From Streptantibioticus cattleyicolor NRRL 8057 = DSM 46488 (GTDB lineage Bacteria > Actinomycetota > Actinomycetes > Streptomycetales > Streptomycetaceae), in NCBI RefSeq assembly GCF_000240165.1, contig NC_017586.1:2976001-3040000 (forward strand): a stretch of DNA of 64,000 nucleotides, read 5' to 3'. The notes beneath the pieces were generated by a model. The model searched no databases. It was not told where the DNA came from and saw only the letters and a list, made by a program, of their open reading frames with translations. Of the stretch, positions 1 to 64,000 are shown piece after piece. A program made the translations under genes and the position numbers. Position 1 is the stretch's first letter; every line of letters starts with the position of its first letter.

Positions 1-253
1 TCAGGTGGTGGGAGACGGTCGGCTGGGAGACGCCGACGTCGGAGATGTCACACACGCACGCCTCGCCCCCCTCGTGCGAGGCCACGGCGGAGAACAGCCG
101 CAGCCGCACCGGGTCGCCGAGCGCCTTGAACATCCGCGCGGCCTTCTCGGCCTCCCCGGCAGTCATCGGGCGCTCCGTCAACGGCGGGCAGCACGGCACC
201 ACAGCCTGGCCGTCATGAGGCTCGACTAGCGGCAGCACCTTGGCATTCGACAT
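1..253 (-). CDS. arsR: ArsR/SmtB-family metalloid-responsive repressor (3' end off window)
   Basis: The visible 84 residues form the N-terminal half of an ArsR-type winged-helix repressor, which leaves its operator when As(III)/Sb(III) binds. The motif ACVCDIS matches the ELCVCDL metal-binding helix of ArsR, with its CxC pair. It is followed by the recognition-helix start SQPTVSHHL. The N-terminal extension carries another vicinal pair (PCCPPL). The ATG is at 253, inside an operator-like inverted repeat, and no Shine-Dalgarno is visible, so the transcript may be leaderless. The gene runs off the left edge, so its C-terminus and any further ars genes cannot be seen. Family identity is firm; the exact inducer is inferred. 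Confidence 0.88.
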   Translation of the reverse strand, partial: MSNAKVLPLVEPHDGQAVVPCCPPLTERPMTAGEAEKAARMFKALGDPVRLRLFSAVASHEGGEACVCDISDVGVSQPTVSHHL

Positions 254-278
254 ACGTCTATGTTGACACGCTTCGAAT
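245..278. promoter_or_regulatory. ArsR-type operator 1 overlapping the arsR start
   Basis: Inverted repeat ATTCGA (245-250) / TCGAAT (273-278) around the core GTCTATGTTGAC. The same core and arms recur at 1430-1463. The position over the arsR start codon fits autorepression. Binding is inferred. Confidence 0.6.
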
Positions 279-341
279 CAGCGGGCGAGGGGTGGCACCG
301 CTCACATCTGCGGGCCACCCCTGCCGGTCAGCGGCCGGGCG

Positions 342-1415
342 TCACAGTCCGGCTGCGGCCGGGGCCTTGCGGACGTACACGCTCAGCGCGTCGATCACGT
401 ACTCGGCATCCCGGCCGACACCTCGCAGCGTGTTGGAGGCGAAGGACCGCTGGAACTCCAGGCCGAGGTAGACCAGTCCCGGATGGGTGGTGGAGATGCC
501 GCCGCTGTGCAGCGGCATGCCGTGTTCGTCGAGGGCGCCGAGCTTGGCCAGGTAGCCGAGGTGGGGCCGGTATCCGGTCGCGAGCAGCACCACGTCGATC
601 GTCTGGCGGCTCCCGTCTGCCCACACGGCCGCGTCGCCGTCGAGTGCGGTGAACATGGGGCGCCGCTCCAGCTGTCCGCTCTCCAGGGCCGCGCGGTAGC
701 GGCCGGCGTCGAGGACGAGGGTGCCGCCGACGAAGTGGACCAGCCACTCGGGCGGCAGATGGTCGAAGCCTGTGCTCGTCAGCCAGTGGTGCAGGTCCCT
801 GCCGTCACGGATCTGCGGCAGGAACCGCAGCGGGGCGCGGGTGGCCAGGGTCACCGTGGCCACGGCCGCGAGCTCGTGGCCGACCTGGACGGCGGAGTTG
901 CCGCCGCCCACCACCACAACCCGCCTGCCCGCGTACGGTGCGGGGCTGCGGTAGTCGGCGACGTGCAGCAGCTCGCCGGTGAAGCCCTGCTGGCCGGGCA
1001 GGTCCGGCAGCAGTGGATTGCCGAAGGCGCCGCTCGCCGCGACGATCCCGGCCGCACCCAGGCGGCGGCCGTCGGCGGTGTGCAGCACGAAGCCGGCACC
1101 CTCGGCCTCCACCGTCTCGACGCGGGTATGGGTGCGGATCTCGGCGTCCAGGCGCTCCGCGTAGCGAGTGAGGTAGTCGACGACCTCATCGCGGTGCGGG
1201 TAGCGGTCCCCGTCGCCGCCGAAGGACAGGCCCGGCAGCGCGCTGAAGCGGGCGGGCGAGAACAGCGTGAGGCTGTCGTAGTAGTGGGGCCACGAGCCGG
1301 CCGCCCGCCCGGACGCCTCAAGAATCACCGGCGCAAGGCCCCGCTGACGCAAGCCATGCGCGGCGGCCAGCCCGGACTGCCCTCCCCCGATCACCGCGAC
1401 ATCGACGTACTCCAT
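342..1415 (-). CDS. ArsO-like flavin-dependent monooxygenase
   Basis: About 357 aa, a two-dinucleotide-binding flavoprotein of the flavin-containing monooxygenase/ArsO type. It has an N-terminal FAD fold (GGGQSG, about residues 10-15), the GSWPHYYDSL segment typical of this group, and a central NADPH fold (GGGNSA). The ATGYRPH motif near the C-terminus is also typical. Members are often encoded in ars operons and are thought to oxidise metalloid or organic substrates; the substrate here is unknown. I chose ATG at 1415 because GGGGG lies 7 nt upstream; a TTG at 1421 is also in frame. The gene lies downstream of operator 2 and is divergent from the next gene. Confidence 0.82.
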   Translation of the reverse strand: MEYVDVAVIGGGQSGLAAAHGLRQRGLAPVILEASGRAAGSWPHYYDSLTLFSPARFSALPGLSFGGDGDRYPHRDEVVDYLTRYAERLDAEIRTHTRVETVEAEGAGFVLHTADGRRLGAAGIVAASGAFGNPLLPDLPGQQGFTGELLHVADYRSPAPYAGRRVVVVGGGNSAVQVGHELAAVATVTLATRAPLRFLPQIRDGRDLHHWLTSTGFDHLPPEWLVHFVGGTLVLDAGRYRAALESGQLERRPMFTALDGDAAVWADGSRQTIDVVLLATGYRPHLGYLAKLGALDEHGMPLHSGGISTTHPGLVYLGLEFQRSFASNTLRGVGRDAEYVIDALSVYVRKAPAAAGL

Positions 1416-1429
1416 GACCAAACCCCCAG

Positions 1430-1463
1430 ATTCGACAGATGTCTATGTTGACGCTTATCGAAT
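1430..1463. promoter_or_regulatory. ArsR-type operator 2 in the divergent promoter region
   Basis: Inverted repeat ATTCGA (1430-1435) / TCGAAT (1458-1463) with the same core GTCTATGTTGAC as operator 1. On the plus strand TTGACG (1448-1453) and TAATGC (1470-1475), 16 nt apart, form a plausible promoter for the gene at 1521. Its spacer is covered by the operator. A single repressor could therefore silence both divergent units. Confidence 0.6.
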
Positions 1464-1520
1464 CAGGTGTAATGCTGGCGGCGCAAGCTATCGACGCACG
1501 TCGAAACAAGAGGAGTCGCC

Positions 1521-2918
1521 GTGAACGCGCCCACCACCAGCGAGCTGCCCGTCGTCGTCATCGGAGCCGGACCCGCCGGGCTCTCGGCTGCCGCCCATCT
1601 GGCCGAGCGTGGCATCGAGCCGCTGGTCCTGGAGGCAGGCGACCGAGCCGGCGCGGCGGTCCGCGAGTGGAGCCACGTGCGCCTGTTCTCCACCTGGGGC
1701 GAAGTCGTCGACCCGGCCGCCGAGAAGCTCCTCGCCCCCACCGGCTGGGTGCATCCCGACCCGGCGACGTACCCGTCCGGCGGTGACTGGGCCGAGCTGT
1801 ACCTGCAGCCGCTCGCCGACGTCCTCGGCGACCGCGTCCGCACCGGCGCCACCGTCACCGGCGTCTCGCGGGCCGGCCGCGACCGGATCGTCGACGCCGA
1901 CCGCGAGACTCAGCCTTTCGTCGTGCACGTCACCCACACCGACGGCCGCGAGGAGCGGATCTTCGCCCGCGCGGTGATCGATGCCTCCGGCACGTGGACC
2001 ACGCCGTCCCCGGCGGGTGGCAGCGGCTTGCCCGCGCTCGGCGAGAAGGCGGCGGCCGACCGCATCACCTACCGCGTCCCCGACCTCAAGGACTCGGCCG
2101 TCCGCGCCCGGTACGCGGGCAAGCGCACCGCCGTGATCGGCTCGGGCGCATCCGCCTTCACAGCCCTCGCCTACCTCGCCGACCTTGCGAAGTCCGACGA
2201 CGGCGCGGGGACGAAGGCGGTGTGGATCCTGCGCCGTGGCATCTCCGGCTCCACCTTCGGCGGCGGCACCGCCGATGAGCTGCCCGCCCGCGGCGCGCTC
2301 GGCCTGGCCGCGAAGGCCGCCGTCGACGACGGCTACGCCGACGCCGTCACGGGCTTCCGTACGGAAGCCATCGAGCGCGACGGTGAGGGCCGTCTGGTGC
2401 TGGTGGGCGAGGACGGCCGCCGTCTGAAGCCGGTGGACGAGGTGATCGTGCTGACCGGCTTCCGCCCCGACCTGGCCTTCCTGTCCGAAGTGCGCCTGGG
2501 CCTGGACAAGCGCCTGCAGGCCCCGGTCGCCCTCGCGCCGCTGATCGACCCCAACCAGCACTCCTGCGGCACCGTCTACCCCCATGGCCACCGCGAACTG
2601 TCCCACCCCGAGCAGGGCGTCTACCTGGTCGGCATGAAGTCCTACGGCCGCGCCCCGACGTTCCTGGCCATGACCGGCTACGAGCAGGTCCGTTCCGTCG
2701 CCGCCGCCATCTCCGGCGACCTCGAATCCGCCGACAACGTCGAACTCACCCTCCCCGAGACCGGAGTCTGCGGCGGCGCCGGACTCTTCGACGCCCCCGA
2801 GGCCGACCAAAGCGGCGGGGGCTGCTGCGCGCCTGCGCCGCAGCTGGTCCAGATCGGCGCCCCGGCCGCCGTCCCTGCGGCCCCCGAGGGGCCGGCGGGC
2901 GGCTGCTGCGGCTCGTGA
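1521..2918 (+). CDS. FAD-dependent oxidoreductase with cysteine-pair-rich C-terminal tail
   Basis: 465 aa. GTG start with GAGGAG 6 nt upstream. The N-terminal Rossmann motif GAGPAG (about residues 15-20) and the second nucleotide motif GSGASA (about 210) define a thioredoxin-reductase/monooxygenase-like flavoprotein; LTGFRPD is the usual C-terminal ATG-type motif. After the catalytic fold, about 50 residues contain CGG, GGCCAP and a terminal GGCCGS, so single and vicinal cysteines sit in a Gly/Pro/Ala-rich tail. Vicinal thiols bind As(III), so a metalloid-handling role fits the ArsR operator upstream and the coupled exporter downstream; this is inference. The stop overlaps the next start (GTGA). 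Confidence 0.8.
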   Translation: MNAPTTSELPVVVIGAGPAGLSAAAHLAERGIEPLVLEAGDRAGAAVREWSHVRLFSTWGEVVDPAAEKLLAPTGWVHPDPATYPSGGDWAELYLQPLADVLGDRVRTGATVTGVSRAGRDRIVDADRETQPFVVHVTHTDGREERIFARAVIDASGTWTTPSPAGGSGLPALGEKAAADRITYRVPDLKDSAVRARYAGKRTAVIGSGASAFTALAYLADLAKSDDGAGTKAVWILRRGISGSTFGGGTADELPARGALGLAAKAAVDDGYADAVTGFRTEAIERDGEGRLVLVGEDGRRLKPVDEVIVLTGFRPDLAFLSEVRLGLDKRLQAPVALAPLIDPNQHSCGTVYPHGHRELSHPEQGVYLVGMKSYGRAPTFLAMTGYEQVRSVAAAISGDLESADNVELTLPETGVCGGAGLFDAPEADQSGGGCCAPAPQLVQIGAPAAVPAAPEGPAGGCCGS

Positions 2919-4159
2919 CCATTCCCGGCACTCAAGTCGGCGGGGTTGCGACCGGATCGGGGGACCGGTCGCGGCCCCGCGCAGCCCTGCCCGCCCTCTG
3001 CCTGACGCAGATCACCAGCTGGGGCATCGTCTACTACGCCTTTCCGGTGCTCAATCCGCAGATCACCGTCGCGACAGGCTGGCCGGCGGGAGCGACTACC
3101 GCCGCCTTCTCGCTCGGCCTGGTCGTCTCCGCCCTCGCCGGGATCCGCGTCGGCCGGATCCTCGACCACCGCGGCCCCCGGACGGTCATGACGACCGGCT
3201 CCGTCCTCGGCACCCTCAGCCTGATGACCATCGCCCTGGCACCCAACCTGCCCACGTTCTTCCTGGGTTGGGCCATCGCCGGCCTCGCGATGGCCACGAC
3301 GTTCTACCAGCCCGCCTTCGCCGCGCTCACCCGCTGGCACGCCCCCAACCACGTGAGGGCCCTGACGATCGTCACCCTCGCCGGCGGGCTCGCCTCCACC
3401 GTCTTCGCACCCCTGACCGCGCTCCTCGCCGACCATCTGCCCTGGCGGCACACCTACCTGGCGCTCGCCGCCCTCCTCGCCGTCGTCACCATCCCAGCAC
3501 ACGCGCTGGCACTGCGCGCCCCCTGGCCCGATGCCCCGCCCGCCCAGGACCGGACCGCAGCACAGACCGCGCGGGTGACACGCAGCCGACCGTTCTGGCT
3601 GCTCGCCACCGCCTTCACCTTGTCGGCGTTCGCGATGTACGCCGTCGTCATCGCACTCGTGCCCCTCCTGCTAGAGCGCGGCTACACCACCAGCCAGGCC
3701 GCCTGGGTTCTCGGCCTCGGCGGCGCCGGACAAACCCTCGGCCGAAGCCTGTACGCCGCACTCGCCCGCCACACCACCGTGACAACCCGCACGACCACAC
3801 TCATCACCTTCGGCGGTCTCACCACCGCCGCCTTCGCCCTCGTACCAGGGCCGTACATCCTCATCGTCGCCGTCTCCATCGCAGCCGGCATGATCCGCGG
3901 CAACCTCACCCTCCTCCAGGCCACCGCCATCACCGACCGGTGGGGCACCAGCCACTACGGACACCTCTCAGCAATCCTTGCCGCACCGGCGACCACCGCG
4001 GCAGCCCTGGCACCCTTCGCCGGAGCCGTCCTCGCCGTGCCTCTCGGCGGCTACACCCACCTCCTCGGCCTCCTGGCCGCCGTCTCACTTACCGCCGCAT
4101 TCACCGCACCCTGGACAAACCCTCTCAGCACCGAGCACCAGACGCCCCAGCTCAATTGA
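2915..4159 (+). CDS. MFS exporter of the ars-like operon
   Basis: 414 aa, about 12 hydrophobic spans in two halves of six separated by a charged loop near residue 205. The MFS loop motif between TM2 and TM3 is recognisable (GRILDHRGPR). The GTG start overlaps the upstream stop by four bases and lacks its own strong ribosome-binding site, so translation is probably coupled to the flavoprotein. ArsK-type arsenite exporters belong to the MFS. The operon context suggests efflux of the product of the preceding enzyme, but substrate cannot be read from sequence. Nothing is visible immediately downstream that would extend the operon. Confidence 0.82.
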   Translation: MTIPGTQVGGVATGSGDRSRPRAALPALCLTQITSWGIVYYAFPVLNPQITVATGWPAGATTAAFSLGLVVSALAGIRVGRILDHRGPRTVMTTGSVLGTLSLMTIALAPNLPTFFLGWAIAGLAMATTFYQPAFAALTRWHAPNHVRALTIVTLAGGLASTVFAPLTALLADHLPWRHTYLALAALLAVVTIPAHALALRAPWPDAPPAQDRTAAQTARVTRSRPFWLLATAFTLSAFAMYAVVIALVPLLLERGYTTSQAAWVLGLGGAGQTLGRSLYAALARHTTVTTRTTTLITFGGLTTAAFALVPGPYILIVAVSIAAGMIRGNLTLLQATAITDRWGTSHYGHLSAILAAPATTAAALAPFAGAVLAVPLGGYTHLLGLLAAVSLTAAFTAPWTNPLSTEHQTPQLN

Positions 4160-4443
4160 GACTGGACCACCTGCTGAATGCTGTGACTCGTCGGACCGGG
4201 ACATTCCGATTGCGAGCCTCACGCCCGTTTGTGGGAATCCCCCAAGAGCGTCCTCGACCACGCGCCCTTGGTGAACCGTGGACGCGACCCGGGGATCTTC
4301 CACTCATCGCCCAACGGCATCCACCCGCTTGTCCACCGCTCTGCACGCTCGCTGCACGCGTGTCCACCGGTTGTCCACCGGTGGCGATCACGCTGCTCAA
4401 GAAGAGCTAGCCCATCGCCATGTATTGATCTTGAAAAACGCAA
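4160..4443. other. Intergenic stretch between MFS gene and tRNA-Thr
   Basis: No supportable gene. The only structure I see is a cluster of TGTCCACC repeats at 4329-4383, listed separately. Short open frames here lack ribosome-binding sites and codon bias. Confidence 0.5.
4329..4383 (+). repeat. Three DnaA-box-like TGTCCACC repeats
   Basis: TTGTCCACC at 4329, GTGTCCACC at 4360 and TTGTCCACC at 4371. The last two form a direct repeat of TGTCCACCGGT. A further small direct repeat, CTGCACGC, lies between them. Each is one base from the Streptomyces DnaA box TTGTCCACA. Function unknown. Confidence 0.45.
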
Positions 4444-4476
4444 AACCCCAGGTCGGCGGGTAGCCGACCTGGGGTT
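4444..4476 (-). terminator. Rho-independent terminator of tRNA-Thr
   Basis: Perfect 14-bp stem AACCCCAGGTCGGC / GCCGACCTGGGGTT with a 5-nt loop. On the minus strand it is followed by T-rich sequence (TTGCGTTTTTC). It lies directly downstream of the tRNA. Confidence 0.88.
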
Positions 4477-4482
4477 CCTCGG

Positions 4483-4556
4483 AGCCGCCTTCGGGATTCG
4501 AACCCGAGACCTACGCATTACGAGTGCGTCGCTCTGGCCGACTGAGCTAAGGCGGC
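4483..4556 (-). tRNA. tRNA-Thr (anticodon CGT)
   Basis: Full cloverleaf on the minus strand: acceptor GCCGCCT/AGGCGGC, D-arm GCTC..GAGC, anticodon stem ACGCA/TGCGT around loop CTCGTAA, and T-arm TCGGG-TTCGAAT-CCCGA. Anticodon CGT reads ACG (Thr). No CCA is encoded. It separates the ars-like cluster from the conserved core and could mark an island edge. Confidence 0.96.
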
Positions 4557-4641
4557 GTGCTGCGGGCCCGTAGGGGGACCGCAACGGCGCCAAGTCTACA
4601 CATGTCGGCGGGGTGGTCCGTACGCGGGGCGGGGGGTGGGG

Positions 4642-6234
4642 TCAGGTGCAGCGGAGGTCGGGGTGCGGGGGGCGGCCGGTGAGGAGGTAGACGTTGACGG
4701 CGGTGTCGACGCAGTCGCTGCCGGTGACGTAGGCGGTGTGGCCGTCGCCGTCGTAGGTGATCAGGTGGCCGGAGGAGAGCTGGGCGGCGAGGGAGCGGGC
4801 CCAGGGGTACGGGGTGGCGGGGTCGCGGGTGGTGCCGACGACGACGATCGGGGCGGCGCCCTTGGCCTCGATGCGCTCGGGGCGTCCGGTGGGCTTCACC
4901 GGCCAGGACGCGCAGCTCAGGCTCATCCAGGCGAAGCCGGTGCCGAAGTGCGGGGACGCCTTGCGGAAGGAGGGCAGGGCGGCTTCGACGGCGGCCGGGC
5001 CGTTGGTGGCGGCGGGCAGGTCGAGGCAGTTCACGGCGGTGTTGGCGTACATGAGGTTGGCGTACGTACCGTTCGGGCCGCGTTCGTAGTACTGGTCGGA
5101 GAGGGCGAGCAGGGGGGTGCCGTCACCGGAGTTGGCGGCGGTCAGGGCGGCGCGCAGCAGCGGCCACATCTCCTTGGAGTACATCGCCTCGGTCAGGCCG
5201 GTGGTGCCGAGGGCTTCGACGAGGCGGCGGTTGCCGGCCGGGAGGGGGTGGGCGTCGAGGTTCTTCAGGAAGTGGTCGATGTAGGCGCCGGCGGCCTCGG
5301 TGGTGGTGCCCATGGGGCAGTCGGAGTGGGCCACGCAGTCCTTGGCGAACGCCTGGAACGCGGTCTCGAAGCCCGCCGCCTGCTGGCGTCCGGTCTCCAA
5401 CGCGGTGAGCGTCGGGTCCATCGCGCCGTCGAGCACCATGCGGCCGACCCGGGACGGGAAGAGGCCGGCGTAGGTGGCGCCCAGGAAGGTGCCGTAGGAC
5501 TTGCCGACGTAGGTGAGCTTCGCGTCGCCGAGCAGGGCGCGCAGTACGTCCATGTCGCGCGCCGACTCCACGGTGCTGACGTGCGGCAGCAGCTTGGCGG
5601 AACGTCGCCGGCAACCGGCCGAGAACCGCTGGTCGGCGGTGACCACGGCGTCCTCCTCGGTCGGGGAGTCGGGGGTGATGTCGGTCTGGGTGTAGGCGTC
5701 CATCTCAGCGTCGGTCAGGCAGGTGACCGGGGCGCTGCGGGCCACGCCGCGCGGGTCGACGGCGACCATGTCGTACTGGGCGCGTACCGGCGCGGGGTAG
5801 CGGACGGCGGCGTCGGCGAGGTAGTCGATCGCCGAGCCGCCCGGTCCGCCCGGGTTGACCAGCAGGGAACCGAGGCGTTCGCCCGGGCCGGTGGCCTTCT
5901 TGCGGGAGACGGCGAGCCGGATGTCGCCGGCCGAGGGGTGGCCGTAGTCCAGCGGCACCCGCATCGTGGCGCACTCGAAGCCTTGCGGCTGACACCCTTG
6001 CCAGCTCAGTTTCTGCTGGTAGTACGGGGTGAGCGCGGACGGGATCGCGGCGGGCAGCGGGGCCAGCGAGGCGGTCCGGTCCGGACGGGACGGCGCGGTG
6101 GTGCCGGTTTCCGCCCGGGACCCGGTGTCGTGCTGCCCGGAGCCGTTCGAGGCGCAGCCGGCCAGCAGCAGTCCGGCGACGGCGAGCGCGATCCCCGGGG
6201 TGCGGAGCGGGCGGGCGGTGTCGTTGAGTGGCAA
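4642..6234 (-). CDS. Secreted alpha/beta-hydrolase lipoprotein, tripeptidyl aminopeptidase (TAP) type
   Basis: 530 aa. TTG start with GGGAGG 5-6 nt upstream. The N-terminal lipoprotein signal has lipobox LLLAGC, so the protein should be exported and lipidated. The nucleophile elbow GKSYG (about residues 245-249) sits in an alpha/beta-hydrolase fold with an oxyanion segment NPGGPGGS. The catalytic histidine is probably in DGDGHTAY, near the C-terminal TAP-like domain. Relatives release N-terminal tripeptides or hydrolyse small esters and amides. Cysteines near both ends could form disulfides. It is transcribed leftwards and stands alone. Confidence 0.88.
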   Translation of the reverse strand: MPLNDTARPLRTPGIALAVAGLLLAGCASNGSGQHDTGSRAETGTTAPSRPDRTASLAPLPAAIPSALTPYYQQKLSWQGCQPQGFECATMRVPLDYGHPSAGDIRLAVSRKKATGPGERLGSLLVNPGGPGGSAIDYLADAAVRYPAPVRAQYDMVAVDPRGVARSAPVTCLTDAEMDAYTQTDITPDSPTEEDAVVTADQRFSAGCRRRSAKLLPHVSTVESARDMDVLRALLGDAKLTYVGKSYGTFLGATYAGLFPSRVGRMVLDGAMDPTLTALETGRQQAAGFETAFQAFAKDCVAHSDCPMGTTTEAAGAYIDHFLKNLDAHPLPAGNRRLVEALGTTGLTEAMYSKEMWPLLRAALTAANSGDGTPLLALSDQYYERGPNGTYANLMYANTAVNCLDLPAATNGPAAVEAALPSFRKASPHFGTGFAWMSLSCASWPVKPTGRPERIEAKGAAPIVVVGTTRDPATPYPWARSLAAQLSSGHLITYDGDGHTAYVTGSDCVDTAVNVYLLTGRPPHPDLRCT

Positions 6235-6351
6235 GGAGTCCTCCCGTCGGGTCCCGCGAGCGTATCCACACCATGACGTGCGACGGGTGGCCTGCGTGCC
6301 TTTTCGTCCTCTTACGAGCTCTTACGAGTGATCCTCGCCGGGACGGGCTGG

Positions 6352-7695
6352 TCAGCCGGTGGTGTCCTCGTCCGGCTCCGGCGGCCTGGCGACGGGACGG
6401 TGCGCGGGCTTCGGGGCCTTCGGGGGCTTCACGGGCCTCGCGGGCTTCGCGGCCTTCGGTGGCTTGGGAGGCTTCGGCGCGGCCGGGGCCTTGGGTCGCG
6501 CCGGCGGCTTGACGGGGACGGGCGGCTTCGGCGGGTGCGGGGGCTTGCGGTCCAGCGGGTGCGCGGCCACGGCCGGACGGCGGACCGGATCGCGTCCGGC
6601 CGACGGCGGGCGGCGCACCGGTACCCTCCGGACGGGCGGTGCCGGACGGACCCGGCCGCCCGGCCCCTTCGGCGCCGCGAACTCCTCGGTGAGGTAGCCG
6701 GAGACCAGCGCCAGCTGCCGGCGCCGCGCACTCCCGGCGCCGGGCTGCGGCAGCACGTGGTCGAGGAACCGCACCCGGGCGCCGATCCGGCGCAACGCGG
6801 TGAGCAGCCGCATCGCCGCGCTGCGCTGCCGTTGCTCCGTGGCGGCGGTGGTCAGCAGCACGTGCGGCCGACCGCCCGGCGGTACCGGACCGGTGGGTAC
6901 GGTGACGGCGCCGCCGCCGTCGTACGTACCCGAGACGCCGACGGCCGCCCGGTAGCGGTCGGGGTGCGCGAGAGCGGCACGCAGGGCGCACGGCGCGTAC
7001 GGTCCCACGCCCAGCACCGCGCGGGCGTCCCGGCCGGCCACCACGCGGTAGCGCCGGGCGGCCTCGTCCATCGCCGCCACCGGATCGGCGCCGCAGTCGC
7101 GCGGTACGACCACCACGAACGGGTCGGCCAGCCCCCGCGCGGTGTGCCGGACGAACGCCGGGTACAGCTCCTCACGTTCCGGCGCGGTGGCCGGCAGGTA
7201 GGCCACGACCAGCGGGAACGCCACCTTGCGGGCGTTGGGGCCGGCGTACTGCGGGGGCAGCCAGACCCGGGTGCCGTCCGCGAGTTCGGCCAGGCTGCCC
7301 CCGGCGGGGCGGGCCACCTCGCGCGGGGCGGACGGACGCGCCGGCCGCGCCGCCGGACGCCCGGCCGGCGGGGCGGGGTGGGGCGCGGCGGCCATGACGG
7401 TACGGGGCTGGGTGGCGCGGCCGTACGGCAGGTTGAGGGCGACCGCGACGGCCCCGGTGAGGGCGAGCACGGCTCCGGCGGTACGCACCACCGCGGCGCG
7501 GTAGTTGACCGGCAACTCGTAGGTCCGCCCGGCGCGTTCGGCCGCCCAGCGGACCGCCGCGGCCCGGGCGAGCAGGACCGTCCCGCCCACGCCGACCGCG
7601 AGCACGACCGCACCGAACACCCAGGCCGCCAAAGACACCCACCACCCCGCAGCAACGACAGACCCGCCACCGCCCGACGACGGCGTGCAAGCCAT
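6352..7695 (-). CDS. Membrane-anchored esterase-D/antigen-85-like protein lacking the catalytic serine
   Basis: 447 aa from ATG 7695, which has GGGAGGGG just upstream. Two N-terminal membrane spans (about residues 17-42 and 66-88) lead to an alpha/beta-hydrolase region of the esterase D/PHB-depolymerase-like group (LPPQYAG, VVVVPRDCGAD, LAHPDRYRAAVGVSGTYDG). The place where the family has GxSxGG reads GVGPYA, so the nucleophilic serine is absent. The protein is therefore probably not a normal esterase. The C-terminal 75 residues are Pro/Lys/Ala-rich (PKPPKPPK type) and may contact the wall. It follows holB in the same direction after a 650-bp gap. Confidence 0.72.
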   Translation of the reverse strand: MACTPSSGGGGSVVAAGWWVSLAAWVFGAVVLAVGVGGTVLLARAAAVRWAAERAGRTYELPVNYRAAVVRTAGAVLALTGAVAVALNLPYGRATQPRTVMAAAPHPAPPAGRPAARPARPSAPREVARPAGGSLAELADGTRVWLPPQYAGPNARKVAFPLVVAYLPATAPEREELYPAFVRHTARGLADPFVVVVPRDCGADPVAAMDEAARRYRVVAGRDARAVLGVGPYAPCALRAALAHPDRYRAAVGVSGTYDGGGAVTVPTGPVPPGGRPHVLLTTAATEQRQRSAAMRLLTALRRIGARVRFLDHVLPQPGAGSARRRQLALVSGYLTEEFAAPKGPGGRVRPAPPVRRVPVRRPPSAGRDPVRRPAVAAHPLDRKPPHPPKPPVPVKPPARPKAPAAPKPPKPPKAAKPARPVKPPKAPKPAHRPVARPPEPDEDTTG

Positions 7696-8351
7696 CCCCT
7701 CCCACCCCGCCCACCCAACCGCCCCGCCCCGATCACCACCCGAACGCCACGCCCCCCGTAGGCCCTCCGGGTGCCCCCGCTCCGGCCGAACGCGGCAGCC
7801 TCCGGCGGCCCAGCGCCCGCCCCGCCCGGTGGCGTGCACCGACGCCACGGCGGGCCCACCCGTCCAGGCCCGGGTCGGCGCCCACGGCGGAGTGACCGTT
7901 CCGGTTGCGCGTACCGCCTGGCGGCCCCAGCGCCCGCCCCGCCCGTGGCCGTACCGTCCCACCCGGTGGCACGCACCGACGCCAGGGCGAGCCCACCGGC
8001 GCCCACGGCGAAGTGCCGTGCCGGTTGCGCGTACCGCCGTCGTCCACGCCGCCGATGGCACGTGACCAACGGCCCGTACGCCGCCGAAGCCGACACCGGA
8101 GCGGGGACCACGCCCGGCCCACGCATCCGGCTCTCGGTCGGCGCCACAGCGGCAGCGGAACGCGGCGGGGAAACAGAAGACACGGGCGGACCGCTGCGCC
8201 GGTGTACGTACCCGGTGGCCCCAGCGTCCGCTTCCCGTGGGCGTACCGACCCGCCCGGTGGTGCGCAGCGACGCCCGGGCCCGGCCCGTGCACCCCGGGC
8301 CCGCCCCGGCGCGGGGAACGCCGTGTCCTTCGGCGGCGCTCGGCGGCGGGG
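7696..8351. other. Gene-poor gap between esterase-like gene and holB
   Basis: No convincing gene in either direction; all frames stay open only because of the very high GC. The main content is a degenerate repeat array (listed separately). Confidence 0.55.
7804..8285. repeat. Degenerate tandem repeats of about 120 bp
   Basis: Units at 7804-7918 and 7919-8038 share CCAGCGCCCGCCCCGCCC, GCACCGACGCCA, GGCGCCCACGGCG and CCGGTTGCGCGTACCGCC in the same order. A shorter, more diverged copy lies at 8212-8285 (CCCAGCGTCCG, then CCGCCCGGTGG). This is a non-coding tandem array of unknown role. Confidence 0.65.
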
Positions 8352-9587
8352 TCAGCCCGCTCTCAGGGCCATCGTCATCGCTTCGACGGCCAGGAGGGGG
8401 GCGACGTTGGAGTCGAGGGCTTCGCGGCAGGCGAGGATCGCTTCTATGCGGCGCAGGGTGTGTTCGGGGCGGCTGGTGGAGGCTATGCGGTCGATGGCGT
8501 CGGCGGCCTCGGCGTTGGCTATGGGGGTGGTGGAGCCGAGCTGGACGGCGAGGACGTCGCGGTAGAAGGCGGCGAGGTCGGTGAGGGCCAGGTCGAGGGT
8601 GTCGCGCTGGGTGCGGGTGGCGCGGCGTTTCTGGCGGTCGGCGAGGTCCTTCATGGCTCCGGCGGTGCCGCGGGGCAGGCGGCTGCCGGATCCGGAGGCG
8701 CCGAGGGCGGCGCGCAGTTCCTCGGTTTCCTTGGCGTCGGTCTCGTCGGCGACCTGTTTGGCGTCCTCGGTGGCCGAGTCGACCAGGGTCTGGGCGGCCT
8801 TGAGGCAGCCGCCGATGTCGCCGAGTTGGAGGGGGAGGCGCAGGACGGCGGCGCGGCGGGCGCGGGCGCGTTCGTCGGTGGCGAGGCGGCGGGCGCGGCC
8901 GATGTGGCCCTGGGTGGCGCGGGCGACCATGGCGGCGAGCGCGGGCTCGATGCCGTCGCGGCGGACGAGGACGTCGGCGACCGCGTCCACCGGCGGCGTG
9001 CGCAGCGTCAGATGACGGCAACGGGAACGGATGGTGGGGAGCACATCGTCCACGGAGGGCGCGCACAGCAGCCACACCGTGCGGGGCGCGGGCTCCTCGA
9101 CCGCCTTGAGCAGGACGTTGGCGGCGCCCTCGGTGAGGCGGTCGGCGTCCTCCAGGACGATCACCTGCCACCGGCCGCCCGCCGGGGACATCGAGGAACG
9201 GCGGACCAGGTCGCGGGTGTCCTTGACGCCGATGGAGAGCTGATCGGTGGCGACCACCTCCACGTCGGCGTGGGTGCCGACCAGCGTGGTGTGGCAGCCG
9301 TCGCAGAAGCCGCAGCCGGGGGCGCCGCCGAGCGCGCGGTCGGGGCTGACGCACTGCAGGGCGGCGGCGAAGGCCCGGGCGGCGGTGGCACGGCCGGCGC
9401 CGGGCGGACCGGTGAAGAGCCAGGCGTGGGTCATCCGGGAGGCGGCCCGGGGCTCCTCGCCCGCCGTGGAGTCCACCGCGACGGCGGCACCGGGAGCGTG
9501 GCTCACCAGCGCGTCGGCGTCCCGGGCGGCGGCCGTCAGCTGCTCGACCACCGGCCCCTGGCCGACCACGTCGTCCCACACCGACAT
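8352..9587 (-). CDS. holB: DNA polymerase III delta-prime subunit
   Basis: 411 aa. ATG 9587 preceded by AAGGAG at good spacing. This is the clamp-loader delta-prime subunit, which helps load the beta sliding clamp. The P-loop is degenerate (GPPGAGRA, no lysine), as expected for delta-prime, which does not hydrolyse ATP. A zinc module with cysteines in CVSP..GCGFCDGC follows. VLEDADRL and NVLLKAVEEP are typical AAA+ motifs, and SRCRHL is the sensor/arginine region. It lies downstream of tmk on the same strand, a pairing conserved in actinobacteria. Confidence 0.93.
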   Translation of the reverse strand: MSVWDDVVGQGPVVEQLTAAARDADALVSHAPGAAVAVDSTAGEEPRAASRMTHAWLFTGPPGAGRATAARAFAAALQCVSPDRALGGAPGCGFCDGCHTTLVGTHADVEVVATDQLSIGVKDTRDLVRRSSMSPAGGRWQVIVLEDADRLTEGAANVLLKAVEEPAPRTVWLLCAPSVDDVLPTIRSRCRHLTLRTPPVDAVADVLVRRDGIEPALAAMVARATQGHIGRARRLATDERARARRAAVLRLPLQLGDIGGCLKAAQTLVDSATEDAKQVADETDAKETEELRAALGASGSGSRLPRGTAGAMKDLADRQKRRATRTQRDTLDLALTDLAAFYRDVLAVQLGSTTPIANAEAADAIDRIASTSRPEHTLRRIEAILACREALDSNVAPLLAVEAMTMALRAG

Positions 9588-9676
9588 CCGCTCACTCCTT
9601 CCCCGCCGCCGGGGCCCTGAAGACCTGCCTCGCCCGTGGACACCATTGTGGGCCACCCCACTGACAACACCGACAA

Positions 9677-9710
9677 CGACGGCCCGGGTCGTGGCGACAC
9701 CGGGCCGTCG
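9677..9710 (-). terminator. Hairpin between tmk and holB
   Basis: Perfect inverted repeat CGACGGCCCGG / CCGGGCCGTCG with a 12-nt loop, just downstream of the tmk stop. There is no T-run. It could attenuate read-through from tmk into holB. Confidence 0.5.
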
Positions 9711-9728
9711 GCCGTCCGTACCCGCCGG

Positions 9729-12700
9729 TCACCGGTCGCGCTTGCGGCCGGGGCCGTCCTCCCGGTCGTCGTAGGGGCCGAGGAGTTCGTCGGCGAGGGT
9801 GGGCAGGTCGTCCAGCGGGGTCTCCTCCGCCCAGCTGGGGCGGGGCCGGTGGCGGCGGGCCGACGCGTCGGGGTGTTCGGCGGACGCGTCGCCCTGGGCC
9901 GGGTCGACCACCGGGAGTTCCCGGGTGCGGTCGGCGGGGGCCTCGGGGGCGGCGCCGTCGCCGCCCTGCCGGAAGAGCCAGGCGGGCACCCGGTCGGCCG
10001 GGTCGCCGCCGCCCTGCCGGACCGGGGGCAGCACCGCCGTCTCGTCCGTGGCGCCGGGCACCTCCCGGACCTGCGGGAGCACCGTGGTCTCCTCCGTGTC
10101 CGGACGCGCCTGCGGCAGCACCGCCGTCTCCTCGGCGTCCGGACGGCCCTGCGCGGGCACCGCGTCGGGACGTGCCTGCGGCAGCACGGCGGTCTCGTCG
10201 GCGTCGACCGGACGGGGCACCTCGACGGTACGGGTGGCCTCGTCGCCGGTACGGGCCCGCGGCGCGGACGTCCCACCGGCGGAACCCCCGGACGGCGGCT
10301 CGACCCGCGGCGTCTCGACGGTCCGCGTCTCGTCCCCGGACGGCTCGGACGCGCCGGAAGCCTTCCGGGCACCGGGCCCGGACGGCGACGGCGTCTGCAC
10401 CGTGCGCGTCGCCTCACCGTCCCACGACGCACCGGAGCCACCGGAACCGCCGGACGAACCCCGCGCACCCGGCGCATCCGATCCACCGGCGGGCCGGGGC
10501 TCGGAGGGCGACGGCGTCTGCACCGTGCGGGTCGCCTCGGCGTCCCGCGGCTCGGCGGGGGGCTCGGGGGCCAGGGAGGACTCGGCGGCCACCCGGGCGG
10601 CCTCGGCGGCGAGGCGGGCGTGCTCGGCGCGGAGCAGCGCCTCCTCGGCCTTGCGCTGCTTCTCCAGGCGGCGGGCCTCCGCCTCGGCGCGCAGCCGGTC
10701 CTGCTCCTCCTTCATGCGGCGCAGGCGTTCCTGCTCCTCGCGGTAGGCGCGTTCCTCCGCCTCGCGGCGGGCGCGTTCCTCCTCGGCGAGGCGCCGGGCC
10801 TCCTCGGCGCGCTTGCGGGCCTCCTCCGCCTGGCGGGCCTCCTCGGCGCGGCGGGCCTCCTCGATCTCGCGGCGCTTGCGCTCCTCCTCCTCGGCGCGCA
10901 GCCGGGCCAGGGTCTCCTGGCGTTCGCGCTCCTTGCGCTCCTCCTCGGCCTTGAGGGCGGCCTCCTCCTCGGCCCGCCTGCGGGCCTCCTCGGCGGCCTT
11001 GCGCTCGGCCTCGGCGCGGGCCGCGATCTCCTGCTCGGACAGCGGCAGCACCTGGTCGAGCCGGTGGCGGACGATCCGGGTCACCGCATCCGGCTCCTGA
11101 CCGGCGTCGACCACCAGGTAACGGGTGGGGTCGGCGGCGGCCAGGGTGAGGAAACCGGCGCGTACCCGCTCGTGGAACTCCGGGGGCTCGGACTCCAGGC
11201 GGTCCGGGGCCTCGGTGAAACGGTCCCGCGCGGTCTGCGGGGAGACGTCGAGCAGGACGGTGAGGTGGGGCACCAGGCCGCCGGTGGCCCAGCGAGAGAT
11301 GCGGGCGATCTCGGTGGGCGCGAGGTCGCGTCCGGCGCCCTGGTAGGCGACGGAGGAGTCGATGTAGCGGTCGGAGATGACCACGGCGCCGCGTTCCAGG
11401 GCCGGCCGGACCACCGAGTCGACGTGTTCGGCCCGGTCGGCGGCGTACAGCAGGGCCTCGGCGCGGTGCGAGATGCCGGTGCTGGAGACGTCGAGCAGGA
11501 TGGAGCGCAGCCGCTTGCCGATCGCGGTGGCCCCGGGCTCCCGGGTCACCACGACCTCGTGGCCCTTGCCGCGGATCCACTCCGCGAGCGCCTGGACCTG
11601 GGTGGACTTGCCGGCTCCGTCGCCGCCCTCGACGGCGATGAAGAAGCCGGTCGGGAAGGGCCGCTGCGCCGGGTCGCCGCCGCGCAGCGCCTCACGCAGG
11701 TCGCGCCGGAACGGCACTCCCTCGCGGTCGTCGAGCTTGCCGAGCACCAGCGCGGCCACCGGCAGCAGCAGCGCGCCGACGAGCATCAGGGTGTAGGCGG
11801 CGCCGCCGTGGTCGAAGGTGAACGAGGCGCCGGTCACCCGGTGCGGGCCGATCACCCCGGCCAATACCGGGGCCACCACGGCGGCCACCGCGACGGTGAC
11901 CCGGACCACGGCGTGCAGGTGGTCGGTGGTGCGGGCGCGGCGGGGCTCCTCGGCCTCCTGGTCGATCAGCAGGTGGCCGCAGTTGGCGGCGACCCCGGCG
12001 GCGTACCCGGCGACCAGCGCGAGCAGCAGTTCGGTGGTCGGGTCCGGCACCAGGCCGAGCAGGAGCAGGGCGACGCCGGTGACGGCGACGGCGAGGCTGA
12101 GCAGGCGGCGGCGGGAGAGCGCGGGCAGCACCCGGCGCGCGGTGCGGATGCCGAGCACCGGCCCCGCGGTCAGGGCCAGGGTGAGGATGCCGTACTCGAC
12201 CGGGCCGCCGCCCAGGTCGGCGCCGTGCAGTACGGCCAGCGCGGCGGCGGCGGCGATCGAGGCGGCGACGGCGGCGCAGGCCAGGACGAGGACGGGCAGG
12301 GCTCCGGTGCGTCCGCGTTCGGCGCCGGCCGGGCCCTTGGGCAGCCGCAGGCCCTCCAGCGGGGAGCGCGGCCGGGGCGTCCTCCCGGCCGGCGCCGCCT
12401 CGTCCGGTGCCGTGGCGGCGGCCGGGGCGGCGGCGTCCGGCAGGTGCAGCGAGTACAGGACGGTGATGGAGGCGGCGAAGAGCCCGGCGGCCAGGTAGCC
12501 GGCGAGCGCGACCTGGTGCAGGTCGAACCAGGTGGAGCCGACCGCGATCAGCTCGCTCACCAGGGAGACGACGATCAGGACCGCCGCCGCCAGCGGGAGC
12601 GCGGTGAAGCCGGTGCGCAGGTCGAGCCGGCGCAGCGCGTCGAGCCGGTCCGGGACGGCCGCCGTCACCTGGCCGGACGGGGCGGGGGCGGGGAGCAGCG

Positions 12701-13301
12701 CCGGGGCGGCGGCGTCCTTGGCCACCGTCCAGACGCGTTCGGCGACGCCGGAGACGAAGGCGGTGACCAGCAGCCAGGCGAGCGCGGTGTCGGGTACCCA
12801 GTCGATCCACAGCGGGGCGACGACGAGGAGTCCGAGGCGGACCGCGTCGGCGCCGATCATGGTCCAGCGGCGGTCGAGCAGGGCGCCGGAGCGCGTACCG
12901 GAACCGCCCTTGCCGTCGGTCTTCGCGGCGGGCCTGGCGACCGGGGTGATCAGCGCGCCGAGCGGTCCCAGCAGCACGGCGCCGAAGAGCAGCGCGGCCA
13001 GCACCCGCAGCGCCAGCACGGCCGCGACGGCGAAGGCCAGTCCGCGGTAGCCGCCGCCGAACGACTGGGCCTCGTCCGCCGCCTGCGCCGCGAGCGCCAC
13101 CAGGGCCAGCACCCCGAGCCGGTCGGCCACCGACCCGGTCAGCTGGGCCGTCCACAGCTTGCGCAGGGACGGGACGCGCAGCAGGGCGCGTACGGCACGT
13201 TCGCGGGAGTCCGCGGCGAGTGCGTCGGAGAACGCCGTCGTGGCACGGTCCGCGGCGGGGGTTTCTTCGGGCCCGCCCATGGGCTGCTCGGGACGCGTCA
13301 T
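9729..13301 (-). CDS. tmk: Thymidylate kinase fused to an MFS-like membrane domain and a coiled-coil tail
   Basis: 1190 aa, versus about 210 for a plain Tmk. Residues about 40-530 form an MFS-like multi-span membrane domain. Residues about 550-755 are a complete thymidylate kinase: P-loop EGGDGAGKST at about 555-565, DR-motif REPG, SDRYIDSSVAYQGAGR, and TMP-binding residues. It makes dTDP from dTMP for DNA synthesis. Residues about 757-915 are a charged EERAR-type coiled coil. The last 275 residues are disordered, with repeated threonine motifs ATRTVQTPSPS and ETAVLPQAR. ATG 13301 has a TAGGCT box 6 nt upstream and no real SD, so it is probably leaderless. A membrane-domain Tmk is typical of Streptomyces; the role of the extra domains is unknown. 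Confidence 0.9.
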   Translation of the reverse strand: MTRPEQPMGGPEETPAADRATTAFSDALAADSRERAVRALLRVPSLRKLWTAQLTGSVADRLGVLALVALAAQAADEAQSFGGGYRGLAFAVAAVLALRVLAALLFGAVLLGPLGALITPVARPAAKTDGKGGSGTRSGALLDRRWTMIGADAVRLGLLVVAPLWIDWVPDTALAWLLVTAFVSGVAERVWTVAKDAAAPALLPAPAPSGQVTAAVPDRLDALRRLDLRTGFTALPLAAAVLIVVSLVSELIAVGSTWFDLHQVALAGYLAAGLFAASITVLYSLHLPDAAAPAAATAPDEAAPAGRTPRPRSPLEGLRLPKGPAGAERGRTGALPVLVLACAAVAASIAAAAALAVLHGADLGGGPVEYGILTLALTAGPVLGIRTARRVLPALSRRRLLSLAVAVTGVALLLLGLVPDPTTELLLALVAGYAAGVAANCGHLLIDQEAEEPRRARTTDHLHAVVRVTVAVAAVVAPVLAGVIGPHRVTGASFTFDHGGAAYTLMLVGALLLPVAALVLGKLDDREGVPFRRDLREALRGGDPAQRPFPTGFFIAVEGGDGAGKSTQVQALAEWIRGKGHEVVVTREPGATAIGKRLRSILLDVSSTGISHRAEALLYAADRAEHVDSVVRPALERGAVVISDRYIDSSVAYQGAGRDLAPTEIARISRWATGGLVPHLTVLLDVSPQTARDRFTEAPDRLESEPPEFHERVRAGFLTLAAADPTRYLVVDAGQEPDAVTRIVRHRLDQVLPLSEQEIAARAEAERKAAEEARRRAEEEAALKAEEERKERERQETLARLRAEEEERKRREIEEARRAEEARQAEEARKRAEEARRLAEEERARREAEERAYREEQERLRRMKEEQDRLRAEAEARRLEKQRKAEEALLRAEHARLAAEAARVAAESSLAPEPPAEPRDAEATRTVQTPSPSEPRPAGGSDAPGARGSSGGSGGSGASWDGEATRTVQTPSPSGPGARKASGASEPSGDETRTVETPRVEPPSGGSAGGTSAPRARTGDEATRTVEVPRPVDADETAVLPQARPDAVPAQGRPDAEETAVLPQARPDTEETTVLPQVREVPGATDETAVLPPVRQGGGDPADRVPAWLFRQGGDGAAPEAPADRTRELPVVDPAQGDASAEHPDASARRHRPRPSWAEETPLDDLPTLADELLGPYDDREDGPGRKRDR

Positions 13302-13307
13302 CCTGCC

Positions 13308-13313
13308 AGCCTA
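13308..13313 (-). promoter_or_regulatory. -10 box for a leaderless tmk transcript
   Basis: TAGGCT on the minus strand, 6 nt before the tmk ATG. It fits the TANNNT rule for actinobacterial leaderless genes. Confidence 0.55.
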
Positions 13314-13406
13314 ACCAAAGCGGACGTCCCTACTCCTGCCACCCGGCGCACCGGGGTGCCGTGGTGCACGGTCCCGGTGGGCCGGACGGCGGGCGGCCGA
13401 CGGGGG

Positions 13407-16286
13407 TCACTCGCCGTCGTCGGTGGCCACGGCGGTGCCGGCCGCGGCCGACGTGGCCTTCTTGGCGGTCGCCTTCTTGGCCGTCGTCTTCTTGGCCGCC
13501 GTGGTCTTCTTGGCGGCGGTCTTCTTCGCGGCGGTGGTCTTCTTGGCGGCCGTCGCCTTCTTCGCCGGGGCCTTCTTCGCCGGGGCCTTCTTGGCGGTCG
13601 CCTTCTTCGCCGGGCCCTTGGCGCGCTTCTCGGCCAGCAGCTCGTAGCCGCGCTCGGGGGTGATGGTCTCCACGTCGTCGTCCCGGCGCAGCGTGGCGTT
13701 GGTCTCGCCGTCGGTGACGTACGGGCCGAAGCGGCCGTCCTTGACCACCACGGGGCGTTCGCTGACCGGGTCGGTGCCCAGTTCCTTCAGCGGCGGCTTG
13801 GCGGCGGCCCGGCCGCGCTGCTTGGGCTGGGCGTAGATCGCCAGCGCCTCCTCCAGGGTGACCGTGAAGATCTTCTCCTCGGAGTCGAGCGACCGGGAGT
13901 CGGTGCCCTTCTTCAGGTACGGCCCGTAGCGGCCGTTCTGCGCGGTGATCTCGGCGCCCGACTCGGGGTCGGTGCCCACCACGCGCGGCAGCGACATCAG
14001 CTTGAGCGCGTCCTCCAGCGTCACCGTGTCGAGCGCCATCGACTTCAGCAGCGACGCGGTGCGCGGCTTGACGGCGTTCTTCCCGGTCTTCGGGGTGCCC
14101 TCGGGGAGCACCTCGGTGACGTACGGGCCGTAGCGGCCGTCCTTGGCGACGATGGTGTGGCCGGTGGCCGGGTCGGTGCCCAGCTCGATGGCGCCGGTGG
14201 GCTTGGCCAGCAGTTCCCTGGCGTAGTCGACGGTCAGCTCGTCCGGCGGCAGGTCGTCGGGGACGTCGGCGCGGCGGCTGGTCTCCTCGCCGTCCTCGCC
14301 GGTGACGGCCTGCTCGACGTAGGGGCCGTAGCGGCCGACGCGCAGCACGATGCCGTCGCCGACCGGGAACGAGGAGACCTCGCGGGCGTCGATGGCGCCG
14401 AGGTCGGTGACGAGTTCCTTGAGCCCGCCGAGGTGGTCGCCGTCGCCGTTGCCCGCGTCGGCGGCGACCCCGGCCTGGCCCTCGGCGGCCTCGCCGAAGT
14501 AGAACCGGCGCAGCCACGGCACCGCCTGCGCCTCACCGCGGGCGATGCGGTCGAGGTCGTCCTCCATCCTGGCGGTGAAGTCGTAGTCGACCAGCCGGCC
14601 GAAGTGCTTCTCCAGCAGGCCGACGACGGCGAAGGAGAGGAACGAGGGGACGAGCGCGGTGCCCTTCTTGAACACGTAGCCGCGGTCGAGGATGGTGCCC
14701 ATGATCGTGGCGTAGGTGGAGGGGCGGCCGATCTCGCGCTCCTCCAGCTCCTTGACGAGCGACGCCTCGGTGTAGCGGGCCGGGGGCTTGGTGGAGTGAC
14801 CGTCGGCGTCGAGGGAGTGCGCGGTCAGCGGGTCGCCCTCGGTCACCTGGGGGAGCCGGCGCTCCCGGTCGTCCAGCTCGGCGTTGGGGTCGTCGGCGCC
14901 CTCGACGTACGCCTTGAGGAAGCCGTGGAAGGTGATGATCTTGCCGGAGGCGGAGAACTCGGCGTCCCGGCCGTCGGCGGAGCGCCCCGCCACCTTGACG
15001 GTGACCGACTGGCCGACCGCGTCCTTCATCTGGGAGGCGACGGTGCGCATCCAGATCAGCTCGTACAGGTGGTACTGGTCGCCGGTCAGGCCGGTCTCGG
15101 CGGGGGTGCGGAAGCGGTCGCCGGAGGGGCGGATCGCCTCGTGCGCCTCCTGGGCGTTCTTGACCTTGGAGGCGTACACGCGGGGCTTGTCGGGCAGGTA
15201 GTCGGCGCCGTAGAGCTGGGTGACCTGGGTCCGGGCGGCGGAGATCGCGGTCTCCGACAGCGTGGTGGAGTCGGTCCGCATGTAGGTGATGAAGCCGTTC
15301 TCGTACAGCTTCTGCGCCACCTGCATGGTGGCCTTGGCGCCCATGCCCAGCTTGCGGCTGGCCTCCTGCTGGAGGGTGGTGGTGCGGAACGGCGCGTACG
15401 GCGAGCGGCGGTAGGGCTTGGACTCCACCGAGCGCACCGCGAACCGGGTGTCGGCGAGCGCCGCGGCCAGCGCCCGCGCGGCCGACTCGTCCAGGTGCAG
15501 GACGGCCGAGCCCTCCTTGAGCCGTCCGTTGGGGCCGAAGTCGCGGCCCTGGGCGACCCGGCGGCCGTCCACCGAGGTCAGCCGGGCGGTGAGGGTGCCG
15601 GGGTCGGTGGGGTCGCCGGCCCGGCCGGTGCCGAAGGTGCCGACCAGGTCCCAGTACTCGGCGGAGGAGAACGCCATCCGCTCCCGCTCGCGCTCGACCA
15701 CCAGCCGGGTGGCCACCGACTGCACCCGGCCGGCCGACAGCCGCGGCATGACCTTCTTCCACAGCACCGGGGAGACCTCGTAGCCGTAGAGGCGGTCGAG
15801 GATGCGGCGCGTCTCCTGGGCGTCCACCAGCCGCTTGTTCAGCTCGCGGGGGTTGCGCACGGCGGCCTGGATGGCGTCCTTGGTGATCTCGTGGAAGACC
15901 ATCCGGCGCACCGGGACCTTGGGCTTGAGGACCTCCTGGAGGTGCCAGGCGATCGCCTCGCCCTCCCGGTCCTCATCGGTGGCCAGCAGGAGTTCGTCCG
16001 ACTCGGCCAGCAGCTCCTTGAGCTTCTTGACCTGCGTCTTCTTGTCCGCGTTGACGACGTAGACGGGCTGGAAGTCGTGTTCGACGTCCACCCCGAGGCG
16101 GCGCACCTCGCCGGTGTACTTGGCCGGCACCTCGGCGGCCCCGTTGGGCAGGTCGCGGATGTGCCCGACGCTCGCCTCGACCGTGTAACCGGGGCCGAGG
16201 TAGCCCTTGATCGTCTTCGCCTTGGCGGGCGACTCGACGATGACGAGGCGACGGCCGCCCTGTGCGGTCTCGGTGGTCGGGGACAA
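13407..16286 (-). CDS. topA: DNA topoisomerase I (type IA)
   Basis: 959 aa from TTG 16286 (GAGAAGAG upstream), the start used by Streptomyces orthologues. It relaxes negative supercoils through a covalent 5'-phosphotyrosine. The Toprim domain has Glu18 (IVESPAKAKT) and TDEDREGE at 103-110. The active-site Tyr is Tyr335 in ITYMRTDST. Four repeated topo-C modules (GRYGPY/GRFGPYV) follow instead of zinc fingers, as in other actinobacteria. The last 60 residues are an Ala/Lys tail (KKTTAAKK type), which is known to aid DNA binding and processivity in actinobacterial TopA. It lies 105 bp upstream of tmk, in the same direction. Confidence 0.97.
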   Translation of the reverse strand: MSPTTETAQGGRRLVIVESPAKAKTIKGYLGPGYTVEASVGHIRDLPNGAAEVPAKYTGEVRRLGVDVEHDFQPVYVVNADKKTQVKKLKELLAESDELLLATDEDREGEAIAWHLQEVLKPKVPVRRMVFHEITKDAIQAAVRNPRELNKRLVDAQETRRILDRLYGYEVSPVLWKKVMPRLSAGRVQSVATRLVVERERERMAFSSAEYWDLVGTFGTGRAGDPTDPGTLTARLTSVDGRRVAQGRDFGPNGRLKEGSAVLHLDESAARALAAALADTRFAVRSVESKPYRRSPYAPFRTTTLQQEASRKLGMGAKATMQVAQKLYENGFITYMRTDSTTLSETAISAARTQVTQLYGADYLPDKPRVYASKVKNAQEAHEAIRPSGDRFRTPAETGLTGDQYHLYELIWMRTVASQMKDAVGQSVTVKVAGRSADGRDAEFSASGKIITFHGFLKAYVEGADDPNAELDDRERRLPQVTEGDPLTAHSLDADGHSTKPPARYTEASLVKELEEREIGRPSTYATIMGTILDRGYVFKKGTALVPSFLSFAVVGLLEKHFGRLVDYDFTARMEDDLDRIARGEAQAVPWLRRFYFGEAAEGQAGVAADAGNGDGDHLGGLKELVTDLGAIDAREVSSFPVGDGIVLRVGRYGPYVEQAVTGEDGEETSRRADVPDDLPPDELTVDYARELLAKPTGAIELGTDPATGHTIVAKDGRYGPYVTEVLPEGTPKTGKNAVKPRTASLLKSMALDTVTLEDALKLMSLPRVVGTDPESGAEITAQNGRYGPYLKKGTDSRSLDSEEKIFTVTLEEALAIYAQPKQRGRAAAKPPLKELGTDPVSERPVVVKDGRFGPYVTDGETNATLRRDDDVETITPERGYELLAEKRAKGPAKKATAKKAPAKKAPAKKATAAKKTTAAKKTAAKKTTAAKKTTAKKATAKKATSAAAGTAVATDDGE

Positions 16287-16327
16287 CTTCGGCTCTTCTC
16301 TCCGGATCGGAAGGGTGACGCTGCGGA

Positions 16328-16357
16328 GTGTGACCGTAACCCAGGCCCCCGTGTCAA
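16328..16357 (-). promoter_or_regulatory. Candidate topA promoter
   Basis: A perfect -35 TTGACA (16357-16352, minus strand) lies about 65 bp upstream of the topA start. The matching -10 (GTCACA/TCACAC at 17-18 nt spacing) is poor, so this is tentative. Confidence 0.35.
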
Positions 16358-16513
16358 ACGGGAAAAGTCCGCAACGCCACTCGAACGGTAACCCGACTTC
16401 ATATCTTCCCGCCCACGGACATCCATGTCCGCCCGACGCCCGGGGAACGGGCCCGAGCCGATCCGGCCACCCGCCCCGGGGGTCGCGTGGCCCCGGGGAC
16501 GGCGGCGGCGCGG

Positions 16514-18100
16514 TCAGTCGGCCGGCTCCAGGAAACCCTGCTCGACCAGGAGGCGGATGGCCTCGGGGGTACGGTCCCGCAGCACCACCGGGTCCTCGCC
16601 GAGCAGGTCGGCGATGGCGTCCAGGATGCGTCCGGCGGTGAGGGATCCGTCACAGACCCCGGCGAAGCCCGCGCCGACGGTGTCCACCTTGGTGGCCCGG
16701 CGCATCCCGCGCCCGGCGCGCAGCACCACGTGCTCGGGGTCCTCGGCGCCGGGCAGCCCCACCTGCTCCTGGACCACCCCGTCGGCCAGCCGGAATCGGG
16801 CCGCCAGCAGCGCGGCGTCGTCGTGGCCGCGCAGGAAGTCCTGGCGCTCGAACCACCGGCGGATCTCCGGGCCGAGCGGCTGCTCGACCGGGTGCGGCCA
16901 CTCCTCGGCGACCACCACGGGGACCGCGGCGTCGGTGCGGCGCAGCGTGATCCAGCCGAAGCCGACGCCCTTGACCTTCCGCCGTTCGAATTCGGTCAGC
17001 CAGGCGTCGTACCGGGCCGCGTACCGCTGCGGGTCGCCGAGGTGGTCGCCGGCGTCGCGCAGCCACAGCTCGGCGTACTCGGCCGGGTCCTGCACCTCGC
17101 GCTGGACGATCCAGGCGTCGCAGCCGGCCGGCACCCAGGAAGTGACGCGTTCACGCCAGTCTTCCCCCTCGACGTGCTGCCAGTTGGCCAGAAGCTGGCA
17201 GTAGCCGCCCTCGGTGAGGTGCTCGGCGGAACGCTGGACGAGGGTGCGGCACAGGTCGTCGCCGGCCATGCCGCCGTCGCGGTAGACGAAGCGCTCGCCG
17301 GGCGAGATCACGAAGGGCGGGTTGGAGACGATCAGGTCGAAGCGCTCGCCGGCCACCGGCTCGAAGAGGCTGCCCTGCCGCAGATCGGGCTCGGGCGCCC
17401 CGGACAGGGCGAGGGTCAGCCGGGTGAACGCCAGCGCGCGCGGGTTGAGGTCGGTGGCGGTGACCTGGACGGCGTGGTCGCCGGCGTGCAGCGCCTGCAC
17501 CCCGGATCCGGTGCCGAGGTCGAGCGCGCGGGCGACCGGGGTGCGCACGGTGATGCCGGCCAGCGTGGTGGAGGCGCCGCCGACCCCGAGGACGAGGCCG
17601 GCGCGGTCGGCGTCGGCGGCCGTGCCGGTCGCGTCGGCGCCGCGCGCCCCGGCCCGCGCCCCGGCGGCTCCCCCCACCGAGCAGCCCAGGTCGGAGACGA
17701 TCCACCAGTCACGCCCCTCGGCGCCGGCGTAGGGCCGGACGTCCACGGTGGCGCGTACGGCGTCCGGCGTACCGGATTCCGTCTCCCCCGGCGGGACCGG
17801 CACCAGCCAGCCGTCCGCCAGGGCGTCCTGGAGGGGCAGCGCCTCGGCGGCGCGGGCGCGGGGGACCGGCCGCTGGAGGAGGAAGAGGCGCACCAGCGTC
17901 TCCAGCGGGGTCCCGCCCCGGGTGGCGCGCAGCGCGGGCACCGTCTCACTGCGCGAGAGCGCGGCGTAGGCCGTCGCCCCCAGCAGGTCGAGGCAGCCGT
18001 CGGCGGTGAAGGCGGCGGCCCGCAGGGCGTCGCGCAGCCGGGCGGTGCGTGCGGCGTCGGGGACCGGGATCCCGGCGGGGGTCAGGCTGTTGTCACTCAC
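16514..18100 (-). CDS. Class I SAM-dependent methyltransferase, PrmC/HemK-like
   Basis: 528 aa. An N-terminal helical region of about 200 residues precedes a Rossmann methyltransferase: motif I DLGTGSG (about 215-221), acidic motif ATDLNPRA, and catalytic NPPF (about 265). NPPF/Y marks enzymes that methylate glutamine, adenine or guanine nitrogens, such as PrmC, RsmC/RlmG types and N6-adenine methylases. The protein's long C-terminal domain with VPVVVAEEWPHP is typical of a Streptomyces-conserved protein beside topA; the substrate is not known. GTG start at 18100, weak RBS. It precedes topA in the same direction with a 227-bp gap. Confidence 0.8.
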   Translation of the reverse strand: MSDNSLTPAGIPVPDAARTARLRDALRAAAFTADGCLDLLGATAYAALSRSETVPALRATRGGTPLETLVRLFLLQRPVPRARAAEALPLQDALADGWLVPVPPGETESGTPDAVRATVDVRPYAGAEGRDWWIVSDLGCSVGGAAGARAGARGADATGTAADADRAGLVLGVGGASTTLAGITVRTPVARALDLGTGSGVQALHAGDHAVQVTATDLNPRALAFTRLTLALSGAPEPDLRQGSLFEPVAGERFDLIVSNPPFVISPGERFVYRDGGMAGDDLCRTLVQRSAEHLTEGGYCQLLANWQHVEGEDWRERVTSWVPAGCDAWIVQREVQDPAEYAELWLRDAGDHLGDPQRYAARYDAWLTEFERRKVKGVGFGWITLRRTDAAVPVVVAEEWPHPVEQPLGPEIRRWFERQDFLRGHDDAALLAARFRLADGVVQEQVGLPGAEDPEHVVLRAGRGMRRATKVDTVGAGFAGVCDGSLTAGRILDAIADLLGEDPVVLRDRTPEAIRLLVEQGFLEPAD

Positions 18101-18127
18101 CCGGCCATTGTCGCCAAAAGCCGGGCG

Positions 18128-18796
18128 TCAGCCGTTCTTGGCGACCGCCGACTTCGACACGGAGGGCGAGGTGGTGGCGCCCTTCGACGCGGACGGGGCG
18201 GTGGACGCGGCGCGCGAGGCGGCGGCCGAGGGGGAGATCGTCGGCGAGGAGGTCGGCCTGCTGCAGCCGGGCTGCTTGTTCATGGCCTTGCCGACGTCGC
18301 CGGACTGGAGCTTGTTGAGCGCGTCGTCGCTGCTGCGGGCGAGGGTGCTGAGCTTGGCGGCGACCTTGGTGAGGCCGTCGGCGAACTTGCCCTGGTCGGA
18401 GGTGTCGAGGCCGTCCACGGTCTTCTTCAGCCCGGCGTAGGAGGACGAGGCGTCGTCGAACCGCTTGGCCGCGTTCTGCTGGATCTGGGCGCCGTTGTCC
18501 ACCGGCGGGGCGCCGGCGTTGCGCACCGCGTCGGCGAGCGCCTTGTAGGCGCCGGAGAGCTGCTGGAAGGCGGCCGAGTCGGTGCTCTTGACGTCGTTCG
18601 GCTTGTGGTCGCCGGTGGAGACCGAGGTGATCGAGTCGTTGGCCGCCTCGATCTTCTTGCGCTGCGGCTGGAACTGGTCGCAGATCTTCTTGGCGTAGTC
18701 GTCGGCCCTGTTCGTGCCGGAGCCGCCGCCGCACCCGGCGAGCGCCAGCGTCAAGGTCGCCGTCCCGCACAGCGCGGCAATGAGCTTCTTGTTCAC
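18128..18796 (-). CDS. Small secreted lipoprotein
   Basis: 222 aa from GTG 18796, with GGAAGGAA about 8 nt upstream. The N-terminus MNKKLIAALCG leads to lipobox LALAGC, so it should be an outer-face membrane lipoprotein. The mature part is mostly helical (DDYAKKICDQFQPQRKKIEAA, ALADAVRNAG) and ends in a Ser/Ala/Thr-rich low-complexity tail. It resembles conserved Streptomyces lipoproteins of unknown function found between the methyltransferase and hppA. Further upstream in-frame starts exist but would bury the signal peptide, so I rejected them. Confidence 0.8.
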   Translation of the reverse strand: MNKKLIAALCGTATLTLALAGCGGGSGTNRADDYAKKICDQFQPQRKKIEAANDSITSVSTGDHKPNDVKSTDSAAFQQLSGAYKALADAVRNAGAPPVDNGAQIQQNAAKRFDDASSSYAGLKKTVDGLDTSDQGKFADGLTKVAAKLSTLARSSDDALNKLQSGDVGKAMNKQPGCSRPTSSPTISPSAAASRAASTAPSASKGATTSPSVSKSAVAKNG

Positions 18797-19027
18797 CGGT
18801 GGTTCCTTCCGTGGCTCTACGGCCCCGGAACATACACGCAAAGCGGGTGCCGCCCGCGAGTCGATCAGCCGCTTTGCCCGGTATTGCAGCCATTTGCCGG
18901 TACGGGTACGGGGCCCCGGGGGCGTCCGCGTACGTACCGGCGCGTGCCCCTGGACAGCGGCGGGCGGCGTACCCGGGGCTCGTCGCCCGGGCACACCGCC
19001 CGCCGCCGGTACTGTCGTTCCGCGCGG

Positions 19028-21502
19028 CTACGACACCACCGCCGGGTCGGCGGGGTCGGCGGACCGCGGCGCGGACTCGTTGCCGCCCTCGTCGCCGACG
19101 GCGATGCCCCGGCGCTTGGAGACGTAGACCGCGACGACGATCACCGCGAGCGCCAGCAGCGAGATGCCGACCCGCAGCCCGACGCTGGCCTTGCCGCCGT
19201 AGGAGTAGGTGACGATCGCCGGCGCGATGAGCAGCGAGACGAGGTTCATCACCTTCAGCAGCGGGTTGATCGCGGGGCCCGCGGTGTCCTTGAACGGGTC
19301 GCCCACGGTGTCGCCGATGACGGTGGCGGCGTGCGCTTCACTGCCCTTGCCGCCGTAGTGGCCGTCCTCCACCAGCTTCTTGGCGTTGTCCCAGGCGCCG
19401 CCGGAGTTGGCCAGGAAGACCGCCATCAGGGTGCCGGCGCCGATCGCGCCGGCCAGGAAGGCGCCGAGCGGACCGACGCCGAGCGCGAAGCCGACGAGGA
19501 TGGGGGCCATGACGGCGAGCAGCCCCGGGGTGGCCAGTTCACGCAGCGCGTCCTTGGTGCAGATGTCGACCACCCGGCCGTACTCCGGCTTCTCGGAGTA
19601 GTCCATGATCCCGGGCCTCTCCCGGAACTGCCGGCGCACCTCGAAGACCACTGAACCGGCCGACCGGGAGACGGCGTTGATGGCCAGTCCGGAGAAGAGG
19701 AAGACGACGGCCGCGCCGAGCAGCAGCCCGACCAGGTTGTTGGGCTGGGAGATGTCCAGGCTCAGCCCGAGGCCGTGGGCGGCGCCGCCCACCTTGTCCC
19801 GGGCGGTGGCGATGGCGTCGGTGAACGAGCCGAACAGCGCGGTGGCCGCGAGGACCGCGGTGGCGATGGCGATGCCCTTGGTGATCGCCTTGGTGGTGTT
19901 GCCGACCGCGTCCAGGTTGGTGAGCACCTGGGCGCCGGCGCCCTGCACGTCACCGGACATCTCGGCGATGCCCTGCGCGTTGTCGGAGACCGGGCCGAAG
20001 GTGTCCATGGCCACGATCACCCCGACCGTGGTGAGCAGGCCGGTGCCGGCCAGCGCGACCGCGAAGAGGGCGAGCATCAGCGAACCGCCGCCCAGCAGGA
20101 ACGCCCCGTAGACCGCGAGCCCGATCAGCACCGCCGAGTAGACCGCCGACTCCAGGCCCACGGAGATGCCGGAGAGCACCACGGTGGCCGGCCCGGTGAG
20201 CGAGGTCTTGCCGATGTCCCGTACCGGGCGCCGGGTGGTCTCCGTGAAGTACCCGGTGAGCTGCTGGATGAGCGCGGCCAGCACGATCCCGATGGCCACC
20301 GCGACCAGGGCGAAGACCCGCGGGTCGCCGCTGTGGCCGGTGATCGCCGCCGGTACGCCCTTGAGGTCGGCGAAGCGGGCGGGCAGATACGTGTAGACGG
20401 CGGCGGCGACCAGGCCGAGGGAGATCACAGCGGAGATGAAGAAGCCCCGGTTGATCGCGGTCATTCCGCTTCGGTCGTTGCGGCGCGGTGCGACGGCGAA
20501 GATTCCGATCATCGCAGTGATCACACCGATTGCCGGTACGAGCAGCGGAAATGCCAGCCCGGAATTGCCGAACGCGGCCTTCCCCAGGATCAGCGCGGCC
20601 ACCAGGGTGACGGCGTAACTCTCGAAGAGGTCCGCCGCCATACCGGCGCAGTCGCCCACGTTGTCGCCGACGTTGTCCGCGATCGTGGCCGCATTGCGCG
20701 GGTCGTCCTCGGGAATGCCCTGCTCGACCTTGCCGACGAGATCCGCGCCGACGTCCGCGGCCTTGGTGAAGATGCCGCCGCCGACCCGCATGAACATCGC
20801 CAGCAGCGCGGCGCCGAAACCGAAGCCCTCCAGCACCTTGGGGGCGTCGGCCCGGTAGACCAGGACGACCACGGAGGCGCCGAGCAGCCCGAGGCCGACG
20901 GTGAACATGCCGACCACGCCACCGGTCCGGAACGCGATCTTCATGCCGTGGTGCGAGACCTTCGTCAGGTCCGCCGGCGGCGCCCCGGGCCCCGGCGTGG
21001 CCGCCCGTGCCGCCGCGGCCACCCGCACGTTGCTCCGTACCGCGAGCCACATGCCGATGTAGCCGGTGGCCGCCGAGAAGACCGCGCCCACCAGGAAGAA
21101 CAGGGAACGCCCGAGACGCTGCGACCAGTTGTCGGCGGGCAGCAGCATCAGCAGGAAGAAGACGGCCACGGCGAAGACGCCGAGGGTCCGCAACTGCCGC
21201 TTGAGGTAGGCGTTGGCGCCCTCCTGCACGGCCGCGGCGATCCGCTTCATGCTGTCGGTGCCCTCGTCCGCGGAGAGCACCTGGCGGACCAGGACCACCG
21301 CGACGAGCAGCGCGACCACCGCCACCGCGGCGATGGCCAGAACGAGTTCGCGGTTGCCCCCGGTCAGTACGGCGGGCGCGGCGAAACTCCGGTGGAGAAG
21401 GGGAAGTTGATGAAGCTGATGAGACTGATGAACCTGGGAAAGATCGTGCACTCCTAGTTCCCGCACATGTTCCTGCAGATGAGGGGTGAGAAGCCCCGCC
21501 AT
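19028..21502 (-). CDS. hppA: Membrane-bound proton-pumping pyrophosphatase, K+-independent type
   Basis: 824 aa from ATG 21502, preceded by AAGGAGGA at ideal spacing. This integral membrane enzyme of about 16 spans couples pyrophosphate hydrolysis to H+ export. The catalytic signature DVGADLVGKVEQGIPEDDPRN and the second acidic motif DNVGDNVGDCAGMAADLFESY are intact, as is the C-terminal GDTVGDPFKDT. The lysine in GNTTKA indicates the K+-independent class; K+-dependent enzymes have alanine there. The N-terminal about 55 residues before TM1 are unusually long and His/Gln/Leu-rich (HQSHQLHQL). It is a single-gene unit with a long upstream region. Confidence 0.96.
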   Translation of the reverse strand: MAGLLTPHLQEHVRELGVHDLSQVHQSHQLHQLPLLHRSFAAPAVLTGGNRELVLAIAAVAVVALLVAVVLVRQVLSADEGTDSMKRIAAAVQEGANAYLKRQLRTLGVFAVAVFFLLMLLPADNWSQRLGRSLFFLVGAVFSAATGYIGMWLAVRSNVRVAAAARAATPGPGAPPADLTKVSHHGMKIAFRTGGVVGMFTVGLGLLGASVVVLVYRADAPKVLEGFGFGAALLAMFMRVGGGIFTKAADVGADLVGKVEQGIPEDDPRNAATIADNVGDNVGDCAGMAADLFESYAVTLVAALILGKAAFGNSGLAFPLLVPAIGVITAMIGIFAVAPRRNDRSGMTAINRGFFISAVISLGLVAAAVYTYLPARFADLKGVPAAITGHSGDPRVFALVAVAIGIVLAALIQQLTGYFTETTRRPVRDIGKTSLTGPATVVLSGISVGLESAVYSAVLIGLAVYGAFLLGGGSLMLALFAVALAGTGLLTTVGVIVAMDTFGPVSDNAQGIAEMSGDVQGAGAQVLTNLDAVGNTTKAITKGIAIATAVLAATALFGSFTDAIATARDKVGGAAHGLGLSLDISQPNNLVGLLLGAAVVFLFSGLAINAVSRSAGSVVFEVRRQFRERPGIMDYSEKPEYGRVVDICTKDALRELATPGLLAVMAPILVGFALGVGPLGAFLAGAIGAGTLMAVFLANSGGAWDNAKKLVEDGHYGGKGSEAHAATVIGDTVGDPFKDTAGPAINPLLKVMNLVSLLIAPAIVTYSYGGKASVGLRVGISLLALAVIVVAVYVSKRRGIAVGDEGGNESAPRSADPADPAVVS

Positions 21503-22002
21503 TCGTCCTCCTTGACGTTTGGCACACGGGCGCGCGGCTCCTGCGACGGCAACAGCCACGGCGCTCAGGCGAGCTGAGCAAAGATGGACGGATTGTAGGG
21601 ATCAACGCGGGATCAAAACAGAGCGCGGATACGAGAATTCGCCTGCCAGGACCGCCCCGCCGACAATTCCGCCCCCCACGGAAAATCACTTGATCAAGTG
21701 AACGCAAAGGGGTCGGGTGGACGCACGCCATTGATTCCGGATGCGGGTGTGGCTGCTGTGGCGGAGGCGCGTTCGGAGAGTGGAGGCAGGTTCGGCCGAT
21801 GCCGTGAGGGGGCTCCGGGGTGGGCCGCGGTGGTGGGGCGCCGTGGGGCGCCGTGGGGGGCCGCTGTGGTCGGGCGCGGCGGCCGGCGGGGCGTTGCGGG
21901 GCGGGCGGGTCGCGGCTGCGGGCGGACGGGTGGAGGCCCGGCTACGGGGCCGGACGGAGGGTGGCCGGCTCCGGGGCCGGACGAGGGGGCCGGGGCGGAC
22001 GG
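21503..22002. other. Long region upstream of hppA
   Basis: No supportable gene. 21503-21720 is relatively AT-rich and should contain the hppA promoter, including a 16-bp palindrome. 21780-22000 is G-rich on the plus strand, with short tandem repeats (GTGGGGCGCC twice then GTGGGGGGCC near 21834-21863; two CGGGGCCGGACG copies near 21945-21985). Confidence 0.5.
21686..21701. promoter_or_regulatory. 16-bp perfect palindrome upstream of hppA
   Basis: TCACTTGATCAAGTGA is perfectly self-complementary and lies about 185 bp upstream of the hppA start. It looks like a dimeric repressor or activator site; no regulator can be named. Confidence 0.5.
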
Positions 22003-22035
22003 AAAAAGCCCTCGCGGCGGGGTGCCGGAGGGCTT
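22003..22035 (-). terminator. Terminator of the bldG operon
   Basis: On the minus strand AAGCCCTC / GAGGGCTT pair around a GC-rich loop and are followed by TTTCC, giving a run of five T residues in total. It lies about 100 bp downstream of the anti-sigma gene stop. Confidence 0.8.
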
Positions 22036-22138
22036 CAGCGGGCTTCGGGTGGACGCGGTGCGGGCGCGGGTACGGCGCGGCCGGGGCGGGACGGGCGGGG
22101 GCCGTTTCGGCGGTCGCCCGGGCCCCGTGGTCCCGGGG

Positions 22139-22597
22139 TCAGGGGAGCGTGATCGCCGGGGTCGTCGGCCAGCTCATCCGGATGACGCCGCCGGTGGGTC
22201 CTTCGATCACCTCGACGTCGTCGACGAGCCCGCTGATCACCGCGAGCCCCATCTCGACCTCCTCCCCGGCCTCCTCGCCCGCCGGAGCGGGTGCCGGACG
22301 GCCGGAGGTCTCCCCCTCCGCGCGGGCCGCGGGAACGGTCGGCGCGGTCGGGATCTCGTCGCCCACCGCGATGGAGAACTTCTTCTCCTCCTCGGTCAGC
22401 ACCACCCGTACCGGCAACTCGACCCCGTTGAGCCGGTGCAGCCCGACGGCGCGGGTGCACGCCTCGCCGACGGCCAGCCGGACCTCGTCGAGCACGGCCT
22501 CGTCCACCCCGGCGCGGCGCGCCACCGCCGCCGCGACCAGACGGGCGGTGCGGACGTGCTCGGGCAGGGCGCTGAAGCGCAGTTCAACGGTGGCCAT
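22139..22597 (-). CDS. RsbW-like anti-sigma factor with degenerate ATP site, partner of BldG
   Basis: 152 aa from ATG 22597 (GGGGGAGG upstream). It has the histidine-kinase-like ATPase fold of RsbW/SpoIIAB anti-sigma factors and lies just downstream of bldG, as does SCO3548 in S. coelicolor, a known BldG partner. The fold is visible in RLAVGEACTRAV (N box) and EMGLAVISGLVDDVEV (G2 box). The N-box asparagine is replaced by arginine, and the G1 DxGxG motif reads DEIPTA followed by a 40-residue Pro/Ala/Glu insert. ATP binding and kinase activity are therefore doubtful; it may act by binding alone. It is probably co-transcribed with bldG, 105 bp apart. Confidence 0.86.
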   Translation of the reverse strand: MATVELRFSALPEHVRTARLVAAAVARRAGVDEAVLDEVRLAVGEACTRAVGLHRLNGVELPVRVVLTEEEKKFSIAVGDEIPTAPTVPAARAEGETSGRPAPAPAGEEAGEEVEMGLAVISGLVDDVEVIEGPTGGVIRMSWPTTPAITLP

Positions 22598-22702
22598 GGC
22601 CTCCCCCTCGGACTTTCGGGCGTACGTCGGACAGGGGCCCGGGCACCCTGGCCGGGCCCGGCTCCCCGTTCCCGGGCGAACCAACTGGTCGGCGCGGGGC
22701 CG

Positions 22703-23056
22703 TCAGTCGGTCGCCGAGACGGCCGCCTCGACCGAGTCGTGGATGGGGAACACCTTGGTCAGACCGGTGATCCGGAAAATCTTCAGAATGCGCTCCTGGT
22801 TGCAGACCAGGCGCAGCGAGCCCTCGTGGGCACGCACCCGCTTGAGCCCGCCGACCAGCACACCGAGGCCGGTGGAGTCGAGGAAGTCCACGCCCTCCAT
22901 GTCCACGACCAGGTGGTAGCTGCCGTCGTTGACGAGCTCGACCAGCTGCTCCCGCAGCTTGGGCGCGGTGTACACATCAATCTCGCCACCGACCTCGACG
23001 ACCGTGCGGTCGCCGCCCGGACCGGAAACAGTGCGAGTCGAAAGGGACAGGTCCAC
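22703..23056 (-). CDS. bldG: Anti-sigma factor antagonist BldG
   Basis: 117 aa STAS-domain protein, nearly identical to S. coelicolor BldG apart from a 4-residue insertion (SGPG) after TRTV. It controls aerial development and antibiotic production by sequestering anti-sigma factors. The conserved phospho-serine is Ser61 in DSTGLG (Ser57 in S. coelicolor, by my alignment). GTG 23056 has GGAGG at good spacing; upstream in-frame starts are rejected because the family begins [10 protein letters not shown]. It heads a two-gene unit with the anti-sigma gene and is divergent from the helicase gene. Confidence 0.96.
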
Positions 23057-23217
23057 GGATCCTCCAGCACCTTGCATCGAGCGGTCGCCACCTGGGGTCT
23101 CCCCCGCCGCAGGTAAAGGTAGGGGATGGATCGGCAGCCGCGTTGGCATTCAATCACTTACCGGCGGGCGCGCACGACGCCTTACGGCGATTGTCCGTCA
23201 CGCCGGTGACACACTGA

Positions 23218-25722
23218 GTGTCAATGGCCCACGATCCTCTCCCGCAGTCGGCGTCCGGCCGCCCGGCCCCCGCCACGACCCTGCACACTCTCGCCTCCAG
23301 GGCAGGCCGCGCCGCGCGCATCACTCATACCGAGCACTTGCCCCCGAGACCTGGACGGCATGCCGATTGGCCTGATCAAATCCGCTCGGAAGTGATCGAC
23401 GCGATACGCGTGGCGGGCATCGTCCGTCCGTGGGAGCACCAGGCCCGGGTCGCCGCCCACGCGGTGCGCGGCGAGTCGGTCGTGGTCGCCACCGGAACGG
23501 CCTCCGGCAAGTCCCTCGCCTACCTCGCGCCGGTGCTCAGCGCCCTGCTCGACGGCGCCGACGAGGCGGCCGGTGCGGGAGGCACCCCCGCCGCGGGCGC
23601 GACCGGGACCGGAGCGCGCGGCCCGACCAGGCGGGGCGGCGCGGCCCGCGACCCCGGCATCCGCGGCGCCACCGCCCTCTACCTCGCCCCGACCAAGGCC
23701 CTCGCGGCCGACCAGCGGCGGGCCGTGTCCGCCCTGGCGGCCCCGCTGGGCACCGCCGTCCGGGCCGCCGTCCACGACGGCGACACGCCGTACGAGGAAC
23801 GCGAGTGGGCGCGCCAGTACGCCAACTACCTGCTCACCAACCCGGACATGCTGCACCGCGGGATCCTCCCCGGCCACGCCCGCTGGTCCTCCTTCCTGCG
23901 CCGGCTGCGGTACGTGGTCATCGACGAGTGCCACACCTACCGCGGCGTCTTCGGGTCGCACGTGGCCCAGGTGGTGCGGCGGCTGCGCCGGGTGTGCGCC
24001 CGGTACGGCGCCGATCCGGTCTTCCTGCTCGCCTCGGCCACCGTGGCCGACCCGGCCCAGGCCGCCTCCCGGCTCACCGGGGTGCCGGTCACCGAGGTCA
24101 CCGAGGACGCCTCACCCCGCGGCGAACTGGTCTTCGCGCTGTGGGAGCCGCCGCTGACCGAACTGAGCGGTGAGCGCGGCGCCCCGGTACGCCGCACCGC
24201 CACCGCCGAATCGGCCGAACTCCTCACCGATCTGGTCGTCCAGGGCACCCGTACGGTCGCCTTCGTACGTTCCCGGCGCGCCGCCGAACTGATCGCGCTC
24301 CTCGCCCAGGACCGGCTGGCCGAGGTCGACCGCTCGCTGCCGTCCCGGGTGGGCGCATATCGCGGTGGCTATCTGCCGGAGGAACGCCGGGCCATCGAGG
24401 CCGATCTGCACAGCGGCCGGCTGCTGGGACTCGCCTCCACCACCGCCCTGGAACTGGGCGTGGACGTCTCCGGTCTGGACGCCGTACTGCTGGCCGGCTA
24501 TCCGGGCACCCGGGCCTCGCTGTGGCAGCAGGCCGGACGCGCCGGGCGGGCCGGACAGGGCGCGCTCGCCGTGCTCGTCGCCCGGGACGATCCGCTGGAC
24601 ACCTATCTCGTCCACCACCCCGAGGCGCTCTTCGCCCGGCCCGTCGAGTCCACCGTGCTCGACCCCGACAACCCCTACGTGCTCGCCCCGCACCTGTGCG
24701 CCGCCGCGGCCGAGATCCCGCTGACCGACGCCGACCTGGCGCTCTTCGGCCCCGAGGCGGCCGGGCTGGTGCCGCAGTTGGAGAAGCGCGGACTGCTGCG
24801 GCGCCGCCCGCTGCCGCCCCCGTCCCGGGCCGAACAGGCCGCCGCCGGACCCCGGGAGGCGCTGTTCTGGACGCGCCGGGAACGGGCCGCCGACCTCACC
24901 GACATCCGCGGCGAGGGCGGCCGTCCGGTGCAGGTCGTCGAGGCGGACACCGGACGGCTGCTGGGCACCGTGGACGCCTCCGCCGCGCACGCCACCGTCC
25001 ACGAGGGCGCCGTCCACCTGCACCAGGGCCGCACCTACCTGGTGCGCCGGCTCGACCTGGACGACGACGTGGCCCTGGTCGAGGAGGCCGACCCGCCCTA
25101 CTCCACGATGGCCCGCGACACCACGGCGATCACCATCCTGGACACCGAGACCGAGCGCCCCTGGGGGCCGGACCGGCTCTGCTTCGGCTCCGTGGAGGTC
25201 ACCCACCAGGTGGTCTCCTACCTGCGCCGCAAGCTGATCACCGGAGAGGTGCTCGGCGAGACCCGGCTCGACCTGCCGCCGCAGACGCTGCGCACCCGCG
25301 CGGTGTGGTGGTCGCTCACCGACGACCAGCTGGACGAGGCCCGGATCCACCCCGAGGAACTGCCCGGCGCCCTGCACGCGGCCGAACACGCCTCCATCGG
25401 CATCCTGCCGCTCTTCGCCACCTGCGACCGCTGGGACATCGGCGGGGTCTCCTTCCCGCTCCACCCCGACACCGGGCTGCCCACCGTCTTCGTCTACGAC
25501 GGCCATCCGGGCGGGGCCGGCTTCGCCGAACGCGCCTTCCGCACCGCCAGGGCGTGGCTGACCGCGACCCGCGAGGCGATCGCCGCCTGCGAGTGCGAGT
25601 TCGGCTGCCCCTCGTGCATCCAGTCGCCCAAGTGCGGCAACGGCAACGACCCGCTGGACAAGGCGGCCTCGGTACGGGTGCTCGACCGCCTGCTGGCGGA
25701 CGCCCCCGCCGGGGCCGGTTGA
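23218..25722 (+). CDS. DEAD/DEAH-box helicase with DUF1998 zinc domain (MrfA/YprA-like)
   Basis: 834 aa superfamily 2 helicase. Motif I is GTASGKS, motif II DECH, motif III SAT, and motif VI QQAGRAGRAG; the second RecA lobe includes STTALELGVDVSGLDAV. The C-terminal DUF1998 domain carries four cysteines in CECEFGCPSCIQSPKC, probably a metal site. The family includes Bacillus MrfA, a 3'-5' helicase for mitomycin C damage repair, and the mycobacterial protein encoded beside the Tad cluster. Start GTG 23218 or ATG 23224; no SD is evident. An 40-residue Gly/Ala insert follows motif I. It is convergent with the Tad operon. Confidence 0.9.
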   Translation: MSMAHDPLPQSASGRPAPATTLHTLASRAGRAARITHTEHLPPRPGRHADWPDQIRSEVIDAIRVAGIVRPWEHQARVAAHAVRGESVVVATGTASGKSLAYLAPVLSALLDGADEAAGAGGTPAAGATGTGARGPTRRGGAARDPGIRGATALYLAPTKALAADQRRAVSALAAPLGTAVRAAVHDGDTPYEEREWARQYANYLLTNPDMLHRGILPGHARWSSFLRRLRYVVIDECHTYRGVFGSHVAQVVRRLRRVCARYGADPVFLLASATVADPAQAASRLTGVPVTEVTEDASPRGELVFALWEPPLTELSGERGAPVRRTATAESAELLTDLVVQGTRTVAFVRSRRAAELIALLAQDRLAEVDRSLPSRVGAYRGGYLPEERRAIEADLHSGRLLGLASTTALELGVDVSGLDAVLLAGYPGTRASLWQQAGRAGRAGQGALAVLVARDDPLDTYLVHHPEALFARPVESTVLDPDNPYVLAPHLCAAAAEIPLTDADLALFGPEAAGLVPQLEKRGLLRRRPLPPPSRAEQAAAGPREALFWTRRERAADLTDIRGEGGRPVQVVEADTGRLLGTVDASAAHATVHEGAVHLHQGRTYLVRRLDLDDDVALVEEADPPYSTMARDTTAITILDTETERPWGPDRLCFGSVEVTHQVVSYLRRKLITGEVLGETRLDLPPQTLRTRAVWWSLTDDQLDEARIHPEELPGALHAAEHASIGILPLFATCDRWDIGGVSFPLHPDTGLPTVFVYDGHPGGAGFAERAFRTARAWLTATREAIAACECEFGCPSCIQSPKCGNGNDPLDKAASVRVLDRLLADAPAGAG

Positions 25723-25723
25723 T

Positions 25724-26076
25724 GGCGGACCGGCCCGCGCCCTGACCCTGGCCGGCCCGGCGAGCCACGACGGCAGCGCCCCGGAGACCTCGGCCACCAC
25801 GTCGGCGACCTCGCCGGTCAGCGCGCAGGACACCAGCCGCGCCCCCTGGGCCGCCGCCACCCGGGCCGCCGCGCCGCAGGCACCGCCGGGCCCGTCCGGC
25901 GCGCGGTCGGCCGCCGCCAGAGCGGCCAGATCGGCCGCGCCGCCCGCCCGGTGCCGGGCCGCCACCACCTGGCCCAGCGCCAGCACCGAGGCGAACACGG
26001 CGCACAACGTCCCGGTGACCACGACCGCCCACACGGTGGCCGACCCCCGGTCGCTCCCGGTCCCGATGCCCCTCAT
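25724..26076 (-). CDS. Rv3654c-type TadE-like protein; 3' end undefined
   Basis: About 116 recognisable residues from ATG 26076, which overlaps the tadE stop (ATGA). The protein has one membrane span (ATVWAVVVTGTLCAVFASVLALGQVV), then AARHRAGGAADLAALAAAD, the signature of the small helicase/secretion-neighbourhood TadE-like family. Members are usually about 110-130 aa. Here the frame has no stop before the convergent helicase gene and stays open to 24112, antisense to it. The right boundary of the true protein is therefore unknown; I end the feature where family similarity ends. A lost stop, a frameshift or a real long overlap are all possible. Confidence 0.62.
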
Positions 26077-26519
26077 GTGCCCTCCGCCCCGGCGGTGTCC
26101 TCCGCCCCGACCGTGTCCTCCGCCTCGGCCACCGCTTCGGCGCCGACGGTGAGGGACAGCAGCCCCGCCAGCCTCCCCGGCCCCAGCGACCGCGCGGTGA
26201 CCCGGACCCGCATCAGGTCACCGTCCCGCCGCACCGAGACCTCGGCGCCGGGCGGTGCCGCCGCGACGGCCGCTCCGGTGGCCTCGGCCGGCGGTTCCGA
26301 GCGGGCCGCCGCCCGGGCGCCGGCCCGGGCCGCGTCCACGCACCGGATCTGCGCCGCCGCGGCCGTCAGCCCCCACAGCAGCATCGCGGTGAAGAGCAGC
26401 AGCACGGGCACCACGACAGCCGTCTCGGCGGTGACGTAACCGGCGTCCGCGCGACCGGCCCCCGGGCGCTGGGGGGACGGGCGGCGCGGGCCGGCCCGTC
26501 CCCGGTCAGAAGTGCGCAT
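26073..26519 (-). CDS. TadE-like minor pseudopilin
   Basis: 148 aa. An Arg/Pro-rich leader, then DAGYVTAETAVVVPVLLLFTAMLLWGL, the TadE-type membrane segment with the conserved glutamate. AAQIRCVDAARAGARAAAR follows. The C-terminus has a small acidic repeat (AEDTVGAEDTAGAEGT). TadE proteins are minor pseudopilins that help assemble Flp fibres. The ATG at 26519 lies inside the upstream flp gene (14-bp overlap), and its stop overlaps the next start. It belongs to the seven-gene Tad operon. Confidence 0.82.
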   Translation of the reverse strand: MRTSDRGRAGPRRPSPQRPGAGRADAGYVTAETAVVVPVLLLFTAMLLWGLTAAAAQIRCVDAARAGARAAARSEPPAEATGAAVAAAPPGAEVSVRRDGDLMRVRVTARSLGPGRLAGLLSLTVGAEAVAEAEDTVGAEDTAGAEGT

Positions 26520-26733
26520 CGAGGGCCTTCTTGATGACGCCCTCGATCATCGCGCCGATCGAGCCGCCGGTGACCACCTTGTAGAGCACGATGGCGAGCC
26601 CGACGGCCGCGAAGGTGCCCATGGCGTACTCGGCGGTGGTCATACCGGCGTCGCCCGCCGCCGTGCGTACCGCGCGGAACCGGCGCCGGGTCCGTGCGAC
26701 GGTGATCCGGATCAATCGCGTTGCCGTGTTCAT
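26506..26733 (-). CDS. Flp-type major pilin subunit (DUF4244)
   Basis: 75 aa from ATG 26733, preceded by GGAGAG 5 nt upstream. A basic N-terminus is followed by DAGMTTAEYAMGTFAAVGLAIVLYKVV, a Flp/type IV pilin-like processing site (G/M..E at +5) and hydrophobic helix. In the same position M. tuberculosis has the Flp-like Rv3656c. It should be cleaved by a prepilin peptidase and polymerised; no prepilin peptidase gene lies in this window. Confidence 0.85.
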   Translation of the reverse strand: MNTATRLIRITVARTRRRFRAVRTAAGDAGMTTAEYAMGTFAAVGLAIVLYKVVTGGSIGAMIEGVIKKALDAHF

Positions 26734-26796
26734 GAGTCTCTCCGTTTCTGGTGATCGGCTGGTGTGCCGTGTTCTGGTCCTGGTGCCGGGCCGCCG

Positions 26797-27591
26797 TCAG
26801 CCCGGGTGCGTGAGGGTGCGGGCCAGCCCGATGACCACCGGGACGACGCCGACGGCGAGGAAGGCGGGGAGGAAGCACAGGGCCAACGGGGCAGTGGCGA
26901 CGACCGCGGCCTTGCGGGCCGCGGCACCGGCCGCCCTGGTGCGGGCGGCACGGCTCTCGGCGGCGAGCCGGGCGACCGCCGAGACGGGCGGCACCCCGGT
27001 CGTCGCGGCGCGGGTCATCCAGTCGGCGAGCCGGTCCGCGCCCGGGGCGATCGCCAACCTCGCCCAGCAACGCGCCGGTTCGCCCCCGAGCCGCAACTCC
27101 GCCGCTGCCTGCCGCAACGCACCGCCCAGCGGGCCGTCCAGCGTGCGCCCCACCGCCTCGGCCGCCGCCGAGGGTGCCGCGCCCGCGTCCAGGCAGGCCG
27201 CCAACAGGTCGGCGGCGAGCGGCAGTTGCCGGGCGATCGACGCCGTCTCGGGGTCGGCGCGTGCCGTGCGGCGCCGCTGCCAACGCCGTACGCCGAACCC
27301 GGCCGCCACCGCCGCCCCGAGACCGGCCGGGCCGCCGACGAGCAGGCCCACCGCGATCGCCACGGCCACGGTGACGGCCAACCCTCGCAGGTCGGACCAG
27401 CGCGGCCCCGCGTGCCACGGCGAGCGGCGCGGACGGCGCGCCGGAACCGGCCGGCCCGCCCCGAACAGCGCTTCCCGGCGCAGTCGTGCGGCACGCCGCC
27501 GCCGGGCGCCGAGGACCACGACCGCCGGCCACGCCACCGCTACGCCGAGCAGCGCGACAATCCCCAGCCTGTGGATAACTTCCGCGCTCAT
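26797..27591 (-). CDS. tadC: TadC-like type II/IV secretion inner-membrane protein
   Basis: 264 aa from ATG 27591, whose ATGA overlaps the tadB stop. It has a T2SSF-type platform domain: an N-terminal span, a pair of spans near residues 70-95, the cytoplasmic helical region ARQLPLAADLLAACLDAG, and a C-terminal span (LALCFLPAFLAVGVVPVVIGL). It forms the platform with TadB on which the CpaF motor acts. A longer in-frame extension to 27669 exists but overlaps tadB further and lacks an RBS. A perfect DnaA-box sequence (TGTGGATAA, 27570-27578) lies within its first codons. Confidence 0.86.
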   Translation of the reverse strand: MSAEVIHRLGIVALLGVAVAWPAVVVLGARRRRAARLRREALFGAGRPVPARRPRRSPWHAGPRWSDLRGLAVTVAVAIAVGLLVGGPAGLGAAVAAGFGVRRWQRRRTARADPETASIARQLPLAADLLAACLDAGAAPSAAAEAVGRTLDGPLGGALRQAAAELRLGGEPARCWARLAIAPGADRLADWMTRAATTGVPPVSAVARLAAESRAARTRAAGAAARKAAVVATAPLALCFLPAFLAVGVVPVVIGLARTLTHPG

Positions 27592-28532
27592 GCCGCCCCA
27601 CTCCCCGGAACGCCCGCCGCGTCCTGCGCCGCCCGTACGATCCGGGCCGTCCAGGCCAGCCCGGCCCACTCCAGCGCTCCGCCCACGGCCAGGCAGCCGA
27701 GCCCCGGCGGGGTCCGCAACAGCACCCCGAACGGATCGGCGCCCATGGCCCAGCCGAGGCCGAGGCCCAGCGCGGGGAGCAGGGCGAGCAGCACCGCGGT
27801 CGCCCGCGGCCCGGCCAACTGGGCGCGCAGGTCCTCGTGTTGGTCCAGTTCCGCCCGGAGCGCGGCGGCCAGCCGGTCGAGTCCGTCGGCGAGCCCGGCA
27901 CCGCCGTCCACCGCTACCTCCCAGCAGGCGGCGACGGCGGCGAGGCCCTGGGCACCCGGCTGCCGGGAGGCCGTGCGCAACGCCCCCGCCACGTCACCGC
28001 CGAAGCGGGCCGCTGCCAGCAGCGGGGTGACCCAGCCGCCGGACGCGGCGGGGCCGAGGGCACGGGAGCGCTCCACCGCGTCCGCCAGCGCCGCGTCCGG
28101 CGGCCGTCCGGCCCGCAGGTCCCCGGCGACCGTGGCGCACAGCTCGGCCACCGCCCGCTGCCGCCGCTCCATGGCCGCCGCCCGCCGACGGATCCGCAAC
28201 GCCCGCCCCACGTACGGCGTGGCGAACACCGCGGCCACCACCGGCAGCGGAGACCGCCCCGCCAGACCCAGCGCCAGCCCGGCGGGCAGACACCACAACT
28301 CGTGGCCCAGCCGCACCCGGTACCGCCGCTCGACACGCGCCCTGGCCCGGACGAGAACGTCCCTGACCCAGGCGGCCGGTGAGGAAGGGCCGGCCGGCGG
28401 GACGGCACCCGGCGCGAGCAGCAGCCGGGCGCGCCGCAGCGTCTCCTCCTGCCGCCGCAGCGACAACACCGCCGCGACCGCGCCCACCACCGCGCACCAG
28501 GCGGCGACGATCTGACCCTGCGTGGCCGTCAT
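27588..28532 (-). CDS. tadB: TadB-like type II/IV secretion inner-membrane protein
   Basis: 314 aa from ATG 28532, which overlaps the cpaF stop (ATGA). The N-terminal span (QIVAAWCAVVGAVAAVL) is followed by spans at about 90-115 and a T2SSF helical domain (AVAELCATVAGDLRAGRPPDAAL). Two C-terminal spans follow (ATAVLLALLPALGLGLGWAMG; GLGCLAVGGALEWAGL). It partners TadC as the pilus assembly platform. Translational coupling on both sides indicates one operon. Confidence 0.87.
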   Translation of the reverse strand: MTATQGQIVAAWCAVVGAVAAVLSLRRQEETLRRARLLLAPGAVPPAGPSSPAAWVRDVLVRARARVERRYRVRLGHELWCLPAGLALGLAGRSPLPVVAAVFATPYVGRALRIRRRAAAMERRQRAVAELCATVAGDLRAGRPPDAALADAVERSRALGPAASGGWVTPLLAAARFGGDVAGALRTASRQPGAQGLAAVAACWEVAVDGGAGLADGLDRLAAALRAELDQHEDLRAQLAGPRATAVLLALLPALGLGLGWAMGADPFGVLLRTPPGLGCLAVGGALEWAGLAWTARIVRAAQDAAGVPGSGAA

Positions 28533-29740
28533 GCCCCGGCCCCCCGCTCGCACAGGGCGGCGAAACGCGGCCAGCCCGCCCGGCGCCGGTAGCCGCCGCC
28601 GGGGTCGCGGACGAGCGCAGGAACGGTGGCCACCAGGCCCTGCGCGTCGCGCCGGAGCACATGGATCTCGGCGAGCCCGCGCCGGCCCGAACGGTCCCGG
28701 GCCAGGTGGACCACGACCGACAGCGCGGCGGCGAGCTGGCTGTGGAGCGCGGCCCGTTCCAGCCCGGCGGTCGAGCCGAGGGCCTCCAGCCGGGCCGGGA
28801 CGTCACAGGCGGCGTTGGCGTGCACCGTGCCGCAGCCGCCCTCGTGACCGGTGTTGAGCGCCGCCAGCAGGTCGAGCACCTCGGGGCCGCGCACCTCGCC
28901 GACGACCAGCCGGTCCGGGCGCATCCGCAGCGCCTGACGGACCAGGTCACGCAGGGTCACCCGGCCGGCGCCCTCCTGGTTGGCCGGGCGGGTCTCCAGG
29001 CGGACGACGTGGGGGTGGGCCGGGCGCAGTTCGGCGGAGTCCTCGGCGAGCACGATGCGTTCGTCCGGCCCGACCAGCCCGAGCAGAGTGGACAGCAGCG
29101 TGGTCTTGCCGCTGCCCGTGCCGCCGCTGATCAGGAAGGACAGCCGGGCGTCCACCACGGCTCGCAGCAGCGCGGCGGCCTCGGCGTCCAGACTGCCCGC
29201 GTCGGTCAGCTCGTCCAGGGTGAAGGCGCGGGCGCGCACGACGCGCAGTGACAGGCAGGGCGCGCCGACGGCGACGGGCGGCAGCACCGCGTGGAGCCGG
29301 GTGCCGTCCGGCAGCCGGGCGTCCACCCACGGGCGGGCGTCGTCGAGCCGCCGTCCGGCGACCGTGGCCAGCCGCTGGGCGAGCCGCCGCACCGCCGCCG
29401 CGTCGCGGAACCGTACCTCGGTGCGTTCCAGCCCGCCGCCGCGGTCGATCCAGACCTCGTCCGGGCCGTTGACCAGGACGTCGGTGACCCCGGGCAGCGC
29501 GAGCAGCGGCTCCAGCGGACCGGCGCCGACCATCTCGGAGCGCAGTTCGCCGACAACCCCCAGCACCGCGGTGTCGCCGAGCAGCCGTCCCTGCGCCCGC
29601 AGCGCGGCGGCGACCCTGGCCGGGGTGGGTTCGTGACCGGACTCGGCGAGCCTGAGCCGTACCGCCTCCAGCAGCGCCGTGCCGTCCGCGAGGCCGTCGG
29701 GGGCCACCGGCCGGCGTCCGCGTACCTGGCGGGCGGTCAC
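28529..29740 (-). CDS. cpaF: CpaF/TadA secretion ATPase
   Basis: 403 aa. This hexameric motor ATPase drives Flp pilus assembly. An N-terminal domain (GPLEPLLALPGVTDVLVNGPDEVWIDR) precedes the RecA-like core with Walker A SGGTGSGKTT, Asp box EDSAELRP, Walker B RPDRLVVGEVRGPE and the His box GTVHAN. GTG 29740 overlaps the ssd stop by four bases. It is cytoplasmic and docks on TadB/TadC. Confidence 0.92.
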   Translation of the reverse strand: MTARQVRGRRPVAPDGLADGTALLEAVRLRLAESGHEPTPARVAAALRAQGRLLGDTAVLGVVGELRSEMVGAGPLEPLLALPGVTDVLVNGPDEVWIDRGGGLERTEVRFRDAAAVRRLAQRLATVAGRRLDDARPWVDARLPDGTRLHAVLPPVAVGAPCLSLRVVRARAFTLDELTDAGSLDAEAAALLRAVVDARLSFLISGGTGSGKTTLLSTLLGLVGPDERIVLAEDSAELRPAHPHVVRLETRPANQEGAGRVTLRDLVRQALRMRPDRLVVGEVRGPEVLDLLAALNTGHEGGCGTVHANAACDVPARLEALGSTAGLERAALHSQLAAALSVVVHLARDRSGRRGLAEIHVLRRDAQGLVATVPALVRDPGGGYRRRAGWPRFAALCERGAGA

Positions 29741-31386
29741 GGGGTCACGCTCCCGCGGCCGGCCAGGGCGCCGTCGAGGAAGGCGGAGCAGAAGGCGGCG
29801 AGCGGACCGCGTCCACCACCGCCCGGCGGCTCACCGCCGTCCACCGCCTCCCGCAGCCCCTTCTCCCGGGGCAGCGAACCAGCCAGCGGCAGGCCGAGCA
29901 GCCGGGCGATCTCCTCGTCGCCGAGGTCGGGCGGGAACGGCCCACGGGCCACGACACGCAGATCGGACAGGACCATGCCGATCCGGGACGCCACCCGGTC
30001 GGCGGCGGCCACCGCGCGCAGCTCCGCCGGGACGACGAGCAGCCCCACGTCGATCTGGGCGAGCGCCTCCACCACGCCCTCGTCGAGCCGGCGTGGCAGG
30101 TCGACGACGACCACCCCGCCGCGCCGCCGGGCGGCACCGAGGACCGAGCGCATCGCCTCCGGGCCGATGACCACCGAATCGCCGCGGTCCCAGCTGAGCA
30201 CGCTCAGGTCGTGCAGCTTGGGCAGCGACTCCTCCAGGGCGCCGCTGCTCACCCGGCCCTCGGAGGCGGCCAGGTCGGGCCAGCGCAGACCGCCCGCGCG
30301 TTCGCCGCCGAGCAGCACGTCGAGGCCGCCGCCGAGCGGATCGCCGTCGATGAGCATGGTGCGCCGGCCCTGCCGGGCGGAGGTCACCGCGAGGGCGCAC
30401 GCCAGCGTGCTGGCCCCGGCACCGCCCCGGCCGCCGACCACGCCGATGGTGAGCGCGGGCTCCCCGACGGACTCGGCGGCGTCGGCGATCCGGTCGACCA
30501 GCCAGGGTTCGGCGTCGGGGAGGAAGAGAACGTGGTCGGCGCCGAGGTCGACGGCGCGGCGCCAGACGTCCTGGTCGTCCAGGTCGCGGCCGATGAGCAG
30601 CACGCCGGGGCGGCGCACCACACCGCGGACCCGGTGGGCGCAGTCGTCGCCGACCAGGACCAGCGGCGCCGTCGACCAGCTGCCCGGCCGGGCGGGCGGC
30701 CCGAAGGACACCTCGGGCTCGGCCCCGGCCGCCGCGCACAGCCGCAGCAGATCGTCGAGCAGGTCCTCGTCCTCGGTGACGATCAGCGGCCCACCCGGGA
30801 CCGACTCGGATGCGGGGCGGCCGGAGGGAACCGGTGGCGGTTCGTCGGAACGCGCCGGTGGGACGGCGGGTGCCGGGCGCCGTGCCCGCGACCGCCCCGC
30901 CCGGCCGAGGTCACGGCCCGCCGCCCCGGCCGCGGAGGCGACCCCGGTGGCACGGGCCACGTCGGCATCGCCCGTCCCGCTCCGCGACACCACAGGCCAC
31001 GGCGCGAACCGGACGTCCCGATGGCCCTCGGACGCCGCCAACGGCAGAGCCGCGTCGTCGTCCACGTGGCCGACGACCACATCCGTGTCATCGATGTCGG
31101 AGCCGAGACCGACATCCGCGCCCGCACCGGCGCCGGGCCCGGCGCCGGGACCGACGTCCACACCCGCACCGGTCGGCCCATTACCCGGCTTCTCCGGGGA
31201 TAGCGCTCGATATCCGGCATCGGGAGATCGGGGGGTGGAGATCGGGTGGACATCGGGTGTCGAGTGGCGGATCTCACCCGGGTCACCGGGAGGTCTCCGG
31301 TTACCACGATGGCCACTTCCGTAACGGCCGTGCTCGTCCGCGTTACGGGTCGGGGTGAAGCCGTTGCCTGCCTTCGATTCGCTCAT
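29737..31386 (-). CDS. ssd: CpaE/Ssd-like ATPase (septum-site-determining protein)
   Basis: 549 aa from ATG 31386 (GAGGCGG upstream). The first about 180 residues are disordered, including a GPGAGPGAGAG stretch. A receiver-like domain (LIVTEDEDLLDDLLRLCAAAGAEPEVSF) follows. Then comes a ParA/MinD-type domain with the altered P-loop GGRGGAGAST (about 317-327), which lacks the usual lysine, as in Ssd/CpaE proteins. Relatives position the Tad machine or influence septation. It is the first gene of the Tad operon; the order ssd-cpaF-tadB-tadC-flp-tadE-Rv3654c matches M. tuberculosis. Confidence 0.88.
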   Translation of the reverse strand: MSESKAGNGFTPTRNADEHGRYGSGHRGNRRPPGDPGEIRHSTPDVHPISTPRSPDAGYRALSPEKPGNGPTGAGVDVGPGAGPGAGAGADVGLGSDIDDTDVVVGHVDDDAALPLAASEGHRDVRFAPWPVVSRSGTGDADVARATGVASAAGAAGRDLGRAGRSRARRPAPAVPPARSDEPPPVPSGRPASESVPGGPLIVTEDEDLLDDLLRLCAAAGAEPEVSFGPPARPGSWSTAPLVLVGDDCAHRVRGVVRRPGVLLIGRDLDDQDVWRRAVDLGADHVLFLPDAEPWLVDRIADAAESVGEPALTIGVVGGRGGAGASTLACALAVTSARQGRRTMLIDGDPLGGGLDVLLGGERAGGLRWPDLAASEGRVSSGALEESLPKLHDLSVLSWDRGDSVVIGPEAMRSVLGAARRRGGVVVVDLPRRLDEGVVEALAQIDVGLLVVPAELRAVAAADRVASRIGMVLSDLRVVARGPFPPDLGDEEIARLLGLPLAGSLPREKGLREAVDGGEPPGGGGRGPLAAFCSAFLDGALAGRGSVTP

Positions 31387-31634
31387 GACCGCCTCGTGTG
31401 CCGTTCGTGACGTCGCGTATCTCGCGGTACTCACGATGAAGGCGGCCGGGGAATCGGGATGATCTTGGTGGAAAACAGGGGATAACTCAGCGCTTGTGGA
31501 TAACTACGTCACCCACATGGGTGACTTATCTCCGTTGGCGCAACGATTACGCTCCGTCACCCGTAGTGCTGGTAACAGGTAGGGGAGGGAGCCATCAGAA
31601 TGATCAAGGAAGCGACGTCCGGGAACCGGACAGG
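31387..31634. other. Upstream region of the ssd operon
   Basis: No gene. It holds a DnaA-box-like TGTGGATAA (31495-31503) beside a second GGATAACT (31480-31487), and the inverted repeat at 31508-31525. Promoters for ssd should lie here. Confidence 0.45.
31508..31525. promoter_or_regulatory. Inverted repeat GTCACCCA-CA-TGGGTGAC
   Basis: Perfect 8-bp arms with a 2-bp centre, between the divergent ssd and HAD/6C region. It is a candidate dimeric regulator site for the Tad operon or for the RNA on the other side. No factor is assigned. Confidence 0.5.
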
Positions 31635-31730
31635 AGGCCGGAAAAGTATCCGGACATGCGACGACCCCCGCCGGGGGGGAGAGCGGGGGTCGTCCCCACG
31701 GCCGACTCGGGGGGGGAGGAGCCGGACCGG
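31635..31730 (-). ncRNA. 6C small RNA
   Basis: On the minus strand two hairpins follow each other, each with a C-rich loop. The first is CCGGCTC / GAGTCGG (31725-31702) with loop CTCCCCCCCC. The second is ACGACCCCCGC / GCGGGGGTCGT (31693-31661) with loop TCTCCCCCCCG. A weaker stem CCGGA/TCCGG follows (31653-31638). Two stems with loops of six or more cytosines define the actinobacterial 6C RNA, and the place between ssd and the HAD phosphatase gene, on the ssd strand, matches the M. tuberculosis 6C/B11 locus. In mycobacteria it base-pairs with mRNAs through these loops. The ends are estimated; a -10-like TGCTAAC lies just upstream. Confidence 0.85.
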
Positions 31731-31829
31731 GTTAGCACGGTCGCGAACGATCCGTGACTTCCATGGTGTACCCGAGAGGCTTCTCAGGCAAACCCACGCG
31801 CCTCAGCTTACGCCGAATGGTGGGTGCCT

Positions 31830-32699
31830 ATGCTCGTCACCGTGGAAAACCACTCCTTGCCGCGCACCGCCGCCTTCTTCGATCTCGACAAGACGGTCAT
31901 CGCGAAGTCGAGCACGCTGGCCTTCAGCAAGTCCTTCTACCACGGTGGCCTGATCAACCGCCGGGCCGTGCTGCGTACCGCATATGCGCAGTTCGTCTAC
32001 CTGCTCGGCGGCGCCGACCACGATCAGATGGAGCGGATGCGCGAGTACCTGTCGGCGCTGTGCCGGGGCTGGAACGTGCAACAGGTGCGGGAAATCGTGG
32101 CGGAGACACTGCACGATCTCATCGACCCGCTCATCTACGACGAGGCGGCGTCGCTGATCGAGCGGCACCACGCGGCCGGGCGGGACGTGGTGATCGTCAG
32201 CACCTCGGGTGCCGAGGTGGTCGAGCCGATCGGGGCGATGCTCGGCGCCGACCACGTGGTGGCCACCCGCATGGTGGTGGAGGACGGCCGCTACACCGGC
32301 GAGGTGGAGTACTACGCGTACGGCGATACCAAGGCCCAGGCGGTGGCCGAGCTCGCCGCCTCCGAGGGGTACGACCTGAGCCGCTGCTACGCGTACAGCG
32401 ACTCCGCCACCGACGTGCCGATGCTGGAGGCGGTCGGCCACGCCTACGCGGTCAACCCCGACCGGGCGCTGCGTCGCGAGGCGGTCACCCGGGGCTGGCC
32501 CGTGCTCACCTTCAACCGGCCGGTGCGGCTGCGGCAGCGCATCCCGTCCATGCCCAGCCGCCCGGTGCTGGCGGCGTTCGCCGCGGTGGGCACGGCGGTG
32601 CTGACGGCCGGGCTGGTCTGGTACGTCTCCCGCCGCCGGCGCCCGTTCGCGGGGGCGCTGACGACGGCCGCGCGCCGGTCCCCGTCGGCGCCGCGCTGA
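31830..32699 (+). CDS. HAD-superfamily IB phosphatase (SerB-like), membrane-tailed
   Basis: 289 aa from ATG 31830 (GTG 31824 also in frame). The HAD motif I is DLDKTVIAKSS, motif II is VSTSG, and motif III/IV lie in the YGDTKAQAV and YSDSATDVPML segments. It is a SerB-type phosphohydrolase, with a C-terminal membrane span (PVLAAFAAVGTAVLTAGLVWYV) and a basic tail. Orthologues in Streptomyces were annotated as morphological-differentiation-associated; the mycobacterial counterpart also faces ssd. The substrate is unknown. It reads away from ssd and the 6C RNA. Confidence 0.88.
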   Translation: MLVTVENHSLPRTAAFFDLDKTVIAKSSTLAFSKSFYHGGLINRRAVLRTAYAQFVYLLGGADHDQMERMREYLSALCRGWNVQQVREIVAETLHDLIDPLIYDEAASLIERHHAAGRDVVIVSTSGAEVVEPIGAMLGADHVVATRMVVEDGRYTGEVEYYAYGDTKAQAVAELAASEGYDLSRCYAYSDSATDVPMLEAVGHAYAVNPDRALRREAVTRGWPVLTFNRPVRLRQRIPSMPSRPVLAAFAAVGTAVLTAGLVWYVSRRRRPFAGALTTAARRSPSAPR

Positions 32700-32739
32700 C
32701 CCCGGCCGGGTCCGGCGGGCCCCGGCACGGCGCGGCGGA

Positions 32740-32960
32740 CCGGTGGTCGATTGAGAGCGAAAGTAAAGAACCGTAGGCGGCCCTTCCGCTTCCCCGGAGC
32801 CGGAGGTAGAAAGGAAGCAACGGCCCGCGAGACCACGGACATCCGAGAGGAACCCCGTCGGACAGGCCCCACGGACCGCATGCACGGGCGCCGGGCACCC
32901 ACGCGAAGCCGGCCCGCTGACCGGGTGAGCCACACCAGGTACCGGGCGGAAAGATCCCGA
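32740..32960. ncRNA. Candidate 6S-like RNA locus (scr3559 position)
   Basis: A 369-bp non-coding gap lies between the HAD gene and the Fic-like gene. In S. coelicolor, as I recall, the 6S-like RNA scr3559 lies between the equivalent genes. The segment has lower GC at its left end and local stems, for example GCTTCC/GGAAGC around 32789-32820 and TCCGA/TCGGA around 32842-32864. I could not establish the long 6S-type rod or its strand, so the call rests mainly on synteny. Confidence 0.3.
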
Positions 32961-33007
32961 CCTGATGGGCAGCACAGTGCACGCATGGTCACCCGACGTT
33001 CGTGCCA

Positions 33008-33035
33008 GCGGCGGTACCCCCACGGGTACCGCCGC
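33008..33035. terminator. Strong bidirectional hairpin
   Basis: A 12-bp perfect stem GCGGCGGTACCC / GGGTACCGCCGC with loop CCAC, placed between convergent genes. No T-run. Confidence 0.65.
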
Positions 33036-33068
33036 ATCCTTGTCCGCGGGCCCCCGGCCCGGGACGGC

Positions 33069-33932
33069 TCAGGCCGCGCCGCGCTGGAGCGCCTCGCAGA
33101 CGGCCGTGCTCTCCCGGGCGCCGAGGGCGACGGCCTCGGCGCAGTGACCGATCCAGCGGGCCATGCCGTCGGGGGTGCCGGAGACGTAGCCCTCCAGGGC
33201 CTTGGCGTACTCGGCCCGGCCCAGTTCGGCGTGGCCGACCTCGGCGGGGCAGATGGACTTGGGGTCGAGACCGCTGCCGACCAGGACGATCCGCTGGGCC
33301 GCGCGGGCCACCGGACCGTTGTAGGAGCCGAACGGGCGCAGCGCCAGCAGCTCACCGTGGACCACGGCGGCCACCACGAGGGCGGGGGCCTCCGTCCCGG
33401 CCAGCAGGAGTCCGGCGAGCCCGTCGAGGCGGCCGGCCACCTCGTCCGCGTCCGGCAACGCCAGCGCGATCAACGGGTCCTCGTCCACCGTCTCACCGGC
33501 GAGCCGGGGGCGCCCGACCCGGTCCGCCGCCGCACCGGCGCCCGCCGCGTCCGGGGCCCCCGGTGCCGCCGCGTCCACCCCGGCCGCCACCAGGTGGAGC
33601 CGGGCCAGCACCTGCACCGGTGACTGCCGCCAGACGCTGAGCAGTTGACCCGCCTCGGCCGTCAGCCGCAGCGCGGCGCCGACCGTCCGCGCCTCGGGGT
33701 CGGCGCTGAAGTCGCTGCGCCGCCGTACCTCCTCCAGCGCCCAGTCGGCACCGGCGAGCGCGGCGGAACCGCGGGCACCGCGCAGCGCCGCCTCCGAGGC
33801 CACCTCGTTGGAGCGACGGCGCATCACCCGGTGGCCGTACACCTGGTCCACGGCCCGGCGCACCGTCTCCACGGCGTCGGGCACCCCGGGCAGCGAGCCC
33901 AGCACGGCGAGCGGATCGGCATTGTTACCCAT
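33069..33932 (-). CDS. Fic-like protein with degenerate active-site motif
   Basis: 287 aa. Overall it resembles Fic/DOC-type proteins that Streptomyces annotation calls oxidoreductase: an N-terminal ARGSAALAGADWALEEVRR segment (compare the SxxIEG inhibitory helix), a central helical domain with an Ala/Gly insert, and RPFGSYNGPVARAAQRIVL where Fic enzymes have HPFxDGNGR. The catalytic histidine, the acidic residue and the final arginine are all changed, so AMP transfer is unlikely. ATG 33932 has TAGTGT 6 nt upstream and no SD, so it is probably leaderless. It is divergent from the CooC-like gene. Confidence 0.65.
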   Translation of the reverse strand: MGNNADPLAVLGSLPGVPDAVETVRRAVDQVYGHRVMRRRSNEVASEAALRGARGSAALAGADWALEEVRRRSDFSADPEARTVGAALRLTAEAGQLLSVWRQSPVQVLARLHLVAAGVDAAAPGAPDAAGAGAAADRVGRPRLAGETVDEDPLIALALPDADEVAGRLDGLAGLLLAGTEAPALVVAAVVHGELLALRPFGSYNGPVARAAQRIVLVGSGLDPKSICPAEVGHAELGRAEYAKALEGYVSGTPDGMARWIGHCAEAVALGARESTAVCEALQRGAA

Positions 33933-33938
33933 GGGACG

Positions 33939-33944
33939 ACACTA
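33939..33944 (-). promoter_or_regulatory. -10 box for leaderless Fic-like gene
   Basis: TAGTGT, 6 nt before the ATG on the minus strand. It matches TANNNT. Confidence 0.5.
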
Positions 33945-34018
33945 CGCACTCGGAGCCCGAACCCCTCGATCGAGTGGTCTTCTTCACGTGGACCGAGCAC
34001 GGTCGGCGCTTCCGCCCT

Positions 34019-34024
34019 TAAGTT
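34019..34024 (+). promoter_or_regulatory. -10 box for leaderless CooC-like gene
   Basis: TAAGTT ending 7 nt before ATG 34032. No Shine-Dalgarno is present. Confidence 0.5.
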
Positions 34025-34031
34025 GTTGAAC

Positions 34032-35018
34032 ATGAAGATCGCATTCGTCGGCAAGGGGGGCAGCGGCAAGACCACGCTCTCGTCGCTGTTCATCCGCCAC
34101 CTCGCAGCCGCTCACCGTCCGGTCGTCGCCGTGGACGCCGACATCAACCAGCACCTCGGGCCGGCCCTCGGCCTCGACGAGCGGGAGGCCGCGGCGCTGC
34201 CCGCGATGGGTGCGCATCTGCCGGAGATCAAGGAGTACCTGCGCGGCGCCAACCCGCGGATCGCCTCCGCCGGGACGATGATCAAGACGACCCCGCCCGG
34301 CCGCGGCTCCCGCCTGCTGCGGGTCACCGAGGAGAACCCGGTCTACGCCGCCTGCGCGCGCACCGTCGAGCTGGACGGTGGCCCGGTACGGCTGATGGTG
34401 ACCGGGCCGTTCAACGAGTCGGACCTGGGCGTGGCCTGCTACCACTCCAAGGTCGGCGCGGTGGAGCTGTGCCTGAACCACCTGGTGGACGGCCGGGACG
34501 AGTACGTGGTGGTCGACATGACGGCCGGCAGCGACTCGTTCGCCTCGGGGATGTTCACCCGCTTCGACATGACGTTCCTGGTGGCCGAGCCGACCCGCAA
34601 GGGGGTGGCCGTGTACCGCCAGTACAAGGAGTACGCCCGGGACTTCGACGTGGCGCTGCGGGTGATCGGCAACAAGGTGCAGGGCCCGGACGACCTGGCG
34701 TTCCTGCGGGACGAGGTGGGTGACGACCTGTTGGTGACGGTGGGTCACTCCGAGTGGGTGCGGGCGATGGAGAAGGGGCGCCCGCAGCCGTTCGACCACC
34801 TGGCGGAGGCCGACCGGCGGGCGCTGCGGACGCTGCACGACGCGGTGGACGCCCGCTACGAGCGGCGCGACTGGGCCCGTTACACGCGCCAGATGGTCCA
34901 CTTCCACCTGCGCAACGCGGAGATGTGGGGGAACGCGCGGACCGGCACCGACCTCGCCGCCCAGGTCGACCCGGAGTTCGTGCTCGACGAGGCGCTCGCC
35001 GCGGCCCAGGCTTCCTGA
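34032..35018 (+). CDS. CooC/MinD-family P-loop ATPase
   Basis: 328 aa from ATG 34032. Deviant Walker A KGGSGKTT (residues 8-15), switch motif AVDADINQHLG, and DMTAGSDSFASG as the second switch. These mark the SIMIBI class with CooC, a nickel-insertion ATPase, as nearest named relative. The C-terminal half has FLVAEPTRKGVAVYRQYKEYARDF. No carbon monoxide dehydrogenase or nickel gene is nearby, so the client is unknown. The protein is conserved upstream of acsA in Streptomyces. It ends with a strong hairpin at 35029-35054. Confidence 0.82.
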   Translation: MKIAFVGKGGSGKTTLSSLFIRHLAAAHRPVVAVDADINQHLGPALGLDEREAAALPAMGAHLPEIKEYLRGANPRIASAGTMIKTTPPGRGSRLLRVTEENPVYAACARTVELDGGPVRLMVTGPFNESDLGVACYHSKVGAVELCLNHLVDGRDEYVVVDMTAGSDSFASGMFTRFDMTFLVAEPTRKGVAVYRQYKEYARDFDVALRVIGNKVQGPDDLAFLRDEVGDDLLVTVGHSEWVRAMEKGRPQPFDHLAEADRRALRTLHDAVDARYERRDWARYTRQMVHFHLRNAEMWGNARTGTDLAAQVDPEFVLDEALAAAQAS

Positions 35019-35028
35019 CCCACCGGCA

Positions 35029-35054
35029 GGCGGCCGGGGAAGACCCCGGCCGCC
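35029..35054 (+). terminator. Terminator after the CooC-like gene
   Basis: Perfect stem GGCGGCCGGGG / CCCCGGCCGCC with loop AAGA, starting 10 bp after the stop. No T-run, as is common in Streptomyces. Confidence 0.72.
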
Positions 35055-35132
35055 TCCCGATGGCCCATACCGGTGTGTCGCGCCGGGGCGCCGAGGGCAG
35101 GCTGCACCCGGCAGCGGAGCCGGGAGCCCCCA

Positions 35133-35148
35133 ACAGGTCTAAACCAAT
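35133..35148. promoter_or_regulatory. DasR-like (dre) site upstream of acsA
   Basis: ACAGGTCTAAACCAAT matches 13 of 16 positions of the DasR responsive element ACTGGTCTAGACCACT as I recall it. It sits 109 bp upstream of the acsA start. DasR is a GntR-family repressor that senses aminosugar phosphates. Binding is not shown. Confidence 0.45.
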
Positions 35149-35256
35149 TGCCGGAGAGCCCTTGTCAGCCGCCGCCTGGACTGATGAGCTATGCCCTGGG
35201 ACAAATGGCAACACCCGAGGGACATCCCGCGGCCAAGCGGACAAAGGGAGTATGGC

Positions 35257-37263
35257 GTGAGCAGCAACGAGAGCCTGGCCAATCTGTTGCGGGAGGAGCG
35301 GCGCTTCGCGCCCCCGGCGGAGCTGGCCGCGACCGCCAACGTGACCGGCGACGCCTATGAGAAGGCCGCCGGCGACCGGCTGGGCTTCTGGGCCGAGCAG
35401 GCCCGCCGCCTGGACTGGGCGGTCGAGCCGACCGAGACCCTGGACTGGTCCAACCCGCCGTTCGCCAAGTGGTTCGCGGACGGCCGGCTCAACGTGGCCT
35501 ACAACTGCGTGGACCGGCACGTCGAGGCGGGCCGCGGGGACCGGGTCGCCCTGCACTTCGAGGGCGAGCCGGGCGACAGCCGCTCGATCACCTACGCCGA
35601 GCTCCAGGAGGAGGTCGCCAGGGCGGCCAACGCGCTGACCGAGCTGGGGGTCGAGGCGGGCGACCGGGTCGCCATCTACCTGCCGATGATCCCGGAGGCG
35701 GCGGTGGCCATGCTGGCCTGCGCCCGGATCGGGGCGCCGCACTCGGTGGTCTTCGGCGGCTTCTCCGCCGACGCGCTGGCCACCCGGATCCAGGACGCCG
35801 ACGCCAAGGTGGTCATCACCGCCGACGGAGGCTGGCGGCGCGGCAAGCCCGGGGCGCTCAAGCCCGCCGTGGACGAGGCGCTGACCCGGCCCGGCACCGA
35901 GGGCGTCCGCCATGTTCTCGTGGTCCGCCGTACCGCGCAGGAGGTCGAGTGGACCGAGGGGCGCGACCTGTGGTGGCACGAGGTGACGGGACGTCAGTCC
36001 GCCACGCACACCGCGCAGCCGTTCCCGGCCGAGCACCCGCTGTTCATCCTGTACACCTCGGGCACCACGGGTAAGCCCAAGGGCATCCTGCACACCTCCG
36101 GCGGCTACCTCACCCAGGCGGCCTACACCCACCACGCCGTCTTCGACCTCAAGCCGGAGTCGGACGTCTACTGGTGCACCGCGGACATCGGCTGGGTCAC
36201 CGGCCACTCCTACATCGTCTACGGACCGCTGGCCAACGGCGCCACCCAGGTGATGTACGAGGGCACCCCGGACACCCCGCACCAGGGCCGGTTCTGGGAG
36301 ATCGTGCAGAAGTACGGGGTCACCATCCTGTACACCGCGCCCACCGCGATCCGGACGTTCATGAAGTGGGGCGACGAGATCCCGGCCCGCTACGACCTGT
36401 CCTCGCTGCGGGTCCTCGGGTCGGTCGGCGAGCCGATCAACCCGGAGGCGTGGGTCTGGTACCGGGAGAAGATCGGGGCCGGCCGGACGCCGGTCGTGGA
36501 CACCTGGTGGCAGACGGAGACCGGCTCCGTCATGATCAGCCCGCTGCCCGGGGTCACCGAGACCAAGCCCGGCTCCGCCCAGCGCGCGCTGCCCGGCATC
36601 AGCGCCACCGTGGTGGACGACAACGGCGCCGAGGTGCCCAACGGTTCCGGCGGCTACCTGGTGGTCACCGAGCCGTGGCCGTCGATGCTGCGCACCATCT
36701 GGGGCGACGAGCAGCGCTACCTGGACACCTACTGGTCCCGTTTCGCGCGCCGGGCCACCGACGCGGACGGCGGCGAGACCCGCGTCCCGCTCTACTTCGC
36801 CGGGGACGGCGCCAAGAAGGACGAGGACGGGGACATCTGGCTGCTCGGCCGGGTGGACGACGTCATGCTGGTCTCCGGCCACAACATCTCCACCACCGAG
36901 GTGGAATCGGCCCTGGTCTCGCACCCCAAGGTGGCCGAGGCCGCGGTGGTCGGCGCCACCGACGCCACCACCGGCCAGGCCATCTGCGCCTTCGTCATCC
37001 TGCGGGGCGCCGCCGCCGACGAGGGCGACGCGCTCGTGGCCGAACTGCGCGACCACGTCGGCCGCACCCTCGGCCCGATCGCCAAGCCCAAGCGCATCAT
37101 GACCGTCGCGGAGCTGCCCAAGACCCGCTCCGGCAAGATCATGCGCCGGCTGCTGCGGGACGTGGCGGAGAACCGCGCCCTCGGCGACGTCACCACCCTC
37201 ACCGACTCCACCGTCATGGAGCTGATCCAGGCCAAGCTGCCCAGCGCGCCCAGCGAGGACTGA
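35257..37263 (+). CDS. acsA: Acetyl-coenzyme A synthetase
   Basis: 668 aa from GTG 35257 (AGGGAG 7 nt upstream). It activates acetate to acetyl-CoA through acetyl-AMP. The adenylate-forming P-loop [11 protein letters not shown] (about residues 267-277), [33 protein letters not shown] and [14 protein letters not shown] are all present. The regulatory acetylation lysine is in [11 protein letters not shown] (about Lys626). Full family length, so probably active. A DasR-like site upstream suggests nutrient control; a strong hairpin follows. Confidence 0.96.
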
Positions 37264-37289
37264 CCCCGGGCGGGTGAGCGAGGCGTTAC

Positions 37290-37320
37290 GGGGGCGCCCG
37301 GCGACATGCCGGGCGCCCCC
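37290..37320 (+). terminator. Terminator after acsA
   Basis: A 13-bp perfect stem GGGGGCGCCCGGC / GCCGGGCGCCCCC with loop GACAT. Confidence 0.75.
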
Positions 37321-37400
37321 GGCGCGCTTATGGTGGCCATGCGTGCCCGTGCGCCGGTAACGGCCGCCGCGCGCGCCGCCGAGCCCGACCGGAGGTCACC

Positions 37401-38783
37401 GTGGCGCACTCCGAGCCGTCGGTCCGCCACCGCACCGTCTTCCTGGGGCGGATGCCGCTGCCGGAACGCAACTTCGTGGCCGACGCGCTGCGCACCGAGA
37501 CCGTGGGCGGGGTGCTGCTGCTGATCGCCGCCGTGGTGGCGCTGGTGCTGGCCAACACCCCGGCGCGGCACGGCTACGCGGCCGTGCGGGACTTCGCCTT
37601 CGGCCCCGGCGCCGTCCATCTGCGTCTGTCGGTCGCCCACTGGTGCACCGACGGACTGCTCACCGTCTTCTTCTTCGTCGCCGGGATCGAGCTCAAGCGC
37701 GAGCTGACCACCGGGGAGCTGCGTTCGCCGGCCGCCGCGGTGCTGCCGGTGGCCGCCGCGGTGTGCGGGATGCTCTGCCCGGCCCTGACCTACCTGGCCG
37801 TGGGCGGGACCCACGGCGGTGACCTGCGCGGCTGGGCGGTGCCGACCGCCACCGACATCGCCTTCGCGCTCGCCGTCCTGGCCGTCCTCGGCACCGCGCT
37901 CCCGGCCGCGCTGCGCGCCTTCCTGCTGACGCTGGCGGTGGTGGACGACCTGTTCGCCATCGTGATCATCGCGGTCGCCTACACCGCCACGATCCGTCCG
38001 GTGTACCTGGGGCTCGCCGTCGCCGGGCTGGTGCTCTTCCGGCTGCTGCTGCGCAAGGGGGTGCGCGGCTGGTACGTGTACGTACCGCTGGCCGTGGTGG
38101 TGTGGGGGCTGACGCACGGCAGCGGGGTGCACGCGACCATCGCGGGGGTGGCGATGGGGCTGGCGCTGCCGACCGGGCGGGGGGAGCGGGTGGAGCACCT
38201 GGTGCGTCCGGTCTCGGCGGGGCTCGCGGTGCCGCTGTTCGCGCTCTTCGCGGCCGGGGTGCCGGTCTCCGGCGCGGCGCTGCACGCGGTCTTCACCGCG
38301 CCGGAGACGGTCGGGGTGGTGCTGGGGCTCTTCGCCGGGAAGATCCTCGGGGTCTTCGGCGGATCGTGGCTGACCGCGCGCTTCACCCGGGCCGCGCTCG
38401 GTCCCGAACTGGCCTGGGCCGACGTGTTCGCGGTGGCCTGCCTGGGCGGCATCGGCTTCACCGTGTCGCTGCTCATCGGCGAACTGGCCTTTCCCGTCGA
38501 CCCGGTGCTCGCCGACGAGGTCAAGGCGGCGGTGCTGGTGGGCTCGTTGGCCTCGGCGATCGCCGCCTGCGTGGTGCTCAAGCTGCGCAACACCCGGTAC
38601 CGCCGGCTCGTCGAGGAGGAGGAACGGGACGAGGACCGGGACGGCGTCCCGGACGTGTACGCGCAAGGAGATCCGGCGTACCACCTGAGGATGGCGGCGA
38701 TCCACGAGGCCAGGGCCGCCGAGCACCGCAGGCTCGCGGAAGTGACCCGCCGGGGCACGCGACCGCAGGACGGTCCGGCATGA
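37401..38783 (+). CDS. nhaA: NhaA-type Na+/H+ antiporter
   Basis: 460 aa, GTG start with GGAGG 7 nt upstream. About 11-12 spans. Core motifs are the ATDIAFALAVLAVLG segment and the ion-binding aspartate pair in LTLAVVDDLFAI, both diagnostic of NhaA. FFFVAGIELKRELTTGEL matches the second helix. It exchanges Na+ for H+ across the membrane for pH and salt control. The C-terminal about 70 residues are cytoplasmic and charged (EEEERDEDRDG; EARAAEHRRLAEV), longer than in E. coli NhaA. The holin-like gene follows 55 bp downstream. Confidence 0.94.
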   Translation: MAHSEPSVRHRTVFLGRMPLPERNFVADALRTETVGGVLLLIAAVVALVLANTPARHGYAAVRDFAFGPGAVHLRLSVAHWCTDGLLTVFFFVAGIELKRELTTGELRSPAAAVLPVAAAVCGMLCPALTYLAVGGTHGGDLRGWAVPTATDIAFALAVLAVLGTALPAALRAFLLTLAVVDDLFAIVIIAVAYTATIRPVYLGLAVAGLVLFRLLLRKGVRGWYVYVPLAVVVWGLTHGSGVHATIAGVAMGLALPTGRGERVEHLVRPVSAGLAVPLFALFAAGVPVSGAALHAVFTAPETVGVVLGLFAGKILGVFGGSWLTARFTRAALGPELAWADVFAVACLGGIGFTVSLLIGELAFPVDPVLADEVKAAVLVGSLASAIAACVVLKLRNTRYRRLVEEEERDEDRDGVPDVYAQGDPAYHLRMAAIHEARAAEHRRLAEVTRRGTRPQDGPA

Positions 38784-38838
38784 TCGAGGGGTAGCACGGT
38801 CACCCCTCGACCACCAACCGCACACGACGGAGGACGCG

Positions 38839-39303
38839 ATGAGCGCAGCCGACCAGGCCGACGAGCGCAGCTTGGGCCAACTGGTCGCCCAGGCCACGGC
38901 GGAGATGTCCGCCCTCGTGCACGACGAGATCGCGCTGGCCAAGGCCGAGCTGCGGCAGGACGTCAAGCGCGCCGGGATCGGCGGCGGCGCGATCACCGCG
39001 GCCGGGGTGCTGGCGCTCTTCGCGCTGCCGGTGCTGAGCTTCGCCGCCGCGTACGGCATCCACAACCTCGGGCTCGGGCTCGCCTGGTCGTTCCTGATCG
39101 TGGGGGGCGCCTACCTGGCGCTCGCGGCGGTCCTGGGGCTCTTCGCGGTGGCCAAGTTCAAGAAGGTCAAGAAGCCGGAGCGGTCCATCGCCTCGGCCCG
39201 GCAGACCGCCGCCGTCCTGGGCACCGTCAAGCCGCACCCGCGCGGTGCCGTACCGGCGCAGGGCCACAGGGAAGCAGCCCCGGCCCCCGCCGAGCACGCG
39301 TGA
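38839..39303 (+). CDS. Holin-X/DUF1469-type small membrane protein
   Basis: 154 aa. An amphipathic N-terminus (LGQLVAQATAEMSALVHDEIALAKAELRQDVKRAG) is followed by two spans (ITAAGVLALFALPVLSFAAAYG; LAWSFLIVGGAYLALAAVLGLF) and a basic tail KFKKVKKPERS. This is the actinobacterial phage-holin-family/YqjE-like architecture. Despite the name there is no phage context here. RBS GGAGG 8 nt before ATG. It probably shares a transcript with the hydrolase 28 bp downstream. Confidence 0.82.
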   Translation: MSAADQADERSLGQLVAQATAEMSALVHDEIALAKAELRQDVKRAGIGGGAITAAGVLALFALPVLSFAAAYGIHNLGLGLAWSFLIVGGAYLALAAVLGLFAVAKFKKVKKPERSIASARQTAAVLGTVKPHPRGAVPAQGHREAAPAPAEHA

Positions 39304-39331
39304 AGGCGCCGATTGTGACACGCTCTCGGAC

Positions 39332-40252
39332 ATGACGGACGTTGACTCGTCGGGGATCCGCCTCGAAGGCCCGTGGACGCACCGGGACGTGGCGGCCAAC
39401 GGCGCCCGCTTCCACATCGCCGAGCTGGGCGACGGTCCGCTGGTCCTGCTGCTGCACGGCTTCCCGCAGTTCTGGTGGACGTGGCGGCACCAGCTGACCG
39501 CGCTGGCCGAGGCCGGGTTCCGCGCCGTGGCGATGGACCTGCGCGGCGTCGGCGGCAGCGACCGCACCCCGCGCGGGTACGACCCGGGCAACCTGGCGCT
39601 CGACGTGACCGGGGTGATCAGGTCGCTGGGCGAGGCCGACGCCGCGCTGGTCGGCCACGACCTGGGCGGTTACCTGGCGTGGACGGCGGCGGTGATGCGC
39701 CCCAAGCTGGTGCGCCGGCTGGCGGTGGCCTCGATGCCGCATCCGCGCCGGTGGCGGGCGGCGATGCTGAGGGACGTCCGGCAGAGCGCGGACAGCTCGC
39801 ACGTCTGGGGCTTCCAGCGGCCGTGGCTGCCAGAGCGGCGGCTGACGGTGGACGACGCGGCGCTGGTGGGGCGGCTGATCCAGGACTGGTCGGGGCCCCG
39901 GCCGCCGGAGGAGGAGGCGCTGCGCGCCTACCGGCAGGCGATGCTGATCCCCTCCACCGCGCACTGCTCGATCGAGCCGTACCGCTGGCTGATGCGCTCG
40001 ATGGCGCGGCCGGACGGGATGCAGTTCTACCGCAGGATGAAACGGCCGGTGCGGGTGCCCACGCTCCATCTGCACGGTTCGCTCGACCCGGTGATGCGCA
40101 TCCGCAGCGCGGCCGGTTCCGGGGAGTACGTGGAGGCGCCCTACCGCTGGCGGCTCTTCGACGGCCTCGGCCACTTCCCGCACGAGGAGGACCCGCTGGC
40201 GTTCTCCACCGAGCTGGTCAACTGGCTCAAGGACCCCGAACCCGACCGCTGA
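39332..40252 (+). CDS. Alpha/beta hydrolase, epoxide-hydrolase-like
   Basis: 306 aa. HGFPQFWWTW gives the oxyanion HGxP motif. GHDLGG (about residues 107-112) places an aspartate nucleophile, as in epoxide hydrolases and haloalkane dehalogenases. The catalytic histidine is in GLGHFPHEEDP, and the cap contains YRWLMRSMARP. It should open small epoxides to diols; the natural substrate is unknown. ATG 39332 has no clear SD; coupling to the holin-like gene is possible. Confidence 0.85.
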   Translation: MTDVDSSGIRLEGPWTHRDVAANGARFHIAELGDGPLVLLLHGFPQFWWTWRHQLTALAEAGFRAVAMDLRGVGGSDRTPRGYDPGNLALDVTGVIRSLGEADAALVGHDLGGYLAWTAAVMRPKLVRRLAVASMPHPRRWRAAMLRDVRQSADSSHVWGFQRPWLPERRLTVDDAALVGRLIQDWSGPRPPEEEALRAYRQAMLIPSTAHCSIEPYRWLMRSMARPDGMQFYRRMKRPVRVPTLHLHGSLDPVMRIRSAAGSGEYVEAPYRWRLFDGLGHFPHEEDPLAFSTELVNWLKDPEPDR

Positions 40253-40620
40253 CCGCCGCCCCGGAAGACCACCGGTGCGACCATCACGCCATCTCACCGT
40301 ACGACCGTCAGCCAAATGCCGGACGCATAAGCCGAATGAGCGAGGCGCTGGTGGTTACCGACCTTGCGGTGCGGGCACGTAGCTCGGTATGGGCTGGACG
40401 CACGACTACCGTGACGTATCAAGCGACCACCGGGGCACCGCCGCTACGCGTCGGCCGACGCCCGGGACGGTCCGCTACGACCAGGAGCAGTTGCTGGCCA
40501 TTCCGCACATCCTGCGGCGCCGCGCTCGCTGGGTGAGCGCCCGGTTGCGCCACACGACACGCGGCTGACCTGGCCTTCCCCCGCCGACCCGATCTCACCG
40601 CCCGTTCGGCGCGGGCCGGA
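40253..40620. other. Gap between hydrolase and MarP-like gene
   Basis: It contains one plausible small ORF (40389-40568, listed). Otherwise I see no strong signal. Confidence 0.4.
40389..40568 (+). CDS. Possible small basic protein, 59 aa
   Basis: ATG to TGA, 59 codons: starts MGWTHDYRDV, ends QEQLLAIPHILRRRARWVSARLRHTTRG. The second half is a basic amphipathic helix with a regular Leu/Ile/Arg pattern, which suggests selection rather than chance. There is no convincing ribosome-binding site, and I do not recognise a family. It lies between two convergent genes. Treat as hypothetical. Confidence 0.35.
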   Translation: MGWTHDYRDVSSDHRGTAATRRPTPGTVRYDQEQLLAIPHILRRRARWVSARLRHTTRG

Positions 40621-41820
40621 TCACAGCGCGCATCCCTGGGTGTCCACCGGGCGTGCCGCGGTCCGGCCCGCGGCGACGTCGGTGCGTACCTCGTGCGAGG
40701 TGAGCGCGTAGCCGGTGCGGTCGTCGTCGAGCGACTTGGCGAAGACCACGCCGTAGACCTCGCCGTCCGGGGTGAGCAGCGGGCCGCCGGAGTTGCCCTG
40801 GCGGACGGTGGTGTAGAGCGAGTAGACGTCACGGCTGACGTTGCCGCGGTGGTAGATGTCCGGGCCGTGCGGCTGGATGCGGGCGCGGACCCGGGCGGCC
40901 CGCACGTCGTACCCGCCGTTCTCCGGGAAGCCGGCCACGATGGCGCCGTCGCCGCTGTGCGCGGGGTGGCCGACGAAGTCGAGGGCGGGGGCGTCGAGCG
41001 AGGGCACGTCCAGCACGGCGATGTCCCGCTGCCAGTCGTAGAGCACGACCTTGCCCTGGTACGTGGGGCCCTCGCCGCCGACCTGGACCACCGGATCGGT
41101 GACCCCGCCGACCACGTGGGCGTTGGTCATCACCCGGTGCGGGGCGAAGACGAAGCCGCTGCCCTCCAGCAGCTTGCCGCAGCCGCCGGCGGTGCCGGTG
41201 ACCTTGACGATGCTGCGCTCGGCGCGGAGCGCCGCGGGGGCGGTGGCGAGCCTGGGGTCGGGGGCCGGCACCGGGGCGATCGGCTCGCTGGAGAACGGGG
41301 TGAACACCTGCGGGAAGCCGTTCTGCGCCAGCACCGAGGAGAAGTCGGCGAACCACATGTCGGCGCGCTGCGGGATCATCCGGGAGACCCCGGTGAGCAC
41401 CTTGGAGGCGCGTACCTCACGCCCGATGGTGGGCAGCGCGGTGCCGGCCAGCGCGGAGCCGATCAGCCAGGCCACCAGCAGCATCGCCAGCACGTTGACG
41501 AGCGCGCCGCCGGTGGCGTCCACCGCCCGCGCCGGGGACCAGGTGATCCGGGTGCGCACCTTGTTGCCCAGGTGCGTGGTGAACGCCTGTCCCACCGAGG
41601 CGCAGACGATCACGACCACCACGGCCATGATCGCGCTGAACGTCCCCGGGGTGGCGTTGCCCATCGCCCCGTCCCAGATGACGGGGAGGACGTAGATCGC
41701 GGCGAGACCGCCCCCGAGGAAACCCAGCACCGACAGGATGCCCACCACGAATCCCTGCCGGTAGCCGATCACGGCGAACCACACGGCGGCGAGCAAGAGC
41801 AGGACGTCCAGCGCGTTCAC
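40621..41820 (-). CDS. MarP-like membrane serine protease (CvpA domain plus trypsin-like domain)
   Basis: 399 aa. Four N-terminal spans form a CvpA/colicin-V-type domain (MNALDVLLLLAAVWFAVIGY, then IMAVVVVIVCASVGQAF). An extracytoplasmic chymotrypsin-like protease follows: His in MTNAHVV, Asp in WQRDIAVLDV, Ser in RQGNSGGPL. This is the architecture of M. tuberculosis MarP, needed for acid and oxidative stress resistance. Cysteines in AGGCGK and the C-terminal QGCAL could form the disulfide that stabilises MarP. GTG 41820 follows the Nudix stop by 12 bp. The genes nth, nudix and this protease form one leftward unit. Confidence 0.9.
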   Translation of the reverse strand: MNALDVLLLLAAVWFAVIGYRQGFVVGILSVLGFLGGGLAAIYVLPVIWDGAMGNATPGTFSAIMAVVVVIVCASVGQAFTTHLGNKVRTRITWSPARAVDATGGALVNVLAMLLVAWLIGSALAGTALPTIGREVRASKVLTGVSRMIPQRADMWFADFSSVLAQNGFPQVFTPFSSEPIAPVPAPDPRLATAPAALRAERSIVKVTGTAGGCGKLLEGSGFVFAPHRVMTNAHVVGGVTDPVVQVGGEGPTYQGKVVLYDWQRDIAVLDVPSLDAPALDFVGHPAHSGDGAIVAGFPENGGYDVRAARVRARIQPHGPDIYHRGNVSRDVYSLYTTVRQGNSGGPLLTPDGEVYGVVFAKSLDDDRTGYALTSHEVRTDVAAGRTAARPVDTQGCAL

Positions 41821-41832
41821 CGGGATACCGTC

Positions 41833-42501
41833 TCACGTACGACGGGCCAGCGGGACTTCCCTTTCCCGGTCCCACTCCCGCTCCCAGCCGCTGAAGTACA
41901 GGATGCGGTCGATGAGTTCGGCGGTGAAGCCCCATACCAGGACATCGCACACGAGGAAGGCCGGGCCGCGGTGGCCGCTGGGGTGGGTGACCATCGCCCG
42001 GTTGCCCGGATCGGCGAGTTCGGCGACGGGGACGGTGAAGACCCGTTCCGTCTCGGCCGGATCGACCACCCGCACCGGGCTGCGCTCCCGCCACCAGCCG
42101 AGCACCGGGGTGACCACGAAGCCGCTGACCGGGATGTAGAGCCGGGGCAGCACCCCGAAGATCTGCACCCCGGCCGGGTCCAGCCCGGTCTCCTCGCACG
42201 CCTCGCGCAGCGCGGCCCGGACCGGACCCTCGCCCTCCGGGTCGCCGTCCTGCGGATCGAGGGAGCCGCCGGGGAACGAGGGCTGGCCGGCGTGCGAGCG
42301 CAGCGACCGGGAGCGCTCCATCAGCAGCAGCTCCGGGCCGTCCGGGCCCTCCCCGAAGAGGATCAGCACGGCCGACGGACGCCCGCCGTCGGCCGGCGGC
42401 AGGAAGCGGCTCAGCTCCTCCGGCGGCAGCACCGCGGCCACCTCGGCGACCGGCGCCAGCCAGGCGGGCAGCCCGCGCACATCGCACCCGGCCGTCGTCA
42501 T
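41833..42501 (-). CDS. Nudix hydrolase, coenzyme A pyrophosphatase-like
   Basis: 222 aa from ATG 42501, which overlaps the nth stop (ATGA) and has GGAGGGGG upstream. The Nudix box ([14 protein letters not shown]) is preceded by [21 protein letters not shown], the extra motif of the CoA pyrophosphatase subgroup (NUDT7/8, YeaB). It may cleave CoA to 3',5'-ADP and phosphopantetheine. The C-terminus [13 protein letters not shown] is typical of this group in Streptomyces. It is coupled to the nth gene. Confidence 0.85.
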
Positions 42502-43544
42502 TCCCCCTCCCCCGCCGGGACCACCGGCTGGTGGACGGCCTTCTGGTGCTCCACGAAGGACGGCGGCGGCTTGAGCCGCTGCCCGGTGCCGCCCGGCTGG
42601 AGCTCGTACTTCAGCAGCTTGCGCGCCTTGTCCGGGTCGGTCTCGCCCTCCCCGTAGGAGGGGCACAGCGGGGCGATCGGGCAGGCGCCGCAGGCCGGCT
42701 TGCGGGAGTGGCAGACGCGGCGGCCGTGGAAGATCAGCCGGTGCGAGAGCATCGTCCACTCCGACTTCGGGAAGAGGGAGCCGACCTCCTCCTCGATCTT
42801 CTCCGGGTCCTCGGAGGTGGTCCAGCCGAAGCGGCGGGCGAGCCGGCCGAAGTGGGTGTCCACGGTGATCCCCGGGACACCGAAGGCGTTGCCGAGCACC
42901 ACGTTGGCGGTCTTGCGCCCGACCCCGGGCAGCGTCACCAGGTCCTCCAGGCGCCCGGGGACCTCGCCGCCGAACCGGTCACGCAGCGCCGCCGACAGCC
43001 CCAGCAGCGATCTGGCCTTGGCCCGGAAGAAGCCGGTGGGCCGGACGATCTCCTCCAGCTCCTGCGGATCGGCCGCCGCCATCTCCTCCGGGGTGGGGTA
43101 CCTGGCGAAGAGCGCCGGGGTCGTCATGTTGACCCGCAGATCGGTGGTCTGCGCCGACAGCACGGTGGCCACCAGCAACTGGAACGGGTTCTCGAAGTCC
43201 AGCTCGGGGTGGACGTACGGGTAGAACTCGGCCAGCTCGCGGTTGATCCGCCGGGCCCGCCGGACCAGTGCGGTACGGGACTCGGCCTTGGCCGCGGGCT
43301 TCTTCGCGGGGCCCTTCGCCGCGGGGGCCTGCTTGGCGGCGGGCCTCTTCGCGGCGGCCTTCCTCGGCGCGGCCTTCTTGGCGGGGGCCTTCGCGGGGGC
43401 CGCCTTCCCGCCCGGGGCGCGCTTGCGCGGAGCCGCTTCGGCCGTACGGGCAGGCTGTTCGCTCACAGCGGAATCCGGGGCGGCGGTCACCCGGACGGAT
43501 CCGCCATCTTGCTTCTTCCTCGGCGCACTTGGCGTATCAGGCAC
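42498..43544 (-). CDS. nth: Endonuclease III with long Lys/Ala-rich N-terminus
   Basis: 348 aa. Residues about 110-320 form the base-excision glycosylase/AP-lyase: [12 protein letters not shown], helix-hairpin-helix [14 protein letters not shown] with the catalytic lysine, [11 protein letters not shown] with the catalytic aspartate, and a 4Fe-4S cluster C-X6-C-X2-C-X5-C in [17 protein letters not shown]. It removes oxidised pyrimidines. The first about 95 residues are a disordered Ala/Lys/Pro tail that recalls the TopA C-terminus. GTG 43544 has TAGGCT 6 nt upstream, so it is probably leaderless. It heads the nth-nudix-marP unit. Confidence 0.94.
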
Positions 43545-43550
43545 CCGGCC

Positions 43551-43556
43551 AGCCTA
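43551..43556 (-). promoter_or_regulatory. -10 box for leaderless nth
   Basis: TAGGCT on the minus strand, 6 nt before the GTG. Confidence 0.55.
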
Positions 43557-43749
43557 AGGCTCGGCGCCCGGATCCGCCCTTGGCCACCACGATGACGGCG
43601 CCCCGGCCGCACCGCCGCGACCGGCCATTTCGACCCCGCCGCACGCCCCGGGCCCGGCATAGGACACACTTGTGATTGATCGCACTGTTTTACCGTCCGG
43701 CATGATGGGGACAGGTCCCGGTCGGTGGAAGTCAACAAGGAGAGACCTC

Positions 43750-44424
43750 GTGGACGACGTTCTGCGGCGCGCACCGCTCTTCGCGGCGCTCGACGACGAG
43801 CAGGCCGCTGAGCTGCGCGCCTCCATGACGGAGGTCACGCTCGCGCGTGGTGACTCGCTCTTCCACGAGGGCGACCCGGGTGACCGCCTGTACGTGGTCA
43901 CCGAGGGCAAGGTGAAGCTCCACCGCACCTCGCCGGACGGGCGCGAGAACATGCTGGCCGTGCTCGGCCCCTCGGAGATGATCGGCGAGCTGTCGCTCTT
44001 CGACCCGGGCCCGCGTACCGCCACCGCCACCGCGCTGACCGAGGTCAAGCTGCTCGGCCTGGGCCACGGCGACCTCCAGCCGTGGATGAACGCCCGCCCC
44101 GAGGTCGCCGTGGCGCTGCTGCGGGCCATCGCCCGGCGGCTGCGGCGCACCAACGACAGCATGTCCGACCTGGTCTTCTCCGACGTCCCCGGCCGCGTCG
44201 CCAAGGCCCTGCTGGACCTGTCGCGCCGCTTCGGCGTCCAGTCCGACGAGGGCATCCACGTGGTGCACGACCTGACCCAGGAGGAGCTGGCCCAGCTGGT
44301 CGGCGCCTCCCGCGAGACGGTCAACAAGGCGCTGGCCGACTTCGCCCAGCGCGGCTGGCTGCGGCTGGAGGCCCGCGCGGTGATCCTGCTGGACGTCGAG
44401 CGGCTGGCCAAGCGGTCGCGCTGA
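43750..44424 (+). CDS. crp: cAMP receptor protein-type regulator Crp
   Basis: 224 aa, almost identical to S. coelicolor Crp as I remember it. GTG 43750 has AAGGAG at good spacing; the extended frame upstream is rejected because the family begins (M/V)DDVLRRAPLF. The cyclic-nucleotide-binding domain contains GELSLFDPGPRTATATA. The HTH is LTQEELAQLVGASRETVNKALADFAQRGWL. It governs germination and antibiotic production in Streptomyces. It is monocistronic, divergent from nth, with a converging terminator at 44440-44484. Confidence 0.96.
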   Translation: MDDVLRRAPLFAALDDEQAAELRASMTEVTLARGDSLFHEGDPGDRLYVVTEGKVKLHRTSPDGRENMLAVLGPSEMIGELSLFDPGPRTATATALTEVKLLGLGHGDLQPWMNARPEVAVALLRAIARRLRRTNDSMSDLVFSDVPGRVAKALLDLSRRFGVQSDEGIHVVHDLTQEELAQLVGASRETVNKALADFAQRGWLRLEARAVILLDVERLAKRSR

Positions 44425-44439
44425 CCGACCGGACGCTGC

Positions 44440-44484
44440 GGGAACGGGCGAGCGGAGACCATCCGCCCGCCCGCTTCCGTTCCC
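44440..44484. terminator. Hairpin between convergent crp and MBL genes
   Basis: GGGAACGG (44440-44447) pairs with CCGTTCCC (44477-44484), with further GC pairing inside. Probably a bidirectional terminator. Confidence 0.55.
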
Positions 44485-44495
44485 GGCCCGTGCCG

Positions 44496-45320
44496 TCAGA
44501 TCAGGCCGTGCTCGCGCAGGTAGTCCAGCTGGGCCCGCACCGACAGCTCGGCGGCGGGCCACAGGGCGCGGTCCACGTCGGCGTAGACGTGCGCCACCAC
44601 CTCGGCGGCGGTGCGGTGACCGGCCTCCACCGCGGTCTCCACCTGGGCCAGCCGGCTCGCCCGGTGCGCCAGGTAGAACTCCACGGCGCCCCGGGCGTCG
44701 TCCAGCACCGGGCCGTGGCCGGGCAGAATCGTTTCGATGCCGCCGTCCGTGGTGAGCGTCCGCAGGTGGCGCAGCGAGTCCAGGTAGTCGCCGAGCCGGC
44801 CGTCGGGGTGGGCCACCACGGTGGTGCCCCGGCCCAGCACGGTGTCGCCGGTGAGGACGGCGCCGTCGGCGGGCAGGTGGAAGGAGAGCGAGTCGGCGGT
44901 GTGCCCCGGGGTGGCCAGCACCCGCAACTCCAGCCCGCCGGTGGTGATCACGTCCCCGGCCGCCAGCCCCTCCTCCCCCAGCCGCAACGCCGGGTCCAAC
45001 GCCCGTACCCGGGTGCCGGTCAGCTCGGCGAACCGGGCCGCCCCTGCGGCGTGGTCGGGGTGGCCGTGGGTGAGCAGGGTGAGCGCGATCCGCTTGCCGG
45101 CCTCCTCGGCGGTACGGATCACGGTGCGCAGATGTGCGTCGTCCAGCGGGCCGGGGTCGACCACCACGGCGAGCGGCGAGTCCGGCTCGGAGACGATCCA
45201 GGTGTTGGTGCCGTCCAGCGTCATCGGGGACGGGTTGGGGGCGAGCACGCAGACCGCGCGGGGGGTGGCGGGGCCGCCGACGGAGGGCTGCGGGGCACCG
45301 GGCAGGATGGCGGCCGTCAT
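44496..45320 (-). CDS. Metallo-beta-lactamase-fold hydrolase, LACTB2/glyoxalase-II-like
   Basis: 274 aa. The zinc motif THGHPDHAAG, downstream TPGHTADSLSF, LTGDTVLG and LPGHGPV complete the metal ligands of the MBL fold. The C-terminal winged-helix-like part (HRTAAEVVAHVYADVDRALWPAAELSVRAQLDYLREHGL) is typical of the LACTB2 group, which includes nucleases and thioester hydrolases. The substrate is unknown. Its ATG overlaps the stop of the upstream Nudix gene (ATGA). Confidence 0.88.
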   Translation of the reverse strand: MTAAILPGAPQPSVGGPATPRAVCVLAPNPSPMTLDGTNTWIVSEPDSPLAVVVDPGPLDDAHLRTVIRTAEEAGKRIALTLLTHGHPDHAAGAARFAELTGTRVRALDPALRLGEEGLAAGDVITTGGLELRVLATPGHTADSLSFHLPADGAVLTGDTVLGRGTTVVAHPDGRLGDYLDSLRHLRTLTTDGGIETILPGHGPVLDDARGAVEFYLAHRASRLAQVETAVEAGHRTAAEVVAHVYADVDRALWPAAELSVRAQLDYLREHGLI

Positions 45321-46351
45321 GACTCGGCTCCTCGGGCTGGCGTCGTCGGGTCCTCACTGTGCGGATGCCCCGGCACGGCGCCGTCATCCGTCGCGCCGCC
45401 CCGTTCCACGTGCCGGGTGAACTCCTCGTGCCCGGGCCAGCGCAACACCACCTCGTCGCCGACGAGTTCAGCCCGGGCCAGCACCGGCGTCATGTCCCGG
45501 CCGGCGCAGGAGGCGAAGGCGTCGGCCACGGTGGCGTACGGCAGCAGCGCGCGCAGCGTGGCGATGGTCGGCGGCATCATCAGCAACTCACCGCGGTCGT
45601 ACCCGGCCACCGCGGCACCGGCGGAGAGCCAGGCCACCCGGTCGGCCTCGCCGGAGACGTCCCGGGTGCGCTGCCCGGCCGGCAGCGCGGCGAGGAAGAA
45701 CCAGGTGTCGTAGCGGCGCTCCTCGAACTCCGGGGTGATCCAGCGGGCCCACGGCCCGAGCAGGTCGGAGCGGAGGACGAGGTCGCGGCGGGCGAGGAAG
45801 TCGGCGAAGGAGAGCTCCCGGCCGACCAGTGCCCGGCGGTCGGCCTCCCAGCCGTCACCGCTGGTGTCGGCGACCACCGAGGAGGCGTCGGGGCCGGCCA
45901 GCAGCACCCCGGACTCCTCGAACGTCTCCCGCACCGCGGCGCACACCACCGCCTGCGCCGACACCGGGTCGAGCCCCAGCAGCCCGCCCCACACCTCCCG
46001 TTCCGGCCCCGCCCAGCGCACCGGGCGTTCGTCCCGCGGGTCGACCCCGCCGCCCGGGTACGCGTAGGCGCCGGCGCCGAAGGCCATGGAGGCGCTCCGG
46101 CGCAGCAGATGGAGTTGGGGTCCGCCGGGGGCGTCGCGCAGCAGCAGCACGGTGGCCGCCCGGCGCGGCTCGACGGGGTTGAGCCTGCCCTCCGTCAGCG
46201 CCCGGATCCGGGCCGGCCAGGAGGGCGGGAACCATCCCTTGGCGGTACGGGAGGAACGGGACCGCGCGTCCGGCCCCTGGGCCGGAGCCGCCTGCGCGCC
46301 GCCGGACCGCGGTGCGTCCGGTCCCGGCGGCGTGCCCTTGGTCGTCGTCAT
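45317..46351 (-). CDS. Nudix hydrolase, NUDT19-like
   Basis: 344 aa. The core has RRAATVLLLRDAPGGPQLHLLRRSASMAFGAGAYAYPGG and a Nudix box split by a 40-residue insert before AAVRETFEESGVLL, the pattern of the NUDT19/acyl-CoA-type subgroup. It probably hydrolyses a nucleoside diphosphate derivative such as CoA esters. A disordered N-terminus of about 40 residues precedes the domain. TAGCAT lies 6 nt before ATG 46351, a leaderless promoter signature. It is coupled to the MBL gene downstream. Confidence 0.83.
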   Translation of the reverse strand: MTTTKGTPPGPDAPRSGGAQAAPAQGPDARSRSSRTAKGWFPPSWPARIRALTEGRLNPVEPRRAATVLLLRDAPGGPQLHLLRRSASMAFGAGAYAYPGGGVDPRDERPVRWAGPEREVWGGLLGLDPVSAQAVVCAAVRETFEESGVLLAGPDASSVVADTSGDGWEADRRALVGRELSFADFLARRDLVLRSDLLGPWARWITPEFEERRYDTWFFLAALPAGQRTRDVSGEADRVAWLSAGAAVAGYDRGELLMMPPTIATLRALLPYATVADAFASCAGRDMTPVLARAELVGDEVVLRWPGHEEFTRHVERGGATDDGAVPGHPHSEDPTTPARGAES

Positions 46352-46357
46352 GGCCGG

Positions 46358-46363
46358 ATGCTA
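46358..46363 (-). promoter_or_regulatory. -10 box for leaderless Nudix gene
   Basis: TAGCAT on the minus strand, 6 nt before ATG 46351. Confidence 0.5.
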
Positions 46364-46412
46364 TGCGCTGCCGTGCCGATGTTCGAGAGGACGTCCCGGC
46401 CGGGACCGGGGG

Positions 46413-46877
46413 TCAGCCGGCGATCTCCACCTGGATCTCGACCTCCACGGGCGCGTCCAGCGGCAGCACCGCGACGCCGACCGCGCTGCGGGCGTGGACG
46501 CCCTTGTCCCCGAGGATCTGCCCGAGCAGCTCGCTCGCGCCGTTGATCACCCCGGGCTGACCGGTGAAGTCCGCGGCGGAGGCGACGAAGCCGACCACCT
46601 TCACCACCCGCACGATCCGGTCCAGGTCACCGGTGACCGTCTTGACCGCCGCCAGCGCGTTCAACGCACACGTCGCCGCGAGGGACTTGGCCTCCTCCGC
46701 GGTGACCTCCGCGCCCACCTTGCCGGTGACCGGCAGCTTACCGTCCACCATGGGGAGCTGGCCGGAGGTGAAGACGAAGGAGCCGGAGCGCACGGCCGGC
46801 TGGTAGGCCGCGAGCGGCGGGACGACCTCGGGCAGCGTCAGCCCCAGCTCCGCGATCCTCGTCTCAACGGCACTCAT
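46413..46877 (-). CDS. ridA: RidA/YjgF-family enamine/imine deaminase
   Basis: 154 aa from ATG 46877 (GGGAGGG just upstream). Family motifs are FTSGQLPMVDGKLP and LDRIVRVVKVVGFV; the C-terminal VEVEIQVEIA is conserved. The usual RidA catalytic Arg in the R-x-x-V/E motif is replaced by a sequence ending HARSAVGVAVLPLDAPVEVE, which is typical of the Rid6/7-like actinobacterial branch, so the exact activity may differ. An alternative ATG at 46931 overlaps the stop of the DUF4177 gene (ATGA) and would add 18 residues. Confidence 0.85.
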   Translation of the reverse strand: MSAVETRIAELGLTLPEVVPPLAAYQPAVRSGSFVFTSGQLPMVDGKLPVTGKVGAEVTAEEAKSLAATCALNALAAVKTVTGDLDRIVRVVKVVGFVASAADFTGQPGVINGASELLGQILGDKGVHARSAVGVAVLPLDAPVEVEIQVEIAG

Positions 46878-46927
46878 GCCCTCCCGTCGCCCACCGCCAC
46901 CCTCAACGGAGTCGCTTCGCGACGCGC

Positions 46928-47086
46928 TCATGACTTCTGCCGCTTCAGGTACGCCACCAGCTGCTCCGGGTTGTTCGGGCCGGGGACGACCTGGACGAGT
47001 TCCCAGCCGTCCTCACCCCACTGGTCGAGGATCTGCTTGGTGGCGTGCACGAGGAGCGGCACGGTCGCGTATTCCCACTTGGTCAT
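46928..47086 (-). CDS. DUF4177 small protein
   Basis: 52 aa: begins MTKWEYATVPLLVHATKQI and continues ILDQWGEDGWELVQVVPG, ending VAYLKRQKS. It is a DUF4177-type domain conserved immediately upstream of ridA in Streptomyces. TACAGT lies 6 nt before the ATG and there is no SD, so it is probably leaderless. Function unknown. It is divergent from the ArsA-like pair. Confidence 0.85.
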   Translation of the reverse strand: MTKWEYATVPLLVHATKQILDQWGEDGWELVQVVPGPNNPEQLVAYLKRQKS

Positions 47087-47092
47087 GGGGCG

Positions 47093-47098
47093 ACTGTA
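47093..47098 (-). promoter_or_regulatory. -10 box for leaderless DUF4177 gene
   Basis: TACAGT on the minus strand, 6 nt before ATG 47086. Confidence 0.5.
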
Positions 47099-47175
47099 AT
47101 GCTTCGGGCCGGGGCGGGACGCGTCCGCTCCCCCAGTCGAGGGCGGCCCTGTGCGTGGCATCCGGCCCGACTGGT

Positions 47176-47181
47176 TAGGCT
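47176..47181 (+). promoter_or_regulatory. -10 box for leaderless ArsA-like gene 1
   Basis: TAGGCT ending 7 nt before GTG 47189. No ribosome-binding site is present. Confidence 0.6.
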
Positions 47182-47188
47182 CGGATGT

Positions 47189-48292
47189 GTGAGCGCCCAG
47201 CAGACAGCCTCCCCGAGGCTCCACATCGTCACGGGCAAGGGCGGCACCGGTAAGACCACGGTCGCCGCCGCACTGGCGCTCGCCCTGGCGACCGAGGGCA
47301 GACGGGTCCTGCTCGTCGAGGTCGAGGGGCGGCAGGGCATCGCCCAGCTCTTCGAGACCGAGGCGCTGCCGTACGAGGAACGAAAGGTGGCCATCGGCCC
47401 GGCCGGCCCGGCGGAGGGCGGTGGCCGGCGGTCCGGCGGCGAGGTCTACGCGCTCGCCATCGACCCCGAGTTGGCCCTGCTGGACTACCTGGAGATGTTC
47501 TACAAGCTCGGCCGGGCGGGCCGGGCGCTGAAGAAGATCGGCGCGGTCGACTTCGCCACCACCATCGCCCCCGGGCTGCGCGACGTGCTGCTCACCGGCA
47601 AGGCGTGCGAGGCGGTCCGGCGCCGCAACCCCGCGCACGCCAAGGAACGCCCGGGCGCCCGCACCTACGACGCGGTGGTGATGGACGCCCCGCCCACCGG
47701 ACGCATCACCCGCTTCCTCAACGTCAACGACGAGGTGGCCGGGCTCGCCCGGTTCGGCCCGATATACAACCAGGCGCAGGCGGTGATGCGGGTCATCAAG
47801 TCCGCCGAGACCGCGGTGCACCTGGTGACGCTGCTGGAGGAGATGCCGGTCCAGGAGACCGTGGACGGCGTCGCCGAGCTGCGGGCCGCGGGGCTGCCGG
47901 TGGGCGCCGCGGTGGTCAACATGGTGCGTCCGGTGGTCCTCGACGACCGGACGCTGACGGTCGCGCTGGACGAGGACGTCCCGGCCACCCGGCGTACCGC
48001 GGTGGCCAAGGCGCTCTCGCAGGCCGGACTGGGCGGCGCCCGGCGCGGCGGCCTGGCCGAACGCCTGGTGGACCCGCTGCTGGAGCAGGCCCGCGAGCAC
48101 GCCGGCCGGGTGATGCTGGAACGACGGCAGCGCGCCGACCTGGACTCCCTCGGGCTGCCCACTTTCGAACTGCGCATGCTGCCGGACGGGGTGGACGTCG
48201 GCGGGGTCTACGCCCTGGCCAGGTCGCTGCGCGCACAGGGCTTCGGCGGCGCGGACGCCGCCGTACGGGACGTCAGGGGGTCGCGCCGATGA
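47189..48292 (+). CDS. ArsA/Get3-like ATPase, subunit 1
   Basis: 367 aa from GTG 47189. P-loop VTGKGGTGKTTVAA (about residues 15-28) with the signature lysine of the SIMIBI class, EVEGRQGIAQLFE, and the switch MDAPPTGRITRFL. The protein belongs to the anion-transporting ATPase family with ArsA and Get3, but lacks a visible arsenite cysteine triad. It is followed by a second such gene with ATGA overlap, so a heterodimer is likely. The pair next to wblA is conserved in Streptomyces; its cellular role is not established. Confidence 0.86.
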   Translation: MSAQQTASPRLHIVTGKGGTGKTTVAAALALALATEGRRVLLVEVEGRQGIAQLFETEALPYEERKVAIGPAGPAEGGGRRSGGEVYALAIDPELALLDYLEMFYKLGRAGRALKKIGAVDFATTIAPGLRDVLLTGKACEAVRRRNPAHAKERPGARTYDAVVMDAPPTGRITRFLNVNDEVAGLARFGPIYNQAQAVMRVIKSAETAVHLVTLLEEMPVQETVDGVAELRAAGLPVGAAVVNMVRPVVLDDRTLTVALDEDVPATRRTAVAKALSQAGLGGARRGGLAERLVDPLLEQAREHAGRVMLERRQRADLDSLGLPTFELRMLPDGVDVGGVYALARSLRAQGFGGADAAVRDVRGSRR

Positions 48293-49746
48293 CCTGGGAG
48301 ACACCGCCTCTCCAGATCGATCCGCTGCTGGACGACCCGGCCACCCGGATCATCGTCTGCTGCGGCTCGGGCGGGGTGGGCAAGACCACCACGGCCGCCG
48401 CGCTCGGCGTCCGCGCGGCCGAACGCGGCCGTACCGTCGTGGTGCTCACCATCGACCCGGCCCGCCGGCTGGCCCAGTCCATGGGGCTCACCGAACTCGA
48501 CAACACCCCGCGCCGGGTGGCCGGGGTGGACGAGTCGGCGGGCGGCCGGCTGCACGCGATGATGCTGGACATGAAGCGGACGTTCGACGAGATCGTCGAG
48601 CAGCACGCCGATCCGCAGCGCGCCCAGGCGATCCTGGACAACCCCTTCTACCAGTCGCTCTCCGCCGGGTTCGCGGGCACCCAGGAATACATGGCCATGG
48701 AGAAGCTGGGCCAGTTGCGAGCGCGCGACGAGTGGGACCTGATCGTGGTCGACACCCCGCCCAGCCGGTCGGCGCTGGACTTCCTGGACGCGCCCGGCCG
48801 GCTCGGCTCGTTCCTGGACGGCAGGTTCATCCGGCTGCTGATGGCGCCGGCCAAGGCGGGCGGCCGGGCCGGGATGAAGTTCCTCAACGTCGGCATGTCG
48901 ATGATGACCGGCGCGCTGAGCAAGGTCGTCGGCGCCCATCTCCTCCAGGACGTGCAGACCTTCGTGGCCGCGATGGACACCATGTTCGGCGGCTTCCGCA
49001 AGCGGGCCGACGCCACCTACCGGCTGCTCCAGGCGCCGGGCACCGCGTTCCTGGTGGTGGCGGCGCCGGAACGGGACGCGCTGCGCGAGGCGTCGTACTT
49101 CGTGGAGCGGCTGGCCGCCGACCGGATGCCGCTGGCCGGGCTGGTGCTCAACCGGGTGCACGGCAGCGGCGCCACCACGCTGACCGCGGAGCGCGCCCTC
49201 GCGGCGGCCGAGGCGCTGGAAGATCTGCTCGACGAGCCGTCAACGCAGGTGCTGGTCAACGGAGTTGAGGACGACGACGCCACGGCGGACGCGGAATCCC
49301 ATCCGGACGACGGCATTGTCGATCATCACAACGGGAAGACTGGAGGAAGCCGCTCCTCCGGCCGCACCCCCGGCGACGGCTCCGACGACCCCGGTCACGG
49401 CGATCTCCCCGGCCGTGACCCCCGTGGCACCCGCGACGACGGCACACCCGACGGTGGCTCCCCCGGCTCTCCCACCCCCTCCGGCCACCACGCTCCGGTG
49501 TCCGGCGCCGACGCGACGGGTGAGCCCTCCGCGGAAGGTCTCGCCGCCGGTCTGCTGCGGTTGCACGCGGACCGGATGCAGTTGACCGTGCGCGAGCGCC
49601 GCGCCCGGGAACGTTTCGCCTCCGTCCACCCGGACGTCCCGGTGGCCGAGGTGGCCGCCCTCCCGGGCGATGTGCACGACCTCGACGGGCTGCGCGCGGT
49701 CGGGGAACGGCTGGCCGCCGGCGACCCGGTGACCTCGGTAGCCTGA
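48289..49746 (+). CDS. ArsA/Get3-like ATPase, subunit 2, with disordered insert
   Basis: 485 aa. P-loop VCCGSGGVGKTTTAA (about residues 23-37), TIDPARRLAQSMGL, switch VDTPPSRSALDFLDAP, and FLVVAAPERDALREASYFVERL are family motifs. A vicinal cysteine pair directly precedes the P-loop. Residues about 330-425 are a Gly/Asp/Pro/His/Ser-rich insert, followed by a short conserved C-terminal helix (LHADRMQLTVRERRARERFASVHPDVPV). Its start overlaps the first ATPase stop. A membrane or tail-anchored-protein role is possible by analogy with Get3 but not shown. Confidence 0.86.
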   Translation: MTWETPPLQIDPLLDDPATRIIVCCGSGGVGKTTTAAALGVRAAERGRTVVVLTIDPARRLAQSMGLTELDNTPRRVAGVDESAGGRLHAMMLDMKRTFDEIVEQHADPQRAQAILDNPFYQSLSAGFAGTQEYMAMEKLGQLRARDEWDLIVVDTPPSRSALDFLDAPGRLGSFLDGRFIRLLMAPAKAGGRAGMKFLNVGMSMMTGALSKVVGAHLLQDVQTFVAAMDTMFGGFRKRADATYRLLQAPGTAFLVVAAPERDALREASYFVERLAADRMPLAGLVLNRVHGSGATTLTAERALAAAEALEDLLDEPSTQVLVNGVEDDDATADAESHPDDGIVDHHNGKTGGSRSSGRTPGDGSDDPGHGDLPGRDPRGTRDDGTPDGGSPGSPTPSGHHAPVSGADATGEPSAEGLAAGLLRLHADRMQLTVRERRARERFASVHPDVPVAEVAALPGDVHDLDGLRAVGERLAAGDPVTSVA

Positions 49747-49946
49747 CGTACGGTCAGCCCCGGCCGCGTCCGGCGGGCGGGGCGCACGGGGGCATGCCGC
49801 GCGCCGCCGCGGGAGGACGCGGCGGTCGGCGCGTGCGTACGCAGGGCGGTAGGGCGCCGCGGCGATCGTCGGTGTGCGCGAGGAGCGACCGGGCGTGCGG
49901 GTACAGGCCCCGGCGGGGCCGGACGCGAAGGTGGGGCGCGGGCTCG

Positions 49947-50276
49947 TCAGCCGACGGCCGCGTAGTCCTCCTCGGCGTCGGCGGGCAGCAGGCCCATGCT
50001 GCGCTCGTACTCGTGACGGGCCGTCTCCAGCAGTCTGCGCCACGAGGTCACGGTGGGACGCCGGCGCAACAGCGCCCTGCGTTCCCGTTCGGTCATCCCT
50101 CCCCAGACGCCGAACTCGACGCGGTTGTCGAGTGCGTCGGCCAGGCACTCGGTACGCACCGGGCATCCGGTGCAGACCGCCTTGGCCCTGTTCTGTGCCG
50201 CACCTTGGACGAAGAGCTCGTCCGGATCAGTCGTCCGGCACGCTGCCTGTGCGCTCCAGTCGGTAACCCAGCTCAT
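49947..50276 (-). CDS. wblA: WhiB-like iron-sulfur regulator WblA
   Basis: 109 aa from ATG 50276. The four cluster ligands are Cys13, Cys35, Cys38 and Cys44 (AAC..CTGC..C), followed by the GVWGG turn (about 56-60) and a basic C-terminus (RALLRRRPTVTSWRRLLETARHEYERS). It is nearly identical to S. coelicolor WblA, a global regulator of sporulation and repressor of antibiotic clusters. A longer frame from ATG 50333 exists, but the family starts with (M)xWVTDWSAQAAC. GGAGAGG lies about 12 nt upstream, a wide spacing. Its long upstream region is shared with the divergent PBP gene. Confidence 0.94.
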   Translation of the reverse strand: MSWVTDWSAQAACRTTDPDELFVQGAAQNRAKAVCTGCPVRTECLADALDNRVEFGVWGGMTERERRALLRRRPTVTSWRRLLETARHEYERSMGLLPADAEEDYAAVG

Positions 50277-50494
50277 GCTGGCGCCGTCCTCTCCCGAATC
50301 GGGGCTCCCCCACGGCGGCAGCGGCATATTCACCGCCGCCAGTTGAGGACGTTACGGAAGGAGGGCAGGGCGCAACAGCCCCCTCGGGCCCAATCTTGAA
50401 TGGCCCGATCGGACTATGCGTACCCGGCAGATCACCCACCGGAGTGAGCGAAGCGCAAACCCGACTCGCCGGACATCACCGCCATTTCACCCAA

Positions 50495-50511
50495 AGGTCT
50501 GGCTGAGACCT
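50495..50511. promoter_or_regulatory. Inverted repeat AGGTCT/AGACCT upstream of wblA
   Basis: 6-bp perfect arms with a 5-bp spacer, about 220 bp from the wblA start. Candidate operator. Confidence 0.4.
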
Positions 50512-50576
50512 CTGGCATATGTCGGTAATCCGGACACCTCTCATCACCCACAAGAGTGAAGAAGGAGGGCGAAACC

Positions 50577-50609
50577 GTGCGCCATCGGAGCGCGTCGTTC
50601 ACAGGGTAG
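50577..50609 (+). CDS. Possible 10-aa leader peptide before the PBP gene
   Basis: GTG-initiated ORF MRHRSASFTG ending in TAG, with AAGGAGG 8 nt upstream, the strongest SD in this region. It ends about 50 bp before the PBP start. Such a short ORF could be a leader peptide or an accident; no attenuator is evident. Confidence 0.3.
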   Translation: MRHRSASFTG

Positions 50610-50645
50610 GCGAACAGATGGGCGCACGTCCTGAGAATCGGCGCG

Positions 50646-50651
50646 TAGGCT
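50646..50651 (+). promoter_or_regulatory. -10 box for leaderless PBP gene
   Basis: TAGGCT ending 7 nt before ATG 50659; no SD. Confidence 0.6.
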
Positions 50652-50658
50652 GCTGCCC

Positions 50659-52893
50659 ATGGCTTACAAGCGCTCGGACGGTGGCCTGTCGGCGGCCCGA
50701 CAGGCCGTGAAGTTGCTCGGCGTCAGCGTGCTGTCGGGGGTCGTGCTCGCGGGCATCGCGCTGCCGGCCACCGGTGCCCTCGGGCTGACCGCCAAGGGCG
50801 CCGCCGCCGGGTTCGACCAGCTCCCGGGAGAGCTGAAGCGCCCCCCGCTGAGCCAGGCCTCCCGGATACTCGACGCCAACGGCGGCCTGATCGCCACCGT
50901 CTACTCGCGCGACCGGGTCTCCGTACCGCTCGACCGGATCAGCCCGACGATGCAGAAGGCGATCGTCGCGATCGAGGACGCGCGCTACTGGAAGCACGGC
51001 GCGATCGACGTCAAGGGCGTGCTGCGCGCCCTCAACACCAACGCGACCCAGGGCGGGGTCGCCCAGGGCGCCTCCACCCTCACCCAGCAGTACATCAAGA
51101 ACGTCTTCATCGAGGAGGCCGGGGACGACCCCGACAAGGTCGCCGAGGCCACCCAGCAGACCCTGGGCCGCAAGGTCAAGGAGCTGAAGTACGCGATCCA
51201 GGTGGAGAAGGAGCTGGGCAAGCGCAAGATCCTGGAGAACTACCTCAACATCACGTTCTTCGGCGAGCAGGCGTACGGCGTCCAGGCCGCCGCCCAGCGC
51301 TACTTCAGCACCGACGCCGACAAACTCACCCTGGACCAGGCCGCGCTCCTCGCCGGCCTCGTCCAGTCGCCCACCCGTTACGACCCGATCAACGACCCCA
51401 AGGCCGCGCTCACCCGGCGCAACACCGTGCTCTCCCGGATGGCCGACCTGCACGACATCACCCGTGCCCAGGCCACCGCGGCGCAGGCCCGGCCGCTCGG
51501 CCTCAAGCCCAGCATCCCGCGCAACGGCTGCATCACCGCCGTCCAGGGCGCCGGCTTCTTCTGCGACTACGTCCGCGAAACCTTCCTGAACAACCCGGTC
51601 TTCGGCAAGACCCGGGAGGCCCGGGCCAAGCGCTGGACCGAGGGCGGCCTGACCATCAAGACCACCCTGGACCCCAAGGCCCAGGCGTCCCTCCAGGCTT
51701 CGGTCACCAAGCACGTCTACACCACCGACCCGGTGGCCACCGCGGTCACCATGGTGGAGCCCGGCAGCGGCAAGATCCGGGCCATGGGCCAGTCCCGGCC
51801 GTACGGCTTCGGCGCCCACCAGACGCAGATCAACTACTCGGTCGACCGCAACATGGGCGGCGGCCTCGGCTACCAGCCCGGCTCCACCATCAAGGCGTTC
51901 ACCGCCGCGGCGGCCCTGGAGAACGGGATGTCGGCGACGCAGAGCTACCCGTCGCCGTACCAGATGCCGTACCCGGACGTCACCGACTGCTCCGGCCACC
52001 GGCTGCACGACGACGCCTCGGTGCCCAACGAGAACAAGTCCGAGGTCGGCCCCTACACCATGCCCGAGGCCCTGCAGAAGTCGATCAACACGTACTTCGT
52101 CTCGCTGGAGGCCGACACCGGGCTGTGCAACGTGGTCAAGATGGTCAACAACCTGGGCATGGACAAGCGGGCCGGCGGCGGCTCCTTCGGCCTCGGCGCC
52201 TCCTTCACCCTCGGTGCCAACGAGGCGTCCCCGCTGGACATGGCCGCCGCGTACGCCGCCTTCGCCAACGGCGGCGTCTACTGCGCGCCGACCGCCATCG
52301 AGTCGGTGACCGACACCTCCGGCAAGTCGCTCCCGGTGCCCCAGGAGTCCTGCCACCGGGCGATGTCGCAGCAGACCGCCGACACCATCAACACCATGCT
52401 CAAGGGCGTGGTCGACGACGGTACGGGCAAGGAAGCCGGCCTGAAGGACCGGGACAGCGCGGGCAAGACCGGCACCACCGACAGCCGCTACGCCGCCTGG
52501 TTCGTGGGGTACACCCCCAACATGTCGGCGGCGGTGTGGGTCGGCGACCCGGCGCACCACGTGCAGATGTACGACATCACCATCGGCGGCGTCTACCACC
52601 AGAAGGTCTACGGCCAGGACACCCCGGCCCCCATCTGGCAGGACGCGGTCAGCGGCGCGCTGGCCGGGGTGCCGGCGGAGAGCTTCCGCACCGTCAACAT
52701 CCCGACACCGGACAAGAAGGGCGGCCAGGACGCCCAGAAGCCGCAGACCCCCGCCGGTGACAAACACGATCACGGCCGCGGCCACAACAACGGCAAGGCC
52801 CCCGGCGGCCCCGACCCCCAGCAGCCCCCCTTCAACTTCCCGCCCGGCATCATCGCCGGCAACGAGAACGGCGGAGGCCTGACCTGGCCCTGA
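50659..52893 (+). CDS. Class A penicillin-binding protein (glycosyltransferase-transpeptidase)
   Basis: 744 aa. A membrane anchor (about residues 17-45) precedes a GT51 domain with catalytic glutamate in IEDARYW (Glu106) and GASTLTQQYIKN. The penicillin-binding domain has GSTIK (SxxK, about 411-414), SINTY (SxN) and GKTGTTD (about 601). It polymerises and cross-links peptidoglycan outside the membrane. The C-terminal 65 residues are a disordered His/Lys/Gly/Pro tail; no PASTA domain is present. It is divergent from wblA, as in other Streptomyces. Confidence 0.95.
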   Translation: MAYKRSDGGLSAARQAVKLLGVSVLSGVVLAGIALPATGALGLTAKGAAAGFDQLPGELKRPPLSQASRILDANGGLIATVYSRDRVSVPLDRISPTMQKAIVAIEDARYWKHGAIDVKGVLRALNTNATQGGVAQGASTLTQQYIKNVFIEEAGDDPDKVAEATQQTLGRKVKELKYAIQVEKELGKRKILENYLNITFFGEQAYGVQAAAQRYFSTDADKLTLDQAALLAGLVQSPTRYDPINDPKAALTRRNTVLSRMADLHDITRAQATAAQARPLGLKPSIPRNGCITAVQGAGFFCDYVRETFLNNPVFGKTREARAKRWTEGGLTIKTTLDPKAQASLQASVTKHVYTTDPVATAVTMVEPGSGKIRAMGQSRPYGFGAHQTQINYSVDRNMGGGLGYQPGSTIKAFTAAAALENGMSATQSYPSPYQMPYPDVTDCSGHRLHDDASVPNENKSEVGPYTMPEALQKSINTYFVSLEADTGLCNVVKMVNNLGMDKRAGGGSFGLGASFTLGANEASPLDMAAAYAAFANGGVYCAPTAIESVTDTSGKSLPVPQESCHRAMSQQTADTINTMLKGVVDDGTGKEAGLKDRDSAGKTGTTDSRYAAWFVGYTPNMSAAVWVGDPAHHVQMYDITIGGVYHQKVYGQDTPAPIWQDAVSGALAGVPAESFRTVNIPTPDKKGGQDAQKPQTPAGDKHDHGRGHNNGKAPGGPDPQQPPFNFPPGIIAGNENGGGLTWP

Positions 52894-52902
52894 CCCGGTC
52901 AC

Positions 52903-52940
52903 CCAACGCGCCCCGGACCTGTCGGTCGGGGGCACGTTGG
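52903..52940 (+). terminator. Terminator after the PBP gene
   Basis: CCAACG and GCCCC pair with GGGGC and CGTTGG around an inner GGACC/GGTC. One mismatch. Confidence 0.5.
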
Positions 52941-53104
52941 TGTGTTGGGGGGCGTGTTGGGGGCGGGGCGCAGCCGGGGGCGCCGCGCGTCCCGGGGGCC
53001 CGACAGGCGCGACGGGCGAGCCGTGAACCGTTGACCCGCCGGGGGACGGGGCGCGTCCGGCGGCGACGGGCGAACCGGGGGCGCCTACCGCCGGGCGCGA
53101 GCCG

Positions 53105-53572
53105 TCAGGTGCTGAGCCGGCGCTTCACCGCGGCGGCGACCCGGCCGCCCTCGGCGCGGCCGGCGATCTTCGCGTTGGCGATCTTCATGACCGCGCCCAT
53201 CGCCTTGGGCCCCTCCGTCCCGGAGGCCGCGGCCTCCGCGACCGCCTCGTCGACCAGGGCGCCCAGCTCCTCGTCGGTGAGCTGCTTGGGCAGGTATTCG
53301 GCGAGGATCTCGCCCTCGGCGCGTTCCCGGGCCGCCGACTCCGACCGGCCGCCCTGCTCGAACGCCTCCGCCGCCTCGCGCCGCTTCTTCGCCTCGCGGG
53401 TGATCACCTTCAGCACCTCGTCGTCGGAGAGCTCACGGGCCTGCGTACCCGCGGTCTCCTCCTTGCTGACGGCCGAGAGGGTGAGCCGGAGCGCGGCCAG
53501 CCGGACCTCGTCACGTGCCTTGAGGGCAACGGTGAGGTCCTCCTGAAGCCGCTGTTTGAGCGTCGTGGTCAT
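53105..53572 (-). CDS. GatB/YqeY-domain protein
   Basis: 155 aa from ATG 53572. The N-terminal helices (LKQRLQEDLTVALKARDEVRLAALRLTLSAV), EVLKVITREAKKRREAAEAFEQGGR, ILAEYLPKQLTDEEL and the C-terminal AMGAVMKIANAKIAGRAEGGRV are the full YqeY family pattern. The domain is related to the tRNA-binding tail of the GatB amidotransferase subunit. The cellular function is not firmly known. No strong SD; the upstream CAGACT hexamer is one base off the leaderless consensus. It is divergent from the metallophosphoesterase. Confidence 0.9.
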   Translation of the reverse strand: MTTTLKQRLQEDLTVALKARDEVRLAALRLTLSAVSKEETAGTQARELSDDEVLKVITREAKKRREAAEAFEQGGRSESAARERAEGEILAEYLPKQLTDEELGALVDEAVAEAAASGTEGPKAMGAVMKIANAKIAGRAEGGRVAAAVKRRLST

Positions 53573-53702
53573 ACCGGGAGTCTGCCATGCGGGGACGGCG
53601 CGGCGCCGGAACATTTCCGGCGTACGCCGCCGCCCGGCGCCCCCGCCGGCGGGAGATCACCAAGATTTCCCGCCCCGCGTGGCGCGTGCAACGATGGGGC
53701 GT

Positions 53703-54656
53703 ATGCGCGCGCGTTACGGGATCCCCTTGGGAATGACAGCGATCGGCGCGGCCGGGGTGGCGTACGCCGCCGGCTACGAGGTCCGGTCCTTCCGGCTGCG
53801 ACGGGTCGAGGTGCCGGTGCTGCCGCCGGGGATGCGCCCGCTGCGCGTCCTCCAGGTCTCCGACATCCACATGGTCGCCGGGCAGCGCAAGAAGCGCCAC
53901 TGGCTCCAGTCGCTGGCCGGGCTCCGCCCCGACTTCGTGGTCAACACCGGCGACAACCTCTCCGACCCCGAGGGCGTCCCCGAGGTGCTGGACGCGCTCG
54001 GCCCGCTGTTGGAGTTCCCGGGGGCGTACGTCTTCGGCTCCAACGACTACTACGGCCCCCGCTTGCGCAACCCCGCGCGCTACCTGTTCGAACGCGCCCA
54101 GGGACGTCACGGCCTCAACGGCAACCCCCCGGTCACCGGCGCCATCCACAACCCGTGGACCGAGCTGCGCGACGCCTTCGACGAGGCGGGGTGGACGGGC
54201 CTGACCAACGCCCGTGGCCGGCTCAAGCTGGACGGCGGCATCGAGGTGGCGCTCACCGGGCTGGACGACCCGCACATCAAGCGGGACCGGTACGCGCAGG
54301 TGGCGGGCGGTCCGGCGGACGACGCCGACTTCTCGCTCGCCGTGGTGCACGCGCCCTACCTGCGGGTGCTCGACGCGTTCACCGCCGACCGCTACCCGTT
54401 GATCCTGGCCGGCCACACGCACGGCGGCCAGCTGTGCGTCCCCTTCTACGGCGCCCTGGTCACCAACTGCGATCTGGACACCCGGCGGGTCAAGGGGCTG
54501 TCCACCCACCGCGCCGGAGGACGCCGCGCCTACCTGCATGTTTCCGCAGGATGCGGCACGAACCGCTACACCCCGGTACGTTTCGCCTGTCCGCCGGAGG
54601 CGACGCTGCTGACGTTGACGCAGCGCGCGGAGGAGCCGGTGCGGGGCCGCCGCTGA
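53703..54656 (+). CDS. Membrane-anchored metallophosphoesterase
   Basis: 317 aa. An N-terminal hydrophobic segment (GIPLGMTAIGAAGVAYAAGY) is followed by a calcineurin-like phosphoesterase with metal motifs SDIH, GDN, GSND (in place of GNHE), VVHAP and GHTHGGQ. It belongs to the YaeI/UDP-diacylglucosamine-type membrane-linked group. Streptomyces has this gene next to the PBP and yqeY. The substrate is unknown; the histidine replaced by serine-asparagine in the GNH motif is common in this subgroup. Confidence 0.87.
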   Translation: MRARYGIPLGMTAIGAAGVAYAAGYEVRSFRLRRVEVPVLPPGMRPLRVLQVSDIHMVAGQRKKRHWLQSLAGLRPDFVVNTGDNLSDPEGVPEVLDALGPLLEFPGAYVFGSNDYYGPRLRNPARYLFERAQGRHGLNGNPPVTGAIHNPWTELRDAFDEAGWTGLTNARGRLKLDGGIEVALTGLDDPHIKRDRYAQVAGGPADDADFSLAVVHAPYLRVLDAFTADRYPLILAGHTHGGQLCVPFYGALVTNCDLDTRRVKGLSTHRAGGRRAYLHVSAGCGTNRYTPVRFACPPEATLLTLTQRAEEPVRGRR

Positions 54657-54720
54657 GAGGTGTCGAACGGGTCGGCGCGCCCGGTCGGGACGGCTCCCGG
54701 ACGCCACGGGGAGCGATGGC

Positions 54721-54726
54721 TACCGT
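54721..54726 (+). promoter_or_regulatory. -10 box for leaderless Pr6Pr gene
   Basis: TACCGT, 6 nt before GTG 54733. Confidence 0.45.
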
Positions 54727-54732
54727 AGCCGG

Positions 54733-55503
54733 GTGACCGATCCACACCTTTCGCCCCTTTCACCGGTGCCCGCGCTGCGCCGGGTGCCGGTGGGCGGCGT
54801 TCCCGGCCGGTCCGCCCGACGGCACCGCCGCCCGCTGACCGCCGCGTTCCGGGGCCTGACCGCGCTCGCGGCGGGCGCGGGGGTGGCACTCGGCGCCCAT
54901 GCCGCCCCGAGCGCGTCACGGTTCTTCGGCTACTTCGCGGTCGAGGCCAACTGCCTGCTGGCCCTGGTCTCGCTCTGGGGCGCATGGCGCGCCTGGTCCG
55001 GCCGGCGCCCGTTGCCCGCGTGGCTGACCGGCGCCGCCATGATCTACGTCACGCTCGGCGCCCTGCTCTTCCACGGTCTCCTCACCGAACCGGCAAGCGG
55101 CTTCACCCTCGGCGCCCCCTTCGCGCCCCCGACCGCCCCGCACCGGATCTCCGCCCAGCTGCTGCACACGGTCACCCCGACCGCCGCCGTCTGCGACTGG
55201 CTGCTGCTCACCGCCCCGGCCCGCTTCCGCCCCGCCCACGCCGTGCTGTGGCCCGCGTTCCCCCTGGCCCACCTGGGCTACGCCCTCCACCGGCACGCCC
55301 TGCTGCTCCCCGGCGCCTTCACCCGCTTCCCCCACCCCTTCCTCCCCCTGCACCCCCACGCCTACCAAGCCCTCACCCGCGACGCCGCCCTGCTCGTCAT
55401 CCCCGTCTGGCTCCTCACCATCCTCACCGCCGCCCTCGACCACCTCCGCCCCACCCCACCCCCCGCCGGAACCGGATTTCGTCTCCGCTCCCCCGTCCGC
55501 TAA
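54733..55503 (+). CDS. Pr6Pr-family integral membrane protein
   Basis: 256 aa with about six spans: [89 protein letters not shown] and [17 protein letters not shown]. The [12 protein letters not shown] and LLHxVTPxxAxxDWLL motifs are typical of the Pr6Pr family (FAR-17a/AIG1-like). Function unknown. GTG 54733. It is the last core gene before the tRNA-Pro and the mobile element. Confidence 0.78.
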
Positions 55504-55520
55504 AGTAGTCCTCGTTGCAC

Positions 55521-55594
55521 CGGGGTGTAGCGCAGCTTGGCAGCGCGCTTCGTTCGGGACGAAGAGGTCGTGGGTTCAAATCCCGCCACCCCGA
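55521..55594 (+). tRNA. tRNA-Pro (anticodon CGG)
   Basis: Acceptor CGGGGTG/CACCCCG, D-arm GCGC..GCGC, anticodon stem CTTCG/CGAAG around TTCGGGA, T-arm GTGGG-TTCAAAT-CCCGC, discriminator A. Anticodon CGG reads CCG (Pro). It is intact and lies at the apparent left edge of the integrative element. Confidence 0.96.
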
Positions 55595-55610
55595 CAGAGA
55601 AACACCAGGT

Positions 55611-55652
55611 CAGGCCCGGTGCTGAGAGATCAGCACCGGGCCTGGTTTGCTT
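55611..55652 (+). terminator. Terminator after tRNA-Pro
   Basis: A 15-bp perfect stem CAGGCCCGGTGCTGA / TCAGCACCGGGCCTG with a GAGA tetraloop, followed by GTTTGCTTT. Confidence 0.88.
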
Positions 55653-55819
55653 TGTGGCCCCGTTTTGGGAGCCGTTTGGGAGCCAACTTCCAGAAACCGG
55701 CTCCCGGCGGCTCCCAGTGAGCGGCCGTCCGCCGTCCAGCCCGCTCTTTGCCGCTCACGCTGGGAAAGGGTCATCCCTACGGTTGTGCGAGGCCGATCAC
55801 AGGCGGTACGACGATCGCC

Positions 55820-57466
55820 ATGCACCGATGGTCTCCGTTAAATGACCGGCAGCTCGCGCTCCTCACCCGCATCGGGGACGGAGCCGACCCCGTCACGTCG
55901 GACAGCCCAGAGTTCGCCCTCACCGCCCGCGCGCTCAAGGAGCGGCGTCTGATCACCATGCCCAAGCAGGATGGGAAGTGGCAGGCGGAGATCACTGACG
56001 CAGGGCGCTTCTACCTGGAACACGGTCATCACCCGGACCGGCCGGAACCGACGCCGCGCAGGCAGCGGTCGGCGGGTTCCGAGCAACGGACACGGCCGGC
56101 CCCTCCTACGCAGCAGCAAGACACAGCTCCGTCCACGACGAAGCCGGCGCCACAGCGCGCCGCCAAGCCCCCACAGGCGTCGCCGGCGGAAATCGGAGCC
56201 GCCTTGATCGCGGAAGTACAGCAGGCTGGGCGGTTCCTCCGCATCCCGAACCCCAGCGACCAGGAGCGAGCCCGCTACCGCAGGGCCTTCGACGCAGCCC
56301 GGCAGTGTGCGCCCGAGGGGTACCACCTGAAGTACAGCGGCCGGGCGAAGGGGGACTTCTTCCTCGGTCTGCTCAGGGTGTCGGGTGAGGACGACACCGA
56401 GTGGAACCGGATCCGGCTGGCGCGCAGCCGGGTGATCAGCGATGTCGAGGACGTGATCGCCGCTGTCACTGCGGACCACAGCGCCTTCGAGGTCTCGGAG
56501 GAGGTCCTGCCGCGAGTCCTCTCGCTTCTCCGGCTCCTCGCTGAGCAGGCACTCGCCCGCCACGGCGAGATCACGGTGTCCAAGAAGCGCAAGCAGCCCA
56601 GGCCCCTGCTCACCGTTCACGGCAGGACGTACGAGGTCGGCTTCCGCGAACGGCAGAAGCAGGTCCGGTACGTGCCCAAGCAGCCGGGCCGACGTACGTA
56701 CGACTGGCAGCGGGTGACGCCGGCGCACAGGTTCGAGCCCTCCGGCGAGCTGGAACTGCTGATCAGCCAGCACTCGGGCTACGGCTACGGCCACAGCTAC
56801 GGCTGGAAGAAGGAATGGGCCGACACCGCCAAGAAGCCGTTGGAGGAGCAGGTCGGTTCGGTCTTCCGGGCACTGAAGGCTCGCGCGGAGGAGCAGGAGC
56901 GGGCTCGGCTGGAACGGGAGGCGGAGCAGCGGCGCCTGCAAGAGGAGCGGGAGCGGCAGGAGGCGGAGCGTCGGCGTCTGGAGGCGGAGCGGGAGGAGCG
57001 CGAGAGGCGGGAGTGGGAGTCCGCCGTCAGTGCCGCCTCGATCAAGGCGGTGCACGCCCTACGGGCGGAGCACTTCGGCACAGCCCTGGAGCAGTGGAAG
57101 GTGGCTGGAGAGATCCGGGTGTTCTGCGTCGCTCTGGACGAAGCCGCCGCCACATCGGACGACGCCGTCGAAGCCGAGAGGCTGCGAGAGTGGTCGGCTT
57201 GGGGGAAGGCGGAGGCCGACCGGCTGGACCCCACCATGACCGGCAGGGGCCTGGCCGCTCTCGACTTCCACGCGGAGCCGACGGGAGATCAGCTACGGCC
57301 CTTTCTCGGCGGCTGGAACCCGCACCGGCCGGAGAGGGAGCAGCCTGCGGCACGGCCCGAGCCGCCGAAGCCGACCCCGGAGCCGTGGCGCGGCTCTATC
57401 GACGCACGTCAGGATCAAGGCTGGCGATATGGACGCCAAGGTCGCGCTCAATGGTGGAGGCGATGA
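55820..57466 (+). CDS. Uncharacterised cargo protein: winged-helix-like start plus coiled coil
   Basis: 548 aa, no family I recognise. Residues 1-75 (PLNDRQLALLTRIGDG..TARALKERRLITM..KWQAEITDAGRFYLEHG) look like a winged-helix domain. A Pro/Thr/Gln-rich linker (75-125) follows, then a globular part (about 130-330) with YGYGHSYG at its end. A charged coiled coil occupies about 355-400 (EREAEQRRLQEERERQEAE). A helical domain (about 405-510) and a Pro-rich tail end the protein. It is the gene nearest the tRNA in the element; its 3' end overlaps the convergent gene by 71 bp. Confidence 0.72.
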   Translation: MHRWSPLNDRQLALLTRIGDGADPVTSDSPEFALTARALKERRLITMPKQDGKWQAEITDAGRFYLEHGHHPDRPEPTPRRQRSAGSEQRTRPAPPTQQQDTAPSTTKPAPQRAAKPPQASPAEIGAALIAEVQQAGRFLRIPNPSDQERARYRRAFDAARQCAPEGYHLKYSGRAKGDFFLGLLRVSGEDDTEWNRIRLARSRVISDVEDVIAAVTADHSAFEVSEEVLPRVLSLLRLLAEQALARHGEITVSKKRKQPRPLLTVHGRTYEVGFRERQKQVRYVPKQPGRRTYDWQRVTPAHRFEPSGELELLISQHSGYGYGHSYGWKKEWADTAKKPLEEQVGSVFRALKARAEEQERARLEREAEQRRLQEERERQEAERRRLEAEREERERREWESAVSAASIKAVHALRAEHFGTALEQWKVAGEIRVFCVALDEAAATSDDAVEAERLREWSAWGKAEADRLDPTMTGRGLAALDFHAEPTGDQLRPFLGGWNPHRPEREQPAARPEPPKPTPEPWRGSIDARQDQGWRYGRQGRAQWWRR

Positions 57467-58238
57467 CGCCGTGCCCACGGTCGCGTAGGGCCTTGACCGC
57501 CTTCTCCACCAGCTGGCCGAGCCGGATGACCTCTTCGCGCAGTGCGACCAGCTCGTCGTAGCGCTCAGCCTTGTCCTCGCCGCACCACGCCCGGACGGTC
57601 CGCAGGACGGCCGCCTCCGCATCCAACTTGCGGTCGTCCCGACGACGGTACGAGTACCAGGAGGGCTGTGCGCGCTCCTGCTCGATGCCCTGCTGCTTGC
57701 GGTCCACCTCCGGGAGGATCTCGTCGGCGAGGCGGCCCGCTACCTGACGGGCGACGCGTTCGGTGATCGGCCAGCCGGCCAGGCACATGCCGGCACGGTT
57801 CTCGTGCACCATCGGGTCACTGCGGAGCGCGGTGGCATCCATGCCGATGAGCGGCGCCGTCTCGTCGAGTCGGCTCAGTTCCAGAACTCCCGCGTCCGCC
57901 ACCCCTCGGCGGAGGCGCAGCCTGTTCTTCGGCCGGACGAACCCGAGGATCAAGCGTGCGGCCTCGAACTCCGTACCGCCCCGTACGTGGCGTGACGCCT
58001 CGGCCAGTCTGAGCTCTGCCTCGTCATCCGCGCGGAACGCCTCGACGTCTCGCCACGGTGCTACGAGGCAGCCGGGGCTGACCCATTCCTGCAGGCCGGC
58101 GTCATCCCCTTCCAGGAACCGGACATGGACCAAGCCAGACCTGCCACGGCCGCCCACCCGGACGATCTCCACCTGCCTGACAGAGCTGCCCAACTCCTTC
58201 GGCCTCGCGCGGTATGCCCAGTGCTCCCCAGTCTCCAT
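57396..58238 (-). CDS. Uncharacterised Streptomyces cargo protein (often labelled PE-PGRS)
   Basis: 280 aa. It begins METGEHWAYRARP, followed by VEIVRVGGRGRSGLVHVRFL, which resembles a family in Streptomyces commonly labelled PE-PGRS although it has no PE or PGRS sequence. The N-terminal about 60 residues look like a small beta-barrel; the rest is helical (VRGGTEFEAARLILGFV, LVALREEVIRLGQLVEKAVKALRDRG). No catalytic motif is evident. AGGT near the ATG is a weak SD. It converges on the previous gene with a 71-bp overlap, suggesting a paired or antisense-regulated unit. Confidence 0.75.
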   Translation of the reverse strand: METGEHWAYRARPKELGSSVRQVEIVRVGGRGRSGLVHVRFLEGDDAGLQEWVSPGCLVAPWRDVEAFRADDEAELRLAEASRHVRGGTEFEAARLILGFVRPKNRLRLRRGVADAGVLELSRLDETAPLIGMDATALRSDPMVHENRAGMCLAGWPITERVARQVAGRLADEILPEVDRKQQGIEQERAQPSWYSYRRRDDRKLDAEAAVLRTVRAWCGEDKAERYDELVALREEVIRLGQLVEKAVKALRDRGHGVIASTIERDLGVHIASLDPDVRR

Positions 58239-58349
58239 ATACCTATTGAGCCAGGTCCGTTGGCCCCGCTACTGGGCAATCGTCGCAACTGCTGGAGTGA
58301 GACGACCGCGCGGAGTTGACGCGGCCTCGCGCAGGCATCGGGAATACGG

Positions 58350-58384
58350 CTGTGCCCTCCGGCAGTGGTCGCCGGAGGGCACAG
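58350..58384 (-). terminator. Terminator downstream of int
   Basis: A 14-bp perfect stem CTGTGCCCTCCGGC / GCCGGAGGGCACAG with a 7-nt loop, ending 12 bp below the int stop. Confidence 0.75.
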
Positions 58385-58395
58385 CACTCTGTTTG

Positions 58396-59925
58396 CTAAG
58401 ACTTGGCGGGCACGCGTGACACTCCGCGTGCCCGCAGGAGATCACTCAGCACGCGCACGGGTGACGTGGCACTCATGGCCAAACGTGCGTCGAGCGCTGC
58501 CTCCCACTGCTCGGTCAGCCCCAGCATGAGGCGCTTGCGCATGCCTGGGGTGACGTGGGCGTAGCGCGCCGAGACCGAGCCGTCGATGTGGCCCATGCGT
58601 TCGTCCATGAGCACCTTCTCGGTTCCCAGGTCCTCCATCATCGTCCGGTGGGTGTGGCGAAGGCCGTGGGGCGTGAGCCCCTTGGCTATCGGGAGCCAGC
58701 AGGCGTCGGCCCGATCGCTGGCACCCCGACCCCGTGCCGGGACACCGGGCCACGGCTCGCCGAGCAGGGGCACCGGCCGTGGCTCCTGCGGTGCCTTCTT
58801 CGGGTACCAGCCGGAGACCGCCGGCGTGAACAGCCAGGTAGCGAAACCGTTCCTGCGCCAGTGGGCGGCATGCTCCGGTACGACGCCGCCCCGGACGAAC
58901 CGAAGGTCCGCTATGGCCTGCTCGACCTTCTCTCGCGTGGCCTCGGTGACGCGTTCGGGGTGGTTGAGGACGTTGGACACCGTGCCCGTCGAGACGCCGG
59001 CACGACGGGCGACGTCGACCAGCTTCGCGCCCTGGTGGCCCCCGGTTCGCGCCGCGCCCTGCCCTCGGAAGACGTAGGTCTTGCCGTGGCAGGGGCACAG
59101 CGCGGGCTTCGTGCGGGCGATGTGGTTGGCGACCAGCGCTGACAGCCAGTCCATCGAGTCGATGGTGCGGTAGCTGTCGTCCTTGGGTGGGCAGCGCACC
59201 AGTTCCCCCGTGTCGAGCTCGTACAGCTGCCACTCGACCCGGACGGCTCCGGGGCGGACGAACGGGGTCTCTAGGCCGACGATCTCGCCCCAGCGCATGC
59301 CGGTGTATCCCTTGAGGACCACGGCGACGAACTCGTCGTCGCGGCCGGAGAGCAGGGCGGCGCGCTCGGCGGTCAGCAGGATGCCGAGCGCGTCGGTGAC
59401 CACCTTCTCCGGACCACGGTCTCGGGAGCGGCCGGCGCGTTTGCCGCGTCCGCGCCGCCGAGCGGCCGGGTTGGACGTGATCAGGCCCTCGTCGATCGCG
59501 TCCTCGAAGATCAGGTGGAGCGTCGAGCGCCAGGTCTTGACGCTGGAAGCGGCATAGAGGGCCTTCTCCTTCTTCTCCCACAGGTCGACGTCCGTGCGCA
59601 GGATGCCGGCGAGCGCCTTGTCCTCGAACTCGGGGAGCAGGTGCTCCTCGATGTGGCGCTTGTAGTTCTGCATGGTCGAGGCGGCCAGGTCCTGGGCCTC
59701 GTACCAGCGGTTCGCGTACTCGCCGAAGGTCTCCTGGCCAAGGGCCGGGTCGCGCCAGTCGCCGCGACGGTACTTGTTCTCGGCCTCGGCCGCGGCCCGT
59801 TGGGCCTCGCCCTTGGTGGCGAACCTGAGCGCCTTGCCGTTCTCGTCGACCACCGTGTTGTGCTTGCCGGGCGCGACCTTGTACCGGCCGCGCCAGTAGC
59901 TTCCGCGCTTCTCCGCGAAACCCAA
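58396..59925 (-). CDS. Tyrosine integrase with embedded LacI-type HTH domain
   Basis: 509 aa from TTG 59925. Residues about 65-150 are the SAM-like core-binding domain. The catalytic domain has Arg211 (TGMRWGEI), a probable Lys248, His420-x-x-Arg423 (HGLRH), His446 (MGHIDGS) and nucleophile Tyr455 (RYAHVT), so all six positions can be filled. Residues 301-346 (KLVDVARRAGVSTGTVSNVL, then NHPERVTEATREKVEQAIAD) are a textbook LacI-family helix-turn-helix plus hinge start, inserted between the two halves of the active site. Two cysteines (CPCHG, 277-280) precede it. Its role should be integration and excision of the element; the extra domain may bind DNA to regulate it. Confidence 0.93.
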   Translation of the reverse strand: MGFAEKRGSYWRGRYKVAPGKHNTVVDENGKALRFATKGEAQRAAAEAENKYRRGDWRDPALGQETFGEYANRWYEAQDLAASTMQNYKRHIEEHLLPEFEDKALAGILRTDVDLWEKKEKALYAASSVKTWRSTLHLIFEDAIDEGLITSNPAARRRGRGKRAGRSRDRGPEKVVTDALGILLTAERAALLSGRDDEFVAVVLKGYTGMRWGEIVGLETPFVRPGAVRVEWQLYELDTGELVRCPPKDDSYRTIDSMDWLSALVANHIARTKPALCPCHGKTYVFRGQGAARTGGHQGAKLVDVARRAGVSTGTVSNVLNHPERVTEATREKVEQAIADLRFVRGGVVPEHAAHWRRNGFATWLFTPAVSGWYPKKAPQEPRPVPLLGEPWPGVPARGRGASDRADACWLPIAKGLTPHGLRHTHRTMMEDLGTEKVLMDERMGHIDGSVSARYAHVTPGMRKRLMLGLTEQWEAALDARLAMSATSPVRVLSDLLRARGVSRVPAKS

Positions 59926-59976
59926 GTCCCGCTGTCCCTCTCTTCCTTGTCCTCGTCTATGGCAGATTCGATCGGG

Positions 59977-60333
59977 TCACGCGGCAGTGCCGTACTGCTG
60001 TTGTCGACGCGGCGGGCGGGCCCGTAGGCGGGTAGTCGGCGCCACGGCAGGGCGGCGAGGTTGCGCGGCGCCGGTCTGCGTACCGGGCTCGGAGAGCGGT
60101 TCGGTCGCCCGTGCGGCTGTCTGCGCGGGCTGTGCCGGCCGCTGCTCGTAGAGGCGGATGATGTCGGCGAGGTGCTCGGCGGTGAAGCGGTAGGCGCGGC
60201 CGACCCGGGTGTGCGGTATCAGGCGGCGTCGCGCTCGGTCCTTGACCCACCAGGCCGAGCAGCCGAGGGTGTCGGCGATCTCCTCGGGGCGGTAGAGGCG
60301 GGGTGGAGGGGCGTCGGACGGCCTGTGGGGCAT
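59977..60333 (-). CDS. Excisionase-like helix-turn-helix protein
   Basis: 118 aa from ATG 60333. RLYRPEEIADTLGCSAWWVKDRARRRLIPHTRVGRAYRFTAEHLADII is a MerR/HTH_17-type winged helix found in excisionases and element regulators. The rest is a disordered Gln/Arg/Pro tail. It lies 51 bp upstream of int on the same strand, the usual xis-int arrangement, and probably directs excision. A longer in-frame extension to 60489 overlaps the XRE gene and lacks an RBS. Confidence 0.8.
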   Translation of the reverse strand: MPHRPSDAPPPRLYRPEEIADTLGCSAWWVKDRARRRLIPHTRVGRAYRFTAEHLADIIRLYEQRPAQPAQTAARATEPLSEPGTQTGAAQPRRPAVAPTTRLRARPPRRQQQYGTAA

Positions 60334-60404
60334 GGGCGCGGGCGTGGATCGGTGCAAGGGGGCGGCTCCTGGTCGGGAGGTCGGGGAGGGGCTGCGTGAG
60401 CGGC

Positions 60405-60683
60405 TCAGGCGGCGCCCGGCCCCTGGAGGAGGGCGGCGGGTGACACCTGCAGGGCTGCGGCGATGGCGACGAGGTCGTCGATATCGCATCGCCGCTTGGC
60501 GAGTTCGATGCGGGACAGCATCGTGTTGGACATAGGACGGCCCAAGGCGGTACAGCGCGCCGCGAGTTGGCGCTGCCCAAGGCCGCGTTCGATGCGGAGG
60601 TTTTCGATGGTGCGAGCCACCGTCAATCCTGCGGGTCCTATTTCCAGAGATCGTGCTGCCATAGCTCCAGTTGTAGCGTGCAT
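60405..60683 (-). CDS. XRE-family transcriptional regulator
   Basis: 92 aa from ATG 60683; ATG 60662 (MAARSLEIG, GGAG close upstream) is an alternative. The Cro/CI helix-turn-helix is ENLRIERGLGQRQLAARCTALGRPMSNTMLSRIELAKRR with DIDDLVAIAAALQVSPAALL. It lies next to a palindrome at 60686-60704 and faces the replication genes. It is a likely repressor controlling the element's replication or transfer genes, and its own promoter. Confidence 0.85.
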   Translation of the reverse strand: MHATTGAMAARSLEIGPAGLTVARTIENLRIERGLGQRQLAARCTALGRPMSNTMLSRIELAKRRCDIDDLVAIAAALQVSPAALLQGPGAA

Positions 60684-61173
60684 TTGGCGGTTTGGATAAC
60701 CGCCGATCGTCGGCTATGTTGCGCCGCGCTCAATCGGTGAGCGAGGCGGTCGGGGTGCTGCGCAAGGCCGGATCCCCCGAACGGGAACCGACACCACAGA
60801 CCCTCTCTGACGTGGGGTTTTGTGTTGTAGCTTCGTCACTCGCAGGACGTCAACGGCTTCCCGATGTGATCCTTCTGGCTCGGGATGCGCGGCAACTATT
60901 TGGTCAACCGCCGATCGTGCCCTACCGTTTTCGCACCGCCCTCGCCGACTCTATTTCCAGCGGCATTTCTGCCGTGAGAGATTGCGCCGGATAGGGCTGG
61001 ACTTGCGCGACCTGGGTGTGGCTATGTTGACGACACCCCGGAAAGCACGAGCGGCCATCAACGCTCCCGCGTCAACGGCCAGACATCCCACGCCCCTTCA
61101 CGCCCGACCCGCCCCGACCGACGGTGAACCGTGGGCATCCCGCCTACCGGCCACCGAGTGAGGACCGCCCCTC
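60684..61173. promoter_or_regulatory. Divergent control region of the element
   Basis: 490 bp without a convincing gene, lower in GC than neighbours. It holds the palindrome at 60686-60704, a 13-bp repeat in two copies (60698 and 60906), and GGCTATGTTG at 60712 and 61020, whose TATGTT could be -10 boxes for the initiator transcript. Confidence 0.5.
60686..60704. promoter_or_regulatory. Palindrome GGCGGTT-TGGAT-AACCGCC with repeat of its right arm
   Basis: 7-bp perfect arms, 5-bp spacer, immediately upstream of the XRE start. The right arm continues as AACCGCCGATCGT (60698-60710), repeated exactly at 60906-60918. Probably the XRE operator and a second half-site. Confidence 0.55.
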
Positions 61174-62106
61174 TTGGCACGAATCCGCACCATCAAGCCG
61201 GAAGCCTTCGTCTCCGAGTCCCTGGCCGCCGTCTCCCTGACCGCCGAGCGCACCTTCTTCGGCCTGCTCACCCAGGCTGACGACCAGGGCCGGCACCGCG
61301 ACCACGCCGCGATCATCGCCGGGCAGCTGTGGGTACTGCGCCCGGAACACACGCCTGGAGCTGTCGAGCAGGACCTCGCCCAGCTCGCCGACGCTGGGCT
61401 GATATGCCGCTACAAGGGCCCGGGCGACAAGCGCTACCTGCACATCGTCACCTGGCGGCAGCATCAGAAGATCAACCGCCCCAGCGCAAGCCGCCTTCCC
61501 TCCTGCCCGCACCACGACACGCAGGCTCGCACCGCGCCCGGCGTCGATGCGCTGGCTGCGGGAGTCGGCATCACGGAGCCCGCACCGCAGCCTCACGGAG
61601 CCCTCCGTGAGGGCTCCGGGCGAATACGCGAGCCTGCGCTGAATCCGGTCACTGATGACGAAATAGCAGGTCAGAGCGATTTCGGTGAGCCTTCCGTGAG
61701 GCACCAGGGAGGGCTCAGTGAGGGAGCGGTGACGCCTCAGCGTCCGGATCTAGGACCTAGGATCATGGATCTAGGAAATACCCCTTCGGGGGGCGCGAGC
61801 GCCCCCGCACCCCACGCCGTCTCGGCCAACGAGCTCATCGCCGAGTACGCCGCCGCTTGCACACACCGTCCGCCCAAGGACGTCCTGGGCCATCTCGCTC
61901 GCGAGGTGCGCAAGCTGCTCGGCGAGGGCATCGCCCCCGCCCACATCCGGGCCGGCCTGGAACGGCACCGCGCCAAGGGCCTGCATCCCAGCACTCTGCC
62001 GAGCCTCGTGCACGAGGCCATGAACGCGGCCCCCACCGCGCCGGTTGTCCACAGGGCGTGGACAAACCCCGCCGATGTCGAAGCCGCCTACGGAGGTGAC
62101 CTCTGA
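61174..62106 (+). CDS. Replication initiator-like protein with N-terminal winged helix
   Basis: 310 aa from TTG 61174 (GAGG about 10 nt upstream). RIRTIKPEAFVSESLAAVSLTAERTFFGLLTQADDQGRHRD and QDLAQLADAGLICRY are the N-terminal DNA-binding region of actinophage/ICE replisome-organiser proteins. Residues about 110-215 are a linker whose DNA carries iteron-like repeats. Residues about 220-310 (ANELIAEYAAACTHRP..VLGHLAREVRKLLGEG..IRAGLERHRAKGLHPSTLPSLVHEAM) resemble the DnaD-like C-terminal part that contacts the helicase loader. The downstream DnaC-like gene overlaps its stop. It should start replication of the excised element. Confidence 0.8.
   Translation: MARIRTIKPEAFVSESLAAVSLTAERTFFGLLTQADDQGRHRDHAAIIAGQLWVLRPEHTPGAVEQDLAQLADAGLICRYKGPGDKRYLHIVTWRQHQKINRPSASRLPSCPHHDTQARTAPGVDALAAGVGITEPAPQPHGALREGSGRIREPALNPVTDDEIAGQSDFGEPSVRHQGGLSEGAVTPQRPDLGPRIMDLGNTPSGGASAPAPHAVSANELIAEYAAACTHRPPKDVLGHLAREVRKLLGEGIAPAHIRAGLERHRAKGLHPSTLPSLVHEAMNAAPTAPVVHRAWTNPADVEAAYGGDL
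61571..61785. other. Putative replication origin inside the initiator gene
   Basis: TC(C/G/A)GTGAG repeats lie at 61604, 61682, 61693 and 61715, with inverted copies at 61571 and 61593. Copies at 61591-61612 form a perfect palindrome CCTCACGGAG-CC-CTCCGTGAGG. Spacings 61682-61693-61715 are 11 and 22 bp, in helical phase. They are followed by an AT-richer stretch (61745-61785) with GGATCTAGGA twice. This layout matches the lambda origin within gene O. Confidence 0.6.
62045..62065. promoter_or_regulatory. Inverted DnaA-box pair in the initiator gene
   Basis: TTGTCCAC-AGGGC-GTGGACAA: two head-to-head copies of the Streptomyces DnaA box (the first, TTGTCCACA, is perfect). It is at the 3' end of the initiator gene, 40 bp before the helicase-loader start. 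It may recruit host DnaA. Confidence 0.6.
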
Positions 62107-62804
62107 CCGCCACCCTCACCCGCGAGCCCCACCGGGTCGGCCCGCTCGCCGACCGGCTCAACGGCATCCTTGCCAGCCGCGGCATCGACCTCGCCACCGC
62201 CGCCGTCGAGGACGGGCACGCCGAGCCCGTCACCGCGCTGGAACTCGCCGACGCCAGGATCCCCGCCCGCTACCGCCGTGCCCTGGCCGACCACCCGAAG
62301 GTCACCGCCTGGGCCGACGAGATCGCCCGCGCCGGACGCCCCGGCCCCGGCGGGCCGGGCATCGCCGAAGGCCCGTCGCTGCTGATCGCCGGCCCCACGG
62401 GCACGGGCAAGACGTACCAGGCGTACGGCGCCATCCGCACCCTGCTCGCCCGAGGGGTCCGTCTGCGCTGGGAAGCGACCACCACCGCCGACTTCCACGC
62501 ACGCCTGCGCCCACGCGCCGGTCACGACGCCGAACGTGACCTACAGACTCTGGCGCGCTGCCCGCTGCTGTTCCTGGACGACCTCGGCGCGGCCAAGACC
62601 AGCGAATGGACCGAGGAGCTGACCTACCGGCTCATCAACCACCGGTACGAGCACATGCTCCCAACCCTCATCACCACCAACCTTCCGATGGAGCAGCTGC
62701 GCGTCACCCTCGGTGACCGTGTCGCCTCCCGCCTCGCCGAGATGACGGAGCGCGTCATCCTCGACGGCCCCGACCGACGACGCCGCACAGCGCCCGCCGC
62801 CTGA
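62103..62804 (+). CDS. DnaC-like AAA+ helicase loader, CTG start
   Basis: 233 aa. Walker A IAGPTGTGKTYQ, Walker B LLFLDDLGAAK, sensor I TTNLP and the arginine-finger segment DRVASRLAEM are the DnaC/IstB pattern. It should load the host replicative helicase at the element's origin. The reading frame has an in-frame stop at 62097 and no ATG, GTG or TTG near its beginning; the only start is CTG at 62103, with GGAGG at 62092-62096, six bases upstream. CTGA overlaps the initiator stop, so translation is coupled. Confidence 0.85.
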   Translation: MTATLTREPHRVGPLADRLNGILASRGIDLATAAVEDGHAEPVTALELADARIPARYRRALADHPKVTAWADEIARAGRPGPGGPGIAEGPSLLIAGPTGTGKTYQAYGAIRTLLARGVRLRWEATTTADFHARLRPRAGHDAERDLQTLARCPLLFLDDLGAAKTSEWTEELTYRLINHRYEHMLPTLITTNLPMEQLRVTLGDRVASRLAEMTERVILDGPDRRRRTAPAA

Positions 62805-63041
62805 CTGGCCGCCTCAGCGCCCTCTCCTGGCCGGTCCCGCCGCATCACCTGCGCTCACACCAGCCCTGCCCGCGCCAGCCGCTCGCGTAGGCGCTTGCAG
62901 CGCTCCGTCGATTCGCCCTACGCCCTTCGCCCTCAATCCTCGACGCCTTGGAGCCCCCTCCTGCCTCCTCTCAGCCCCGTCCCCCTCGCCATACGGATCA
63001 GCGGCACGCCGCTCCTCCCCGACTGGGCCACCTCCCCGGTG

Positions 63042-64000
63042 ATGACCGTGGCGTTCCTCATCCCGCCCGTGGTGCTCGGCCTGCTCGCCGGGTGGCTGAT
63101 CCGCCAGCAGCGCCGCCGACGGCATCACACCAACCGCTGGCGTGGAACCGCCGCGGTCCCGGTCGCGGCCGTGGCCGCGCTCGGCTGCACCGCCTACAGC
63201 GCGGACACCAGCTGGCGGTTCGCCGCCGACTACCTCGACATGGGCAGTACCGCCGAGCGCGTCGCGATGTTCGCCGCCGCCGAGCTGGCCCTGTTCGCCA
63301 CCGCCCTGATGGCCCGGCAGAACCTCAACGGCCCGAAGCAGGCCCCCGGGCTGCCCGGCACCCTCACCTGGGTCATCACCGCAGTCCAGGTTCTGCCCGC
63401 CTACGCCGAGTCCGGGCCGGTCGGTGGCACCGTGCGAGCCTTCGTCGGCCCCGTCATGGCCGCGATGCTGTGGCACCTGGCCATGGGCATCGAGCTGCGC
63501 CACCGCGCCCCCGACGCCGCCTCACGCGGCCTGGCCGCCGTCCTCGTCCGCCAGGCCCGCGAACGCCTGCTGGCTCGACTCGGCATCGCCGACCAGGACG
63601 CCGATGCCGCCCGCCTCATCCGCGAGCGCGCGCTGAGCGAAGCCGTCGCCCTAATCCTGCGCGCCGAGTCGATGACCGACCGCCAGCGCGGCAAGCGGCG
63701 GCAACGACGCCTGACGGAACGCCTGCACGAGGCCCTGGAGCGGGCCGACGTCGACGGCGACCCGCTCCAGGACGAGATGCTGCTGCGCAAGCTCGCCACC
63801 CGTAAGCAGGCTGTCGGCCTCGCCTCCATCACGCTGCCGCCGCGCTGGCAGATTCCGGCCTCCAACCCCGCCCGTGGATCCGGGCACAGCCGCCCAGGCG
63901 CCGCCCGCCCGGCACCACTGCCGCGGGCAGAGGAGGACGTTGCCCGCACGCACCCGTCAGACCCGGGCGACGACGAGGTCCCTCCGCCTGCCCACCCGCA
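63042..64000 (+). CDS. Multi-span membrane protein of the element (3' end off window)
   Basis: At least 319 residues, open to the window edge. Five spans are visible: TVAFLIPPVVLGLLAGWLI, AAVPVAAVAALGCTAYSA, VAMFAAAELALFATALMA, GTLTWVITAVQVLPAYA and VGPVMAAMLWHLAMGIEL. A long cytoplasmic helical region (ARERLLARLGIADQDADAARLIRERALSEAVALIL) follows. This recalls the SpdB/DUF2637 spread proteins of Streptomyces conjugative elements. The start is uncertain: ATG 63042 or GTG 63039, with no good SD, and the open frame extends further upstream without a better start. Confidence 0.68.
   Translation, partial: MTVAFLIPPVVLGLLAGWLIRQQRRRRHHTNRWRGTAAVPVAAVAALGCTAYSADTSWRFAADYLDMGSTAERVAMFAAAELALFATALMARQNLNGPKQAPGLPGTLTWVITAVQVLPAYAESGPVGGTVRAFVGPVMAAMLWHLAMGIELRHRAPDAASRGLAAVLVRQARERLLARLGIADQDADAARLIRERALSEAVALILRAESMTDRQRGKRRQRRLTERLHEALERADVDGDPLQDEMLLRKLATRKQAVGLASITLPPRWQIPASNPARGSGHSRPGAARPAPLPRAEEDVARTHPSDPGDDEVPPPAHP

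Follow-up and report, generated by a model that had tools for sequence, protein, structure and literature searches.

It is quite likely that, in the 64,000-nucleotide stretch of the Streptantibioticus cattleyicolor chromosome analysed here (the window), a mobile element carries its replication origin inside its own initiator gene, at positions 61571-61780, and that this origin is opened by way of short dyads and tandem heptamers. The identification is well supported by sequence comparison. The region has the anatomy of an origin: it is constrained at the DNA level, its dyads are phased on the helix and diverge together with the DNA-binding domain of the initiator, and they are followed by an array with low duplex stability and a constant strand orientation. 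The features of the region are as follows (positions in the window, with the strand where one applies).

61174-62106, plus strand: initiator gene, TTG start, 310 aa
61571-61578, minus strand: iteron dyad centred on 61574, which reads TCACGGAG on the plus strand and TCCGTGA on the minus strand
61591-61612: two dyads in the inverted repeat CCTCACGGAG-CC-CTCCGTGAGG, centres 61596 and 61607
61649-61655: weaker dyad TCACTGA, centre 61652, near phase with the other dyads
61666-61674, plus strand: GCAGGTCAG between the two iteron groups, kept in nearly all homologues and in the second copy of the same genome
61682-61722, plus strand: three direct iterons, TCGGTGAG, TCCGTGAG and TCAGTGAG
61746-61780, plus strand: tandem heptamers GGATCTA GGACCTA GGATCAT GGATCTA (GGAAATA), proposed DNA unwinding element and helicase entry site
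61781-61805: overlapping hairpins CCCC-TTCG-GGGG and GGGGCG-CGAG-CGCCCC, directly 3' of the array
62045-62065: inverted pair of DnaA boxes, not counted in the origin
62092-62096, plus strand: likely ribosome-binding site GGAGG of the loader gene, read from the sequence, within the end of the initiator gene
62103-62804, plus strand: gene for a DnaC-like AAA+ helicase loader (phrog_50, E=2.2e-37; IstB_IS21, E=3.8e-14)

The initiator gene and its phased dyads

The initiator matches the profile of the replication initiation protein family phrog_2149 over the whole protein (residues 2-295, E=1.5e-31). The AlphaFold model has a three-part layout, with a winged-helix DNA-binding domain (residues 1-110, pLDDT >90), a disordered, flexible linker (residues 118-213, pLDDT about 30) and a helical C-terminal domain (residues 218-284, pLDDT >90). 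Many PDB matches back the winged helix; for example, 4pt7, 'Structure of initiator', was aligned with Z 7.2 and rmsd 4.1 (88 aligned), a match that ties with other winged helices. For the C-terminal domain, Foldseek and VIA-align gave no clear match in the PDB. A search of the PDB for sequence relatives gave none that was credible. The repeats lie in the DNA that encodes the linker, whose protein sequence is poorly conserved among homologues. Although this is the disordered part of the protein, its DNA is under the strongest synonymous constraint of the gene.

Six copies of TCnGTGAG had been claimed for this DNA in the sequence-only reading. Five of them are exact (61592 on the minus strand; 61604, 61682, 61693 and 61715 on the plus strand), whereas the sixth, at 61571, agrees at only seven of eight positions. 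The palindrome described there was found to be perfect, with 10-bp arms (61591-61600 and 61603-61612) and a 2-bp spacer, and the direct copies at 61682, 61693 and 61715 are indeed 11 and 22 bp apart. When a wider dyad motif, TC[ACG][CG][GT]GA, was used, the dyad centres in the linker were 61574, 61596, 61607, 61652, 61685, 61696 and 61718, corresponding to offsets of 0, 22, 33, 78, 111, 122 and 144 bp, which are close to multiples of 11 bp. The synonymous excess is +0.29 to +0.38 at the inverted-repeat dyads (61591-61612) and +0.29 at 61654-61692, around GCAGGTCAG.

One bacterial-genome scan gave 73 homologous loci with 47-98% identity. Homologues with the same protein and no repeats had been named beforehand as the finding that would speak against an origin; among the Streptomyces relatives, the linker repeats persist. 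In 33 dereplicated Streptomyces homologues, the 190 bp ahead of the array contain 5.3 dyads; the rest of the gene has 0.29 per 190 bp, and synonymous shuffles give 2.3. In Streptomyces, the dyad spacing is 11 bp in 63 cases, 22 bp in 27 and 33 bp in 13, and in the viral genes it is 11 bp in 52 cases and 10 bp in 26.

One possible explanation of the repeats is that they result from repetition in the linker peptide (LTEPS, DLGPR), the DNA itself having no role. HGxLTEPS and DLGPRxxDLG motifs do recur in the encoded linker. However, when synonymous codons were shuffled with the protein kept, the mean number of TCnGTGAG copies was 0.32 and none of 3000 shuffles reached five; furthermore, identical rare codons are used across homologues. 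Since 11 is not a multiple of three, neighbouring dyads are in different codon frames, the frame shifting at each 11-bp step, and the arrays of the viral relatives (see below) begin in all three codon frames (17, 14 and 18 cases). This explanation was rejected on the frames and codons, and we consider it very improbable. Part of the repeat signal could still come from amino-acid constraint, which is made less likely by the rare codons, the mixed frames and the 11-bp spacing.

The dyads appear to diverge with the domain that would bind them. In 86 genes, the sharing of dyad words was correlated with N-terminal identity when the C-terminal domain was controlled (partial correlation 0.445, reached in none of 300 permutations); for the C-terminal domain, the value was 0.07. 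This co-divergence looks as a binding-specificity code should, with the caveat that the permutation test leaves shared ancestry in. A second, diverged initiator-loader pair is present in the same genome, about 95 kb away (G000:C2:2941168-2942184, L006); it has TTCGCCGAA-type dyads and a similar heptamer array, and is possibly a compatibility group. If the origin reading is correct, the dyads would indicate which related elements are able to coexist in one cell, and this genome offers such a case in its second copy with different dyads.

The heptamer array and its recurrence in relatives

The four heptamers proper span 61746-61773. This array was absent from the sequence-only reading, and yet the synonymous conservation of the gene peaks here (61738-61776, +0.49) and not at the TCnGTGAG repeats. 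The array codons are identical in dereplicated homologues, and nearly all relatives use CTA and AGG in the array, which make up 1.5% of the leucine codons and 5.5% of the arginine codons in these genes, respectively. The AT-richer tract noted after the repeats was borne out: within 61000-62810, no 40-bp stretch is less stable than 61747-61786, and in each of 31 homologues the array is the 40-mer of lowest stability in the gene, so that an easily melted tract adjoins the iterons. In Streptomyces, the GGANC chain is on the sense strand in 64 of 64 genes and on the antisense strand in none. Across the 8.1-Mb genome, the four-fold GGANC pattern was found three times, once in a simple repeat and once in each of the two initiator genes. 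The hairpins directly following the array (61781-61805) are kept in most homologues, although 10 of 33 are without a perfect 6-bp stem, and the hairpin of homologue L067 has one compensatory change (GGGACG..CGTCCC).

Three homologues (L054, L070 and L079) are frameshifted or truncated, and their frame ends in the array or just past its start. TAG is present in the array unit. The pattern is one that a hot spot of slippage or decay at the array would leave.

An alternative possibility is that the repeats are initiator sites for autoregulation or copy-number control (handcuffing), with replication beginning at another place in the element. In many plasmids, initiator sites have a control function as well, and the dyads alone would suit an operator cluster. 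However, the sites in the coding linker always precede the least stable tract and the oriented array, which is the anatomy of an origin and not of an operator; thus, we regard this possibility as unlikely.

The array was also found far outside the Streptomyces relatives. Viral contigs were scanned blindly, at the DNA level, for four GGATCNN units. Of the 88 contigs with a hit, 29 have the array within a gene of the initiator family, always on the sense strand and at 0.32-0.76 of the open frame. In a set of 76 viral initiator genes picked by protein sequence alone, an array of at least three GGANC units with 7-8 bp spacing is on the sense strand in 49 (an approximate fraction, since the set includes some near-identical phages) and on the antisense strand in none, and DNA of equal length just downstream of the 76 genes contains no such array. 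The other 27 viral relatives are without a GGANC chain, and some of these carry purine-rich or dyad repeats in its place. Of the 66 array loci in 150 Streptomycetaceae genomes, 53 are in initiator-family genes; the array is present in 53 of 68 initiator genes, and the reversed pattern does not occur. The order of repeats followed by an array was also seen in named phages of Mycobacterium, Gordonia, Streptomyces and Marinomonas. From these comparisons, we propose that a GGANC array in the linker is a frequent, not universal, feature of the phrog_2149 family, represented in the present gene by four copies at 61746. No description of the GGGAACAGGGAACAGG repeat or of the GGANC array was found in the literature searched, which included few subscription papers, and an earlier description is possible.

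The array might instead be a site for the ATP form of host DnaA, or for another host protein, and not for the proteins of the element. The 13-mers of oriC and the ATP-DnaA sites contain GATCT, and the unwinding region of P1 oriR has five GGATCT or GGACCT units. On the other hand, many relatives carry GGAACAG, GGAGCAG or GGACCAA, which are poor DnaA sites, and the nearby DnaA boxes are not conserved; we therefore find a role of a host protein of this kind quite unlikely. The inverted box pair at 62045-62065, which the sequence-only reading had included in the origin, is present and exact, but any such box was found in only 10 of 33 dereplicated homologues, and two boxes in 3 of 33. The synonymous excess at the boxes is only +0.02. 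The pair was dropped from the origin because it is not conserved and shows no synonymous excess, and the 33 homologues do not have the conserved box that a DnaA-assisted origin should have.

For the origin in the linker DNA, a mechanism can be drawn by analogy with lambda, RK2 and P1. Dimers of the initiator would bind the short TC-NNN-GA-type dyads, which are about 11 bp or a multiple of this apart and face the same side of the helix. The bound dyads would strain the adjacent tract, and the heptamers at 61746-61780 would open. The C-terminal domain of the initiator, together with the DnaC-like loader, would then bring host DnaB onto the strand exposed in this way. The most speculative step is that the array may be read as a single strand by the initiator or the loader, beyond mere easy melting; this is suggested because its 7-8 bp period does not match the helical repeat, because it is strand-oriented, and because it is common to relatives with different dyads. 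A plain melting role for the array is the alternative. We tentatively raise a wider possibility, which is somewhat doubtful at present: the GGANC array may be a sequence-specific element with a fixed strand orientation, which the initiator or loader reads in single-stranded form, with one 7-8 nt unit per protomer, and which thereby marks the place of helicase loading; as such it may be a general origin code of phages, plasmids and mobilizable elements in several bacterial groups, the GGATCT units having arisen independently in P1 oriR. If the origin reading is correct, sequence alone would be enough to locate the origins in a large family of phages and mobile elements, by searching initiator genes for phased dyads followed by a GGANC array, and the question of how the loader is directed to one strand and one position at an origin would become directly testable.

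The loader gene and the surrounding element

The helicase loader gene adjoins the initiator gene. Its apparent start is a CTG codon at 62103, which overlaps the stop of the initiator gene, and the order of initiator and loader is kept in 62 of 63 homologues. The loader start codon is GTG in homologue L055, and looks like ATG in the L058 group.

Downstream of the origin, the element has a MobC-like gene and a relaxase that matches MobB (E=1.9e-13). The proteins scanned, which represent part of the open reading frames of the element, gave no match to FtsK. Because a relaxase and a MobC-like gene are present instead of an FtsK-type transfer gene, the element is probably an integrative mobilizable element, unlike the typical FtsK-type actinomycete ICE. 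This classification is likely rather than settled, since the ends of the element were not found: no direct repeat of at least 18 bp that could mark them is present within 30 kb around the element. As the element is integrated in the chromosome, we infer its autonomous replication.

The MobC-like protein and the relaxase (L004:10381-12734) are related to proteins of many actinobacterial plasmids, and plasmid p1 of S. angustmyceticus has the same set of initiator, loader, DUF2637, MobC and relaxase. A tyrosine integrase (58396-59925, minus strand) contains, at residues 302-344, a LacI-type helix-turn-helix that lies between the central part of the protein and the catalytic part. Furthermore, the block of replication and mobilization genes is flanked by an exact 28-bp inverted repeat on GCCGATCGTCGGC (60698-60725 and 66745-66772, the latter in L004), which may be the operator of a neighbouring helix-turn-helix regulator or have another function in the mobile element.

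Comparison with known origins

The likeness to the O-ori-P arrangement of phage lambda that had been drawn at first holds as an analogy of layout and function, but homology to lambda O or P was not detected. In lambda, too, the iterons and an easily melted tract are in the linker-coding part of the initiator gene, and the helicase loader gene adjoins it, as in the lambdoid O-ori-P layout (PMC7466680; also the lambda record). However, comparison of the initiator with lambda O gave an hhalign probability of 0.1%, and the loader had no significant BLASTP match to lambda P. Descent from the lambda O/P family was rejected, there being no homology as far as these comparisons reach. Lambda also differs in having 18-bp iterons with starts 20-24 bp apart and no GGANC chain, and the loader of the present element is AAA+ and DnaC-like, unlike lambda P.

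The true homologues are the phrog_2149 and phrog_1408 initiators of actinobacteriophages and other phages, for example Mycobacterium phage TChen (hhalign 99.6%, E=9.5e-25, for the TChen initiator) and Gordonia phage PantheRoc. Their genes likewise have dyads and then a tandem array of 7-8-mers in the linker. They differ in that the array unit is GGAACAGG or similar, with an 8-bp period in many, and in that the iterons are often TCGCGA, not TCACGGA. In P1 oriR, iterons are found beside the units GGATCTA, GGATCTA, GGATCTG, GGACCTG and GGATCTA, although these are 10-13 bp apart and not 7, and the origin is outside repA. P1 has an annotated RepA with 19-bp iterons and an annotated DnaA site; the likeness noted here is one of origin DNA. 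The origin oriV of RK2, which is not inside the initiator gene, is a precedent for the proposed role of the array, although it has another initiator and 13-mers. There, the repeats of the unwinding element are bound by the initiator TrfA as a single strand and strand-specifically (PMC4980987). Mycobacteriophage RepA origins, judged by their description only, were not counted as a precedent; they are described as related to the RepA of pMSC262-type plasmids, and no repeats were noted (PMC7157519).

Among integrated Streptomyces elements with their own replication gene, the present one was said earlier to stand apart from those with RepSA or RepAM, and this agrees with Ghinet et al. 2011, who list RepSA, RepAM and Prim-Pol initiators for actinomycete ICEs, RepSA and RepAM being described as of the rolling-circle type (PMC3218068). 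The types listed do not include a pair of initiator and DnaC-like loader (PMC3218068). If our reading is correct, a theta-type, lambda-like replicon is added to the integrated Streptomyces elements. Among Streptomyces linear plasmids, rep1 of pSLA2 is a precedent for an intragenic origin; a plasmid search gave no match to a pSLA2 record. An origin inside the initiator gene is of a known kind, and what the present element and its relatives add is the recurrent, oriented GGANC array.
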